In this document: piece by piece, positions 1 through 37,425 of the stretch
Position numbering within the stretch: the first letter of the stretch is position 1
How the letters are laid out: every line of letters starts with the position of its first letter
Made by a program: the position numbers and the translations under genes
The notes under the pieces: model-generated
Databases searched by the model: none
Told to the model about the DNA's origin: nothing
What the model saw: only the letters and a program-made list of their open reading frames with translations
DNA from: Bacteroidota bacterium
GTDB lineage: Bacteria > Bacteroidota > Bacteroidia > NS11-12g > UBA955
Assembly (NCBI GenBank): GCA_947496065.1
Contig: CANMBF010000026.1
Coordinates: forward strand, 1-37,425
DNA length: 37,425 bases
Direction of reading: 5' to 3'

Positions 1-30
1 TGCAAATACCAAAAATAGTGGTACAGTAAT

Positions 31-831
31 TTATAATCCGTCGCCATCCAATAGGTTACCTAGTCCGCCGAGGATAGAGCCTTCTTCTTTTCGGCCACCA
101 ATTCTACCATAGCTCATTATTCTAGAGGCCAATCGGCTAATTGGCAAACTCTGAATCCATACCTTTCCGGGTCCTTCGAGTGTTGCAAAAAATAAACCTT
201 CGCCACCAAAAATGGTGTTTTTAATACCACCAATAAATTGAATATCATAATGGACAGTTTGTGTAAATGCAACGATACATCCAGTGTCAATTTTGATTAA
301 TTCCCCAGGTTGTAATTCACGTTCTAATACATGGCCGCCTGCGTGGACAAAGGCCATGCCATCGCCTTCAAGCTTTTGCATGATAAAGCCTTCGCCACCA
401 AATAAACCTGTCCCTAATTTTCTTTGAAATTCAATGCCAACTGAAACGCCTTTTGCTGCGCATAAAAATGCATCTTTTTGACAGATAATTTTACCATTCA
501 TTCGGTATAAATCCAAGGCAATAATTTTACCAGGGTAGGGGGCTGCAAAGGTGACTCTTTTTTTACCATTGCCACTATTTGTAAAGGCGGTCATAAACAA
601 ACTTTCGCCCGTTAGCAAACGTTTGCCTGCGGACATTAATTTGCCGAGAAATCCGTTATTGTTGGCATTATTGCTTCCGTCGCCAAAGATCGTTTCCATT
701 TGAATCTCGCGGTCCATCATCATAAAACTACCGCTTTCGCCAATGGCTGTTTCTTGTGGGTCAAGTTCAATCTCAACACACTGCATTTCTTCGCCAATTA
801 TTCTAAAATCGATTTCGTGGTTATTTATCAT
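31..831 (-). CDS. AIM24 / TIGR00266 family protein
   Basis: 266 aa, no signal peptide. The sequence is rich in glycine/phenylalanine turns such as GTGLFGGEGF, the internally repeated pattern of the AIM24 (TIGR00266, formerly DUF124) beta-rich fold, and ends in a Gly-rich tail (GGLGNLLDGDGL). Length matches the family, which is usually 220-270 aa. AIM24 is named after a yeast mitochondrial protein; the bacterial function is not established. The ATG at 829-831 is the only sensible start. It is transcribed in the same direction as the downstream minus-strand genes but stands 56 bp from the aminopeptidase, so co-transcription is possible but not shown. Family call is confident; molecular role unknown. 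Confidence 0.85.
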   Translation of the reverse strand: MINNHEIDFRIIGEEMQCVEIELDPQETAIGESGSFMMMDREIQMETIFGDGSNNANNNGFLGKLMSAGKRLLTGESLFMTAFTNSGNGKKRVTFAAPYPGKIIALDLYRMNGKIICQKDAFLCAAKGVSVGIEFQRKLGTGLFGGEGFIMQKLEGDGMAFVHAGGHVLERELQPGELIKIDTGCIVAFTQTVHYDIQFIGGIKNTIFGGEGLFFATLEGPGKVWIQSLPISRLASRIMSYGRIGGRKEEGSILGGLGNLLDGDGL

Positions 832-887
832 GTTTCAAAATTCAATATTGGACCATTGACTTCAAACAAAAATCGACCAATACACAA

Positions 888-3470
888 CTATTTATCGTTT
901 AAAGGCATATCGTGTTTTGCCAAAACAACTTCAATTTTCTTTTTACTTGTCTCCATGATTTTAACGGCTTGTGTATAGTATAATTTATTTTCCTTGTCGA
1001 TTTTTTTGTATAAATTCAGATAGAAAATTTTTAAGGTCGCGGCCGATTGCAACTCTTTTAAACACTCAACGGCTCTTTCTTTTTTGATATTGTTAGCGGC
1101 CATTGTATTTAATTCAACGAGTAGTTCATCAATAAGATCTAGTTGATTATAGAGCGTTAAATAAGTAAGGCCAGTTGTTGCATTGGCGTATGAATTATCA
1201 GCTGCATTTTTTAGATGCGCGATGAAAAAATCAATCTCATTATTTTTGCTATAGCGGCCCAATGCGTAAAATACATAGCCCTGTAATTGTAAGTTCTTTT
1301 CTTCTCGGTGTTTATTTGCAAAATTATAAGCTGCTTCTTTATTAATTGAGCCTATGGCTTGCAGCGCTCTAGAACAAACGTTGTAGGAAGAGTCGTTTAG
1401 TAATTTAGTTAAGCGGTCTTCATCTTTTTGGTTTTCAAGAAATGGAATACAAGCGTCTCTAACTGCAGACTTTGGGTCGTTCATTGCCAACGTTTCAATT
1501 TCAGATAAAACAGGTTTAACCTCAATATCTGTCAGTTCTAAACTGTTCAAATTATCTAAAGCTGTTTTTCTCAAATACCAAAATGAATCATTTAAATATT
1601 TGCTGTTGTAGATAACCCTTTGGCCTTTGTCTTGTTGTAAATCGTTTAATTGTTGGAGTGCTTCGGCTTTGTGTATGGCAAGCGTCGCATATTTCAATTG
1701 ATCTTCCCATGCAGCAATGCTTTTGGTTTGCGTTATATCTGCTAACAATTGGTGTTCGGCATCGAATATTACTGCCAAAGGTTTGCTTTTAGATTTTAGA
1801 CCAAAGGTTTGTGAATCTTTGTCAATAATAATACGGTGTCTTTCGATGCCTTTAGTTGTATAGATATCAATGTCTATGGGTAATCTAAAAACGGTAGATT
1901 TTTGAATGATGGTAATACCATAGAGTTCGCCAGATCCATTGTAATTTTGGTGTTTTACTTCTATTTCTGGGTGACCAGCATCGATGAACCATTGGTTAAA
2001 AAACCAATTTAAATCTTCACCTGTGACTTCTTCAAACGTCCTTCTTAAATCATTTAACTCAACTGTTTTATAGGCATTTCTTGTTAAATATAAATTCAAC
2101 GTTTTAAAGAAAGCCTCGTCACCAATGTACTTTCGCAACATGTGCAAAATAGCGCCACCTTTTTGGTAACTGTGTCGGTCAAATAAATCGTCTCGCTTGC
2201 TGTAGTTGTAGCGAATCATGGATACTTGCTTGTCTTCTGCTTCTGCCAAGTAATAATTTAAAAACTCATCAAATTTCAAATCGGCTTCGTTTCTGCCATA
2301 TTTATGTTCGTTCCATAAGTATTCACCATAGGTTGCAAAAGATTCATTGAGGGGTATATTGCTCCAACTTTCGCAGGTTACTAAATCGCCAAACCAATGG
2401 TGAAATAATTCATGGCAAATGACATCTTCATAAGTATTGTCTAGGTGTTCGCGATTAGTATGATTGAGTTTCTCGAAGTGCACAACGCAGCCCGTATTTT
2501 CCATAGCGCCACTCACAAAATCGCGCACTACTACCTGGTCGAATTTTGGCCACGGATAATCATAACCTAATTTTTTGCTATAGAATTCAAGCATCTCGGG
2601 GGTATTGCCAAAGACTGTTTTAGCATATGGCGCATAGCTTGGCTCCATATAATAATTTAAATTGATGTTGCGCCACTTGTCTTTTGTCGCTATAAAATCG
2701 CCGATTACCAAGGCGAATAAATAGGGTGCATGGGGTTTGTCGTTTTTCCAATAATCCAATCGCTTATTGTTTGGCAATGCCTCGGAAGATATTAACAAAC
2801 CATTGGAAATGGTTCTAAACGTATTGGGTACAGTGACATAAATCTCCTGTGTTGTTTTTTGATTGGGTGCATCGATGGTAGGGAACCAACAACTCGCAGA
2901 TTCTGTTTCGCCTTGGGTCCATATTTGGGTAGGCTTGGTTTTGTCGCTGCTATCGGCATTGATAAAATACATACCCTTGTCTCCAGAGATGGCTTCACCA
3001 CCTTCACTTTTGCATTTTTCTGGCTGTGCCGTATATTCAATAACGATGGTATAAGATTCGTCTTTTGTGTAAGTTCTATCTAATTTAATTCTTAGAAACA
3101 ATGAATCGTATGTGTATTTTAGTGGCGTTGAAGTGAAAGTTCTATAGCTGTTAATATCCTTAGGTCTATTTTTATTGAGACTCATGCCTACTTTTTCTAT
3201 GCGCACGTATTTTGCATTGAAGGTCAAAGAATCTGTGTTGTAAAAATGAGGTTTCAAGGTAAGGTATGCAATGCCCTTGAGTTCTTTCTTTTTAAAGTCT
3301 GGTTCTAAAATGAGCGTGGTGTTCACCAAATCGTTGATTTTGGTAATGGCAGCTTTGTATACTAATACGTCTATAATTTTTGGTTCGCCTACTTTAATAT
3401 GGTATTTGGGTTTGCAACTGTAGATGAATATTACAGCCAAGCAAGCAATGAGAGATAAAAAATATTTCAT
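888..3470 (-). CDS. M1 family metallopeptidase (aminopeptidase N-like) lipoprotein
   Basis: 860 aa. Residues 1-19 are a lipoprotein signal with a lipobox ending at Cys19 (IYSC), so the enzyme should be membrane-anchored. The M1 signature is complete: the exopeptidase motif GAMEN at 321-325, zinc-binding HELFH at 353-357 and the third ligand Glu376 (HEXXH-x18-E). The N-terminal ~200 residues fit the M1 beta-domain. The C-terminal third (about 600-860) looks alpha-helical and HEAT-like, as in ERAP/aminopeptidase N relatives. The expected activity is zinc-dependent removal of N-terminal residues from peptides outside the cytoplasm. It is separated from the next plus-strand locus by a divergent AT-rich spacer. 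No active-site residue is missing. Confidence 0.93.
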   Translation of the reverse strand: MKYFLSLIACLAVIFIYSCKPKYHIKVGEPKIIDVLVYKAAITKINDLVNTTLILEPDFKKKELKGIAYLTLKPHFYNTDSLTFNAKYVRIEKVGMSLNKNRPKDINSYRTFTSTPLKYTYDSLFLRIKLDRTYTKDESYTIVIEYTAQPEKCKSEGGEAISGDKGMYFINADSSDKTKPTQIWTQGETESASCWFPTIDAPNQKTTQEIYVTVPNTFRTISNGLLISSEALPNNKRLDYWKNDKPHAPYLFALVIGDFIATKDKWRNINLNYYMEPSYAPYAKTVFGNTPEMLEFYSKKLGYDYPWPKFDQVVVRDFVSGAMENTGCVVHFEKLNHTNREHLDNTYEDVICHELFHHWFGDLVTCESWSNIPLNESFATYGEYLWNEHKYGRNEADLKFDEFLNYYLAEAEDKQVSMIRYNYSKRDDLFDRHSYQKGGAILHMLRKYIGDEAFFKTLNLYLTRNAYKTVELNDLRRTFEEVTGEDLNWFFNQWFIDAGHPEIEVKHQNYNGSGELYGITIIQKSTVFRLPIDIDIYTTKGIERHRIIIDKDSQTFGLKSKSKPLAVIFDAEHQLLADITQTKSIAAWEDQLKYATLAIHKAEALQQLNDLQQDKGQRVIYNSKYLNDSFWYLRKTALDNLNSLELTDIEVKPVLSEIETLAMNDPKSAVRDACIPFLENQKDEDRLTKLLNDSSYNVCSRALQAIGSINKEAAYNFANKHREEKNLQLQGYVFYALGRYSKNNEIDFFIAHLKNAADNSYANATTGLTYLTLYNQLDLIDELLVELNTMAANNIKKERAVECLKELQSAATLKIFYLNLYKKIDKENKLYYTQAVKIMETSKKKIEVVLAKHDMPLNDK

Positions 3471-3596
3471 TGGTTCAAAGATGAAATATTTAACGAAGTA
3501 AACAAAAAAAAGAGTGCTAAATATTAAATTTATATTGTCTTAACTAAATGACAAGGTATTGTGATGAATCATCCTTTATTTTTAACATCTTTTTGA

Positions 3597-4046
3597 ATGA
3601 TGATTAAAAAAATTCTATTGTTTTTATTGGCCATTTCGTATTTTTAATCTATTGGTGCGCAAACCATTAAATCCAAAAATTTACCACCAAAAGTTTTGGT
3701 AGGTATGAAAAAATATATGCCTATGGTGCAATTGGCAGATTGGGAGAAAGAAGATTCAAATTATGAGGCCCATTTTGTTTTAAAAGATAATGCAGAAGTG
3801 ATTAGAACTGCTTCGGCCTTATTTAATGACACAGGGAAACTATTGTAAATTGAAGTTATTTTTGGCAAAGATGAATTACCAAGTGGCGTTTTAGCGTATG
3901 TTGATTTAAATTATGGAAATCCCAAAATAAAAGAAGTTTCGCAAGTCTCAAAATGGTCTGGCCCTAAAACTTACGAAATAGAAATAAAAGGGAAAGAATT
4001 GATTTTTGATAGCGAAGGAAAATTTATTAAAGAAGAAAAAGATTAA
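3597..4046 (+). pseudogene. Broken small secreted PepSY-like protein gene (two in-frame TAA stops)
   Basis: Starting at ATG 3597 (or 3600), one frame reads a signal peptide start (MIKKILLFLLAISYF), a TAA at 3645-3647, then SIGAQT, which looks like the signal-peptidase region. It continues as good coding sequence to a second TAA at 3846-3848 and again to the natural stop at 4044-4046. The frame is never shifted. The downstream protein has features of Bacteroidota PepSY-like (BLIP-like) secreted proteins: a W-E-x-YEA stretch, an FNDTGKLL turn, DELPSGV, YEIEIKG and a final FDSEGKFIKE. Each stop is one substitution away from a sense codon. The best reading is a recent pseudogene. Sequencing error or strain-specific inactivation remains possible. 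Confidence 0.7.
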
Positions 4047-4080
4047 TAAAAATAAATCCTAAGGTGTTTGTGAAAGTTGG

Positions 4081-5070
4081 TTAATTGGTTATTGCAATTC
4101 GACCACTCGTTGTTATCTTTCCAATTTCAAAACAACCCTCAAGATTCAATGGTTCAGAACTCGTAAAGAGGAGTCCTCCGCTGGTTTGTGGATCGCAAAG
4201 CCAAAGAAATTCTAACCCTTCCAAACCAATGCAACGGTCTTTTATAAAATTGTAATTATTGGTAGTGATGTTAGGGTAAATAAATTGTTGCGCAATGGTT
4301 TTTGCTTCAGTTTCAACAGGTATTTTATCTAAATACAAATCGGCTCCTAAATTAGTCCCTAACATTTCACTTAAATGACCTAATAAACCAAAGCCTGTAA
4401 CATCTGTCATGGCAGTTACTGAAGGTGTTTTGCCTAATTCAATACCAATTGTATTAAGTGTTGTGCACAATTCAATAAGTCGCGTATAACCTGCCTCTGA
4501 AAGCTTGTCGTGTTTAATGGCATTGGCCATTAAGCCAAGTCCTAGTGGTTTGGTAATGTATATATAATCGTTTGGTTGACAGGTATTGTTTTGTTTTAAA
4601 AATTGCTTTTTAATGGTGCCATTAACACTTAAGCCGAACAAGGGTTCACTGGTTTGTATACTATGGCCGCCAGCAATGGGAATACCTGCTTTCGCACAAA
4701 TATGTTGCGCACCTCGCATCACCTCTTGGGCATCTTCAATAGATAAAATATCTATTGGCCAACCCAATATTGCAAGGGCCATAATGGGTTGACCACCCAT
4801 GGCATACACATCGCTAATGGCATTGGCTGCTGCGATTTGACCAAAATCAAAAGGACTATCCACAATGGGGAGGAAGAAATCGGTTGTACTAATCATGCAA
4901 TCTTCTGCATTTAAGGCATACACAGCCGCATCATCGTTACTAGAATTGCCTACTATTAAGGCAGGGAAGTTGGTTGATGGCGACTGAGATAGAATGCTTT
5001 TCAGAACAGCGGGTTCGATTTTACAACCGCATCCACCACCTTTGCTAAATGAGGTGAGCCTAGTTGGCAT
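4081..5070 (-). CDS. selD: Selenide, water dikinase (selenophosphate synthetase)
   Basis: 329 aa, usual SelD length. SelD makes selenophosphate from selenide and ATP, the selenium donor for tRNA 2-selenouridine and selenocysteine. The N-terminal active-site loop GGGCGCK (residues 11-17) carries Cys14 at the position occupied by Sec or Cys, plus the following Lys17. This is therefore the Cys form and needs no recoding. The AIR-synthase-like fold is supported by GNSSNDDAAVY, ISTTDFFLPIVDSPFDFGQIAA, AGGHSI, TDVTGFGLLGHL and DPQTSGGLL. The ATG at 5068-5070 lies inside the end of the upstream META-domain gene (11-bp overlap), which implies coupled translation. It is the last gene of a run that includes mnmH, the likely consumer of its product. 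Confidence 0.95.
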   Translation of the reverse strand: MPTRLTSFSKGGGCGCKIEPAVLKSILSQSPSTNFPALIVGNSSNDDAAVYALNAEDCMISTTDFFLPIVDSPFDFGQIAAANAISDVYAMGGQPIMALAILGWPIDILSIEDAQEVMRGAQHICAKAGIPIAGGHSIQTSEPLFGLSVNGTIKKQFLKQNNTCQPNDYIYITKPLGLGLMANAIKHDKLSEAGYTRLIELCTTLNTIGIELGKTPSVTAMTDVTGFGLLGHLSEMLGTNLGADLYLDKIPVETEAKTIAQQFIYPNITTNNYNFIKDRCIGLEGLEFLWLCDPQTSGGLLFTSSEPLNLEGCFEIGKITTSGRIAITN

Positions 5071-6061
5071 CTCTTATTTCCATTTCTCTTTTTGAACCAT
5101 CTTTGTAGGTAATGATGGCATACAACATATCTGGTTTTTCGTGGATCTTATTTAAAATTTCTACCATTGTTATTTCAGGATTCATACCAATGGGCAAAAA
5201 TTTGTAGTTTAATTTTTTTCTCTCAGCATCTGTGAGTTTTGCTGGACGATACATGAAAAATAAATTCGCATTCCCATGCATGGCTGGTGCATTTACGCGG
5301 TAGCTACCATCTACATTCTTCATGAAATTAATGTCGTTCTTGGGTTGTTTTTCCAGTTCAATAACATTTAAAATTGAGTCTAATCTCTTTTCTGGTCGGC
5401 AATGTAAGGTCATGAAGTTTTCGCAAACAATATACAACATGTTGTTACGCGCATAAAAAGTGGCTTTGCCTTTAAGTGCCGCAGTTATTTTAGATTCTAT
5501 GTCATCAAAATTACATGATTTTAAGGTGCTTGTTAGCGTGCCAAATTGCATAAAGGCAGTAGCATAACTGCATGGTCCCATAAAACTATTACATCCACTA
5601 AATCCATAAATAACGTTGGAGTCGAGGTCGAATTTTATAGAGGGCTTGGCCTTTAAAGCCAAGGTTTTTTTGCCGTATTGTTCAATGTTGATGATTTGAA
5701 AAGTATTGTTTTCTAAAATGCGCTTATCCGTATGCACTGTACTTTTTTCATAGATAATGGTGTTGAGTGTATATTGATATTGGGGGCCATCAACTTCTGT
5801 GAATTTTAATTTTTGTTGGCTCACTTCAATATAATATTCAAAACCTTTTTCGTGGGTAAAGCCTTCAATGGTCCATGGGAAATTAACCCAATTACTGTCT
5901 TCACTTTCTCTAATTCTCAAGCAAGAAGTCATGGCATCGCCTAATTGGCAACCAATTTTTGCATCGGCCACATACCATTTTTTAATTTCATTGTCTTGTG
6001 CTTCTATTCCGTTTATCCAGCCTATAAAGGCGATACATGCTATCACTACTCTTTGCATCAT
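5060..6061 (-). CDS. Secreted DUF4377 + META domain protein
   Basis: About 333 aa from the ATG pair at 6056-6061. I prefer this start because MMQRVVIACIAFIGWINGIEA is a clean signal peptide ending before QDN. A longer frame upstream (to 6145) would bury the signal and overlap mnmH. After the signal, WYVADAKIGCQLG...CLRIRE, then WTIEGFTHEKGFEYYIEV, is a DUF4377 domain. GCNSFMGPC...FGTLTSTLKSC...LKGKATFY...LHC is a META (HslJ-type) domain at about 150-235 of the mature protein. The C-terminal ~100 residues are unassigned. Such proteins are periplasmic or outer-membrane stress proteins of unclear mechanism. It sits between mnmH and selD and overlaps selD, so it is co-translated with selenium genes although no selenium role is known. 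Confidence 0.82.
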   Translation of the reverse strand: MMQRVVIACIAFIGWINGIEAQDNEIKKWYVADAKIGCQLGDAMTSCLRIRESEDSNWVNFPWTIEGFTHEKGFEYYIEVSQQKLKFTEVDGPQYQYTLNTIIYEKSTVHTDKRILENNTFQIINIEQYGKKTLALKAKPSIKFDLDSNVIYGFSGCNSFMGPCSYATAFMQFGTLTSTLKSCNFDDIESKITAALKGKATFYARNNMLYIVCENFMTLHCRPEKRLDSILNVIELEKQPKNDINFMKNVDGSYRVNAPAMHGNANLFFMYRPAKLTDAERKKLNYKFLPIGMNPEITMVEILNKIHEKPDMLYAIITYKDGSKREMEIRDAN

Positions 6062-6108
6062 ATTTTTTATTATTTTCACTGTATTTTTTATTGGTTGATC
6101 TTTTCGAT

Positions 6109-7128
6109 TTAGAAGCTTTGCAAATGTTGCAATAATAATTGACAATTGTTATCTGCATGGGTGCTTTCTAGCTCAAATTTAACATAATTCTGACAATTTT
6201 TTTTGATGCGTCCATTTTCATACCCTTTGTCGTAGTATTGCAAAAGTCGCTCAACAACAGGGTGTAATTGATGGTTCAATGTCATTTGACACAGGGCCTC
6301 AGTTGTTTCTATGCCAAGGCGTTTGCTAAGTTTGCGTATTCCTTCCGTTAAGGCTACTAAATCAAATTGACCATAGGTGTTCACAATGAAATTGATGCGT
6401 TCTTGCAGGGGTAATACAATTTCAATGCCATTTGCTTTTTGCATGTTGGTCCATAGTTCAAGTGGAATTGAAATTTTACCAATGCTAATACTTTCGGCCT
6501 CTACCCAAAGTCGTTTTTCAGGCTGATAACCTTTCAATGCATCGAATATTAAATTGGCAAATTGTGCATTACTAGGTTGAGACAATTCACCGATGCCACC
6601 AAAAGCACTGCCTTTATGATTGGCAAGGGCTTCTAGATTTAAAACGTGTTCACCCTTTGCTTTCATTGCTTCTAAAAGACCAGTTTTATTGCAACCTGTA
6701 TTGCCACTTAAAATATAAATATTGTTAAAGCTTTCAATGGTTTTAAGAATATAATTGCGATAGGCTTTATAGCCACCGCGCAGCAGAAGAACATCATAGC
6801 CATTCTCGCTTAAAAATTCGGCCATTTTATGACTGCGCAATCCGCCTCTGGCACAATATAACTTAATAGATTTTGATTCAGTATGCTTTTGAATATTTTC
6901 AATAAACGCATGGCGAATGGGGTTCACCAATTGATAACCCAATGCGATGGCTGCTGCTTTTCCTTTTTGTTTATAGCAGATCCCTATTGCCTTCCGGTGC
7001 TCATCGTTCAGCAGGGGTAAGTTAATGGAAGAAATAATAGCGCTACCTTCAAATTCTAAAGGTGATCTTACATCAAAGCATGGTGCTTGAACGTTTGAAA
7101 ATTCATTGATATTGACTGGCGTAATCAC
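6109..7128 (-). CDS. mnmH: tRNA 2-selenouridine synthase (rhodanese + P-loop domains)
   Basis: 339 aa. MnmH/SelU replaces the sulfur of 2-thiouridine at the wobble position of Lys/Glu/Gln tRNAs with selenium, using selenophosphate. An N-terminal rhodanese domain carries the catalytic Cys92 in YCARGGLRS (91-99). It is followed by a P-loop region, NHKGSAFG (170-177) and the typical C-terminal helices. The Walker A at 142-149 reads GNTGCNKT: the glycine before Lys is Asn147, unlike the usual GxTGxGKT. The start is GTG at 7126-7128, sharing GTGA with the stop of the upstream DUF2130 gene. The gene order with selD two genes downstream supports the selenium assignment. The unusual P-loop raises some doubt about full activity. 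Confidence 0.92.
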   Translation of the reverse strand: MITPVNINEFSNVQAPCFDVRSPLEFEGSAIISSINLPLLNDEHRKAIGICYKQKGKAAAIALGYQLVNPIRHAFIENIQKHTESKSIKLYCARGGLRSHKMAEFLSENGYDVLLLRGGYKAYRNYILKTIESFNNIYILSGNTGCNKTGLLEAMKAKGEHVLNLEALANHKGSAFGGIGELSQPSNAQFANLIFDALKGYQPEKRLWVEAESISIGKISIPLELWTNMQKANGIEIVLPLQERINFIVNTYGQFDLVALTEGIRKLSKRLGIETTEALCQMTLNHQLHPVVERLLQYYDKGYENGRIKKNCQNYVKFELESTHADNNCQLLLQHLQSF

Positions 7129-8387
7129 ACCATTTGGTCGTTTAATGGTTCCAGGTTGCCGCCTATTTCAAGGCCTTTTATGTCTGCAATCGCACTGCCG
7201 GCAATCCCTTTAATACTGCCATACATTCCAACTGTATTGATAAGTACTTTTTCTATTTGCTTTTCTCTTTCTTTCCAAAGGCGTTCCATAGCAATTTTCT
7301 CGCGGGTGATTTCTGTTTTCAAACTCATGAACCCTTCTGAAATGGCCTCAATCTGATGTTTAAATTCATTGCCAGTTAAATAGTGGTATAACATGGTCAT
7401 TTTTTCGCCTTTGTTTTCTTGCGAAGCATTGGCCTCGCTAATTTTAATGAGCGTTTGACGGAGTATTAATGCGAGACTTCGCGCCTCGTGAAATTGACAG
7501 ATGTAAACCCCTTCCTTGATACCAAAACCTTCCATGTCTTTCGGCATGGCTTGGGTTACAATAACACCAACATCGCCACCACTTTGTCTGAAATCCGCTT
7601 TAAATTTTTCAATCCAAAGGGGTTGAAAATCCTTGGTGCGTTTACTCTCCCAAACAATCGTGCCACATGGTTGACCCAATCCATTCTTTACAGTTTGAAT
7701 TAAGTCGGCACCTTTAACCCCCTTCCCAACCTCGCTAATGTCATCGAAAGGGAAAATTTGTTTGAGCATTTCTTCTAATGCAAGCTCTTGCACTTCGCCT
7801 TGCATTTGCATACTGCCTTGTTCCGATTTGCGTTTCATTTCCTCAATCAATCGGTTCTGATCATCTATCTTTTTTTGAAATTCTTTTAAACGCATTTCAT
7901 TTTTTTGATCGGCCTCTTTGCCTATGCGTTCTTTTAATTCGTTCTCTTTTTCATGCAATAGTTTTTTGGTATCCAACTCATGTTGGTTTTCTAAATTTTT
8001 CATGCGTTGTTGAATTTCTAATTTCTCAACTTCGAGTTTGCGAAGGTTTTTTAATTTTTCTTCGTTCTCTTCATTTTGTTTTTTATAAAATTCTATTTGC
8101 AATTCATTCTCCTTTGTGAGTTTTGATTTAACTTGTTCCTCTACCTCTTTTTTTCTATTCGCGAGTTCTAAAGTTTGCTCCTCCAAATTTTGTTTACGTT
8201 CTGCTTCAATTTGAATTTTTTGAAGACGTATTTGTTCGTCTGATTTTGCCTTTTCAATGCTCCATTTTTCATTGAACTCGTTTTTTAGTTTTGCGCCTAT
8301 TTGTTTTTCAATATCGGCGGTAAGTGCACTCTCAATACTAAATTGGTGTTTGCATTTGGGGCATGTAACTTGGTTGTTCTGACTCAT
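7125..8387 (-). CDS. DUF2130 coiled-coil protein with N-terminal zinc ribbon
   Basis: 420 aa. A CPKC knuckle at residues 9-12 suggests a half zinc ribbon. Residues ~25-195 are highly charged (Glu/Lys/Gln-rich) and read as a long coiled coil. The C-terminal half holds the conserved DUF2130 core: TIVWESKRTKDF, LWIEKFKADFRQSGGDVGVIVTQ and GVYICQFHEARSLALILRQTL. The WESK/F-x-AD pattern resembles PD-(D/E)XK nuclease-like folds, a comparison made from memory only. It is the first gene of the minus-strand run and overlaps the mnmH start by 4 bp (GTGA). No function is established, and the link to selenium metabolism is positional only. Confidence 0.88.
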   Translation of the reverse strand: MSQNNQVTCPKCKHQFSIESALTADIEKQIGAKLKNEFNEKWSIEKAKSDEQIRLQKIQIEAERKQNLEEQTLELANRKKEVEEQVKSKLTKENELQIEFYKKQNEENEEKLKNLRKLEVEKLEIQQRMKNLENQHELDTKKLLHEKENELKERIGKEADQKNEMRLKEFQKKIDDQNRLIEEMKRKSEQGSMQMQGEVQELALEEMLKQIFPFDDISEVGKGVKGADLIQTVKNGLGQPCGTIVWESKRTKDFQPLWIEKFKADFRQSGGDVGVIVTQAMPKDMEGFGIKEGVYICQFHEARSLALILRQTLIKISEANASQENKGEKMTMLYHYLTGNEFKHQIEAISEGFMSLKTEITREKIAMERLWKEREKQIEKVLINTVGMYGSIKGIAGSAIADIKGLEIGGNLEPLNDQMV

Positions 8388-8584
8388 AAATTTAAAGGCA
8401 TACGAACCTACAATTATTTTTTGATTTTTTTTAAAGTTTGAAATGAGTTGGCGTTAAAAAACTACAAAAGCATATTGTTTTATTGAAATGAAGACGAAGT
8501 TTTCCAAACGATTAACGTTGATTTTCTATGGGACTGCAAAATGGTTTCGACTTATCCTGTTTTACTCTAATGGAGCATCAAGCA

Positions 8585-9469
8585 TTATTTTTTTTGCTTC
8601 TTGTCTCTTTCGATGAAGTGAATGATTTCTCCTGCAATATCTTTGCCAGTGGCCGCTTCAATGCCCTCGAGACCTGGCGAAGAATTAACTTCTATCACCA
8701 GCATGCCGCGTTCGCTTGGCAACATATCGACCCCTGCAATATTTAAGCCTAAGGCTTTCGCTGCTCTTATCGCCACTTCTTCTTCATCGTCGCTTAGTTT
8801 TACCACCTTGCTGCTACCACCGCGGTGTAGATTGCTTCTAAATTCATCTTCCTTGCCCTGCCTTACCATGGCACCTACAACTTTATCGCCCACTACAAAG
8901 GCGCGTATGTCGCTGCCCTTCGCTTCTTTTACAAACTCTTGTACCAAGAAGTTGGCGTTCATGCCATAGAATGCTTCTATGACACTCTTAGCGGCTTTTT
9001 TAGTTTCGGCCAACACAACGCCTAAACCTTGGGTACCTTCAATTAATTTTATAATTAAAGGGGCTCCACCCACTTGTTTGATCACGTGGTCGATATCATC
9101 TGGGTGACGGGCAAAGACGGTCTTAGGCAAAGCAATGTTTTCCATGCTGAGTAATTGCAATGTTCTTAACTTATCACGGCTGCGAACCAAAGCAGCAGCA
9201 GTTAACGAAGTATAAATTTTTTGTGCTTCGAATTGGCGAATAATGGCCGATCCGTAATAGGTAACTGAGGCGCCAACTCGCGGAATAACAGCATCAATGT
9301 CCAATAATGATTTATTGTTGTGAAAGATGGTAGGGGCCCCTTTTTCAATCACCACATAACAGTGGGTATGACTGATGATTTGGGCATTATGTCCCCTTGC
9401 CTCGGCGGCTTCTAGCAACCTTTTGGTTGAGTAGAGGCGAGGGTTGCGCGATAGTACAACAATGTTCAT
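8585..9469 (-). CDS. rimK: RimK-family alpha-L-glutamate ligase
   Basis: 294 aa, the standard RimK length. RimK is an ATP-grasp ligase that adds glutamates to the C-terminus of ribosomal protein S6 in gammaproteobacteria; the Bacteroidota substrate is not proven. Visible features are the N-terminal pre-ATP-grasp domain (MNIVVLSRNPRLYSTKRL), PRVGASVTYYG, RDKL, IIKLIEGTQGLGVV (ATP-binding lysine and Gly-rich loop), VQEFVKEAKGSDIRAFVVGDKVVGAM, NLHRGGS and the metal-binding end NIAGVDML...IEVNSSPGLEGIE. It starts 4 bp inside the end of the protease-like gene, so the two are translationally coupled. RimK and RimB pairs are known elsewhere to act together, which supports a shared modification role. 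Confidence 0.93.
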   Translation of the reverse strand: MNIVVLSRNPRLYSTKRLLEAAEARGHNAQIISHTHCYVVIEKGAPTIFHNNKSLLDIDAVIPRVGASVTYYGSAIIRQFEAQKIYTSLTAAALVRSRDKLRTLQLLSMENIALPKTVFARHPDDIDHVIKQVGGAPLIIKLIEGTQGLGVVLAETKKAAKSVIEAFYGMNANFLVQEFVKEAKGSDIRAFVVGDKVVGAMVRQGKEDEFRSNLHRGGSSKVVKLSDDEEEVAIRAAKALGLNIAGVDMLPSERGMLVIEVNSSPGLEGIEAATGKDIAGEIIHFIERDKKQKK

Positions 9470-9924
9470 GGCCTGTTATTTTTCTTTGTATTATATGACA
9501 GATTTTTTTGTGCAACATCGACAAGAAAATGTTGATGCAATAATTTTTTTCCAAGTAAAACGGGGAAGGTCATATCCGACCGATTGGCTAAAGAGAACTC
9601 TGATTCGATTGTTTCATTAAAAAGTTTGATTTTTAATTTTACAAAATAACGGTATTCTTTATCTCCAAAACTATTTTTAACTCGCTTCTCTTTGAATTGC
9701 GTTGTGGTACAATCTTTCTTAACATAGGCTTTGTGCTTTGGATCTAAAAGTCGAAAAACAAGCACATCTTCACCATTGATTTCTCTAATTCTTACACGGT
9801 GACAATGGATAGAGGAGGATTCTGCACCTGTGTCAATTTTGCAAACAATGTTCTCTAATCCCAATTCAGGAAAATCAATCTTATCCGAGTTGCCTACTAT
9901 TTTTTTATTCTTAAGCTTTACCAT
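9466..9924 (-). CDS. RimB/ATP-dependent zinc protease-like retropepsin-fold protein
   Basis: 152 aa. The motif DTGAESSS at 31-38 within CKIDTGAESSSIH is the retropepsin-like D-T-G-A signature of the RimB/DUF785 family, often annotated as ATP-dependent zinc protease. Further family features are PELGL, DKEYRYFVKLKIKLF, ANRSDMTFPVLLGKKLL and a C-terminal DVAQKN. Length is normal (140-160 aa) and there is no signal peptide. It overlaps rimK by 4 bp downstream and the ABC transporter by 14 bp upstream. In organisms with RimK, RimB partners trim or regulate polyglutamate tails on S6. That function is inferred here from context. Confidence 0.85.
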   Translation of the reverse strand: MVKLKNKKIVGNSDKIDFPELGLENIVCKIDTGAESSSIHCHRVRIREINGEDVLVFRLLDPKHKAYVKKDCTTTQFKEKRVKNSFGDKEYRYFVKLKIKLFNETIESEFSLANRSDMTFPVLLGKKLLHQHFLVDVAQKNLSYNTKKNNRP

Positions 9925-11740
9925 CGTTGTAGGTGTTGTACAATTTAAAATAAGGACCGCGCTTTTCCATCAATTCATTGTGGGCACCGCGCTCAATAAT
10001 AAATCCTTTGTCTAAAACAATGATTTCATCGGCATCTTGAATGGTTGTTAGACGGTGTGCAATGACCAATGTGGTGCGATCTTGTCTTAAATTATCAAGT
10101 GCTTGTTGTACTAATTTTTCACTCTCATTATCTAAAGCACTCGTAGCTTCATCTAATATCAAGACCGCTGGATTGCGCAGCAACGCACGCGCTATGGCAA
10201 TGCGTTGGCGTTGGCCACCGCTTAATTTACTGCCCCTTTCGCCTATGATGGTATCAAATCCGCGTTCAGATTGCATAATAAAATCATAGGCATTTGCCAA
10301 TTTTGCGGCTTTCTCTAAGTCGGCTTTGTTCACACCTTCTAATCCAAAAATAATATTGCTGGCAATGGTATCGTTAAATAGGATGGCTTCTTGCGAAACA
10401 ATGCCCATCATTGAACGCAAACTTTGAATAGAAAAGGATTTGATGTTCACGCCATCAATTAAAATTTCACCATTTTCTATGTCATAAAAACGCGGCAATA
10501 AATCGGCGATGGTACTTTTGCCGCTGCCACTTGCACCCACCAAAGCCACCTTTTTATTTTTAGGAACAGTAAAACTTATGCCGTGCAAAACAGTATCTAA
10601 TCCGTAAGCAAAATTAACGTTCTTGTATTCAATGGCGTGCTTTACATTTTTAACCTCAACAGGATTGGGTTGCTCATAAATTTTAATATCAGCATTTAAA
10701 ATTTCTTCATAGCGATCTAAACTTGCAGCGCCGCGTTGCACCATCGGGAATGCTTGTGAAAGCTGTTTAAAAGGCGGTATGACCTGACTGAATATGGCGA
10801 AGTAAGCCAAAAAAGCCGAACCTACCAATTGACCTTCGAATACCATGTTGCCGCCAAACCAAAGGATCACACCCGCAACAATGATGGCTAATGTTTCTGA
10901 AATAGGAGATGCCAAGTCACCGCGGTGGTTCACTTTGATATTGGCTAAGGTAGAACTGGCATTTAATGCATCGAATTTGTGCTTAAAGACTTTCTCTCCT
11001 ACAAATGCTTTGATGATGCGCATGCCGCCCAAAGATTCTTCTAAAAAGGAAAGGACATTGCTCTGTTGCTCTTGGTTGCGCTTAGATTTCCTTCGCAATG
11101 ATTTGCCAAGTAATGCGATTGAGCCTGCAGCAACGGGCAAAAGGCCAACCACAAAAAGTGTTAAGCCAGGACTCATATATACCAATGTGCCCACATAAAA
11201 AACAATGGTGACCGGCTCTTTAAACATCGCTTCTAATGAGGCCATCATGCTCCATTCCACTTCTTTCACATCGTTACTCATGCGCGATATTAAATCGCCT
11301 TTTTTCTCATTGCTAAAATAGGAGAGAGGCAGGGCTAATATTTTTTGAAAAATGTTTTTTCTAATATTTTCTATGCTTCTATTTCTTAAAATTACGAGAT
11401 AATATAAAGCCAAATAGCGCGCTATGTTTTTAATGATGGTGGCAATAATGAGCGCAATACAGATGAGCAGTAACGCTTGCTTTTTATCATTTTGAACATA
11501 CTCTGTCATCCATTGAATGAAGGCATTGTACATTGAAGTAAAATCGGTGCTTGAACCAGCGTCGATGGCACGCGGTTTAATCGCTTCTTTATTGTTGTTA
11601 AACATAAAGTCGAGCAAAGGCATGAGCAAACCTAAAGAAAACAAACCAGCTAAAATCTGAATTAAGTTAAATAACATGTTAAGCGCTGCCAGGCCTTTAT
11701 AGGGCAGGATAAGGAGAATAATGCGCTTCATTGCTTTCAT
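9911..11740 (-). CDS. ABC exporter, fused permease-ATPase (MsbA-like)
   Basis: 609 aa half-transporter. Residues 1-330 form the transmembrane domain with about six hydrophobic segments. The nucleotide-binding domain has Walker A GASGSGKST at 402-410, the Q-loop near VSQEAILF, signature LSGGQ at 506-510, Walker B LILDE at 527-531 and the H-loop in VIAHRLT. The layout matches MsbA/LmrA-type homodimeric exporters. A lipid A-core or phospholipid substrate is common for Bacteroidota relatives but cannot be read from sequence. Its final codons overlap the start of the RimB-like gene by 14 bp (ATG inside the last four codons), so the three genes form one translation-coupled block. Confidence 0.92.
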   Translation of the reverse strand: MKAMKRIILLILPYKGLAALNMLFNLIQILAGLFSLGLLMPLLDFMFNNNKEAIKPRAIDAGSSTDFTSMYNAFIQWMTEYVQNDKKQALLLICIALIIATIIKNIARYLALYYLVILRNRSIENIRKNIFQKILALPLSYFSNEKKGDLISRMSNDVKEVEWSMMASLEAMFKEPVTIVFYVGTLVYMSPGLTLFVVGLLPVAAGSIALLGKSLRRKSKRNQEQQSNVLSFLEESLGGMRIIKAFVGEKVFKHKFDALNASSTLANIKVNHRGDLASPISETLAIIVAGVILWFGGNMVFEGQLVGSAFLAYFAIFSQVIPPFKQLSQAFPMVQRGAASLDRYEEILNADIKIYEQPNPVEVKNVKHAIEYKNVNFAYGLDTVLHGISFTVPKNKKVALVGASGSGKSTIADLLPRFYDIENGEILIDGVNIKSFSIQSLRSMMGIVSQEAILFNDTIASNIIFGLEGVNKADLEKAAKLANAYDFIMQSERGFDTIIGERGSKLSGGQRQRIAIARALLRNPAVLILDEATSALDNESEKLVQQALDNLRQDRTTLVIAHRLTTIQDADEIIVLDKGFIIERGAHNELMEKRGPYFKLYNTYNDGKA

Positions 11741-11802
11741 ATGCAGGCAAATTAACTACTTTTTTAAATCAAATAAGATTAAATTTTGATGAAGGAATGA
11801 AA

Positions 11803-13002
11803 TCAATAGGCGTAATCGGCCAAGTACTCGTAGTCGTGAGTGAGTTGTCCATTGGTGCAGATGGTTGCGGCATGAATGATGGGACTATTGGGTTTCATCA
11901 ATTCAGGAATCACATAATCAATCAGCATTTGACCAAAACCTTCGCTGGCATCTTTGGGCAATTCGGTTGGCAAATTACTTACCGCCATAATATCGATGCT
12001 ATCGATTTGATAGGGTTCGCAAACATCCATGGTGGTTGGACTGAATCCAAAAACGGGGTCGGTGATTTTGGTATCTTTTAAAGTAATGGGCACGCTGCCA
12101 ACAATGTCGCAACTTATATCGGCAATTACTTTTGTTTTAAACGTTGGCAATCGGGTTTCATTGGCTGCAAAAAGGCGGTCCATTTTATGGTCCCAATAGA
12201 TGCCGTTCATTAACAAATCGCAAAAGGGTAGGTAGTAGCGGAACACACAACGGTAGCGGGTAGGGTCGTGGTGAAAATCGCTGCGGTCGTAGGGCTTGCC
12301 ATCTATCCGTTCATATAAATTTTCGGTAAGCAATTCAGCAAATACAGGTTCTGCAAATATTTTAGTGAGTATATCGGCCGCTGTTACTTGTTTGATGCCG
12401 GCTTCTTTTAATAATTCGAGTGCGCCTAAAGATACACGGCCATTGCCCGTAAGGATAATTTTAATATTCGATAGTTTTAATTTTTTTAGTTCGCGTTTTA
12501 CTTCTGCATAATCGTGGCAGAGGTAGGCTGGTTTTAAATCAAAAGCATTGTATTTTTTACCCCAAGTCAATAAGCCATTATAAGCACCAACAATACCTGC
12601 AAAGCGACCGAAACCTAGCACACGGTCACCGTTTTTCCAACGCAGGGTTTCATAATCGATCATGGTAATTTGCTTCTGAATCAAAGCATGCATCAAGTGT
12701 TTGTTATGCGCTTGTTTTTTGATAGTATGCGAAAAGAACAAATATTTTTTACTGGGAATAAGCGCTTCGGCAGGCACTTCTTTAATACCCAGTAGATAGT
12801 CGCAATCGCTGATGTCTTCTTTAATTGTAATACCAACCTTTGCATAGAGTTCGTCGGCAAAGCAACGCTCTGGCGAGGGTTGTATGTAAATTTCAATCGA
12901 AGGGAATTGGTCTTTGATAGCCACACATTGAGCCGGTGTAAAGGGAACACGTTTATCGGAAGGTAATTTTTCTTCGCGCAGAATACCGAATTTTAAATTC
13001 AT
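11803..13002 (-). CDS. LYS1-like NAD-dependent dehydrogenase (saccharopine/alanine dehydrogenase superfamily)
   Basis: 399 aa. The order of motifs follows yeast saccharopine dehydrogenase (lysine-forming): GIKEVP with Lys74, FSHTIKKQ with His92 (corresponding to the catalytic Lys/His pair), IDYETL, GFGRFAGIVGAYNG, a Rossmann loop GNGRVSLGALELL near 186-198, IADISCDIVGS, and SNLPTELPKDASEGFG near the end. The fold belongs to the AlaDH/PNT superfamily. Oxidative deamination of an amino-acid adduct is the likely chemistry, but whether the substrate is saccharopine is unproven. The gene is monocistronic and divergent from ssrA. A TATCTTTG -7 box lies only about 12 bp before its ATG, giving a very short leader. 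Confidence 0.8.
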   Translation of the reverse strand: MNLKFGILREEKLPSDKRVPFTPAQCVAIKDQFPSIEIYIQPSPERCFADELYAKVGITIKEDISDCDYLLGIKEVPAEALIPSKKYLFFSHTIKKQAHNKHLMHALIQKQITMIDYETLRWKNGDRVLGFGRFAGIVGAYNGLLTWGKKYNAFDLKPAYLCHDYAEVKRELKKLKLSNIKIILTGNGRVSLGALELLKEAGIKQVTAADILTKIFAEPVFAELLTENLYERIDGKPYDRSDFHHDPTRYRCVFRYYLPFCDLLMNGIYWDHKMDRLFAANETRLPTFKTKVIADISCDIVGSVPITLKDTKITDPVFGFSPTTMDVCEPYQIDSIDIMAVSNLPTELPKDASEGFGQMLIDYVIPELMKPNSPIIHAATICTNGQLTHDYEYLADYAY

Positions 13003-13013
13003 ATATGGTTAAG

Positions 13014-13021
13014 CAAAGATA
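13014..13021 (-). promoter_or_regulatory. TAnnTTTG -7 box for the LYS1-like gene
   Basis: Minus-strand TATCTTTG matches the Bacteroidota sigma-A -7 consensus TAnnTTTG exactly. It lies about 12 bp upstream of the ATG at 13000-13002, so the predicted transcript would have a leader of only a few bases. No clear TTG -33 box is seen at the usual spacing, so this is motif-level evidence only. Confidence 0.45.
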
Positions 13022-13115
13022 TTGAATTGAGGGATTTTTAAATTTTTAAATTTTTGTTTTTTGAAAACTGAATTATGTATTCACATTATCACATTATCAA
13101 ATCATCAAATTGTCC

Positions 13116-13123
13116 TATCTTTG
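13116..13123 (+). promoter_or_regulatory. TAnnTTTG -7 box for ssrA
   Basis: TATCTTTG on the plus strand lies about 34 bp before the mature tmRNA 5' end. This is suitable for a short 5' leader removed by RNase P. It is arranged back-to-back with the promoter of the LYS1-like gene. A matching -33 TTG is not obvious. Confidence 0.5.
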
Positions 13124-13156
13124 CAATCCTAATTTTTTTCAGGAAACATTATCATT

Positions 13157-13522
13157 GGGGCTGACTGGAATTGACGGGCAGAGCAACTGAGATGTAAGCA
13201 TGTAGCGCTTTGTTTGCTGGCGCTCTAATCTCAACATTCAAAATTTTAAGAGGCGACAATAACTTCGCAATGGCTGCCTAATCTAGGATTAAGCAACGCT
13301 ATCCATCTTCGGTGCCTTTGTTTGGGTCGGTGCCGGGTTAAGATGGTCGACAGACCTGAATATCTACTAGGAGCGGTTGCGGCTTAATAGATTACAAAGC
13401 AACATAAGGTTTTGAAATGGTAGGTGGTAAACCGTTCAACGCCCGAAAATAATTACTACTAAACATGTAGAAAGCGTTATCATTTCCTGCTCCGGACCAG
13501 GGTTCGACTCCCTGCAGCTCCA
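13157..13522 (+). ncRNA. ssrA: Transfer-messenger RNA (tmRNA)
   Basis: One-piece tmRNA of about 366 nt. The 5' end GGGGCUG pairs with 3' CAGCUCC (13515-13521) to form the alanine-tRNA-like acceptor stem, and the T-arm GGUUCGACUCC is visible at 13501-13511. The tag reading frame at 13252-13281 gives GDNNFAMAA followed by TAA, ending in the Ala-Ala degron typical of SsrA tags. The mature 3' CCA is not encoded: after the discriminator A the DNA continues CAAC, so CCA must be added. tmRNA with SmpB rescues stalled ribosomes and tags the nascent chain for proteolysis. A strong terminator follows directly. Confidence 0.96.
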
Positions 13523-13535
13523 CAACTTTTTTTTG

Positions 13536-13561
13536 AATGCCACCTTCAGGTGGCATTTTTA
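13536..13561 (+). terminator. Rho-independent terminator of ssrA
   Basis: A 9-bp perfect stem AATGCCACC / GGTGGCATT with a TTCA loop, followed by a T run. It starts about 14 nt after the tmRNA 3' end. Confidence 0.9.
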
Positions 13562-13576
13562 CTTTGCGTTAGCGTT

Positions 13577-13684
13577 GAAAGCTTGCTTTCAAAAGCAGAT
13601 GCAAAATAAAAATGAAGGCATGTAATGCCTGCATTCAAAAAAGGTTGTAAGGCCCCACCCTTTGGGCGCAGCGCAGCTACCCCC
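13577..13684. repeat. Imperfect tandem repeat, copy 1 (~108 bp)
   Basis: First of two adjacent copies with a period of 113 bp. The unit opens with the inverted repeat GAAAGC-TT-GCTTTC and contains AGGCAT-GTA-ATGCCT inside a larger TGAA...TTCA stem. It then reads TTGTAAGGCCCC and ends near GCAGCGCAGCTACCCC. Non-coding in all frames as far as I can see. Confidence 0.8.
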
Positions 13685-13689
13685 TATAT

Positions 13690-13795
13690 GAAAGCTTGCT
13701 TTCAAAAGCTGATGCTAAATAAAAATGAAAGGCATGCAATGCCGCATTCAATTAGCTTGTAAGGCCCCAAGACATGGGAGCAGTGCAGCTAACCC
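13690..13795. repeat. Imperfect tandem repeat, copy 2 (~106 bp)
   Basis: Second copy, roughly 85% identical by eye to copy 1. It keeps GAAAGC-TT-GCTTTC and GGCAT-GCA-ATGCC: both stems are preserved while the loop changes from GTA to GCA. It again reads TTGTAAGGCCCC and ends GCAGTGCAGCTAACCC. Preserved stems suggest the structure matters or that the element spread as a unit. Confidence 0.8.
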
Positions 13796-14171
13796 TGGCG
13801 ATAGATTGTTCTAACTTCTAATTTTATATTGATCTTAGTGGGTATGCCCACCCAATTCTTTTCAACCCAATTTTAATTTTATAATTTATTTAGATTCTAA
13901 ATAATATACGTATTAATCTCATAAATAGTTATTTATAGTTTTAATAAAATATCTGCAATTGTTGTACTTAAATTAAACAAAACCAGTTACATAACCTATA
14001 TATTTTAATTAAATGCAATATATTTTTTATTAGTTATAAAATAGATTTAGATTTGATATTTAAAACAATAGAATTATAATTGCGTTCGATATATGTTGAA
14101 TAGTGAAAAAACACTTTAAAATGGGCGGCATCCGAAAAGCCTTAAGAGTAGGAAAAATTTAATATAATATA
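13796..14171 (+). promoter_or_regulatory. AT-rich leader region of the rhodopsin gene
   Basis: About 375 bp without a long gene. It contains one more hairpin (GTGGG-TATG-CCCAC at 13838-13851), then strongly AT-rich DNA. A TAGATTTG at 14048-14055 matches the TAnnTTTG -7 consensus and would give a leader of about 110 nt before the rhodopsin ATG; no good -33 TTG is visible. A 13-codon ORF (14121-14162) lies just ahead of the rhodopsin start. Promoter assignment is tentative. Confidence 0.4.
14121..14162 (+). CDS. Possible 13-aa leader peptide upstream of rhodopsin
   Basis: An ATG-to-TAA frame encodes MGGIRKALRVGKI, a basic peptide. It ends 9 bp before the rhodopsin ATG, in a region whose composition (GGGCGGCATCC) is visibly richer in GC than the surrounding AT-rich leader. 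It could be a translated leader or simply chance. There is no homology or codon-bias support at this length. Confidence 0.25.
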   Translation: MGGIRKALRVGKI

Positions 14172-14894
14172 ATGGAACATTTAAAAATCGCAAGCGATAA
14201 TTACGTAGCATTTACGTTTTTTATCGGAACAATGGCCATGATGGCCGCTTCAGTTTTCTTTTTCTTTGAGTTGAACAACACGTCAGCTAAATGGAGAACA
14301 TCAGTTTTGGTTTCTGGATTAATTACCTTCATCGCAGCAGTGCACTACTACTACATGAGAAGTTACAATTTAGAAACAGGTGATTCACCTACATTCTTCA
14401 GATATGTAGATTGGATTCTTACAGTACCTTTGATGTGTGTTGAATTTTACTTAATTACCAAAAAAGCAGGTGCTAAAATTGGCTTATTATGGAAATTAAT
14501 TTTCGCTTCACTAGTAATGTTGGTTACAGGTTACTTTGGCGAAACATTGGACAGAGACAACAGTGTTATGTGGGGCGTTATATCTGGTGCTGCGTATTTT
14601 TATATTGCATACTTGGTATGGTTTGGTGAGGTTGCCAAACTTTCTCAAACAGCTGGACCACAAGTTGCGAAAGCAACTAGAATACTAGCTTGGTTTGTGT
14701 TAGTAGGTTGGGCTATTTATCCTTTAGGTTATATCCTTGGTACTCCAGGTGGCTTATTCGGTTTACAATTAGTTTCTGATCCTGCTGCTGCATCTCATGC
14801 AATGGATATTGTATATAACATTGCTGACGCAGTTAACAAAATTGGATTTGGTTTGGTTATTTATTCATTAAGTAGAACAACAGAAGAAGCTTAA
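14172..14894 (+). CDS. Proteorhodopsin, light-driven outward proton pump, predicted green-absorbing
   Basis: 240 aa with seven membrane helices. Helix C reads RYVDWILTVPLMCVE, giving Asp80 (proton acceptor), Thr84 and Glu91 (donor): the DTE pump motif of proteorhodopsins. His58 matches the acceptor-partner histidine. The retinal lysine is Lys223 in NIADAVNKIGFG. The spectral-tuning site (position 105 in green proteorhodopsin) is Met88, which in Bacteroidota goes with green absorption. In helix E, aligning FYIAYLVWFG with bacteriorhodopsin places Gly135 (SVMWG) at the position of Trp138; glycine there opens the 'fenestration' used by carotenoid antennae in xanthorhodopsin. There is no cleavable long signal. 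It is followed by its own terminator, and the retinal-forming fusion gene lies 116 bp downstream. Confidence 0.96.
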   Translation: MEHLKIASDNYVAFTFFIGTMAMMAASVFFFFELNNTSAKWRTSVLVSGLITFIAAVHYYYMRSYNLETGDSPTFFRYVDWILTVPLMCVEFYLITKKAGAKIGLLWKLIFASLVMLVTGYFGETLDRDNSVMWGVISGAAYFYIAYLVWFGEVAKLSQTAGPQVAKATRILAWFVLVGWAIYPLGYILGTPGGLFGLQLVSDPAAASHAMDIVYNIADAVNKIGFGLVIYSLSRTTEEA

Positions 14895-14921
14895 TACTAT
14901 AAATATAATTTTACTACAAAT

Positions 14922-14964
14922 AAGAAGGCTATTTCGGATTAACTGAATAGCCTTCTTTTTTTTA
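14922..14964 (+). terminator. Rho-independent terminator after rhodopsin
   Basis: A 12-bp perfect stem AAGAAGGCTATT / AATAGCCTTCTT with a 12-nt loop, followed by a run of T. It should end most rhodopsin transcripts before the crtY-blh fusion. Confidence 0.9.
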
Positions 14965-15010
14965 TCTTTTTTTTATTGCCTAAGTTTAATAACGCATAAT
15001 TTTATAATTT

Positions 15011-17041
15011 ATGAAGCAAGAATTAATAGTCGATTTCACTTTCATTGGCATGGGAGCAAGCAATTGTTTAATTCTTAAATCATTGATTGAGCATGGACAG
15101 TTAAAGCATAAAAATATTGCAATAATTGAATCAGATTCTAAAACTACCAACGATAAAACCTATTGCTTTTGGGCTACCCCCGATGAATCGATAATCGGTG
15201 AATTAAAGCCACTGATTTCTCACCAATACCAAGCCATTGAAATTAATCAATTGCCAAAGCAGAACATAATAAAGCAACCGTATTTTTATATTAAAAGTAT
15301 CGACCTTTACAACTATGCTGCTGAGTTAATTTTAAAATCCCAAATTCCCATTTTTAGAAATGAAGTAAAGGATTTAAAATATAAGGATGGTATTGCCTCT
15401 ATTATTACTAGCGAAAGTATTATTTTTTCACACTATGTTTTCGATAGTAGGCCTCCTTCCTTTTCTGATTTAAAAAAGAATGATTTATATTTAAATCAAT
15501 CCTTTTATGGTCTTCATGTAAAATGTGAGAAGGCTGTGTTTAATGAGGAAACATTTCAGATGATGAATTTTAATGTAGATCAGAATGAATTCACGCAATT
15601 CAATTACATACTGCCGTTTTCACCATACGAAGCTTTGATTGAACTGACCCGTTTTGGCACAAAGAAAATTGATAATGCCTACGCCAAATCAATTTTAACG
15701 GATAAAATATTAAATGATTTCGGTCCATTCGAGATTTTAGACGAAGAAACAGGATGCATTCCAATGACAACCTATTTAACAGAAGCTAACGAACACCCTA
15801 CTATTTTGAACACGGGTGCGCGAGCAAACCTTATTAAACCCAGTACCGGTTATGGATTTAAAAATATGTTTGAATTTTCAAAAATCGTAACGCATCGCTT
15901 GGCATCGGGTGATTTGAATAATTTTAATCAAATCGCGCTTCCAAGCAAAAACAGATTTAAATTTTATGATTATTTATTGCTTTTTATTTTAATTAAATGG
16001 CCATATCTTGGTAAGTCAATCTTTTCAACCTTGTTCAAAAAGCAAAACATAAAAACCGTCTTCGCATTTTTAGATGAAAAAACCAGCCTTTTGCAAGAAA
16101 TGAAAATTTTTGCAAAGTTGCCTTTCAAACCTTTTCTCTGTGCTGCCTTTATATATTTTTGGAAACACATTCAAAAACGCTATTTTTATGCAACTTTACT
16201 CGTATTGGTTTATTGTCTGCTTCATTTTTTTAGTGCATCTCTTGCAAAATATTTTGGCAACTTTGCAGTGATTATAGGTTTGCTATTGGTTGGTATTCCG
16301 CATGGTGCTGTTGATCAATATTTGCAAGGCGCTAAGGACAAAAAACAACACACTCTATTTATTTTAAAATACCTTGTTTTAATAGGGTTATTTTACTTGT
16401 TATGGCAATTTCTTCCTTTGCTTTCCTTTGTTTTTTTTATTTTGTATTCAGCTTTTCATTTTGGGGAATCAGAGTTAGAAGATGCCAATGTAAGTCTAGA
16501 TTCAATACGTAATAAATTTAATGCATTTCTTTTGGGTTTATCGATATTAGTATTGATAGTTTTTACCCATCTAACAGAATCGCAAATGATTATTTTAAAA
16601 ATGACACAAATCCAAATTTTTAGGTTCGGTGCCTCCTCTCAGTACATTGGAATCACTGTGTCATTAACAACGCTATTGTTTGTGATGTTTCGGTACAATA
16701 TGCTAAGTAAAAATAAGGCCATTGGAATAATAACTTTGTTGTTTTTAGGGGTTTTAACACCTTTAGAATTTGCTTTTGCATTGTATTTTATTGGTCAACA
16801 TAGTTTTAATGCTTGGCAGCATATTAAAACTCGTTTAACAATAGGGTCATTTGCCTTATACAAAAAGGCTTTGCCATATACCATTGGTGCATTTGTGATT
16901 TTCTTATTTATGCTAATCTATAGCAATGAACTATTAAGTTTAAACAAGAATTATTTGGCACATTTCTTTATTTTCCTGGCTTGTATTAGCTGCCCGCATT
17001 TTATTTTTATGCACTTGTTTTATAAAAATAAGAATGTTTAG
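15011..17041 (+). CDS. Fused lycopene beta-cyclase (CrtY) - beta-carotene 15,15'-dioxygenase (Brp/Blh)
   Basis: 676 aa, two full-length enzymes in one frame. Residues 1 to ~383 are a CrtY-type cyclase: an N-terminal Rossmann segment FIGMGASN (11-18, with Asn where the third Gly of GxGxxG is usual), KTYCFW (49-54), LPFSPYEALIELTRF, and TGARANLIKPSTGYGF (268-283). Residues ~390-676 are a membrane-embedded Blh domain with conserved histidines: GIPHGAVDQ (His431), SAFHFGES (His483), FIGQHSFNAWQH (His597, His604) and CPHFIFMH (His663, His668). The protein should close the rings of lycopene and cleave beta-carotene to two retinals, feeding the rhodopsin upstream. crtE, crtB and crtI are not in the window. 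No frameshift or internal stop marks the junction. Confidence 0.93.
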   Translation: MKQELIVDFTFIGMGASNCLILKSLIEHGQLKHKNIAIIESDSKTTNDKTYCFWATPDESIIGELKPLISHQYQAIEINQLPKQNIIKQPYFYIKSIDLYNYAAELILKSQIPIFRNEVKDLKYKDGIASIITSESIIFSHYVFDSRPPSFSDLKKNDLYLNQSFYGLHVKCEKAVFNEETFQMMNFNVDQNEFTQFNYILPFSPYEALIELTRFGTKKIDNAYAKSILTDKILNDFGPFEILDEETGCIPMTTYLTEANEHPTILNTGARANLIKPSTGYGFKNMFEFSKIVTHRLASGDLNNFNQIALPSKNRFKFYDYLLLFILIKWPYLGKSIFSTLFKKQNIKTVFAFLDEKTSLLQEMKIFAKLPFKPFLCAAFIYFWKHIQKRYFYATLLVLVYCLLHFFSASLAKYFGNFAVIIGLLLVGIPHGAVDQYLQGAKDKKQHTLFILKYLVLIGLFYLLWQFLPLLSFVFFILYSAFHFGESELEDANVSLDSIRNKFNAFLLGLSILVLIVFTHLTESQMIILKMTQIQIFRFGASSQYIGITVSLTTLLFVMFRYNMLSKNKAIGIITLLFLGVLTPLEFAFALYFIGQHSFNAWQHIKTRLTIGSFALYKKALPYTIGAFVIFLFMLIYSNELLSLNKNYLAHFFIFLACISCPHFIFMHLFYKNKNV

Positions 17042-17571
17042 TTAAGGAAAAAGTCAATTCCTTATCATACTGAAATCAGATTGCTTTGAAGTTTTTAGCG
17101 TTCAATTGCAGTATGACTGATTTTGACACATAACCTCCAATTGATGGTGTCTTAATTTCTGTATTTAAAATATTGCCGTCCGCTTCCGCACGAGCATTAC
17201 AGTTTTCATCTCTAGATTAACTTAAATAGAGCTAAATTGCTTTCGATTATTTTTTCAATACCACCCTGCAAAGTATCATCTTATTCAAGAATTCTATTTT
17301 AAAAGAATATGAATCAATGAATTTGCAAAAATCATTGATTTTTTAATTTCAATTTGTATGAATTATTTTTCTAACTTAGAATTAATGCGAATGGTTATTT
17401 AAAGTGCAAATTCCCGAATATAGAAATTGCATTATTGTAATATTTGCAAAATTCACTATTGTCCTAATTAAATTCAGTTATTTTATTTGTTACTAATTGT
17501 TTAATCTTGTTTAACCATTGTCAAAGGATTAGAATATCGGACAATACATTAAAACAACAATAGCCACTATT
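17042..17571. other. 530-bp spacer between the retinal gene and the ole-like operon
   Basis: No intact gene. A weak stem TAAGGAA/TTCCTTA (17043-17064) follows the fusion gene but lacks a T run. On the minus strand 17076-17216 is open for 46 codons without a start, and coding-like residues continue in another frame up to about 17290; this may be the remains of a decayed gene. 17300-17571 is AT-rich and presumably holds the operon promoter, but I see no TAnnTTTG box. Confidence 0.4.
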
Positions 17572-18447
17572 ATGAATAATGAATTAGCTGAAAGATTAAT
17601 TAAAATCAGTATTGATAATCCCCTTCTTCCAGAGACCTTTATTCCATGGGAAGAAACATTGGGTTTAAACGATGTTTATTTGCCACCTTACCTGGTTTCG
17701 CTATACGATACGCCATTTTTTGAAACCCTAACGCCAATTCAAAAAACTGAGCTTGCTAAAAGAGAAACGTGTCAGGTGATGTATGCCTATGCGTGGAGCG
17801 AAACATTGTTTTGTCAATTTATTACCCGCAGATTACTTACCATTGATCCAGCTGGTTGGGAACATAAATTTTTATTGAGAGAACTCATTGAAGAATGTAG
17901 GCATCAAGAGATGTTTACAAGGGCCATAGAGAAATTAAATGTGAAGGCCATTACGCCGGGATTCTGGCACCGTTTTTTCGGAAATTTTACAGTTAAGTTA
18001 ATGCCACACGATGCCGTTTTTATGTCGTGTTTAGCGGTAGAATTAATGGCCGAAATTTATGCAGCGCATTATAGAAAGGCCGATAATGTTTATATTGTTC
18101 TTAAAAAAGTGTCGCAATTGCATCATATTGAAGAAGCAAGACATATTTTATTTACCGAAGAGTTGCTAAAAGACTACACCATGAAGGCAGGTTTTATTAA
18201 GCGAACATGGTATAGTACACTTGTTATGCTCAATATTTATTTTATGAGAACAATGTATGTGAAAAAAGAAATTTTCAGCGCTATAGGAATATCTGACCCT
18301 AAGGTTTATAAAATGGCACAAAAAAATTTCAAGAAAAATTTTGGAATCCATTGTTTAGGAAAGTCCGTTGAATTTGTTCAAGGATTTAATGGTTTTAATT
18401 TTATTACCCGTCCAATGTGGCGATTATTTTTAAATGCCAATGTTTAA
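17572..18447 (+). CDS. AurF-like diiron oxygenase
   Basis: 291 aa, soluble, helical. The ligand pattern of the AurF (p-aminobenzoate N-oxygenase) family is complete: Glu77 in AWSETLF, Glu108 and His111 in EECRH, Glu157 or Glu161 in VELMAEIYAAH, and His184, Glu188 and His191 in HHIEEARH. The family uses O2 at a diiron centre, mainly to oxidise arylamines, but many members have unknown substrates, including in lipid pathways. It is the first gene of a four-gene operon and overlaps the KAS III gene by 14 bp. It most likely oxidises an acyl or amine intermediate of that pathway; this is an inference. The ATG at 17572 follows a long AT-rich leader. Confidence 0.88.
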   Translation: MNNELAERLIKISIDNPLLPETFIPWEETLGLNDVYLPPYLVSLYDTPFFETLTPIQKTELAKRETCQVMYAYAWSETLFCQFITRRLLTIDPAGWEHKFLLRELIEECRHQEMFTRAIEKLNVKAITPGFWHRFFGNFTVKLMPHDAVFMSCLAVELMAEIYAAHYRKADNVYIVLKKVSQLHHIEEARHILFTEELLKDYTMKAGFIKRTWYSTLVMLNIYFMRTMYVKKEIFSAIGISDPKVYKMAQKNFKKNFGIHCLGKSVEFVQGFNGFNFITRPMWRLFLNANV

Positions 18448-19435
18448 TATTCATATTACTGCCATCAATACTTATTTGCCTAAGAAAAGGGTATCTACAG
18501 AAGAAATAAGTAAAAAAATTAATGCGCCAGATACGCTAATTACCGAGAACGCCCTTATTCGTTTGTTTGGGGTAAAGTATCGGCACATAGCAGCAAACGA
18601 TGAACAGGTTTCTGACATGGCAGTTGCAGCTGCTTTGCCAATTGTCGAAAAAGCAGGAAGAGAGACAATAGATTTAATGATTTTTGCTGCGGCTTCTTCA
18701 GATCTTATTGAACCGGCTACAGCTAATATTATTCAACAAAAACTCAATTTGACATGCCCGGTTTTCGATGTGAAGAATGCCTGCAACAGTGTTATTACAG
18801 CGCTCGATATTGCAAAACAATACATTGGCAATGGAACGTATAAAAAAGTACTAATTGTAAATGGAGAAAAACTAAGTGACTCGGTACAATATAACTTTTT
18901 GAATAAAGAGGAACTTGGCGAGCATTTGGCTGCCTATAGTTTTGGTGATGCTGGAGCCGCACTGCTTGTAGAACCTTGTCCAGCGGATAAGGGAATTATG
19001 TTTCAGAAAATATACAGTCGCGGGGAATATTGGAAATTGTGTACAATTAAAGGTGGCGGAAGTATGCATCCTCACGATGCTTCTAAACTTTATTTTACAG
19101 GTTTTACAAGTGAATTAAAAGATGCTTTTATGAAAGAATTTCAAAGAGAATTAGTACTAAGTAAAGATTTTATTGATATTATTTTTCCGCGCATCAAATG
19201 GGTCTTTACACATCAAGTATCCCTGTCTTCGTTCGAAGCCATTGCAAAAACGGCAGGCATAAGTACGGATAAATTTATTAGCGTGGTTGAAGAGTATGGC
19301 AATTGTGCTGCCGCCTCAATACCTCTCGCAATTCAAAAGGCTATTAATAATCATCAGCTAAAATCTGGTGATGATATTCTAATCATTGGACTTGGGTCGG
19401 GCTTAGCGTTAAGCATTACTTATATGGTTTGGTAG
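18434..19435 (+). CDS. KAS III / OleA-like thiolase-fold condensing enzyme
   Basis: 333 aa. The catalytic triad is visible: Cys117 in FDVKNACNS, His260 in WVFTHQVS and Asn290 in EYGNCAAASIP. The C-terminal GDDILIIGLGSGLALS is also typical of the FabH/OleA superfamily. The NAC context around the cysteine is closer to OleA-type acyl-acyl condensing enzymes than to housekeeping FabH (usually SAACSG). In OleA the reaction is head-to-head Claisen condensation of two fatty acyl-CoAs. The first ATG (18434) overlaps the oxygenase gene; Met3 at 18440 is an alternative start. One base separates its stop from the ligase ATG, so expression is coupled. The FabH-like versus OleA-like choice is moderately supported by the neighbours. 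Confidence 0.88.
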   Translation: MPMFNIHITAINTYLPKKRVSTEEISKKINAPDTLITENALIRLFGVKYRHIAANDEQVSDMAVAAALPIVEKAGRETIDLMIFAAASSDLIEPATANIIQQKLNLTCPVFDVKNACNSVITALDIAKQYIGNGTYKKVLIVNGEKLSDSVQYNFLNKEELGEHLAAYSFGDAGAALLVEPCPADKGIMFQKIYSRGEYWKLCTIKGGGSMHPHDASKLYFTGFTSELKDAFMKEFQRELVLSKDFIDIIFPRIKWVFTHQVSLSSFEAIAKTAGISTDKFISVVEEYGNCAAASIPLAIQKAINNHQLKSGDDILIIGLGSGLALSITYMVW

Positions 19436-19436
19436 T

Positions 19437-20972
19437 ATGGATAAGGTAATACTTTATCAATCTACTTTGGTGAATGCCTTGGTTCATTTAAATGAAACCC
19501 ATCCGCATAATTTGATCATTGAAGAAGGTAAAAGAGCATATACTGTTCACGAGCTTTATAATTACGCTTTGCATTTAGCGAAAGGAATGGCTAAAAAAGG
19601 GGTGAGGCAACATTCGCGAATTGTAATAGCAATGCCGCCAAGTTTTCTGTTTTTGGCTTATATAATTGCTTGCACTATGAATGCTGCCACAATTGTTTTA
19701 ATCGACCCGGAAATGGGTAGGGAGAATTATCTTTCAAAATTGAAACAAATCAATCCGCAATTTGCAGTTTTAGATAAACGCTTATTACTTTTTCAAGAGC
19801 ATCCCATTATTAAATTTTTGGCACTTAAGTTTAAAGGAAACATTCCTAGTTTTCCTCATATAAAAGGGTTGACCTATTTTACAGATAATACCTATTGGCC
19901 GATTTTGAAAACATACCATTCTGCTCTTAAGTTAAATGAATTTGGAAAAAAAATTGAGGTAGAATGGCTAGTTGTAGATGAAAAAAACGATGCATTTATC
20001 GTCTATACAAGTGGCACATTGACGATACCCAAAGGGGTTGTGCATAGTTACGAAAGTTTCAACGCATCGATTAATGACCTTAGCAAAGTATTTGATTTTA
20101 ATGGTTTGAGGATAGGGGCAAGCTTGCCTCATTTTGTTTTTTTAGCCATCGCTTGTCAAGCCACTGCTGTTATAATGCCAAGTTTAAAATCCCATGAAAA
20201 GAAGTTGGCTTTTATTAGAAATAATAAAATTGAAGTTTTATTTGGCCCTCCATCAGATTTTAAGGGGTTAATTGAATACAGTAAACAAAGCAATACTCTC
20301 TTGCCAAGCACACTAAAATATATGCTTTTAGGTTCGGCACCTGTTCTGCCTAATTTTCTGAAACAGTTAATAGAAGTTACCGATTCTAAAACGGCTATAT
20401 TTTGTATTTATGGTATGACCGAACATTTATTTACTGCCTATGTTGATGCCAGAGAAAAAGTCAACCATACCTATCGCCACGATTGGTTAGGTGCTTTCGT
20501 TCAACCAGTAGAATATAAAATTGAAAAGGATGGTGAATTGCTAATTAAAGGACCGCAACTTTTTAAGTATTATCTTCATTTAAATTCGAGAACAGATTTT
20601 CATGCAACAGGTGATTTGGTAAAGGTGCAAGACGGTCAATTATTTTTAACGGGCCGTAAAAAAAATATGTTAATTCGCAGGAATTTTAATATTTATCCTG
20701 AACTTTATGAGCAAACCATTATGAAAATTAAGGGTGTTAATGAAGCAGTAATGGTTGGTATTTATGACGAGGCTTTAAATGATGAAAAAATTATTTTGGT
20801 GGTAGATGCCAACATCGAAAAACAAAAATTAATGCGACTGCTAAACAATGGCGAATTCAGTATTGATAAGGAAGCCTTACCAGATGATATTCTGTTTATG
20901 AGCGTCCCCCATTCAGGACGGCAAAGCAAGGTGAATAGAAATGCGTTAATTGAAAAATTAAAACAAAAATGA
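19437..20972 (+). CDS. Class I AMP-forming ligase, OleC-like
   Basis: 511 aa, ANL superfamily. The motifs run in order: a P-loop-like A3 YTSGTLTIPKG (190-200), A5 IYGMTEH (324-330), A7 TGD (391-393), A8 hinge GRKKNMLIRRNFNIYP (406-421) and the C-terminal catalytic Lys498 in SKVNR. The usual S/T-T-G inside A3 is replaced by T-L-T, losing one glycine. It lies between an OleA-like and an OleD-like gene, the position of OleC, which turns a 2-alkyl-3-hydroxyacid into a beta-lactone. Plain fatty acid-CoA or -ACP ligase activity is the alternative. It overlaps the downstream SDR by 4 bp. Confidence 0.87.
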   Translation: MDKVILYQSTLVNALVHLNETHPHNLIIEEGKRAYTVHELYNYALHLAKGMAKKGVRQHSRIVIAMPPSFLFLAYIIACTMNAATIVLIDPEMGRENYLSKLKQINPQFAVLDKRLLLFQEHPIIKFLALKFKGNIPSFPHIKGLTYFTDNTYWPILKTYHSALKLNEFGKKIEVEWLVVDEKNDAFIVYTSGTLTIPKGVVHSYESFNASINDLSKVFDFNGLRIGASLPHFVFLAIACQATAVIMPSLKSHEKKLAFIRNNKIEVLFGPPSDFKGLIEYSKQSNTLLPSTLKYMLLGSAPVLPNFLKQLIEVTDSKTAIFCIYGMTEHLFTAYVDAREKVNHTYRHDWLGAFVQPVEYKIEKDGELLIKGPQLFKYYLHLNSRTDFHATGDLVKVQDGQLFLTGRKKNMLIRRNFNIYPELYEQTIMKIKGVNEAVMVGIYDEALNDEKIILVVDANIEKQKLMRLLNNGEFSIDKEALPDDILFMSVPHSGRQSKVNRNALIEKLKQK

Positions 20973-21949
20973 AAGTTGTCATTACTGGTGCAACAGGATT
21001 TGTAGGGGCTCACTTGGTGCGTTACTTTTCAGAAATGGGATTTGAAGTTATTGCTCTTGGCAGAAGTTTAAAGCCGCCAAAAAATTTATTAAAATTTGCA
21101 AGTTACAAGTCATTTGATTTTGAAGATGAAATTAATACTGAAAAAATCGAAGCTGATGTTTGTATTCATGCGGCTGCTTTAACTGATACCCGATGTTCAT
21201 TCAATAAAATGATGGCAATAAATGTTCGGGGGACAGAGAAATTATTGTCCATCGTAAATTGTAAGCAATTTATTTACATTTCTTCTTCGTCTGTATATCA
21301 ATCTGGTTTTGATCAAACAGAAGCTATGGCGAATGCAATTGATAAAGCCCATTTATCGAATTATGGAAAAAGCAAACTTTTAACTGAACAGTTATTAACC
21401 AATAATTTTGAAAAGGGACTAACTAGCTTTCAAACGTTGGTAATTTTTCGACCAAGGGCCATCTATGGAAAGGGCGATCGCACATTACTCCCTAAATTAT
21501 TGAGATTGGTAAAAAACAATCGGTTGTTTTGGCCTGGCAAAAAATATGTGCCATCCACTATGACCCATATCGATAACCTTTGTTACGCCTGTGGTTTGTC
21601 CATTGATAGATTAAAAACAGATTGCCATGTTTTTAATTTAGGAGATAATCAAGTTTATAATTTATTTGAAGTTGTAAAAAGTTTAAATGAAAATATAAAA
21701 CGAAAAAAATTAAAATCTGTTATGCTTCCTGCCGGTTTTTTATTGCCTGTTTTGAAATTTATTTATGGAAACAACAGTCGATATTTTGAATTGATGCAAT
21801 TAAATGCGCCACTTACATTGGATTTATCATACCTAAGGCGTGTCTTAAACTATGATACTGAACGAACCTTTTCTGCAAGTGAAATTGGGGACTGGTACCA
21901 TGACACTAAAGTGGAAAATACAAATCCACTGAATTGGCCTTGGATTTAG
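20969..21949 (+). CDS. NAD(P)-dependent epimerase/dehydratase-type SDR, OleD-like
   Basis: 326 aa extended short-chain dehydrogenase. The nucleotide-binding TGATGFVG is at 6-13, the catalytic Tyr132 and Lys136 are in YGKSK, and a serine cluster SSSS lies at 105-108. RPRAIYGKGDRTLLPKLL matches the 3-beta-HSD/OleD-like 'RPxxIYGxGD' block. OleD reduces the 2-alkyl-3-ketoacid made by OleA to the hydroxyacid used by OleC, which fits this gene order. It is the last gene of the operon and is followed by a strong terminator. General sugar-nucleotide epimerase activity is less likely given the neighbours. Confidence 0.88.
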   Translation: MKVVITGATGFVGAHLVRYFSEMGFEVIALGRSLKPPKNLLKFASYKSFDFEDEINTEKIEADVCIHAAALTDTRCSFNKMMAINVRGTEKLLSIVNCKQFIYISSSSVYQSGFDQTEAMANAIDKAHLSNYGKSKLLTEQLLTNNFEKGLTSFQTLVIFRPRAIYGKGDRTLLPKLLRLVKNNRLFWPGKKYVPSTMTHIDNLCYACGLSIDRLKTDCHVFNLGDNQVYNLFEVVKSLNENIKRKKLKSVMLPAGFLLPVLKFIYGNNSRYFELMQLNAPLTLDLSYLRRVLNYDTERTFSASEIGDWYHDTKVENTNPLNWPWI

Positions 21950-21977
21950 GTATTTATTATTTTAGTTTTGATAAACA

Positions 21978-22012
21978 AAAGCCAAGCACTTTTTATAAGT
22001 GCTTGGCTTTTT
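21978..22012. terminator. Strong, possibly bidirectional terminator
   Basis: A 14-bp perfect stem AAAGCCAAGCACTT / AAGTGCTTGGCTTT with a 5-nt loop. It has T on the plus side and AACAAAA before the stem (TTTTGTT on the minus side). It closes the ole-like operon and could also stop minus-strand transcription from the T9SS fragment. Confidence 0.9.
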
Positions 22013-22033
22013 CGAATTTTAATTAAATAATAC

Positions 22034-22312
22034 TTATTCTTTTAGCAATTTGGCGTAGTAAATTTGATCACCTTGCGCAATGCGAACAAAATAGATGCCG
22101 TTGGTATAAGCACTCAAATCGATCATCGCTTGGCCATTGATGTCCGCCATTTTAATAACCTGACCCATGCTGTTTAAGATAGTCAACTTAGTTGACGAGT
22201 TGTTTTTTAATTGCAACTTGAATACACCATGACTCGGATTTGGATAAATCACAAATGCATCGTTTGTAATTGGCTTAAAGTTTAAGCATACGATAGATGG
22301 GCTTATTCTCAA
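22034..22312 (-). pseudogene. Orphan T9SS type A C-terminal sorting domain (gene remnant)
   Basis: 92 codons, of which about 75 form a complete type IX secretion C-terminal domain: FVIYPNPSHGVFKL, LTILNSMGQVI, IDLSAYTNGIYFVRI and a final YYAKLLKE. Such tails normally follow a large secreted cargo. Here the open frame begins only 14 codons before the domain, with TTG as its sole start candidate and a TAA three codons further upstream. No signal peptide or cargo is present. It is therefore most likely the 3' end of a deleted or decayed secreted-protein gene. Confidence 0.7.
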
Positions 22313-22810
22313 ACTAAGTTACCTAATTAAACTTTATACAGTGAGGTTATTATATATCAAAAATCTAAATTTGACTAAAATGTGATGAATACTTATTCAA
22401 AAGTATAAAAGTGAGTTAGCAAAAATTAGTACTTTCAAACCAATTTTTTATTTATTTCTTTCAACTTATTCTTCTCTATGTTAATCAATTGTATAGAGTA
22501 TATATTTGATAATATATTATTCTTAATATATTATAAATAAATGGGTTATAAATTTTATTTAATTTTATTTGTGTAAGATATTGCAAAAAAATAAACCGTC
22601 GTTTTAAAATTATTCAGCAAAAAATTTTGTAGTATATTACACTCATTTTCATGCTACTACAAAATTAATAACAAACAATGTTAGTCAAAATTATTTAAAA
22701 TAAAATACTGTCAATCAGATGTTAAAACTTTGAAAACATCCATTTTCATTTTTTTTAAGGTTAAAAAAGTAAAAAAAAAATATTAAATCTGCCGTTCAAT
22801 TAAAATAAAT
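22313..22810. other. 498-bp AT-rich spacer before the subtilase
   Basis: No ORF of note. The one clear structure is a 12-bp inverted repeat AATTTTGTAGTA / TACTACAAAATT at 22623-22634 and 22655-22666, separated by 20 nt. It could be an operator or cruciform about 145 bp before the protease ATG. No TAnnTTTG promoter box found. Confidence 0.5.
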
Positions 22811-24229
22811 ATGAGATTTACAATTCAAACAAAACTAACAAGCACAGTTGGAATGGCGCTTTTGTTGGCGGGACTATTTTCAATGTCTGCTTGCAAAAAG
22901 GAAGCCGTTACGCAATTAATGCCAACCGAACCTACCGCCTTAGCGGGCGACCCAAATGCAGTGGTTATGATGACTGCAGGTGCTAACTACATGCCAAACG
23001 AAGTGTTGGTAAAATTCAGAAAAGGCACAAGTCCTACCAATAAAGGTTTAGCCATTGCAAGAATGAGAGCAACTGTTCAAGAAGTTATTTTAACAAAAGC
23101 AATGCAAGCATCTGGCGAAACAGAGGGTATTTATTTGATGAAAATGCCTATTGGTGTAATGGAAGCCATTCAAGGATTTAAAAATTTACCGGAAGTTGAA
23201 TATGCGGAGCCTAACTTTATATATACGCACTGCGCTTCTTCTAATGATCCCTACTTTACTAATGGAAGTTTATGGGGTATGTATAGCATCGGTTCAACAC
23301 CTGCCAATGCCTATGGCGTGTCAGCTGTAACTGCATGGGCCAATGGTAAAATAGGTTCTAACGAAGTAATTATTGCCGTAATTGATGAAGGTATTATGAA
23401 TATACATAAAGATTTGGCAGCCAATTGTTGGATTAATCCATATGATAATTTTGGAGATAATATTGACAACGATGGCAATGGTTACAAAGATGACAAATGG
23501 GGTTGGGACTTTGCAGGCAATAACAACACAACATACGATGGTCCTGCTGACAATCATGGAACGCACGTAGCAGGTACAATTGGTGCAGTAGGTGGCAATG
23601 GTATAGGCGTTGCAGGTGTTAATTGGAATATCAAAATGATTAGCTGTAAGTTCTTAGGTTCAACTGGTGGAACCACTGCCAATGCAATTAAAGCAATTGA
23701 CTATGTGACGAACCTTAAAAAAGTTAAAAGTTTAAACATTGTGGCAACCAACAATTCTTGGGGTGGCGGTGGCTTCTCTCAATTATTAAAAGATGCTATT
23801 GATAGAGCTGATGCTCAAGATATTTTGTTTGTAGCAGCTGCAGGTAACAATGGTGGTAATAATGATGTTGTTGCATCTTATCCTGCAAGCTATACAAGTG
23901 CCAATGTTATTGCCGTTGCCGCAATAGATAACACTGGTAAATTGGCTAGCTTCTCACAATATGGTGCAACTTCTGTAGATATTGGTGCACCTGGAGTAGG
24001 TATCTTTTCAACCCTTCCAACGTCTAAAAATACTTCAACATACGGTTCATACAATGGAACTTCAATGGCAACACCACATGTGACTGGTGCAGTAGCTTTA
24101 TATGCGTCATTGCATGCAGGAAGCACAGCAGCTCAAATTAAAACAGCTGTTTTAGGCTCAGCGGTTGCAACAGCATCGCTAACAGGTAAATGTGCAACTG
24201 GTGGAAGAGTTGATGTAAGTAGTTATTAA
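22811..24229 (+). CDS. S8 family serine peptidase (subtilase) lipoprotein
   Basis: 472 aa. The signal peptide ends in the lipobox SMSAC (Cys28), so it is lipid-anchored. A propeptide-like region follows (MPNEVLVKFRKG... near 60-140). The subtilisin catalytic triad is complete: Asp192 in AVIDEG (Glu follows instead of the common Thr/Ser), His249 in NHGTHVAGT and Ser418 in GTSMATPH. The oxyanion Asn lies in AAAGNNGG near 343-348. The protein ends soon after the catalytic domain and has no T9SS tail. Calcium-binding-like NDGNGYKDD lies around 220-228. It is monocistronic with its own terminator, and the role is probably general proteolysis at the cell surface. Confidence 0.94.
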   Translation: MRFTIQTKLTSTVGMALLLAGLFSMSACKKEAVTQLMPTEPTALAGDPNAVVMMTAGANYMPNEVLVKFRKGTSPTNKGLAIARMRATVQEVILTKAMQASGETEGIYLMKMPIGVMEAIQGFKNLPEVEYAEPNFIYTHCASSNDPYFTNGSLWGMYSIGSTPANAYGVSAVTAWANGKIGSNEVIIAVIDEGIMNIHKDLAANCWINPYDNFGDNIDNDGNGYKDDKWGWDFAGNNNTTYDGPADNHGTHVAGTIGAVGGNGIGVAGVNWNIKMISCKFLGSTGGTTANAIKAIDYVTNLKKVKSLNIVATNNSWGGGGFSQLLKDAIDRADAQDILFVAAAGNNGGNNDVVASYPASYTSANVIAVAAIDNTGKLASFSQYGATSVDIGAPGVGIFSTLPTSKNTSTYGSYNGTSMATPHVTGAVALYASLHAGSTAAQIKTAVLGSAVATASLTGKCATGGRVDVSSY

Positions 24230-24248
24230 TTCATTCAAAATATTTGAC

Positions 24249-24276
24249 AAAGGCGCTATTCTTAGCGCCTTTTTTT
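24249..24276 (+). terminator. Rho-independent terminator of the subtilase gene
   Basis: A 10-bp perfect stem AAAGGCGCTA / TAGCGCCTTT with a TTCT loop, merging into a run of T. Confidence 0.92.
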
Positions 24277-24489
24277 ATGGGTCACTAACTGCTTGATATA
24301 AAAAAGCGTAGAACGACATAAATTGAAAAAATAATTATTTTATAATATATTGTTAACTTAATGAAATACAAATATTTATGTTTAGTAAATTTTTAATTGT
24401 CATTTTTTAAGTCATTAAAATCTTCATAATTGAATTACATCTTAAAAGGTGGCCGTGATCAAGAAGTATCATTTTTAAAGTTTGTTTTT

Positions 24490-24735
24490 TCGCGTTCAAC
24501 CCTCCAATGGCGGGTTGTTTGATCAGTTGAACAGTTCAAGCCCTTTAGGCTTGGATGAATATATTGACAAGGTTTGTTTCCTAAAGTTTTTAGAATTTAT
24601 GTTATCTCAACTCTGAAGGAGTTGAATACAATTGGCCACCGATGGAATCGGTGTTTATAAAATACCGGCTGTATTCCAACCCGCCAATGGCGGGTTGAAC
24701 GAGGGGATATTCCAATTCACTTTAAAAAACATACC
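24490..24735. repeat. Cluster of short perfect hairpins (intergenic element)
   Basis: At least seven stem-loops in about 240 bp. At 24497-24517 the arms are CAACCC/GGGTTG. At 24527-24539 the sequence is TTGAAC-A-GTTCAA. At 24537-24553 the arms are CAAGCC/GGCTTG. At 24607-24625 they are TCAACTC/GAGTTGA. At 24637-24653 they are CACCGAT/ATCGGTG. At 24677-24697 they are CAACCCGCC/GGCGGGTTG with loop AAT, repeating the first hairpin with one mismatch repaired. At 24727-24748 they are AAACATACC/GGTATGTTT with a T tail. Spacers are AT-rich. No credible protein is encoded. It may be a REP-like element or a structured RNA; the type is unknown. Confidence 0.65.
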
Positions 24736-24752
24736 AATCGGTATGTTTTTAT
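24725..24752 (+). terminator. Terminator-like hairpin before thymidine kinase
   Basis: A 9-bp stem AAACATACC / GGTATGTTT with loop AATC runs into TTATT. It is the last hairpin of the cluster and could end a transcript arising from the hairpin region. Confidence 0.5.
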
Positions 24753-24857
24753 TAACCAATCAAACTGACTTTTGCCAACTGGCGCTGTCAAAACTTGTTT
24801 ATAGATTACTAAAAATACTAGCCATATTAATAAAATATTTTTCATTTATTTGTACCC

Positions 24858-25424
24858 ATGGCAGAGCAAGGTCAACTCATTGTATATTACGGATGCATGT
24901 TCGCGGGTAAAACCACTGAGCTTATTAATTATATCAGCAATGCAAATCTTAAGCCCAATGAGTTATTGGTATTCAAGCCAGGCATTGATAATAGAGCGGC
25001 CAAAAACATCATTACCACCCACGATGGCAAAAAACACGAATGTATTAGCCTAGAAAATGAAACTGTTTTTTCGGATTTAGTTACGCCCTATACCAAACTC
25101 ATTGCGATAGATGAAGCACAGTTTTTTGATAAATTAATATTTTCTGAGTTAAATCGTTTATTAACCAAAGGTGTTTCCATAGTGGCTGCTGGTTTAGATA
25201 AAGACTATTTGGCCCGTCCATTTGGATTAATGCCACTGCTCATGCAAAATGCCACCGTGTTGAATGAATTAAATGCAAAATGTGAATGCTGTGGAGGCAA
25301 GGCAACCCATACTTTCAGAAAAGAAACAAACAAGGTGTTGGTTTTAATAGGCAGTGAAAATTATTACCAAGCACGCTGCGCCGATTGTTATCACATTGGC
25401 GTATCGGCCAACAATGCTAATTAA
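24858..25424 (+). CDS. tdk: Thymidine kinase (TK1-type)
   Basis: 188 aa. It phosphorylates thymidine with ATP in the pyrimidine salvage pathway. The P-loop GCMFAGKT is at 12-19, DEAQFF with catalytic Glu86 at 85-90, and the zinc site is built from the Cys142/144/145 cluster plus Cys174 and Cys177 (CADC). The lasso-side YYQARC is typical of type II thymidine kinases. ATG at 24858 gives MAEQGQLIVYYG, matching family starts. It converges on nfu, with the two stop codons overlapping (TTAA). Confidence 0.95.
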   Translation: MAEQGQLIVYYGCMFAGKTTELINYISNANLKPNELLVFKPGIDNRAAKNIITTHDGKKHECISLENETVFSDLVTPYTKLIAIDEAQFFDKLIFSELNRLLTKGVSIVAAGLDKDYLARPFGLMPLLMQNATVLNELNAKCECCGGKATHTFRKETNKVLVLIGSENYYQARCADCYHIGVSANNAN

Positions 25425-25657
25425 TCTACTGCAATTACTGAGGTAATTTCAGGCAGTGCTTTTTTAATGGCTTCTTCAATCCCAGCCTTCATCGTCATGT
25501 GACTCATTTCGCAGCCACTGCAAGCCCCTAAAAGTTTTAACGTTACAACATTGTTGTCGTCAATAGTCAACAATTCAACATTGCCGCCATCTATTTTTAA
25601 AAAGGGACGAACGGTGTCTAAGGCTTGTTCAATTTTATTTTTTAACTCTGTCTGCAT
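25421..25657 (-). CDS. NifU C-terminal domain Fe-S scaffold (Nfu-type)
   Basis: 78 aa, a stand-alone Nfu domain. The motif GACSGCEMS has Cys46 and Cys49, the CxxC pair that holds a transient Fe-S cluster shared in a dimer. RPFLKIDGGNVELL is the conserved N-terminal block. It lies 4 bp downstream of the Mrp-type ATPase gene, so the pair likely works together in Fe-S cluster delivery. Confidence 0.93.
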   Translation of the reverse strand: MQTELKNKIEQALDTVRPFLKIDGGNVELLTIDDNNVVTLKLLGACSGCEMSHMTMKAGIEEAIKKALPEITSVIAVD

Positions 25658-25661
25658 GTAT

Positions 25662-26717
25662 TTAATTCAATGAATTGTTAATCGCTAATTGTCTGGCTAA
25701 TTGTTGTGCAATTTCGGTAAAATTTTCTAATGCTGCTGTCGTGTGCATTTTACCTTGGTCCGAATCGTTCATCAATTCAACCGAAATGGGCAAACTGCCA
25801 AGTACCTGCGATTTAAATTGCTCGGCCAATTGTTGCGCCCCACCTGAGCCAAAAATAAAATACTTTTTATCAGGCGCATCTTCCGGAATGAAGTAGGACA
25901 TGTTTTCTATAATACCTAAAATAGGAATATTGATGGGCTGCATGCTAAACATGGCGCAAGCTTTTCGGGCATCTGCTATGGCAATGTTCTGTGGAGTGGT
26001 GACGATAACAGCTCCTGAAATTGGAAGCGTTTGTGCCAAGGTGAGTTGTATATCACCAGTGCCAGGAGGTAAATCGATAATTAAATAATCTAATTGGCCC
26101 CAATGAACGCCAGTAATAAATTGTTGTAATGCTTTTGAAATCATTGGGCCACGCCAAACAACTGCTTCATTAGGATTAGATAAAAAGCCAATGGAGAACA
26201 ATTTAATTTCACCAGCCATAACGGGTTTCATTAATTCCCTTCCATCTACTACTTCCATTTCTATTTGATGATTCTGTACGCCAAACATAATAGGAATAGA
26301 AGGGCCATAAATATCCGCATCGAGAATACCAACATTAGCACCCATTTTACTTAAACTTGTTGCCATTGCTGCCGCAATCGTTGATTTTCCAACACCGCCT
26401 TTACCACTGCCTACTGCTATGATATTTCTTACATTGGGCAAGGCCGCATTGGTTTTTTTATCAGCAGTAACGTCGGCAGTCATATTAATATTAACCACCA
26501 CATGGTCGCCAATAAAGTGTGATATGGCAGTTAAACACGCATTTTTTATCATGTCTTTTAATGGACATGCAGGTGTTGTTAAATAAACTGAAAAGGAGAG
26601 GGCATTGCCATTAATCACAATGTCTCTCACCATTTTGAGGGTTACAAGGTCTTTGTGTAAATCGGGGTCATCAACATGACTGAGCGCTTTTAATACATCT
26701 TGTTCTGTAAAGTTCAT
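25662..26717 (-). CDS. Mrp/NBP35-type P-loop ATPase with N-terminal MIP18 domain (Fe-S carrier)
   Basis: 351 aa. Residues ~5-80 form a MIP18/DUF59 domain (DPDLHKDLVTLKMV, TTPACPLKD). The deviant Walker A GSGKGGVGKST is at 103-113 with the signature lysine Lys106, followed by DADIYGPSIP, WRGPM, DYLIIDLPPGTGD and ENMSYF. The CPxC seen after ENMSYF in many Mrp proteins is absent: the segment reads IPEDAPDKKYFIFG, which I recall as common in Bacteroidota. It carries or inserts Fe-S clusters. It overlaps the DUF6787 gene by 4 bp and is followed after 4 bp by nfu. Confidence 0.93.
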   Translation of the reverse strand: MNFTEQDVLKALSHVDDPDLHKDLVTLKMVRDIVINGNALSFSVYLTTPACPLKDMIKNACLTAISHFIGDHVVVNINMTADVTADKKTNAALPNVRNIIAVGSGKGGVGKSTIAAAMATSLSKMGANVGILDADIYGPSIPIMFGVQNHQIEMEVVDGRELMKPVMAGEIKLFSIGFLSNPNEAVVWRGPMISKALQQFITGVHWGQLDYLIIDLPPGTGDIQLTLAQTLPISGAVIVTTPQNIAIADARKACAMFSMQPINIPILGIIENMSYFIPEDAPDKKYFIFGSGGAQQLAEQFKSQVLGSLPISVELMNDSDQGKMHTTAALENFTEIAQQLARQLAINNSLN

Positions 26718-27058
26718 GGTTTTTTAAAAAATAAATGGAAGATACGGTTGAAGAATTTTTTTTCGAAGTTAAGAAAAAAACGAAATTGACCAAAGATAAA
26801 GCCATAGGCCAATAACATGATATTATAAATCGGCAAAACCCCAATGTAAAAGAGAATTCTTGCGCTTAGGGTGGCATCGCTATCAATTCCCAATAAATGT
26901 TTCAATGGAATAATAGAGCAACCAGTGCAAGTAAAAACAAGCAAAATAAGAACAACCTGAAAAGCCGATTTTACTTGCCATCTCTGTTTTAGTTTATCGA
27001 TAAAAGACACAATGATTGAGGATAAATGAGGTGCAAATATACTATTATCAAACTTCAT
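26714..27058 (-). CDS. DUF6787-like small membrane protein
   Basis: 114 aa with two hydrophobic segments (about 33-53 and 85-105). The basic KLKQRWQVKSAFQVVLILLVF start and the GQFRFFLNFEKKFFNRI end match the small Bacteroidota membrane family I know as DUF6787. Function unknown. The ATG at 27058 gives an N-terminal extension of about 20 residues before the usual family start, so the true start may be internal, but no other ATG is available. It overlaps mrp by 4 bp. Confidence 0.65.
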   Translation of the reverse strand: MKFDNSIFAPHLSSIIVSFIDKLKQRWQVKSAFQVVLILLVFTCTGCSIIPLKHLLGIDSDATLSARILFYIGVLPIYNIMLLAYGFIFGQFRFFLNFEKKFFNRIFHLFFKKP

Positions 27059-27134
27059 AATGAAGGGTTTTTAATGCCCCAAGTTTTGGCCTAATTTTTT
27101 CCGAAAAATATAAACGCTTTAAGGTGAATATCTG

Positions 27135-27142
27135 TATTTTTG
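27135..27142 (+). promoter_or_regulatory. TAnnTTTG -7 box for the LOG-family gene
   Basis: TATTTTTG lies 23 bp before the ATG at 27166, a typical Bacteroidota promoter position. No clear -33 TTG. Confidence 0.45.
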
Positions 27143-27165
27143 AGCCAACTAATAAATTACTTTAA

Positions 27166-27891
27166 ATGAAATCAGTCTCTAAAAAGGGAAAACGCAAAGC
27201 CATTCATTATTTAGAAGGGCCTCGCTCAAGAGTCGATGAGTTAATCTTTACCATCAAAGTGGTGTTCCAATTTATTAAAGGCTTTAGGGCCTTGCATTTT
27301 GTGGGACCTTGTATTACAGTTTTTGGATCAGCCCGTTTTAATGAGGATCATATCTACTACAAAAACACACGCGAACTCTCTGCTAAAATTGCACAGTTGG
27401 GATTTACCATTATGACAGGTGGCGGACCAGGTCTTATGGAAGCTGCCAACCGAGGGGCCAAAGATGTTGGTGGACGTTCTGTTGGTTGTAACATTGAATT
27501 GCCTTTCGAACAACAACCCAATCCGTTCTTAGATAAATGGACAAGCATTAAGTATTTTTTTATTCGGAAGGTATTGCTTTTAAAATATTCCTATGGTTTT
27601 GTGGTCATGCCCGGAGGCTTTGGTACCATGGATGAATTTTTCGAAGCGCTTACCCTTATTCAAACAGGCATGATAGAAAAATTTCCAATCATCATTATGG
27701 GTACCGAATACCACGAGGAGTTAATCAACTACATAGAGGATATGAAAACCGCCGGCACCATTAGCCCCAATGATGCCCTTTTATTTCTTGTTACCAATAA
27801 TATTGATGAAGCGGTTGAACATATTAGTAAAAATTGTATTGTGCCATTTGGCTTATGGTCAAGAACTAAGATCCGTTTACTAGGAGAATAA
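27166..27891 (+). CDS. LOG-family / TIGR00730 Rossmann-fold protein
   Basis: 241 aa. GGGPGLMEAANRGA near 85-98 and PGGFGTMDE at 149-157 are the two signature loops of the LOG (lysine-decarboxylase-like) family. Members hydrolyse nucleoside 5'-monophosphates such as cytokinin ribotides or AMP to base and ribose 5-phosphate. The longer N-terminus, with GPCITVFGSARF, fits the ~240-aa subgroup common in Bacteroidota. The physiological substrate here is unknown. Monocistronic. Confidence 0.9.
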   Translation: MKSVSKKGKRKAIHYLEGPRSRVDELIFTIKVVFQFIKGFRALHFVGPCITVFGSARFNEDHIYYKNTRELSAKIAQLGFTIMTGGGPGLMEAANRGAKDVGGRSVGCNIELPFEQQPNPFLDKWTSIKYFFIRKVLLLKYSYGFVVMPGGFGTMDEFFEALTLIQTGMIEKFPIIIMGTEYHEELINYIEDMKTAGTISPNDALLFLVTNNIDEAVEHISKNCIVPFGLWSRTKIRLLGE

Positions 27892-27974
27892 GGGTGTTTT
27901 TACCAACCTTTTTTAGAGAAAAAAGTGTGTATGTTTTGGGGATTCTATCGCAATAATATTATCAGAACAGATTG

Positions 27975-27982
27975 TATATTTG
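27975..27982 (+). promoter_or_regulatory. TAnnTTTG -7 box for the M28 peptidase operon
   Basis: TATATTTG lies only 4 bp before ATG 27987. If used, the transcript would be leaderless or nearly so. No -33 TTG is seen at normal spacing. Confidence 0.4.
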
Positions 27983-27986
27983 CAGC

Positions 27987-29693
27987 ATGTTTAAAAGTCA
28001 AACAGTGCGCTATTTTTTAACGTTTATTTCTTTTTTTTCTATACTCTCTGTTATTTCCCAAACAGAAAAGGAAGCAACAGATAATTTCAAAAAGGACATT
28101 CAATACCTTTCTTCCGATGCATTAGAAGGCCGTTTAACAGGTTCGAGTGGTGAGTTGCGTTCTTCACTTTACATAGCAGATGAATTTAAAATGAACCATC
28201 TTTTGCCTTATGGCGACTCAGGTTCGTTTATGCAAAAGTTTCAAATAGTTAAAATACGCTTGTCTCAATGTAGAAAGCAAATCATTTGGTCGGATGCCAA
28301 ACATAAAATAGATGTTCTTGAACCTTTTGTCGGGTTTTATCCCCTGTCTTGGAGTATTAACAACGATACCATCGATACAGAGGTTTTTCAAGCAGGATAC
28401 GGTATCAAAGCACCTGAATTGAATTACAACGATTATGTGGATTCTATAAAATGCAAAGGGAAAATATTCGTTATTCAATTGGGCCATCCTGATCTAAAAA
28501 ACCCACTTTCTAAATTCGAACCATTCAACAGCATTGCTTATAAAGTTGATCAGGCTATTCGAATGGGGGCAAGGGGTGTTGTCTTTTTTAAAAATGATAG
28601 TATTACCAAGGCGCCTAATGGTCATATCGACCGATTAATTAAATCTACCAATATTCCTGTGATATATACTACTTCAAAAACTGAATCGCTTGTGAATGCA
28701 GCAAGCATGCGCCTACAAGTAGATATTGCGCAACTTAATGCAGATGCTCATAATGTTATTGGTATGCTTGATAATCATAAAAAAAACACTATCATTATTG
28801 GAGCTCACCAAGACCATTTAGGCTACAACGAATATGGCGGCAGTCGTTCGAAAGCCGAAGGTCAAATTCATAATGGTGCAGATGATAATGCAAGTGGTGT
28901 TGCCATGATGTTGCAATTGATGCGAAAAATTCAAAAGACCAAAAAATTCAAAAAGAACAATTATATTTTCATTGCCTTTAGTGGCGAAGAGCAGGGTTTG
29001 TTAGGTTCGAATTATTTTACCAAACATCCTACCATCGATTTGAAACAAGTAAAATACATGCTCAATTTTGACATGGTGGGGCGTCTTGATTCAAGTAAGA
29101 AAATCTTAACTATTTTTGGCGTTGGTACCTCGTCAGTTTGGAAAGAAAAAGTAATTGGTAAACTAAAAACAGATACCACCCAGTTGATGATAAAAACCAC
29201 CGAAAGTGGAACTGGTAGTAGTGATCATACAAGCTTTTATCTGCAAGGTATCCCCGCTTTGCATTACTTTACAGGTCAGCACAAAGATTATCACATGCCC
29301 ACAGATGATGAGAGTTTAATTAACTACCATGGCATGTATTTAAGTTACCAAATTGTTTTGCAAAATATAAAATTGGTCAACAAAGTAAAAGCATTTCCAT
29401 TTACCGCCACCAAAAACGAAGCAACAACCCGTATGAGTTTTAAGGTGACCTTAGGGGTGATGTTAGATTATGCATATGATGGTGTTGGCGCAAAAATTGA
29501 TGGTTTAACTGAAGGGCGCCCAGCAGAAAAAGCAGGCATCAAAGCAGGCGATATTATTATTAAGTTGGGCAATTATCCAATTAGTAGTTTACAAGACTAT
29601 AGCAAGGCCCTTGGCAATTTTAGTAAGGGCGAAACAGTGCCTGTCATTGTCAAAAGAGGACAAGAAGAAATAACTTTAAACATTACATTTTAA
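27987..29693 (+). CDS. Secreted M28 family aminopeptidase with PA and PDZ domains
   Basis: 568 aa from ATG 27987; I prefer this start because MFKSQTVRYFLTFISFFSILSV then forms a signal peptide. The segment around residues 110-240 resembles a PA insert. The M28 zinc site is visible: GAHQDHLG, NGADDNASG, FSGEEQGLLGS, NFDMVGRL and FTGQHKDYHMPTDD. The C-terminal ~85 residues form a PDZ domain (GRPAEKAGIKAGDIIIKLG). The likely activity is exported zinc aminopeptidase. metF follows after 7 bp, so it may be the first gene of a three-gene transcript with metF and rsgA, an unrelated but tight grouping. Confidence 0.92.
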   Translation: MFKSQTVRYFLTFISFFSILSVISQTEKEATDNFKKDIQYLSSDALEGRLTGSSGELRSSLYIADEFKMNHLLPYGDSGSFMQKFQIVKIRLSQCRKQIIWSDAKHKIDVLEPFVGFYPLSWSINNDTIDTEVFQAGYGIKAPELNYNDYVDSIKCKGKIFVIQLGHPDLKNPLSKFEPFNSIAYKVDQAIRMGARGVVFFKNDSITKAPNGHIDRLIKSTNIPVIYTTSKTESLVNAASMRLQVDIAQLNADAHNVIGMLDNHKKNTIIIGAHQDHLGYNEYGGSRSKAEGQIHNGADDNASGVAMMLQLMRKIQKTKKFKKNNYIFIAFSGEEQGLLGSNYFTKHPTIDLKQVKYMLNFDMVGRLDSSKKILTIFGVGTSSVWKEKVIGKLKTDTTQLMIKTTESGTGSSDHTSFYLQGIPALHYFTGQHKDYHMPTDDESLINYHGMYLSYQIVLQNIKLVNKVKAFPFTATKNEATTRMSFKVTLGVMLDYAYDGVGAKIDGLTEGRPAEKAGIKAGDIIIKLGNYPISSLQDYSKALGNFSKGETVPVIVKRGQEEITLNITF

Positions 29694-29700
29694 ATAAAAC

Positions 29701-30654
29701 ATGAAGATAGTTGACCATATAGCGAAAGCTAATAAAACCCTTTTTTCATTTGAAATATTGCCACCTTTGAAAGGAGATAGCATTGATAGTATCTATAAAG
29801 GCATCGATCCATTAATGGAATTTAAACCATCCTTTATTGATGTTACCTATCACAGAGAGGAGTTTGTCATGAAGAAAAGAAATGATGGTTTGTTTGCGCG
29901 TGTTGCTACTAAAAAAAGACCTGGAACTGTGGCAATTTGTGCAGCCGTTATGCACAAATACAACATTGATGCGGTGCCTCATATTATCTGTGGCGGTTTT
30001 ACAAAAGAGGATACCGAAAATGCTTTGATTGATTTGAATTTTTTGGGCATCGATAATGTTTTAGCATTAAGAGGCGATAACCTAAAGAATGAAACCTTGT
30101 TTACCCATGAAACAGGGGGCAATACCAATTCACTTGAATTGATTCATCAAATTAAAAACATGAACAGCGGTATTTATATGGATGAAGAATTAAGCAATGC
30201 CAACATCACGGGTTTTTGTGTAGGAGCGGCATGTTATCCTGAAAAGCACCATGATGCACCGAACTTGAATGCCGACCTGAAATTCCTTAAACGCAAGGTT
30301 GATATAGGTGCCGAGTTTTTGGTCACCCAAATGTTTTTTGACAATAAAAAGTATTTCGAATTTATTGAAAAATGCAAGGAGGCAGGTATCAATGTGCCCA
30401 TCATACCTGGTATTAAGCCATTGGCCAATAAAAAGCAATTGAGTATTTTGCCGAAATTATTTAACATTGATATTCCATTCGAATTGAGCGAGGAAATGGA
30501 GAAGGCTAAAACACCCGAAGCCGAGCGTCAAGTGGGCATCGAATGGGCCATTTCTCAATGCAAAGAACTTATTGCTGCCAAGGCGCCAGTGCTCCATTTT
30601 TATACCATGGGCAAAAGTGAATCAACGAAAAAAATTGGCGAACAAATCTTTTAA
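29701..30654 (+). CDS. metF: Methylenetetrahydrofolate reductase
   Basis: 317 aa TIM-barrel flavoenzyme that reduces 5,10-methylene-THF to 5-methyl-THF for methionine synthesis. Features: TLFSFEILPPLKGD with the catalytic-position Glu, FIDVTYH, HIICGG, DNVLALRGD, FCVGAACYPEKH, KVDIGAEFLVTQMFFD and PIIPGIKPL. Full length, no defects. It is packed between the M28 peptidase (7 bp) and rsgA (12 bp). Confidence 0.96.
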   Translation: MKIVDHIAKANKTLFSFEILPPLKGDSIDSIYKGIDPLMEFKPSFIDVTYHREEFVMKKRNDGLFARVATKKRPGTVAICAAVMHKYNIDAVPHIICGGFTKEDTENALIDLNFLGIDNVLALRGDNLKNETLFTHETGGNTNSLELIHQIKNMNSGIYMDEELSNANITGFCVGAACYPEKHHDAPNLNADLKFLKRKVDIGAEFLVTQMFFDNKKYFEFIEKCKEAGINVPIIPGIKPLANKKQLSILPKLFNIDIPFELSEEMEKAKTPEAERQVGIEWAISQCKELIAAKAPVLHFYTMGKSESTKKIGEQIF

Positions 30655-30666
30655 TTTTAATCAAGT

Positions 30667-31599
30667 GTGCTAGGCATTGTCATTAAATCTACCGGTAGCT
30701 GGTACAAATTAAAGCTAGCAGATGGTAGCGGTTTAGATGCACGTGCCAAAGGTAAAATTCGTTTAAAGGATATTAAAACTACCAACCCAATTGCCGTTGG
30801 AGATACGGTCGACTATGAATTAGAATCTGGTGGCGATGTTGTTTATGGTGTCATAAAATCAATTGAGAAACGCAACAATTACATCATTCGAAAAAGTAAT
30901 AAGCTAAGTAAGCAAGGGCAAATTATAGCAGCCAATTTAGATTTGGCGCTTTTGGTTGTAACCCTTTCTTCACCTAAAACATCCTTGGGGTTTATCGATC
31001 GATTTTTAGTAATGGCAGGGGCCTACCATATTCCTGTAACCCTTGTTTTCAATAAGGTTGATACCTATACACAAGACGAAACAAATTACTATAATAACCT
31101 AAAGGAATTATACGAAAGTTTAGGTTATCCTACGGTGTTAACTTCTATATTCGACAAAGCCTATGAGCCATTACAGCAATTAGAAAGTATCATTGAAGGT
31201 AAAAGGGTCTTGATTTCTGGTCACTCTGGTGTTGGTAAATCAAGCTTATTAAATGCCATGTTACCTGCAGCCGCGCAGCGCGTGAATTCAGTGAGTGTGA
31301 TGCATCAGAAGGGCAAGCACACCACCACCTTTGCTGAAATGTTTTACCTCAATGAACATACCGCCATTATCGATACGCCGGGAATCCGCGACTTTGGTAT
31401 CATTGATATTGCTGAAAATGAGATTGGGCACTACTTTCCCGAAATTAGGCATTATATGAAGCAATGCAAATTCAATGATTGCAAACATTTGAATGAACCG
31501 GAATGCGCAGTGATAAAAGCCTATGAAACAGGCGAAATAGCTGCCTCAAGATACTACAATTACCTAAGTATACTTGAGAACAAAGATATTTTTGATTAA
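30667..31599 (+). CDS. rsgA: Ribosome small-subunit-dependent GTPase A
   Basis: 310 aa circularly permuted GTPase acting in late 30S subunit maturation. An N-terminal OB domain (about 1-70) is followed by the G motifs in permuted order: NKVD (129-132), GHSGVGKS (185-192) and DTPG (236-239). The zinc knuckle uses Cys267, Cys272, His274 and Cys280. The start codon is GTG at 30667, which puts LGIVIKSTGSWY at the N-terminus as in relatives. Confidence 0.95.
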   Translation: MLGIVIKSTGSWYKLKLADGSGLDARAKGKIRLKDIKTTNPIAVGDTVDYELESGGDVVYGVIKSIEKRNNYIIRKSNKLSKQGQIIAANLDLALLVVTLSSPKTSLGFIDRFLVMAGAYHIPVTLVFNKVDTYTQDETNYYNNLKELYESLGYPTVLTSIFDKAYEPLQQLESIIEGKRVLISGHSGVGKSSLLNAMLPAAAQRVNSVSVMHQKGKHTTTFAEMFYLNEHTAIIDTPGIRDFGIIDIAENEIGHYFPEIRHYMKQCKFNDCKHLNEPECAVIKAYETGEIAASRYYNYLSILENKDIFD

Positions 31600-31705
31600 G
31601 CTTTTTTTTCTAAAATTAGGGGTAAAATATTTTTGAAATACACGGAAAAAGTGTTAAAATTGCATTAAAATAGTATAAATTTATAAAATAAATTCAATTG
31701 TTACA

Positions 31706-33793
31706 ATGAAAAAATTATTAACCCTAGCCTTCGTTGGCTTAATTTGTTTATCGACCAATGCGCAGTGTTTATCCGACCAGTTCAATCTGGAACTCATGAA
31801 AAAGGATTCAAATGTATACAAAATGTATACTGAATTCTATGCTAATTTGGCAAGTATGCCAGCTTCAAGCAACACCAAACGAGCAGGTAAAATTATCATC
31901 CCTGTTGTGTTTCACGTTATCCATACCAATGGACCTGAAAATATTTCAAGAGGTCAAATTGTAGATCAAATCAGAATTTTAAATGAAGATTTTAGCTATA
32001 CCAACGCAAATAAAGCCAACATCAGAAATATTTTCAAGGGTGTTGCTGCCAATTTAGATATTGAATTTCGTTTAGCTACCATCGATCCCAATGGTAATTG
32101 TACAGACGGTGTTAACCGTATTTATAACTCAGGTCACATCAATGCCTACAACAATCCTAAGTCAATTCCTTTAGCCCGTTGGCCAAATGATATGTACCTA
32201 AACGTATGGGTTGTCAGCACTATCAATTCTTCAGGAGCACCTGGTACTATTTTAGGATTTGCTCAATTACCAAGTTCTTCTGCTGGTACATCTTTCAACA
32301 GTACCGATGGTATTGTAATGAGATCTGACTATGTTGGTTCAATAGGCACTAGTAATTTATCAACTGCAGGCAGAACGTTAACCCACGAGGTTGGTCACTA
32401 CCTTGGTTTGCTGCACCCATTCACAGATAGCTGCACCGATCCTGGCGATTATTGTGATGATACCCCGCCAGTTGCAGGTACTTTCACCAATGCGAATTGC
32501 AATCCAAATTCAAACTCTTGCCACAACGATACCAATCCAGATTTGCCAGATCAGTTGGAAAACTACATGGATTATTCCAATGGTTCATGTCAAGCAATGT
32601 TTACTTTAGATCAACAAACCATCGTGAATGCAACATTTGCTACTTATCCATTCCGTGCGAATCTTACTTCAGCTGCTAACTTAAAAGCCACTGGTACCGA
32701 TGTGCCTGCTGGTCCTCCAATTGCAGGTTTTACCGTTTCTACACGCAGAGTTTGCACATATAAAAATGTCACCTTTACAGATATTTCATGTCAAACCCCC
32801 GGTACCTCTAGGACTTGGACATTTGAAGGCGCCAACAATACAACTTCTACAAGTGCCAATCCATCTGTCGCTTATACCAATCCAGGTTTATATCCTGTGA
32901 CCTTAACAGTTACCAATGCCAATGGCACTAGCACAAAAACTGAAACCAACTTTATTGAAGTTGTAAGAAGCTCAGCGATTGACAAAGGCTATTTAGCGCA
33001 AGGTTTCGAAAATGCTAACTTCGAAGGTGATGAGGGTTGGAAAATATTAAAAGACAATGGAAGCAATGAGTTTTTTGAATCAACTAAAGCAGCCGCTTTT
33101 GATGGCTCAAGTTCATTGTTAGCAGATATAAAATACTACACAAGATCAGGTAAATTGTTCCGTTTAATGTCACCAGCAGTAGATTTAAGACCTTTGATTG
33201 GTCAAAGTCCTAAATTGTCTTTCATGTCTGCATATGCTAAACCAAACGCTAGCTCAGTAGATATTTTAAGGGTATGGAGTTCTAAAGATTGTGGTAATAC
33301 TTGGATTCAACGTTATGAGAAAAGAGGTGCTGATATTTATTCAGTTCCAAATGGTGCTCAAAATTTTGTGCCAGATAATAAATCACAATGGAGACAACAT
33401 TCAGTATCATTAAACTTTGCTCAAAACGATTCTAATATTATTTTCATCATTGAAGTACAGAGTGGTTCAGGTGGACCATTGTATATCGATAATATCAACA
33501 TCAGTCAGTTCAATACCAATGTTAACAATGTTAGCATCAACAGGAACATGACTGTATTTCCAATTCCAGCTAAAAGCGAAATCAACCTAGGTTTCGAATC
33601 TTTCCAAGCTGGTGTTGGTCAAATTGAAATCACCAATGCGCTAGGTCAATTAGTATACAGCCAAACTGCTGATATTAAAGAAGGCGAACAAATATTAAAC
33701 ATTAATCTTAACGATCAATTTAAATCTGGTATTTACTTCGCCTCTGTTAAAGTCGGCAACCAAGTAATCATCAGTAAATTTATTGTAGAATAA
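31706..33793 (+). CDS. Secreted M43 (cytophagalysin/pappalysin-like) metalloprotease with PKD domain and T9SS tail
   Basis: 695 aa. The signal peptide MKKLLTLAFVGLICLSTNAQ is followed by a propeptide-like segment. The M43 catalytic domain has HEVGHYLGLLH (His227, Glu228, His231, His237) and the Met-turn ENYMDYS with Met288. YCDDTPPV and a Cys-rich stretch (CTDPGDYC, CNPNSNSCHND) are typical of the family. A PKD domain lies at about 345-420. A jelly-roll-like region at about 425-605 follows (YLAQGFEN...GWKI, ...SPAVDL). A type A T9SS sorting domain occupies about 615-695 (MTVFPIPAKSEINL...KSGIYFASVKVGNQVIISKFIVE). It is predicted to be exported by the type IX system and cell-surface attached or released. 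Confidence 0.94.
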   Translation: MKKLLTLAFVGLICLSTNAQCLSDQFNLELMKKDSNVYKMYTEFYANLASMPASSNTKRAGKIIIPVVFHVIHTNGPENISRGQIVDQIRILNEDFSYTNANKANIRNIFKGVAANLDIEFRLATIDPNGNCTDGVNRIYNSGHINAYNNPKSIPLARWPNDMYLNVWVVSTINSSGAPGTILGFAQLPSSSAGTSFNSTDGIVMRSDYVGSIGTSNLSTAGRTLTHEVGHYLGLLHPFTDSCTDPGDYCDDTPPVAGTFTNANCNPNSNSCHNDTNPDLPDQLENYMDYSNGSCQAMFTLDQQTIVNATFATYPFRANLTSAANLKATGTDVPAGPPIAGFTVSTRRVCTYKNVTFTDISCQTPGTSRTWTFEGANNTTSTSANPSVAYTNPGLYPVTLTVTNANGTSTKTETNFIEVVRSSAIDKGYLAQGFENANFEGDEGWKILKDNGSNEFFESTKAAAFDGSSSLLADIKYYTRSGKLFRLMSPAVDLRPLIGQSPKLSFMSAYAKPNASSVDILRVWSSKDCGNTWIQRYEKRGADIYSVPNGAQNFVPDNKSQWRQHSVSLNFAQNDSNIIFIIEVQSGSGGPLYIDNINISQFNTNVNNVSINRNMTVFPIPAKSEINLGFESFQAGVGQIEITNALGQLVYSQTADIKEGEQILNINLNDQFKSGIYFASVKVGNQVIISKFIVE

Positions 33794-33814
33794 ATCACAT
33801 CTAAATAATTGTAA

Positions 33815-34303
33815 TTGAAAAAAATAGTTATATATCTCGTATGTATAACTATTTTTTTGCAATTAGGTTTTCAAGCGATTCAAATTGTTATTCAACTTGC
33901 ACAACACAAAATGCAAGTAACCCAAGCTATTCAAAGCGGCCACCTGAATGAACACCTTGTTGTTTTTAGCGAGGCCAATATGAAGGAAGCGCAATGGTTA
34001 GAAGACCATGAATTTGAATTGCAAAATGCCACTTATGATGTTGTAAAAACACAAAAAACAACCCATGGCCTTCTTTATTATTGTATCAATGATAAAGTAG
34101 AAAAAAGTTTATTGAAAGCACTCGAGCAATCCGCTCAAAAATCAAAGTCACAGCAGACGAATGCCAAACAAGTTTTACTTTTTTGTGTATCACTGCCTAT
34201 TACAAATACAATCGAAGAATGCCATATAAAGCATCTTTCAATTGAAAACGCCTATCTATTGCCAGGGCATGGTACTTTGCCTTTTCAACCACCCACTGTT
34301 TAA
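33815..34303 (+). CDS. Small single-pass membrane protein upstream of a TonB receptor
   Basis: 162 aa from a TTG start at 33815 (MKKIVIYLVCITIFLQLGF forms the N-terminal membrane segment; no in-frame ATG fits). The motif HEFELQNATYDVVKTQKTTHGLLYYCINDKVE recalls small Bacteroidota proteins that carry '...EF...G.MYDVV......CI.D..E' and often sit next to metal-related TonB receptors. That memory-based family has no name I can give. It contains three cysteines after the membrane segment. It lies 155 bp upstream of the receptor gene on the same strand. Function unknown; accessory to uptake is an inference. Confidence 0.7.
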   Translation: MKKIVIYLVCITIFLQLGFQAIQIVIQLAQHKMQVTQAIQSGHLNEHLVVFSEANMKEAQWLEDHEFELQNATYDVVKTQKTTHGLLYYCINDKVEKSLLKALEQSAQKSKSQQTNAKQVLLFCVSLPITNTIEECHIKHLSIENAYLLPGHGTLPFQPPTV

Positions 34304-34458
34304 ATTTAATTAAGGGTACCCATTCATTGTATTGTCAACTATTTAAGGTGGCCTACAATTGATTTCACGCCCAGTTTTTTGGCGCTAATTTTAGCATTTT
34401 AAACATGCTGAAAAAATTGTGCAAACACAACTGATTCAATTATTATTTAAACAAAAAA

Positions 34459-36864
34459 ATGAAAAAAATATTACTATTAATTATAATGAGCATCGCTTAT
34501 TTTAAAATAGATGCCCAAACCATTACAGTTGTAGATAAAACGAATTTACAACCCATAGAAAATGCGATGGTGAATGGCAAAGCGACTAACAATAAAGGAC
34601 AAATAGCATTAGAAGCAATTAATGATAAATTAGGTCTAATAATAGTGCAACGCATGGGTTATTTCACTGATTCCTTTCGATTAGATGAATTAAAAGCGAT
34701 GAATTATACCATTCGATTAACTGAACGCAACTACGACTTAGAGAAGGTCGTTGTAACGGTCATGCGTGTTGAACAAAAAACAAGTGTTACCCAACAACAA
34801 ACTTTTTCGCTCGACAAAGCACAAATGCAATTTATGAGTCAGCCTACCACCGCTGAATTGCTGCAACAAAGTGGTAGAGCCTTTATACAAAAAAGTCAAA
34901 TGGGTGGCGGCAGTGTTGTGATACGTGGTTTTGAATCTAATAAGGTATTGATGGTAGTTGATGGTGTGCGCATGAACAATGCAATATACCGCGGTGGTCA
35001 CCTTCAAAATGTGTTAACTGTCGACCAAAATATGTTAGAACGCACCGAATTAGTTTTTGGCACTGGCTCTGTTAATTATGGCAGCGATGCTTTAGGAGGT
35101 GTGGTGCATTTCATTACCAAAAATCCTGTTTTATCGACTACAAATAAAATGTTAATCCAATCAACAGCTTTCTTAAGATATGGCACAGCTATGTCAGAAA
35201 AAACGGGACATTTTGATTTCAATATAGGCTTAAAAAAATGGGCTTTCTTAGGATCTGCTACCTATAGTACCTTCGATGATATGACCATGGGTAAAAGAGG
35301 TGCAAAAAATTACGAGTCATGGGGACGAAGAACCTTTTATGCCAAGCGCTTTGGCAACAAAGATAGCATGGTGAAAAATGATGACTCGTTTAAACAAATT
35401 CCGAGTGGCTATCATCAAATCGATTTAATGGGGAAGGTGTTGTTCCAAGAAAGTAAATACATCAGCCATTTGTTAAATGTTCAACATTCTACATCTTCAG
35501 ATATACCGCGCTATGATCGTCTGACAGAATTGGATAGTAATGGAAAACCTTTGCAAGCCCAATGGTATTATGGTCCACAATCCAGAACCTTTATGAGTTA
35601 TAAATTGACCATCGATAAAAAGATTCAAGCCTTTGATAAAGCAACATTTATTGTTGGTTGGCAGAATATTATTGAGAGTCGACATAACCGTGGGTTTGGC
35701 AATGCAAATATTGCCCACAGAACAGAGCAAGTAGAAATTTATACAGTGAATGCCGATTTGCAAAAGGCTATTTCTCCAAAATCGGAATTGAGATATGGTG
35801 CTGAATTGAGCACCAACGATGTGCAATCAAAAGCAAAAGGAGTAAACATTAATACAAATGCAGAAGTTGCACAAATAACAAGGTATCCAGATGGCGGATC
35901 GAAAATGCAAACGGCCGCTTTATACATTACACAAACAAATATTATTACCTCTAAATTGATTTTTAATACTGGAGTGCGCTTTACTGCAATGTCATTGGAA
36001 TGCAATTTTAAAGACAAAACCTTTTTTCCTTTTTTGCAAAACAGCATCACCCAACGCAATCAAAATACAAGCGGTAGCTTTGGTTTTGTGTACTTGCCAA
36101 AATTAGATTGGAAAATCTCAGGAAGTATTTCCAGCGGCTTCAGAGCAGCCAATGTTGATGATATGGCAAAGGTTTTTGAAAGCACAGCAGGTCGCATTAT
36201 TATTCCAAATGCCTATGTTAAACCCGAGCAAACCACCAATTTTGATTTAACCATGAATAAAACATTCGTAAAAAAATTAAGCATTGAATTGAATGGCTAT
36301 TATACCATTTACAACAATGCATTGACACTTGGTAGATCCCAATTAAACGGAAAGGACACCATTACTTATAACAATGTTACAAGCACTATCTATACGACCC
36401 TCAATGCGCAAAGAGCGCTGATAAAAGGGTTGTTTGCAGGTTTTAATTACGATGTGAATAAAGCATTAGCCTTGAGCGGCAACATCAATTATACCTATGG
36501 CAGAATAAAAACCGATACAATCGATTATCCACTCGATCACATCTCACCCGTGTTTGGTCGTTTTGGAATCATTTACAAAGGCAATAAATTTAAAACAGAG
36601 TTTTATACTTTGTTCAATGGGGCTAAAAAAGCGAAAGACTATAATTTAATGGGTGAAGACAATCAATTGTATTCTGCCGATCCTATCAATGGATTTAACC
36701 CTGCTTGGTACACCATTAACTTAAGAGGTTTCTATCAAGTCAACAAATATTTTCAATTACAGTTGGCCATCGAAAATATTTTGGATCAACATTACCGGAC
36801 TTTCTCTTCTGGATATAGTGGAGCCGGTCGGAATTTTGTGGTGACTTTGAGAGGGCAGTTTTAG
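34459..36864 (+). CDS. TonB-dependent outer-membrane receptor (heme/hemoglobin-receptor-like)
   Basis: 801 aa. Signal peptide MKKILLLIIMSIAYFKIDAQ, then an N-terminal carboxypeptidase-like region (about 21-90). The plug domain follows from about 95, with EKVVVTVMR, QSGRAFIQK, VVIRGFESNKVLMVVDGVRMNNAIYRGG and YGSDALGGVVHFITKNP. The beta-barrel ends in the expected aromatic strand NFVVTLRGQF. The plug block resembles heme/hemoglobin receptors, and the barrel has GFRAANVDDMAKVFES and IIIPNAYVKPEQ where heme receptors carry FRAP and NPNL; both boxes are altered. The substrate is therefore uncertain (heme, siderophore or metal). A small membrane protein gene lies upstream. Confidence 0.92.
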   Translation: MKKILLLIIMSIAYFKIDAQTITVVDKTNLQPIENAMVNGKATNNKGQIALEAINDKLGLIIVQRMGYFTDSFRLDELKAMNYTIRLTERNYDLEKVVVTVMRVEQKTSVTQQQTFSLDKAQMQFMSQPTTAELLQQSGRAFIQKSQMGGGSVVIRGFESNKVLMVVDGVRMNNAIYRGGHLQNVLTVDQNMLERTELVFGTGSVNYGSDALGGVVHFITKNPVLSTTNKMLIQSTAFLRYGTAMSEKTGHFDFNIGLKKWAFLGSATYSTFDDMTMGKRGAKNYESWGRRTFYAKRFGNKDSMVKNDDSFKQIPSGYHQIDLMGKVLFQESKYISHLLNVQHSTSSDIPRYDRLTELDSNGKPLQAQWYYGPQSRTFMSYKLTIDKKIQAFDKATFIVGWQNIIESRHNRGFGNANIAHRTEQVEIYTVNADLQKAISPKSELRYGAELSTNDVQSKAKGVNINTNAEVAQITRYPDGGSKMQTAALYITQTNIITSKLIFNTGVRFTAMSLECNFKDKTFFPFLQNSITQRNQNTSGSFGFVYLPKLDWKISGSISSGFRAANVDDMAKVFESTAGRIIIPNAYVKPEQTTNFDLTMNKTFVKKLSIELNGYYTIYNNALTLGRSQLNGKDTITYNNVTSTIYTTLNAQRALIKGLFAGFNYDVNKALALSGNINYTYGRIKTDTIDYPLDHISPVFGRFGIIYKGNKFKTEFYTLFNGAKKAKDYNLMGEDNQLYSADPINGFNPAWYTINLRGFYQVNKYFQLQLAIENILDQHYRTFSSGYSGAGRNFVVTLRGQF

Positions 36865-36880
36865 GGTCCTCATCCTCTAT

Positions 36881-36903
36881 CTCCTTCTCCACAAGAGAAG
36901 GAG
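36881..36903. repeat. Interspersed-type hairpin
   Basis: CTCCTTCTC-CACAA-GAGAAGGAG: a 9-bp perfect stem right after the receptor gene, in a locally GC-richer patch. There is no T run, so it is a poor intrinsic terminator. The sequence style is that of dispersed bacterial intergenic repeats. Confidence 0.5.
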
Positions 36904-36956
36904 GAGTTGTAGGGTGACGCGACTGCCTAGTGTCGTGAACTCGACTGTTAAAAGCC

Positions 36957-37346
36957 TTATCGTATAAACCGGAATGCGAAATCATCTTTACAGCTATTGA
37001 GATCAATTCCTAGTGTATCAGCATTAAAATAACGAATGACTTTATCATTGAGTTGACTTTCGCTTTTAATAGATTTAAAAGTGACATAGCCATTGATGAT
37101 TTGGGTACGACCAGTTTCAATTTTATCATTGTCGCGGTATAATTTGTAGCGACCGCTCTCCATTATCTCTAGTTTAAGGTGTGGATTGGTGGGAATGCCA
37201 ACTATAATGCCACAACCCAAGGTGGTAGTAGTCGTATGCCAGGTGCCAAGCATTACGGCATTGTCGCCCTCAATGCGGTCTTTTTTACAAGCGTTAAGCA
37301 GGCATAGGAAAAATAGGAGGGTGAAAAGTGTTTTGTTGAGTTGCAT
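36957..37346 (-). CDS. Small lipocalin-like lipoprotein
   Basis: 129 aa. The lipoprotein signal ends in LNAC (Cys20) followed by KKD, an outer-membrane-sorting-like context. The remainder (LGTWHTTTTTLGCGIIVG, LKLEIMESGRYKLYRD, NGYVTFKSIKSE) reads as a short beta-barrel of the lipocalin-like kind common in Bacteroidota lipoproteins. It has two further cysteines (CGI and SCKDD) that could form a disulfide. Convergent with the TonB receptor; function unknown. Confidence 0.75.
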   Translation of the reverse strand: MQLNKTLFTLLFFLCLLNACKKDRIEGDNAVMLGTWHTTTTTLGCGIIVGIPTNPHLKLEIMESGRYKLYRDNDKIETGRTQIINGYVTFKSIKSESQLNDKVIRYFNADTLGIDLNSCKDDFAFRFIR

Positions 37347-37381
37347 AGGAGTGGGTATAAGGTTTAAATAATTACAAAATA

Positions 37382-37425
37382 TTAACGTTTTGCAGATTTG
37401 CGTTGCGCGGTCATTAAAGCTCGCC
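37382..37425 (-). CDS. Possible 3' end of a gene running in from beyond the window
   Basis: The minus strand reads RALMTAQRKSAKR then TAA at 37382-37384, open to the window edge and relatively GC-rich. Too short to identify; it may not be real. Confidence 0.3.
   Translation of the reverse strand, partial: RALMTAQRKSAKR

Follow-up and report, generated by a model that had tools for sequence, protein, structure and literature searches.

What would a lipid-condensing operon make when it encodes OleA-, OleC- and OleD-like enzymes together with a putative diiron oxygenase, and no OleB? The question is raised by four consecutive genes within a 37,425-nucleotide stretch of Bacteroidota DNA (contig CANMBF010000026.1; hereafter "the window"), which a sequence-only reading had described as an Ole-like operon with an AurF-type oxygenase. 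The four-gene layout of AurF, KAS III, ligase, and SDR given by that reading at 17572–21949 proved exact, with a 14-bp overlap, a 1-bp gap, and a 4-bp overlap between successive genes. The operon and its flanks comprise the following features:

17572..18447, + strand: AurF-type diiron oxygenase, 291 aa, the operon's first gene (PF11583, fold, ligand residues)
18434..19435, + strand: OleA-like KAS III condensing enzyme, 333 aa (PF08545/PF08541, active-site motif, tree)
19437..20972, + strand: adenylate-forming ligase, OleC-like by context, 511 aa (PF00501, PRK09274)
20969..21949, + strand: OleD-like SDR reductase, 326 aa (PF01370/PF01073, OleD NF042422)
21977..22011, no strand: perfect 15-bp inverted repeat with a 5-bp loop and a T-rich end, a probable terminator closing the operon
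17042..17571, no strand: 530-bp gap 5′ of the operon, presumably the promoter region

The inverted repeat was absent from the output of a consensus scan and was seen by direct check; neither form of the Bacteroidetes promoter motif (TTG-N18-24-TAnnTTTG or TAnnTTTG) was matched in 17042..17571. A link with the proteorhodopsin and CrtY-Blh genes just upstream of the operon was rejected, and these were taken as chance neighbors because no ORF of the compared loci is related to either.

From 84,980 species genomes, a pattern scan gave 80 loci that were kept for analysis, 20 of which have a KAS directly 3′ of AurF. The search for the same four-gene order elsewhere, proposed from the sequence, recovered all four genes in the window's order in 17 of the 80, at 29–59% identity to the window, which is more than chance. 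Among these 17, the SDR of L012 is cut at the contig end and the ligase of L080 is split over two frames; three partial cassettes were also found, two cut at the contig end (L013 and L074) and one without an SDR match (L071). The order is kept in Adhaeribacter, Saprospiraceae, Chitinophagales, Dyadobacter, and Flavobacteriia MAGs, and pairwise distances of the four cassette proteins correlate (Spearman 0.41 to 0.80). The cassette is real, and its order is common to distant members of one phylum. ORFs of at least 80 aa were surveyed in the window, the 20 cassette loci, L073, and L077. Five additional families recurred in at least three loci: a START-domain family (L010, L011, L014, L073, and L077), two families confined to the three Adhaeribacter loci, a subtilase (L010, L011, and the window), and another SDR family distinct from that of the cassette. 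Plasmid or viral origin was rejected, given that no AurF relatives were found in viral contigs and that those on plasmids (11 of 72,556 records) are actinobacterial only and distant, at 22.6–26.8% identity.

The condensing enzyme had been read as OleA-like, and both its active-site motif and its position in a tree with FabH and OleA bear this out. The window KAS has E93-P94 at the place of the OleA Glu117-Pro, as well as C117, H260, and N290, the catalytic Cys-His-Asn residues, which are invariant in 19 of 19 cassette KAS. Glu-Pro occurs in all 21 cassette KAS and in OleA structure 3row (which we take to be the X. campestris enzyme), in none of 25 KAS III paralogues of relatives, and in none of four solved FabH; it is also present in KAS III of one Paraburkholderia and one Rhodococcus plasmid, where the annotated neighbors are not ole genes. 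In the trees, cassette KAS fall with OleA and apart from FabH (support 100/99 with 53 rows and 100/100 with 33 rows), OleA itself sitting on a long branch with its exact place inside the group unsure. According to PMC7064751, Glu117-Pro is present in all OleA proteins surveyed except two, and Glu117 is essential in X. campestris OleA, where it is donated across the dimer. Motif and phylogeny thus support an OleA-like cassette KAS, for which head-to-head condensation is predicted.

The OleD-like assignment of the SDR also held. OleD (NF042422) is its best NCBIfam model and matches all 15 aligned SDR members, more than any other model, and Y132 and K136 of the YxxxK motif are invariant; its score is far under the OleD cut-off (73.8 vs. 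580 bits), which is also missed by the OleD (321 bits) in L121, a full oleABCD cluster on plasmid p1 of Streptomyces sp. BHT-5-2.

For the ligase, identity with OleC is suggested by context and is unproven. The window protein scores 128.7 bits with MenE, 128.3 with PRK06187, 122 with PRK09274, and 73.6 with OleC, the last falling below the NCBIfam OleC cut-off of 900 bits, as does L121 OleC (403). It is possible, though unlikely, that the KAS and SDR are Ole-like while the ligase activates acyl groups for loading onto CoA, a carrier, or some other acceptor, so that the product would be an ester, amide, or ketone-type lipid on which the AurF-type enzyme would act, perhaps at nitrogen like classical AurF. 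The higher MenE and PRK06187 scores fit such a ligase, as do the C-terminal Lys conserved in 17 of 17 cassette ligases (alongside invariant DPxMG, YTSG, YGMTE, and GD motifs), a Foldseek search in which CoA ligases, amide-bond synthetases, and NRPS adenylation domains all appeared, and a Runella relative of the AurF and SDR genes that adjoins a GH3-type protein and a metallo-hydrolase. Against it, PRK09274, which is the best model of Streptomyces OleC (441 bits), matches all 17 cassette ligases, and no other model gives a lower E-value; for the window protein it ranks third. All 17 also share an altered A8 region, RxxxN(I/L/V)YPx(L/I)YE, in which GEN and E(I/V)E, present at this place in three CoA-ligase-type sequences (FadD13, MenE, and a Sphingobium ligase), are missing. 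Moreover, no acceptor gene recurred beside the cassette among ORFs of at least 80 aa, a size limit that a small carrier protein could escape. A ligase tree was uninformative, containing three outside ligases, one of them duplicated.

As the sequence-only reading had it, the locus is without OleB. OleB had no match at E 1e-3 among the ORFs of the window locus or of the other cassette loci, and the suggested check for an OleB-like hydrolase elsewhere found none at the same threshold in the window's 96.6%-complete genome. In the other cassette genomes, an alpha/beta hydrolase was detected at E 1e-5 in 9 of 18 (best 35% identity), and a distant OleB is possible there.

The oxygenase matches the AurF family PF11583 at 128.5 bits, vs. 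a cut-off of 29.6. A sequence-profile search of solved structures matched no AurF at E up to 1, and the protein was therefore placed by fold search instead. Its predicted fold (pLDDT 90.3) is nearest to AurF 2jcd (TMq 0.70) and CmlI 5hyh (0.67). Ligand residues E77, E108, H111, E157, E188, and H191 are kept in 25 of 25 aligned rows and H184 in 24, the metal-ligand roles of all seven being ones that we assume from AurF. By Pfam, modeled fold, and complete ligand set, all common to the arylamine N-oxygenases AurF and CmlI, the window protein is an AurF-type diiron protein, differing from them in its setting among lipid-condensing genes and in its identity of 10–13% to AurF/CmlI chains in structural alignments.

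Two roles had been suggested for this enzyme from the sequence, modification of the acyl chains and replacement of OleB; the former fits better, and the latter is improbable. In an OleB replacement, the AurF-type enzyme would oxidatively remove the carboxyl or lactone carbon to give an olefin or other hydrocarbon, which is consistent with the cassette having AurF and no OleB, and with alkane-making aldehyde-deformylating oxygenases being the next structural group after AurF/CmlI among the matches listed. However, TMq reaches 0.48–0.70 for eight AurF/CmlI chains vs. 0.41–0.49 for cyanobacterial ADO among the best 50 matches listed, with two rows lower. In addition, for 24 of the 60 AurF loci without the cassette the genomes were searched, and the best KAS III scored at most 111 bits, vs. 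at least 284 in three positive controls. Where a cassette-type KAS is lacking, an enzyme that decarboxylates OleA-derived lactones would find nothing to act on, and because AurF persists in such genomes we favor acyl-chain modification.

Very improbable, finally, is a FabH-type KAS starting an ordinary fatty-acid variant, which is suggested by family models (FabH at 184 and 169 bits vs. 142 for PRK09258) and by FabH structure 4ryb as the best sequence match among structures, but which we rejected on the motif and tree, the window genome also having a separate KAS III (L002) with F-P instead. The window KAS does score below the curated cut-off of PRK09258 (141.9 vs. 285 bits), named 3-oxoacyl-ACP synthase III by NCBI and presumably the OleA family. 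The OleA of L121, inside its complete cluster, scores the same (141.6 bits), so a modest score is no argument against OleA, and the cut-off is too strict here. A PRK09258 search of 198 phylum genomes at E 1e-60 gave no matches, nor did control genomes, and is uninformative.

Compared with canonical oleABCD (X. campestris; L121), the window shares a Glu-Pro KAS (34% identical to L121 OleA), an OleD-type SDR, and an adenylating ligase; its ligase and SDR are far from canonical OleC and OleD (71 and 77 bits to L121), OleB is missing, and an oxygenase is added. We know of no diiron oxygenase in the lipstatin or nocardiolactone pathways. As described in PMC7064751, OleB-less oleACD-type beta-lactone pathways (Streptomyces toxytricini, Nocardia brasiliensis) have condensation, reduction, and ligase steps in common with the window, lipstatin using a two-chain OleA (LstA and LstB). 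The same paper describes an Actinoplanes atraurantiacus cluster of OleA, a glycosyltransferase, OleC, a P450, and OleD, with an oxygenated beta-lactone as its proposed product; its OleA, whose gene context is the best published analog of the window's, was active on a test ester but gave no Claisen product in vitro (PMC7064751), which weighs against a beta-lactone pathway in the window. L124, on plasmid pKVP2 of Streptomyces viridifaciens, encodes a Glu-Pro KAS, GT2, ligase, P450, and OleD-like SDR, a domain set that matches the Actinoplanes cluster, and we regard it as a distant counterpart of the window. Both clusters (that of A. atraurantiacus compared through its published description) resemble the window in that OleA-, OleC-, and OleD-like enzymes are accompanied by an oxygenase while OleB is lacking, and the L124 ligase has the same unusual A8 region, RxxxNIYPxLYE, as the cassette ligases. 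Identity of L124 to the window over aligned parts is 34% for the KAS, 31% for the ligase, and 28% for the SDR. The two clusters are actinobacterial and carry a heme P450 and GT2, whereas the window is from Bacteroidota and has an AurF-type diiron protein and no GT2. The earlier statement that no described pathway has exactly this set was therefore nearly right, the Actinoplanes cluster having the same logic with another oxygenase. Within the open-access literature searched by title and abstract start, no AurF-type gene was found with Ole genes. A comparable set carrying another type of oxygenase is thus already described (PMC7064751), and the novelty would lie in the AurF version.

On balance we lean toward an Ole-type, four-enzyme lipid pathway for a head-to-head beta-lactone, with its own oxygenase: two fatty acids are probably coupled head to head to form a lipid with a reactive ring, and the diiron enzyme probably adds oxygen. 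The reactions and step order that we infer would begin with the AurF-type enzyme, which may oxygenate (or desaturate) an acyl chain, most probably ahead of the condensing step; a corresponding role has been proposed for the P450 of the actinobacterial cluster. The OleA-like KAS would then convert two acyl thioesters to a 2-alkyl-3-keto acid, with Glu93 of the neighboring subunit as base, the OleD-like SDR would reduce this to a 2-alkyl-3-hydroxy acid, and the ligase would adenylate the latter and close the beta-lactone without CoA. With no OleB, the pathway would be expected to stop at an oxygenated long-chain beta-lactone.

More tentatively, such lipids may be made in a patchy, phylum-wide manner in Bacteroidota, with AurF oxidizing an unactivated acyl carbon rather than nitrogen and actinobacteria possibly running the same pathway with a P450, the oxygenase being exchangeable and the OleA/OleC/OleD core kept. 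The AurF family is known mainly for N-oxygenation, most of its known reactions (e.g., AzoC and DnfA) being on nitrogen; if our reading is true, C–H oxidation of fatty chains would be added to it. Family-model cut-offs would then be missing a Bacteroidota lineage of pathways to beta-lactones or to lipids closely related to them, and a Glu-Pro KAS adjoining an RxxxNIYPxLYE ligase would serve as a search marker. Beta-lactones are reactive enzyme inhibitors, and the product could therefore be a defense compound; the START lipid-binding gene adjoining the Adhaeribacter cassette would also fit a membrane lipid.

The four genes lie where the sequence-only reading had placed them, with the 14-bp overlap, 1-bp gap and 4-bp overlap between them all confirmed, and their products were assigned by Pfam to the AurF, KAS III, AMP-binding enzyme and SDR families:

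17572–18447, +, AurF-type oxygenase
18434–19435, +, KAS III condensing enzyme
19437–20972, +, ligase (AMP-binding enzyme)
20969–21949, +, SDR
21977–22011, perfect inverted repeat of 15 bp (loop 5 bp, T-rich end), downstream of the SDR gene

The inverted repeat, which was absent from the output of a consensus scan, probably marks the end of the operon. Upstream, 530 bp separate the cassette from a gene encoding lycopene cyclase and Blh beta-carotene dioxygenase in one frame (CrtY-Blh, 15011–17041; PF05834 and PF15461), preceded by a rhodopsin gene (14172–14894; PF01036), so that opsin and retinal synthesis adjoin. On the minus strand downstream, a 92-aa ORF (22034–22312) consists of a type IX secretion sorting tail alone (PF18962) and appears to be a relic of a lost gene, since the frames preceding the tail are full of stops. 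The window also holds a tmRNA gene (13157–13523, tag GDNNFAMAA) and, identified by eye, SelD-like and selenouridine-synthase-like proteins close to each other (4081–5070 and 6109–7128).

AurF relatives were sought across one genome per species (84,980 species) with a pattern scan seeded by a three-row AurF alignment; the scan uses two peptide patterns, and AurF relatives without both escape it. Among the best 80 of the 83 AurF relatives found, a KAS gene lies immediately 3′ of AurF in 20 loci and all four genes recur in window order in 17, counting one locus whose SDR is truncated at a contig edge (L012) and one with the ligase spread over two frames (L080). The three further KAS-bearing loci are incomplete: two end at a contig edge (L013, L074) and one has no SDR match (L071). 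Carriers are named as Adhaeribacter, Dyadobacter, Saprospiraceae/Saprospirales, Chitinophagales/Chitinophagaceae, Flavobacteriia/Flavobacteriales and two unnamed Bacteroidetes. Identity to the window proteins is 43–59% for AurF (18 aligned), 38–51% for KAS (18), 37–42% for the ligase (16) and 29–37% for the SDR (14), and the pairwise distances of the four proteins correlate (Spearman 0.41–0.80, n = 15–19; as high in at most 8 of 2000 permutations).

Near relatives of the source genome rarely carry the cassette. Across 96 other relatives, 16 of them congeneric, the window AurF gave one weak match (8e-4) and no good one; the ligase gave none at 1e-30 across 96 relatives, and the KAS none at E 1e-40 among 295 further genomes of the phylum. 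AurF was matched in four of 395 phylum-sample genomes, including its own; two of these have matches of 49–52% identity with no cassette gene within 1.5 kb on either side, and the remaining one has weak matches.

When ORFs of ≥80 aa were compared across the 20 cassette loci, the window, and the Runella and Cesiribacter AurF loci (L073, L077), five families besides the cassette genes were seen in at least three loci. In three Adhaeribacter loci a START-domain family follows the SDR; it also occurs in L073 and L077 (copies in L010 and L077 match PF01852). Two families are limited to Adhaeribacter loci, and another is a second SDR. The fifth, named subtilase by eye, is found 3′ of the cassette in the window (22811–24229) and in two Adhaeribacter loci (L010, 15968–16876; L011, 15662–16876); its co-occurrence could be coincidental, such proteases being widespread.

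Family models score the window KAS highest as FabH (PRK09352, 184 bits; fabH, 169; PRK09258, here taken as the OleA model, 142), and its best solved relative is the FabH 4ryb. A profile of 19 cassette KAS gave 202 bits for 4ryb and 168 for the next FabH chains, and raised the OleA structure 3row to 166, about the same as FabH chains other than 4ryb. The OleA of a full oleABCD cluster on Streptomyces sp. BHT-5-2 plasmid p1 (KAS, alpha/beta hydrolase, OleC-type ligase at 403 bits, OleD-type SDR at 321 bits) reaches 141.6 bits with PRK09258 and so equals the window KAS. The FabH assignment is countered by a sequence mark and by phylogeny. Glu117 followed by Pro is reported to set OleA apart from other thiolases (PMC7064751); Glu-Pro occupies this position in 21/21 cassette KAS, in none of 25 KAS III paralogues that 19 of 20 close genomes supplied, and in none of four solved FabHs. 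It also occurs in four of six other KAS III: the BHT-5-2 OleA, one Paraburkholderia protein and a pair of neighboring proteins on a Rhodococcus plasmid. Glu-Pro alone is no proof of OleA, because the Rhodococcus and Paraburkholderia proteins have no ole genes among their annotated neighbors. In a 53-protein tree, built without L011 and the broken L080 and after removal of RhodKAS2 and the partial PAR_L111, a branch with support of 100/99 separates cassette KAS and OleA from all FabHs, the Runella KAS and one Streptomyces KAS. A 33-row tree (six of the 25 paralogues, the pKVP2 KAS described below added, three other long rows left out) repeats the split at 100/100, the window synthase grouping with OleA.

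The SDR is OleD-like as proposed: OleD is its best model, matched by 15/15 cassette SDRs. Family assignment is harder for the ligase. PRK09274, the top model of the BHT-5-2 OleC, matches 17/17 cassette ligases with the lowest E-value of all models; for the window ligase, PRK06187 and MenE stand slightly above it. The predicted structure (pLDDT 87.1) has the general ANL fold. In CoA ligases the A8 region borders the route taken by the CoA arm, and FadD13, MenE and a Sphingobium ligase carry GEN..P.E(I/V)E there; all 17 cassettes have the unusual RxxxN(I/L/V)YPx(L/I)YE. Since the usual letters are lost, the altered A8 would fit catalysis without CoA.

The same A8 form occurs in a cluster recorded with generic annotation only:

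11977–17180, Streptomyces viridifaciens plasmid pKVP2 (L124), KAS, GT2, ligase, P450 and SDR

Its KAS carries Glu-Pro, its ligase RRARNIYPGLYE, and its SDR is OleD-like. The window ligase and SDR score higher against pKVP2 than against BHT-5-2 (123 vs. 71 and 102 vs. 77 bits), and the KAS is equally near both (190 and 192 bits). This plasmid is one of only two plasmid records among 72,556 that match the window ligase at E 1e-15. One account describes the same domain set in Actinoplanes atraurantiacus, where its authors propose a P450-hydroxylated, glycosylated beta-lactone; the OleA showed test ester activity, with little protein recovered and no Claisen product (PMC7064751). Both clusters have a P450 as oxygenase and a GT2, whereas the window cassette has an AurF-type enzyme. 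The sequence-only reading knew of no described pathway with exactly this set, a remark that is nearly right: the closest system in print has a P450 as its oxygenase (PMC7064751).

The absence of OleB was borne out: none was found among ORFs of the cassette loci, or in the source genome with the BHT-5-2 OleB as query at E 1e-3 (the query recovered itself in a separate search, the own-genome search having no control of its own). Some alpha/beta hydrolase appears at E 1e-5 in nine of 18 other cassette genomes, at ≤35% identity to that OleB, and a distant OleB may be present there.

The AurF model (pLDDT 90.3) best matches AurF and CmlI (first eight rows, TMq 0.48–0.70), followed by aldehyde-deformylating oxygenases. 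Seven Glu/His residues, spaced as the AurF ligands are, are kept in 25/25 aligned rows, except H184 (24/25), lost in the shortened Cesiribacter AurF. That locus (L077, 8001–9776) holds this AurF (ligand H to Y), a 147-aa SDR C-terminal piece and a START gene, with no KAS or ligase match, a content that fits a decayed cassette. In Runella (L073, 4580–11918), the neighbors of an SDR and AurF are a metallo-beta-lactamase-fold protein, a GH3-type protein and a KAS III lacking Glu-Pro, and the opposite strand carries a probable START-domain gene (by a shared ORF cluster); this locus may encode another pathway served by the same oxygenase.

AurF stands without the cassette KAS in 60 of the best 80 of 83 loci, 41 of them with at least 3 kb on each side. 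In an 83-row tree, its root unsure owing to a very long outgroup branch, the 58 stand-alone AurFs cluster together (SH-aLRT 94), adjoining the Adhaeribacter cassettes and the Cesiribacter copy. The search for a cassette-type KAS covered the genomes of 24 of the 60 loci and found none in any of them (best matches ≤111 bits; positive controls 284 to 729 bits in three genomes). AurF can therefore be useful without OleA chemistry, as would suit an enzyme whose substrate is a common acyl (or other) compound; this argues against the suggestion that it replaces OleB as lactone decarboxylase.

The cassette is a real, conserved, OleB-less Ole-type unit with an AurF-type oxygenase, its nearest described system having a P450. 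As a proposal for its chemistry, Ole-type condensation, reduction and ligation would lead to a beta-lactone that is not decarboxylated, with AurF probably oxidising an acyl chain.
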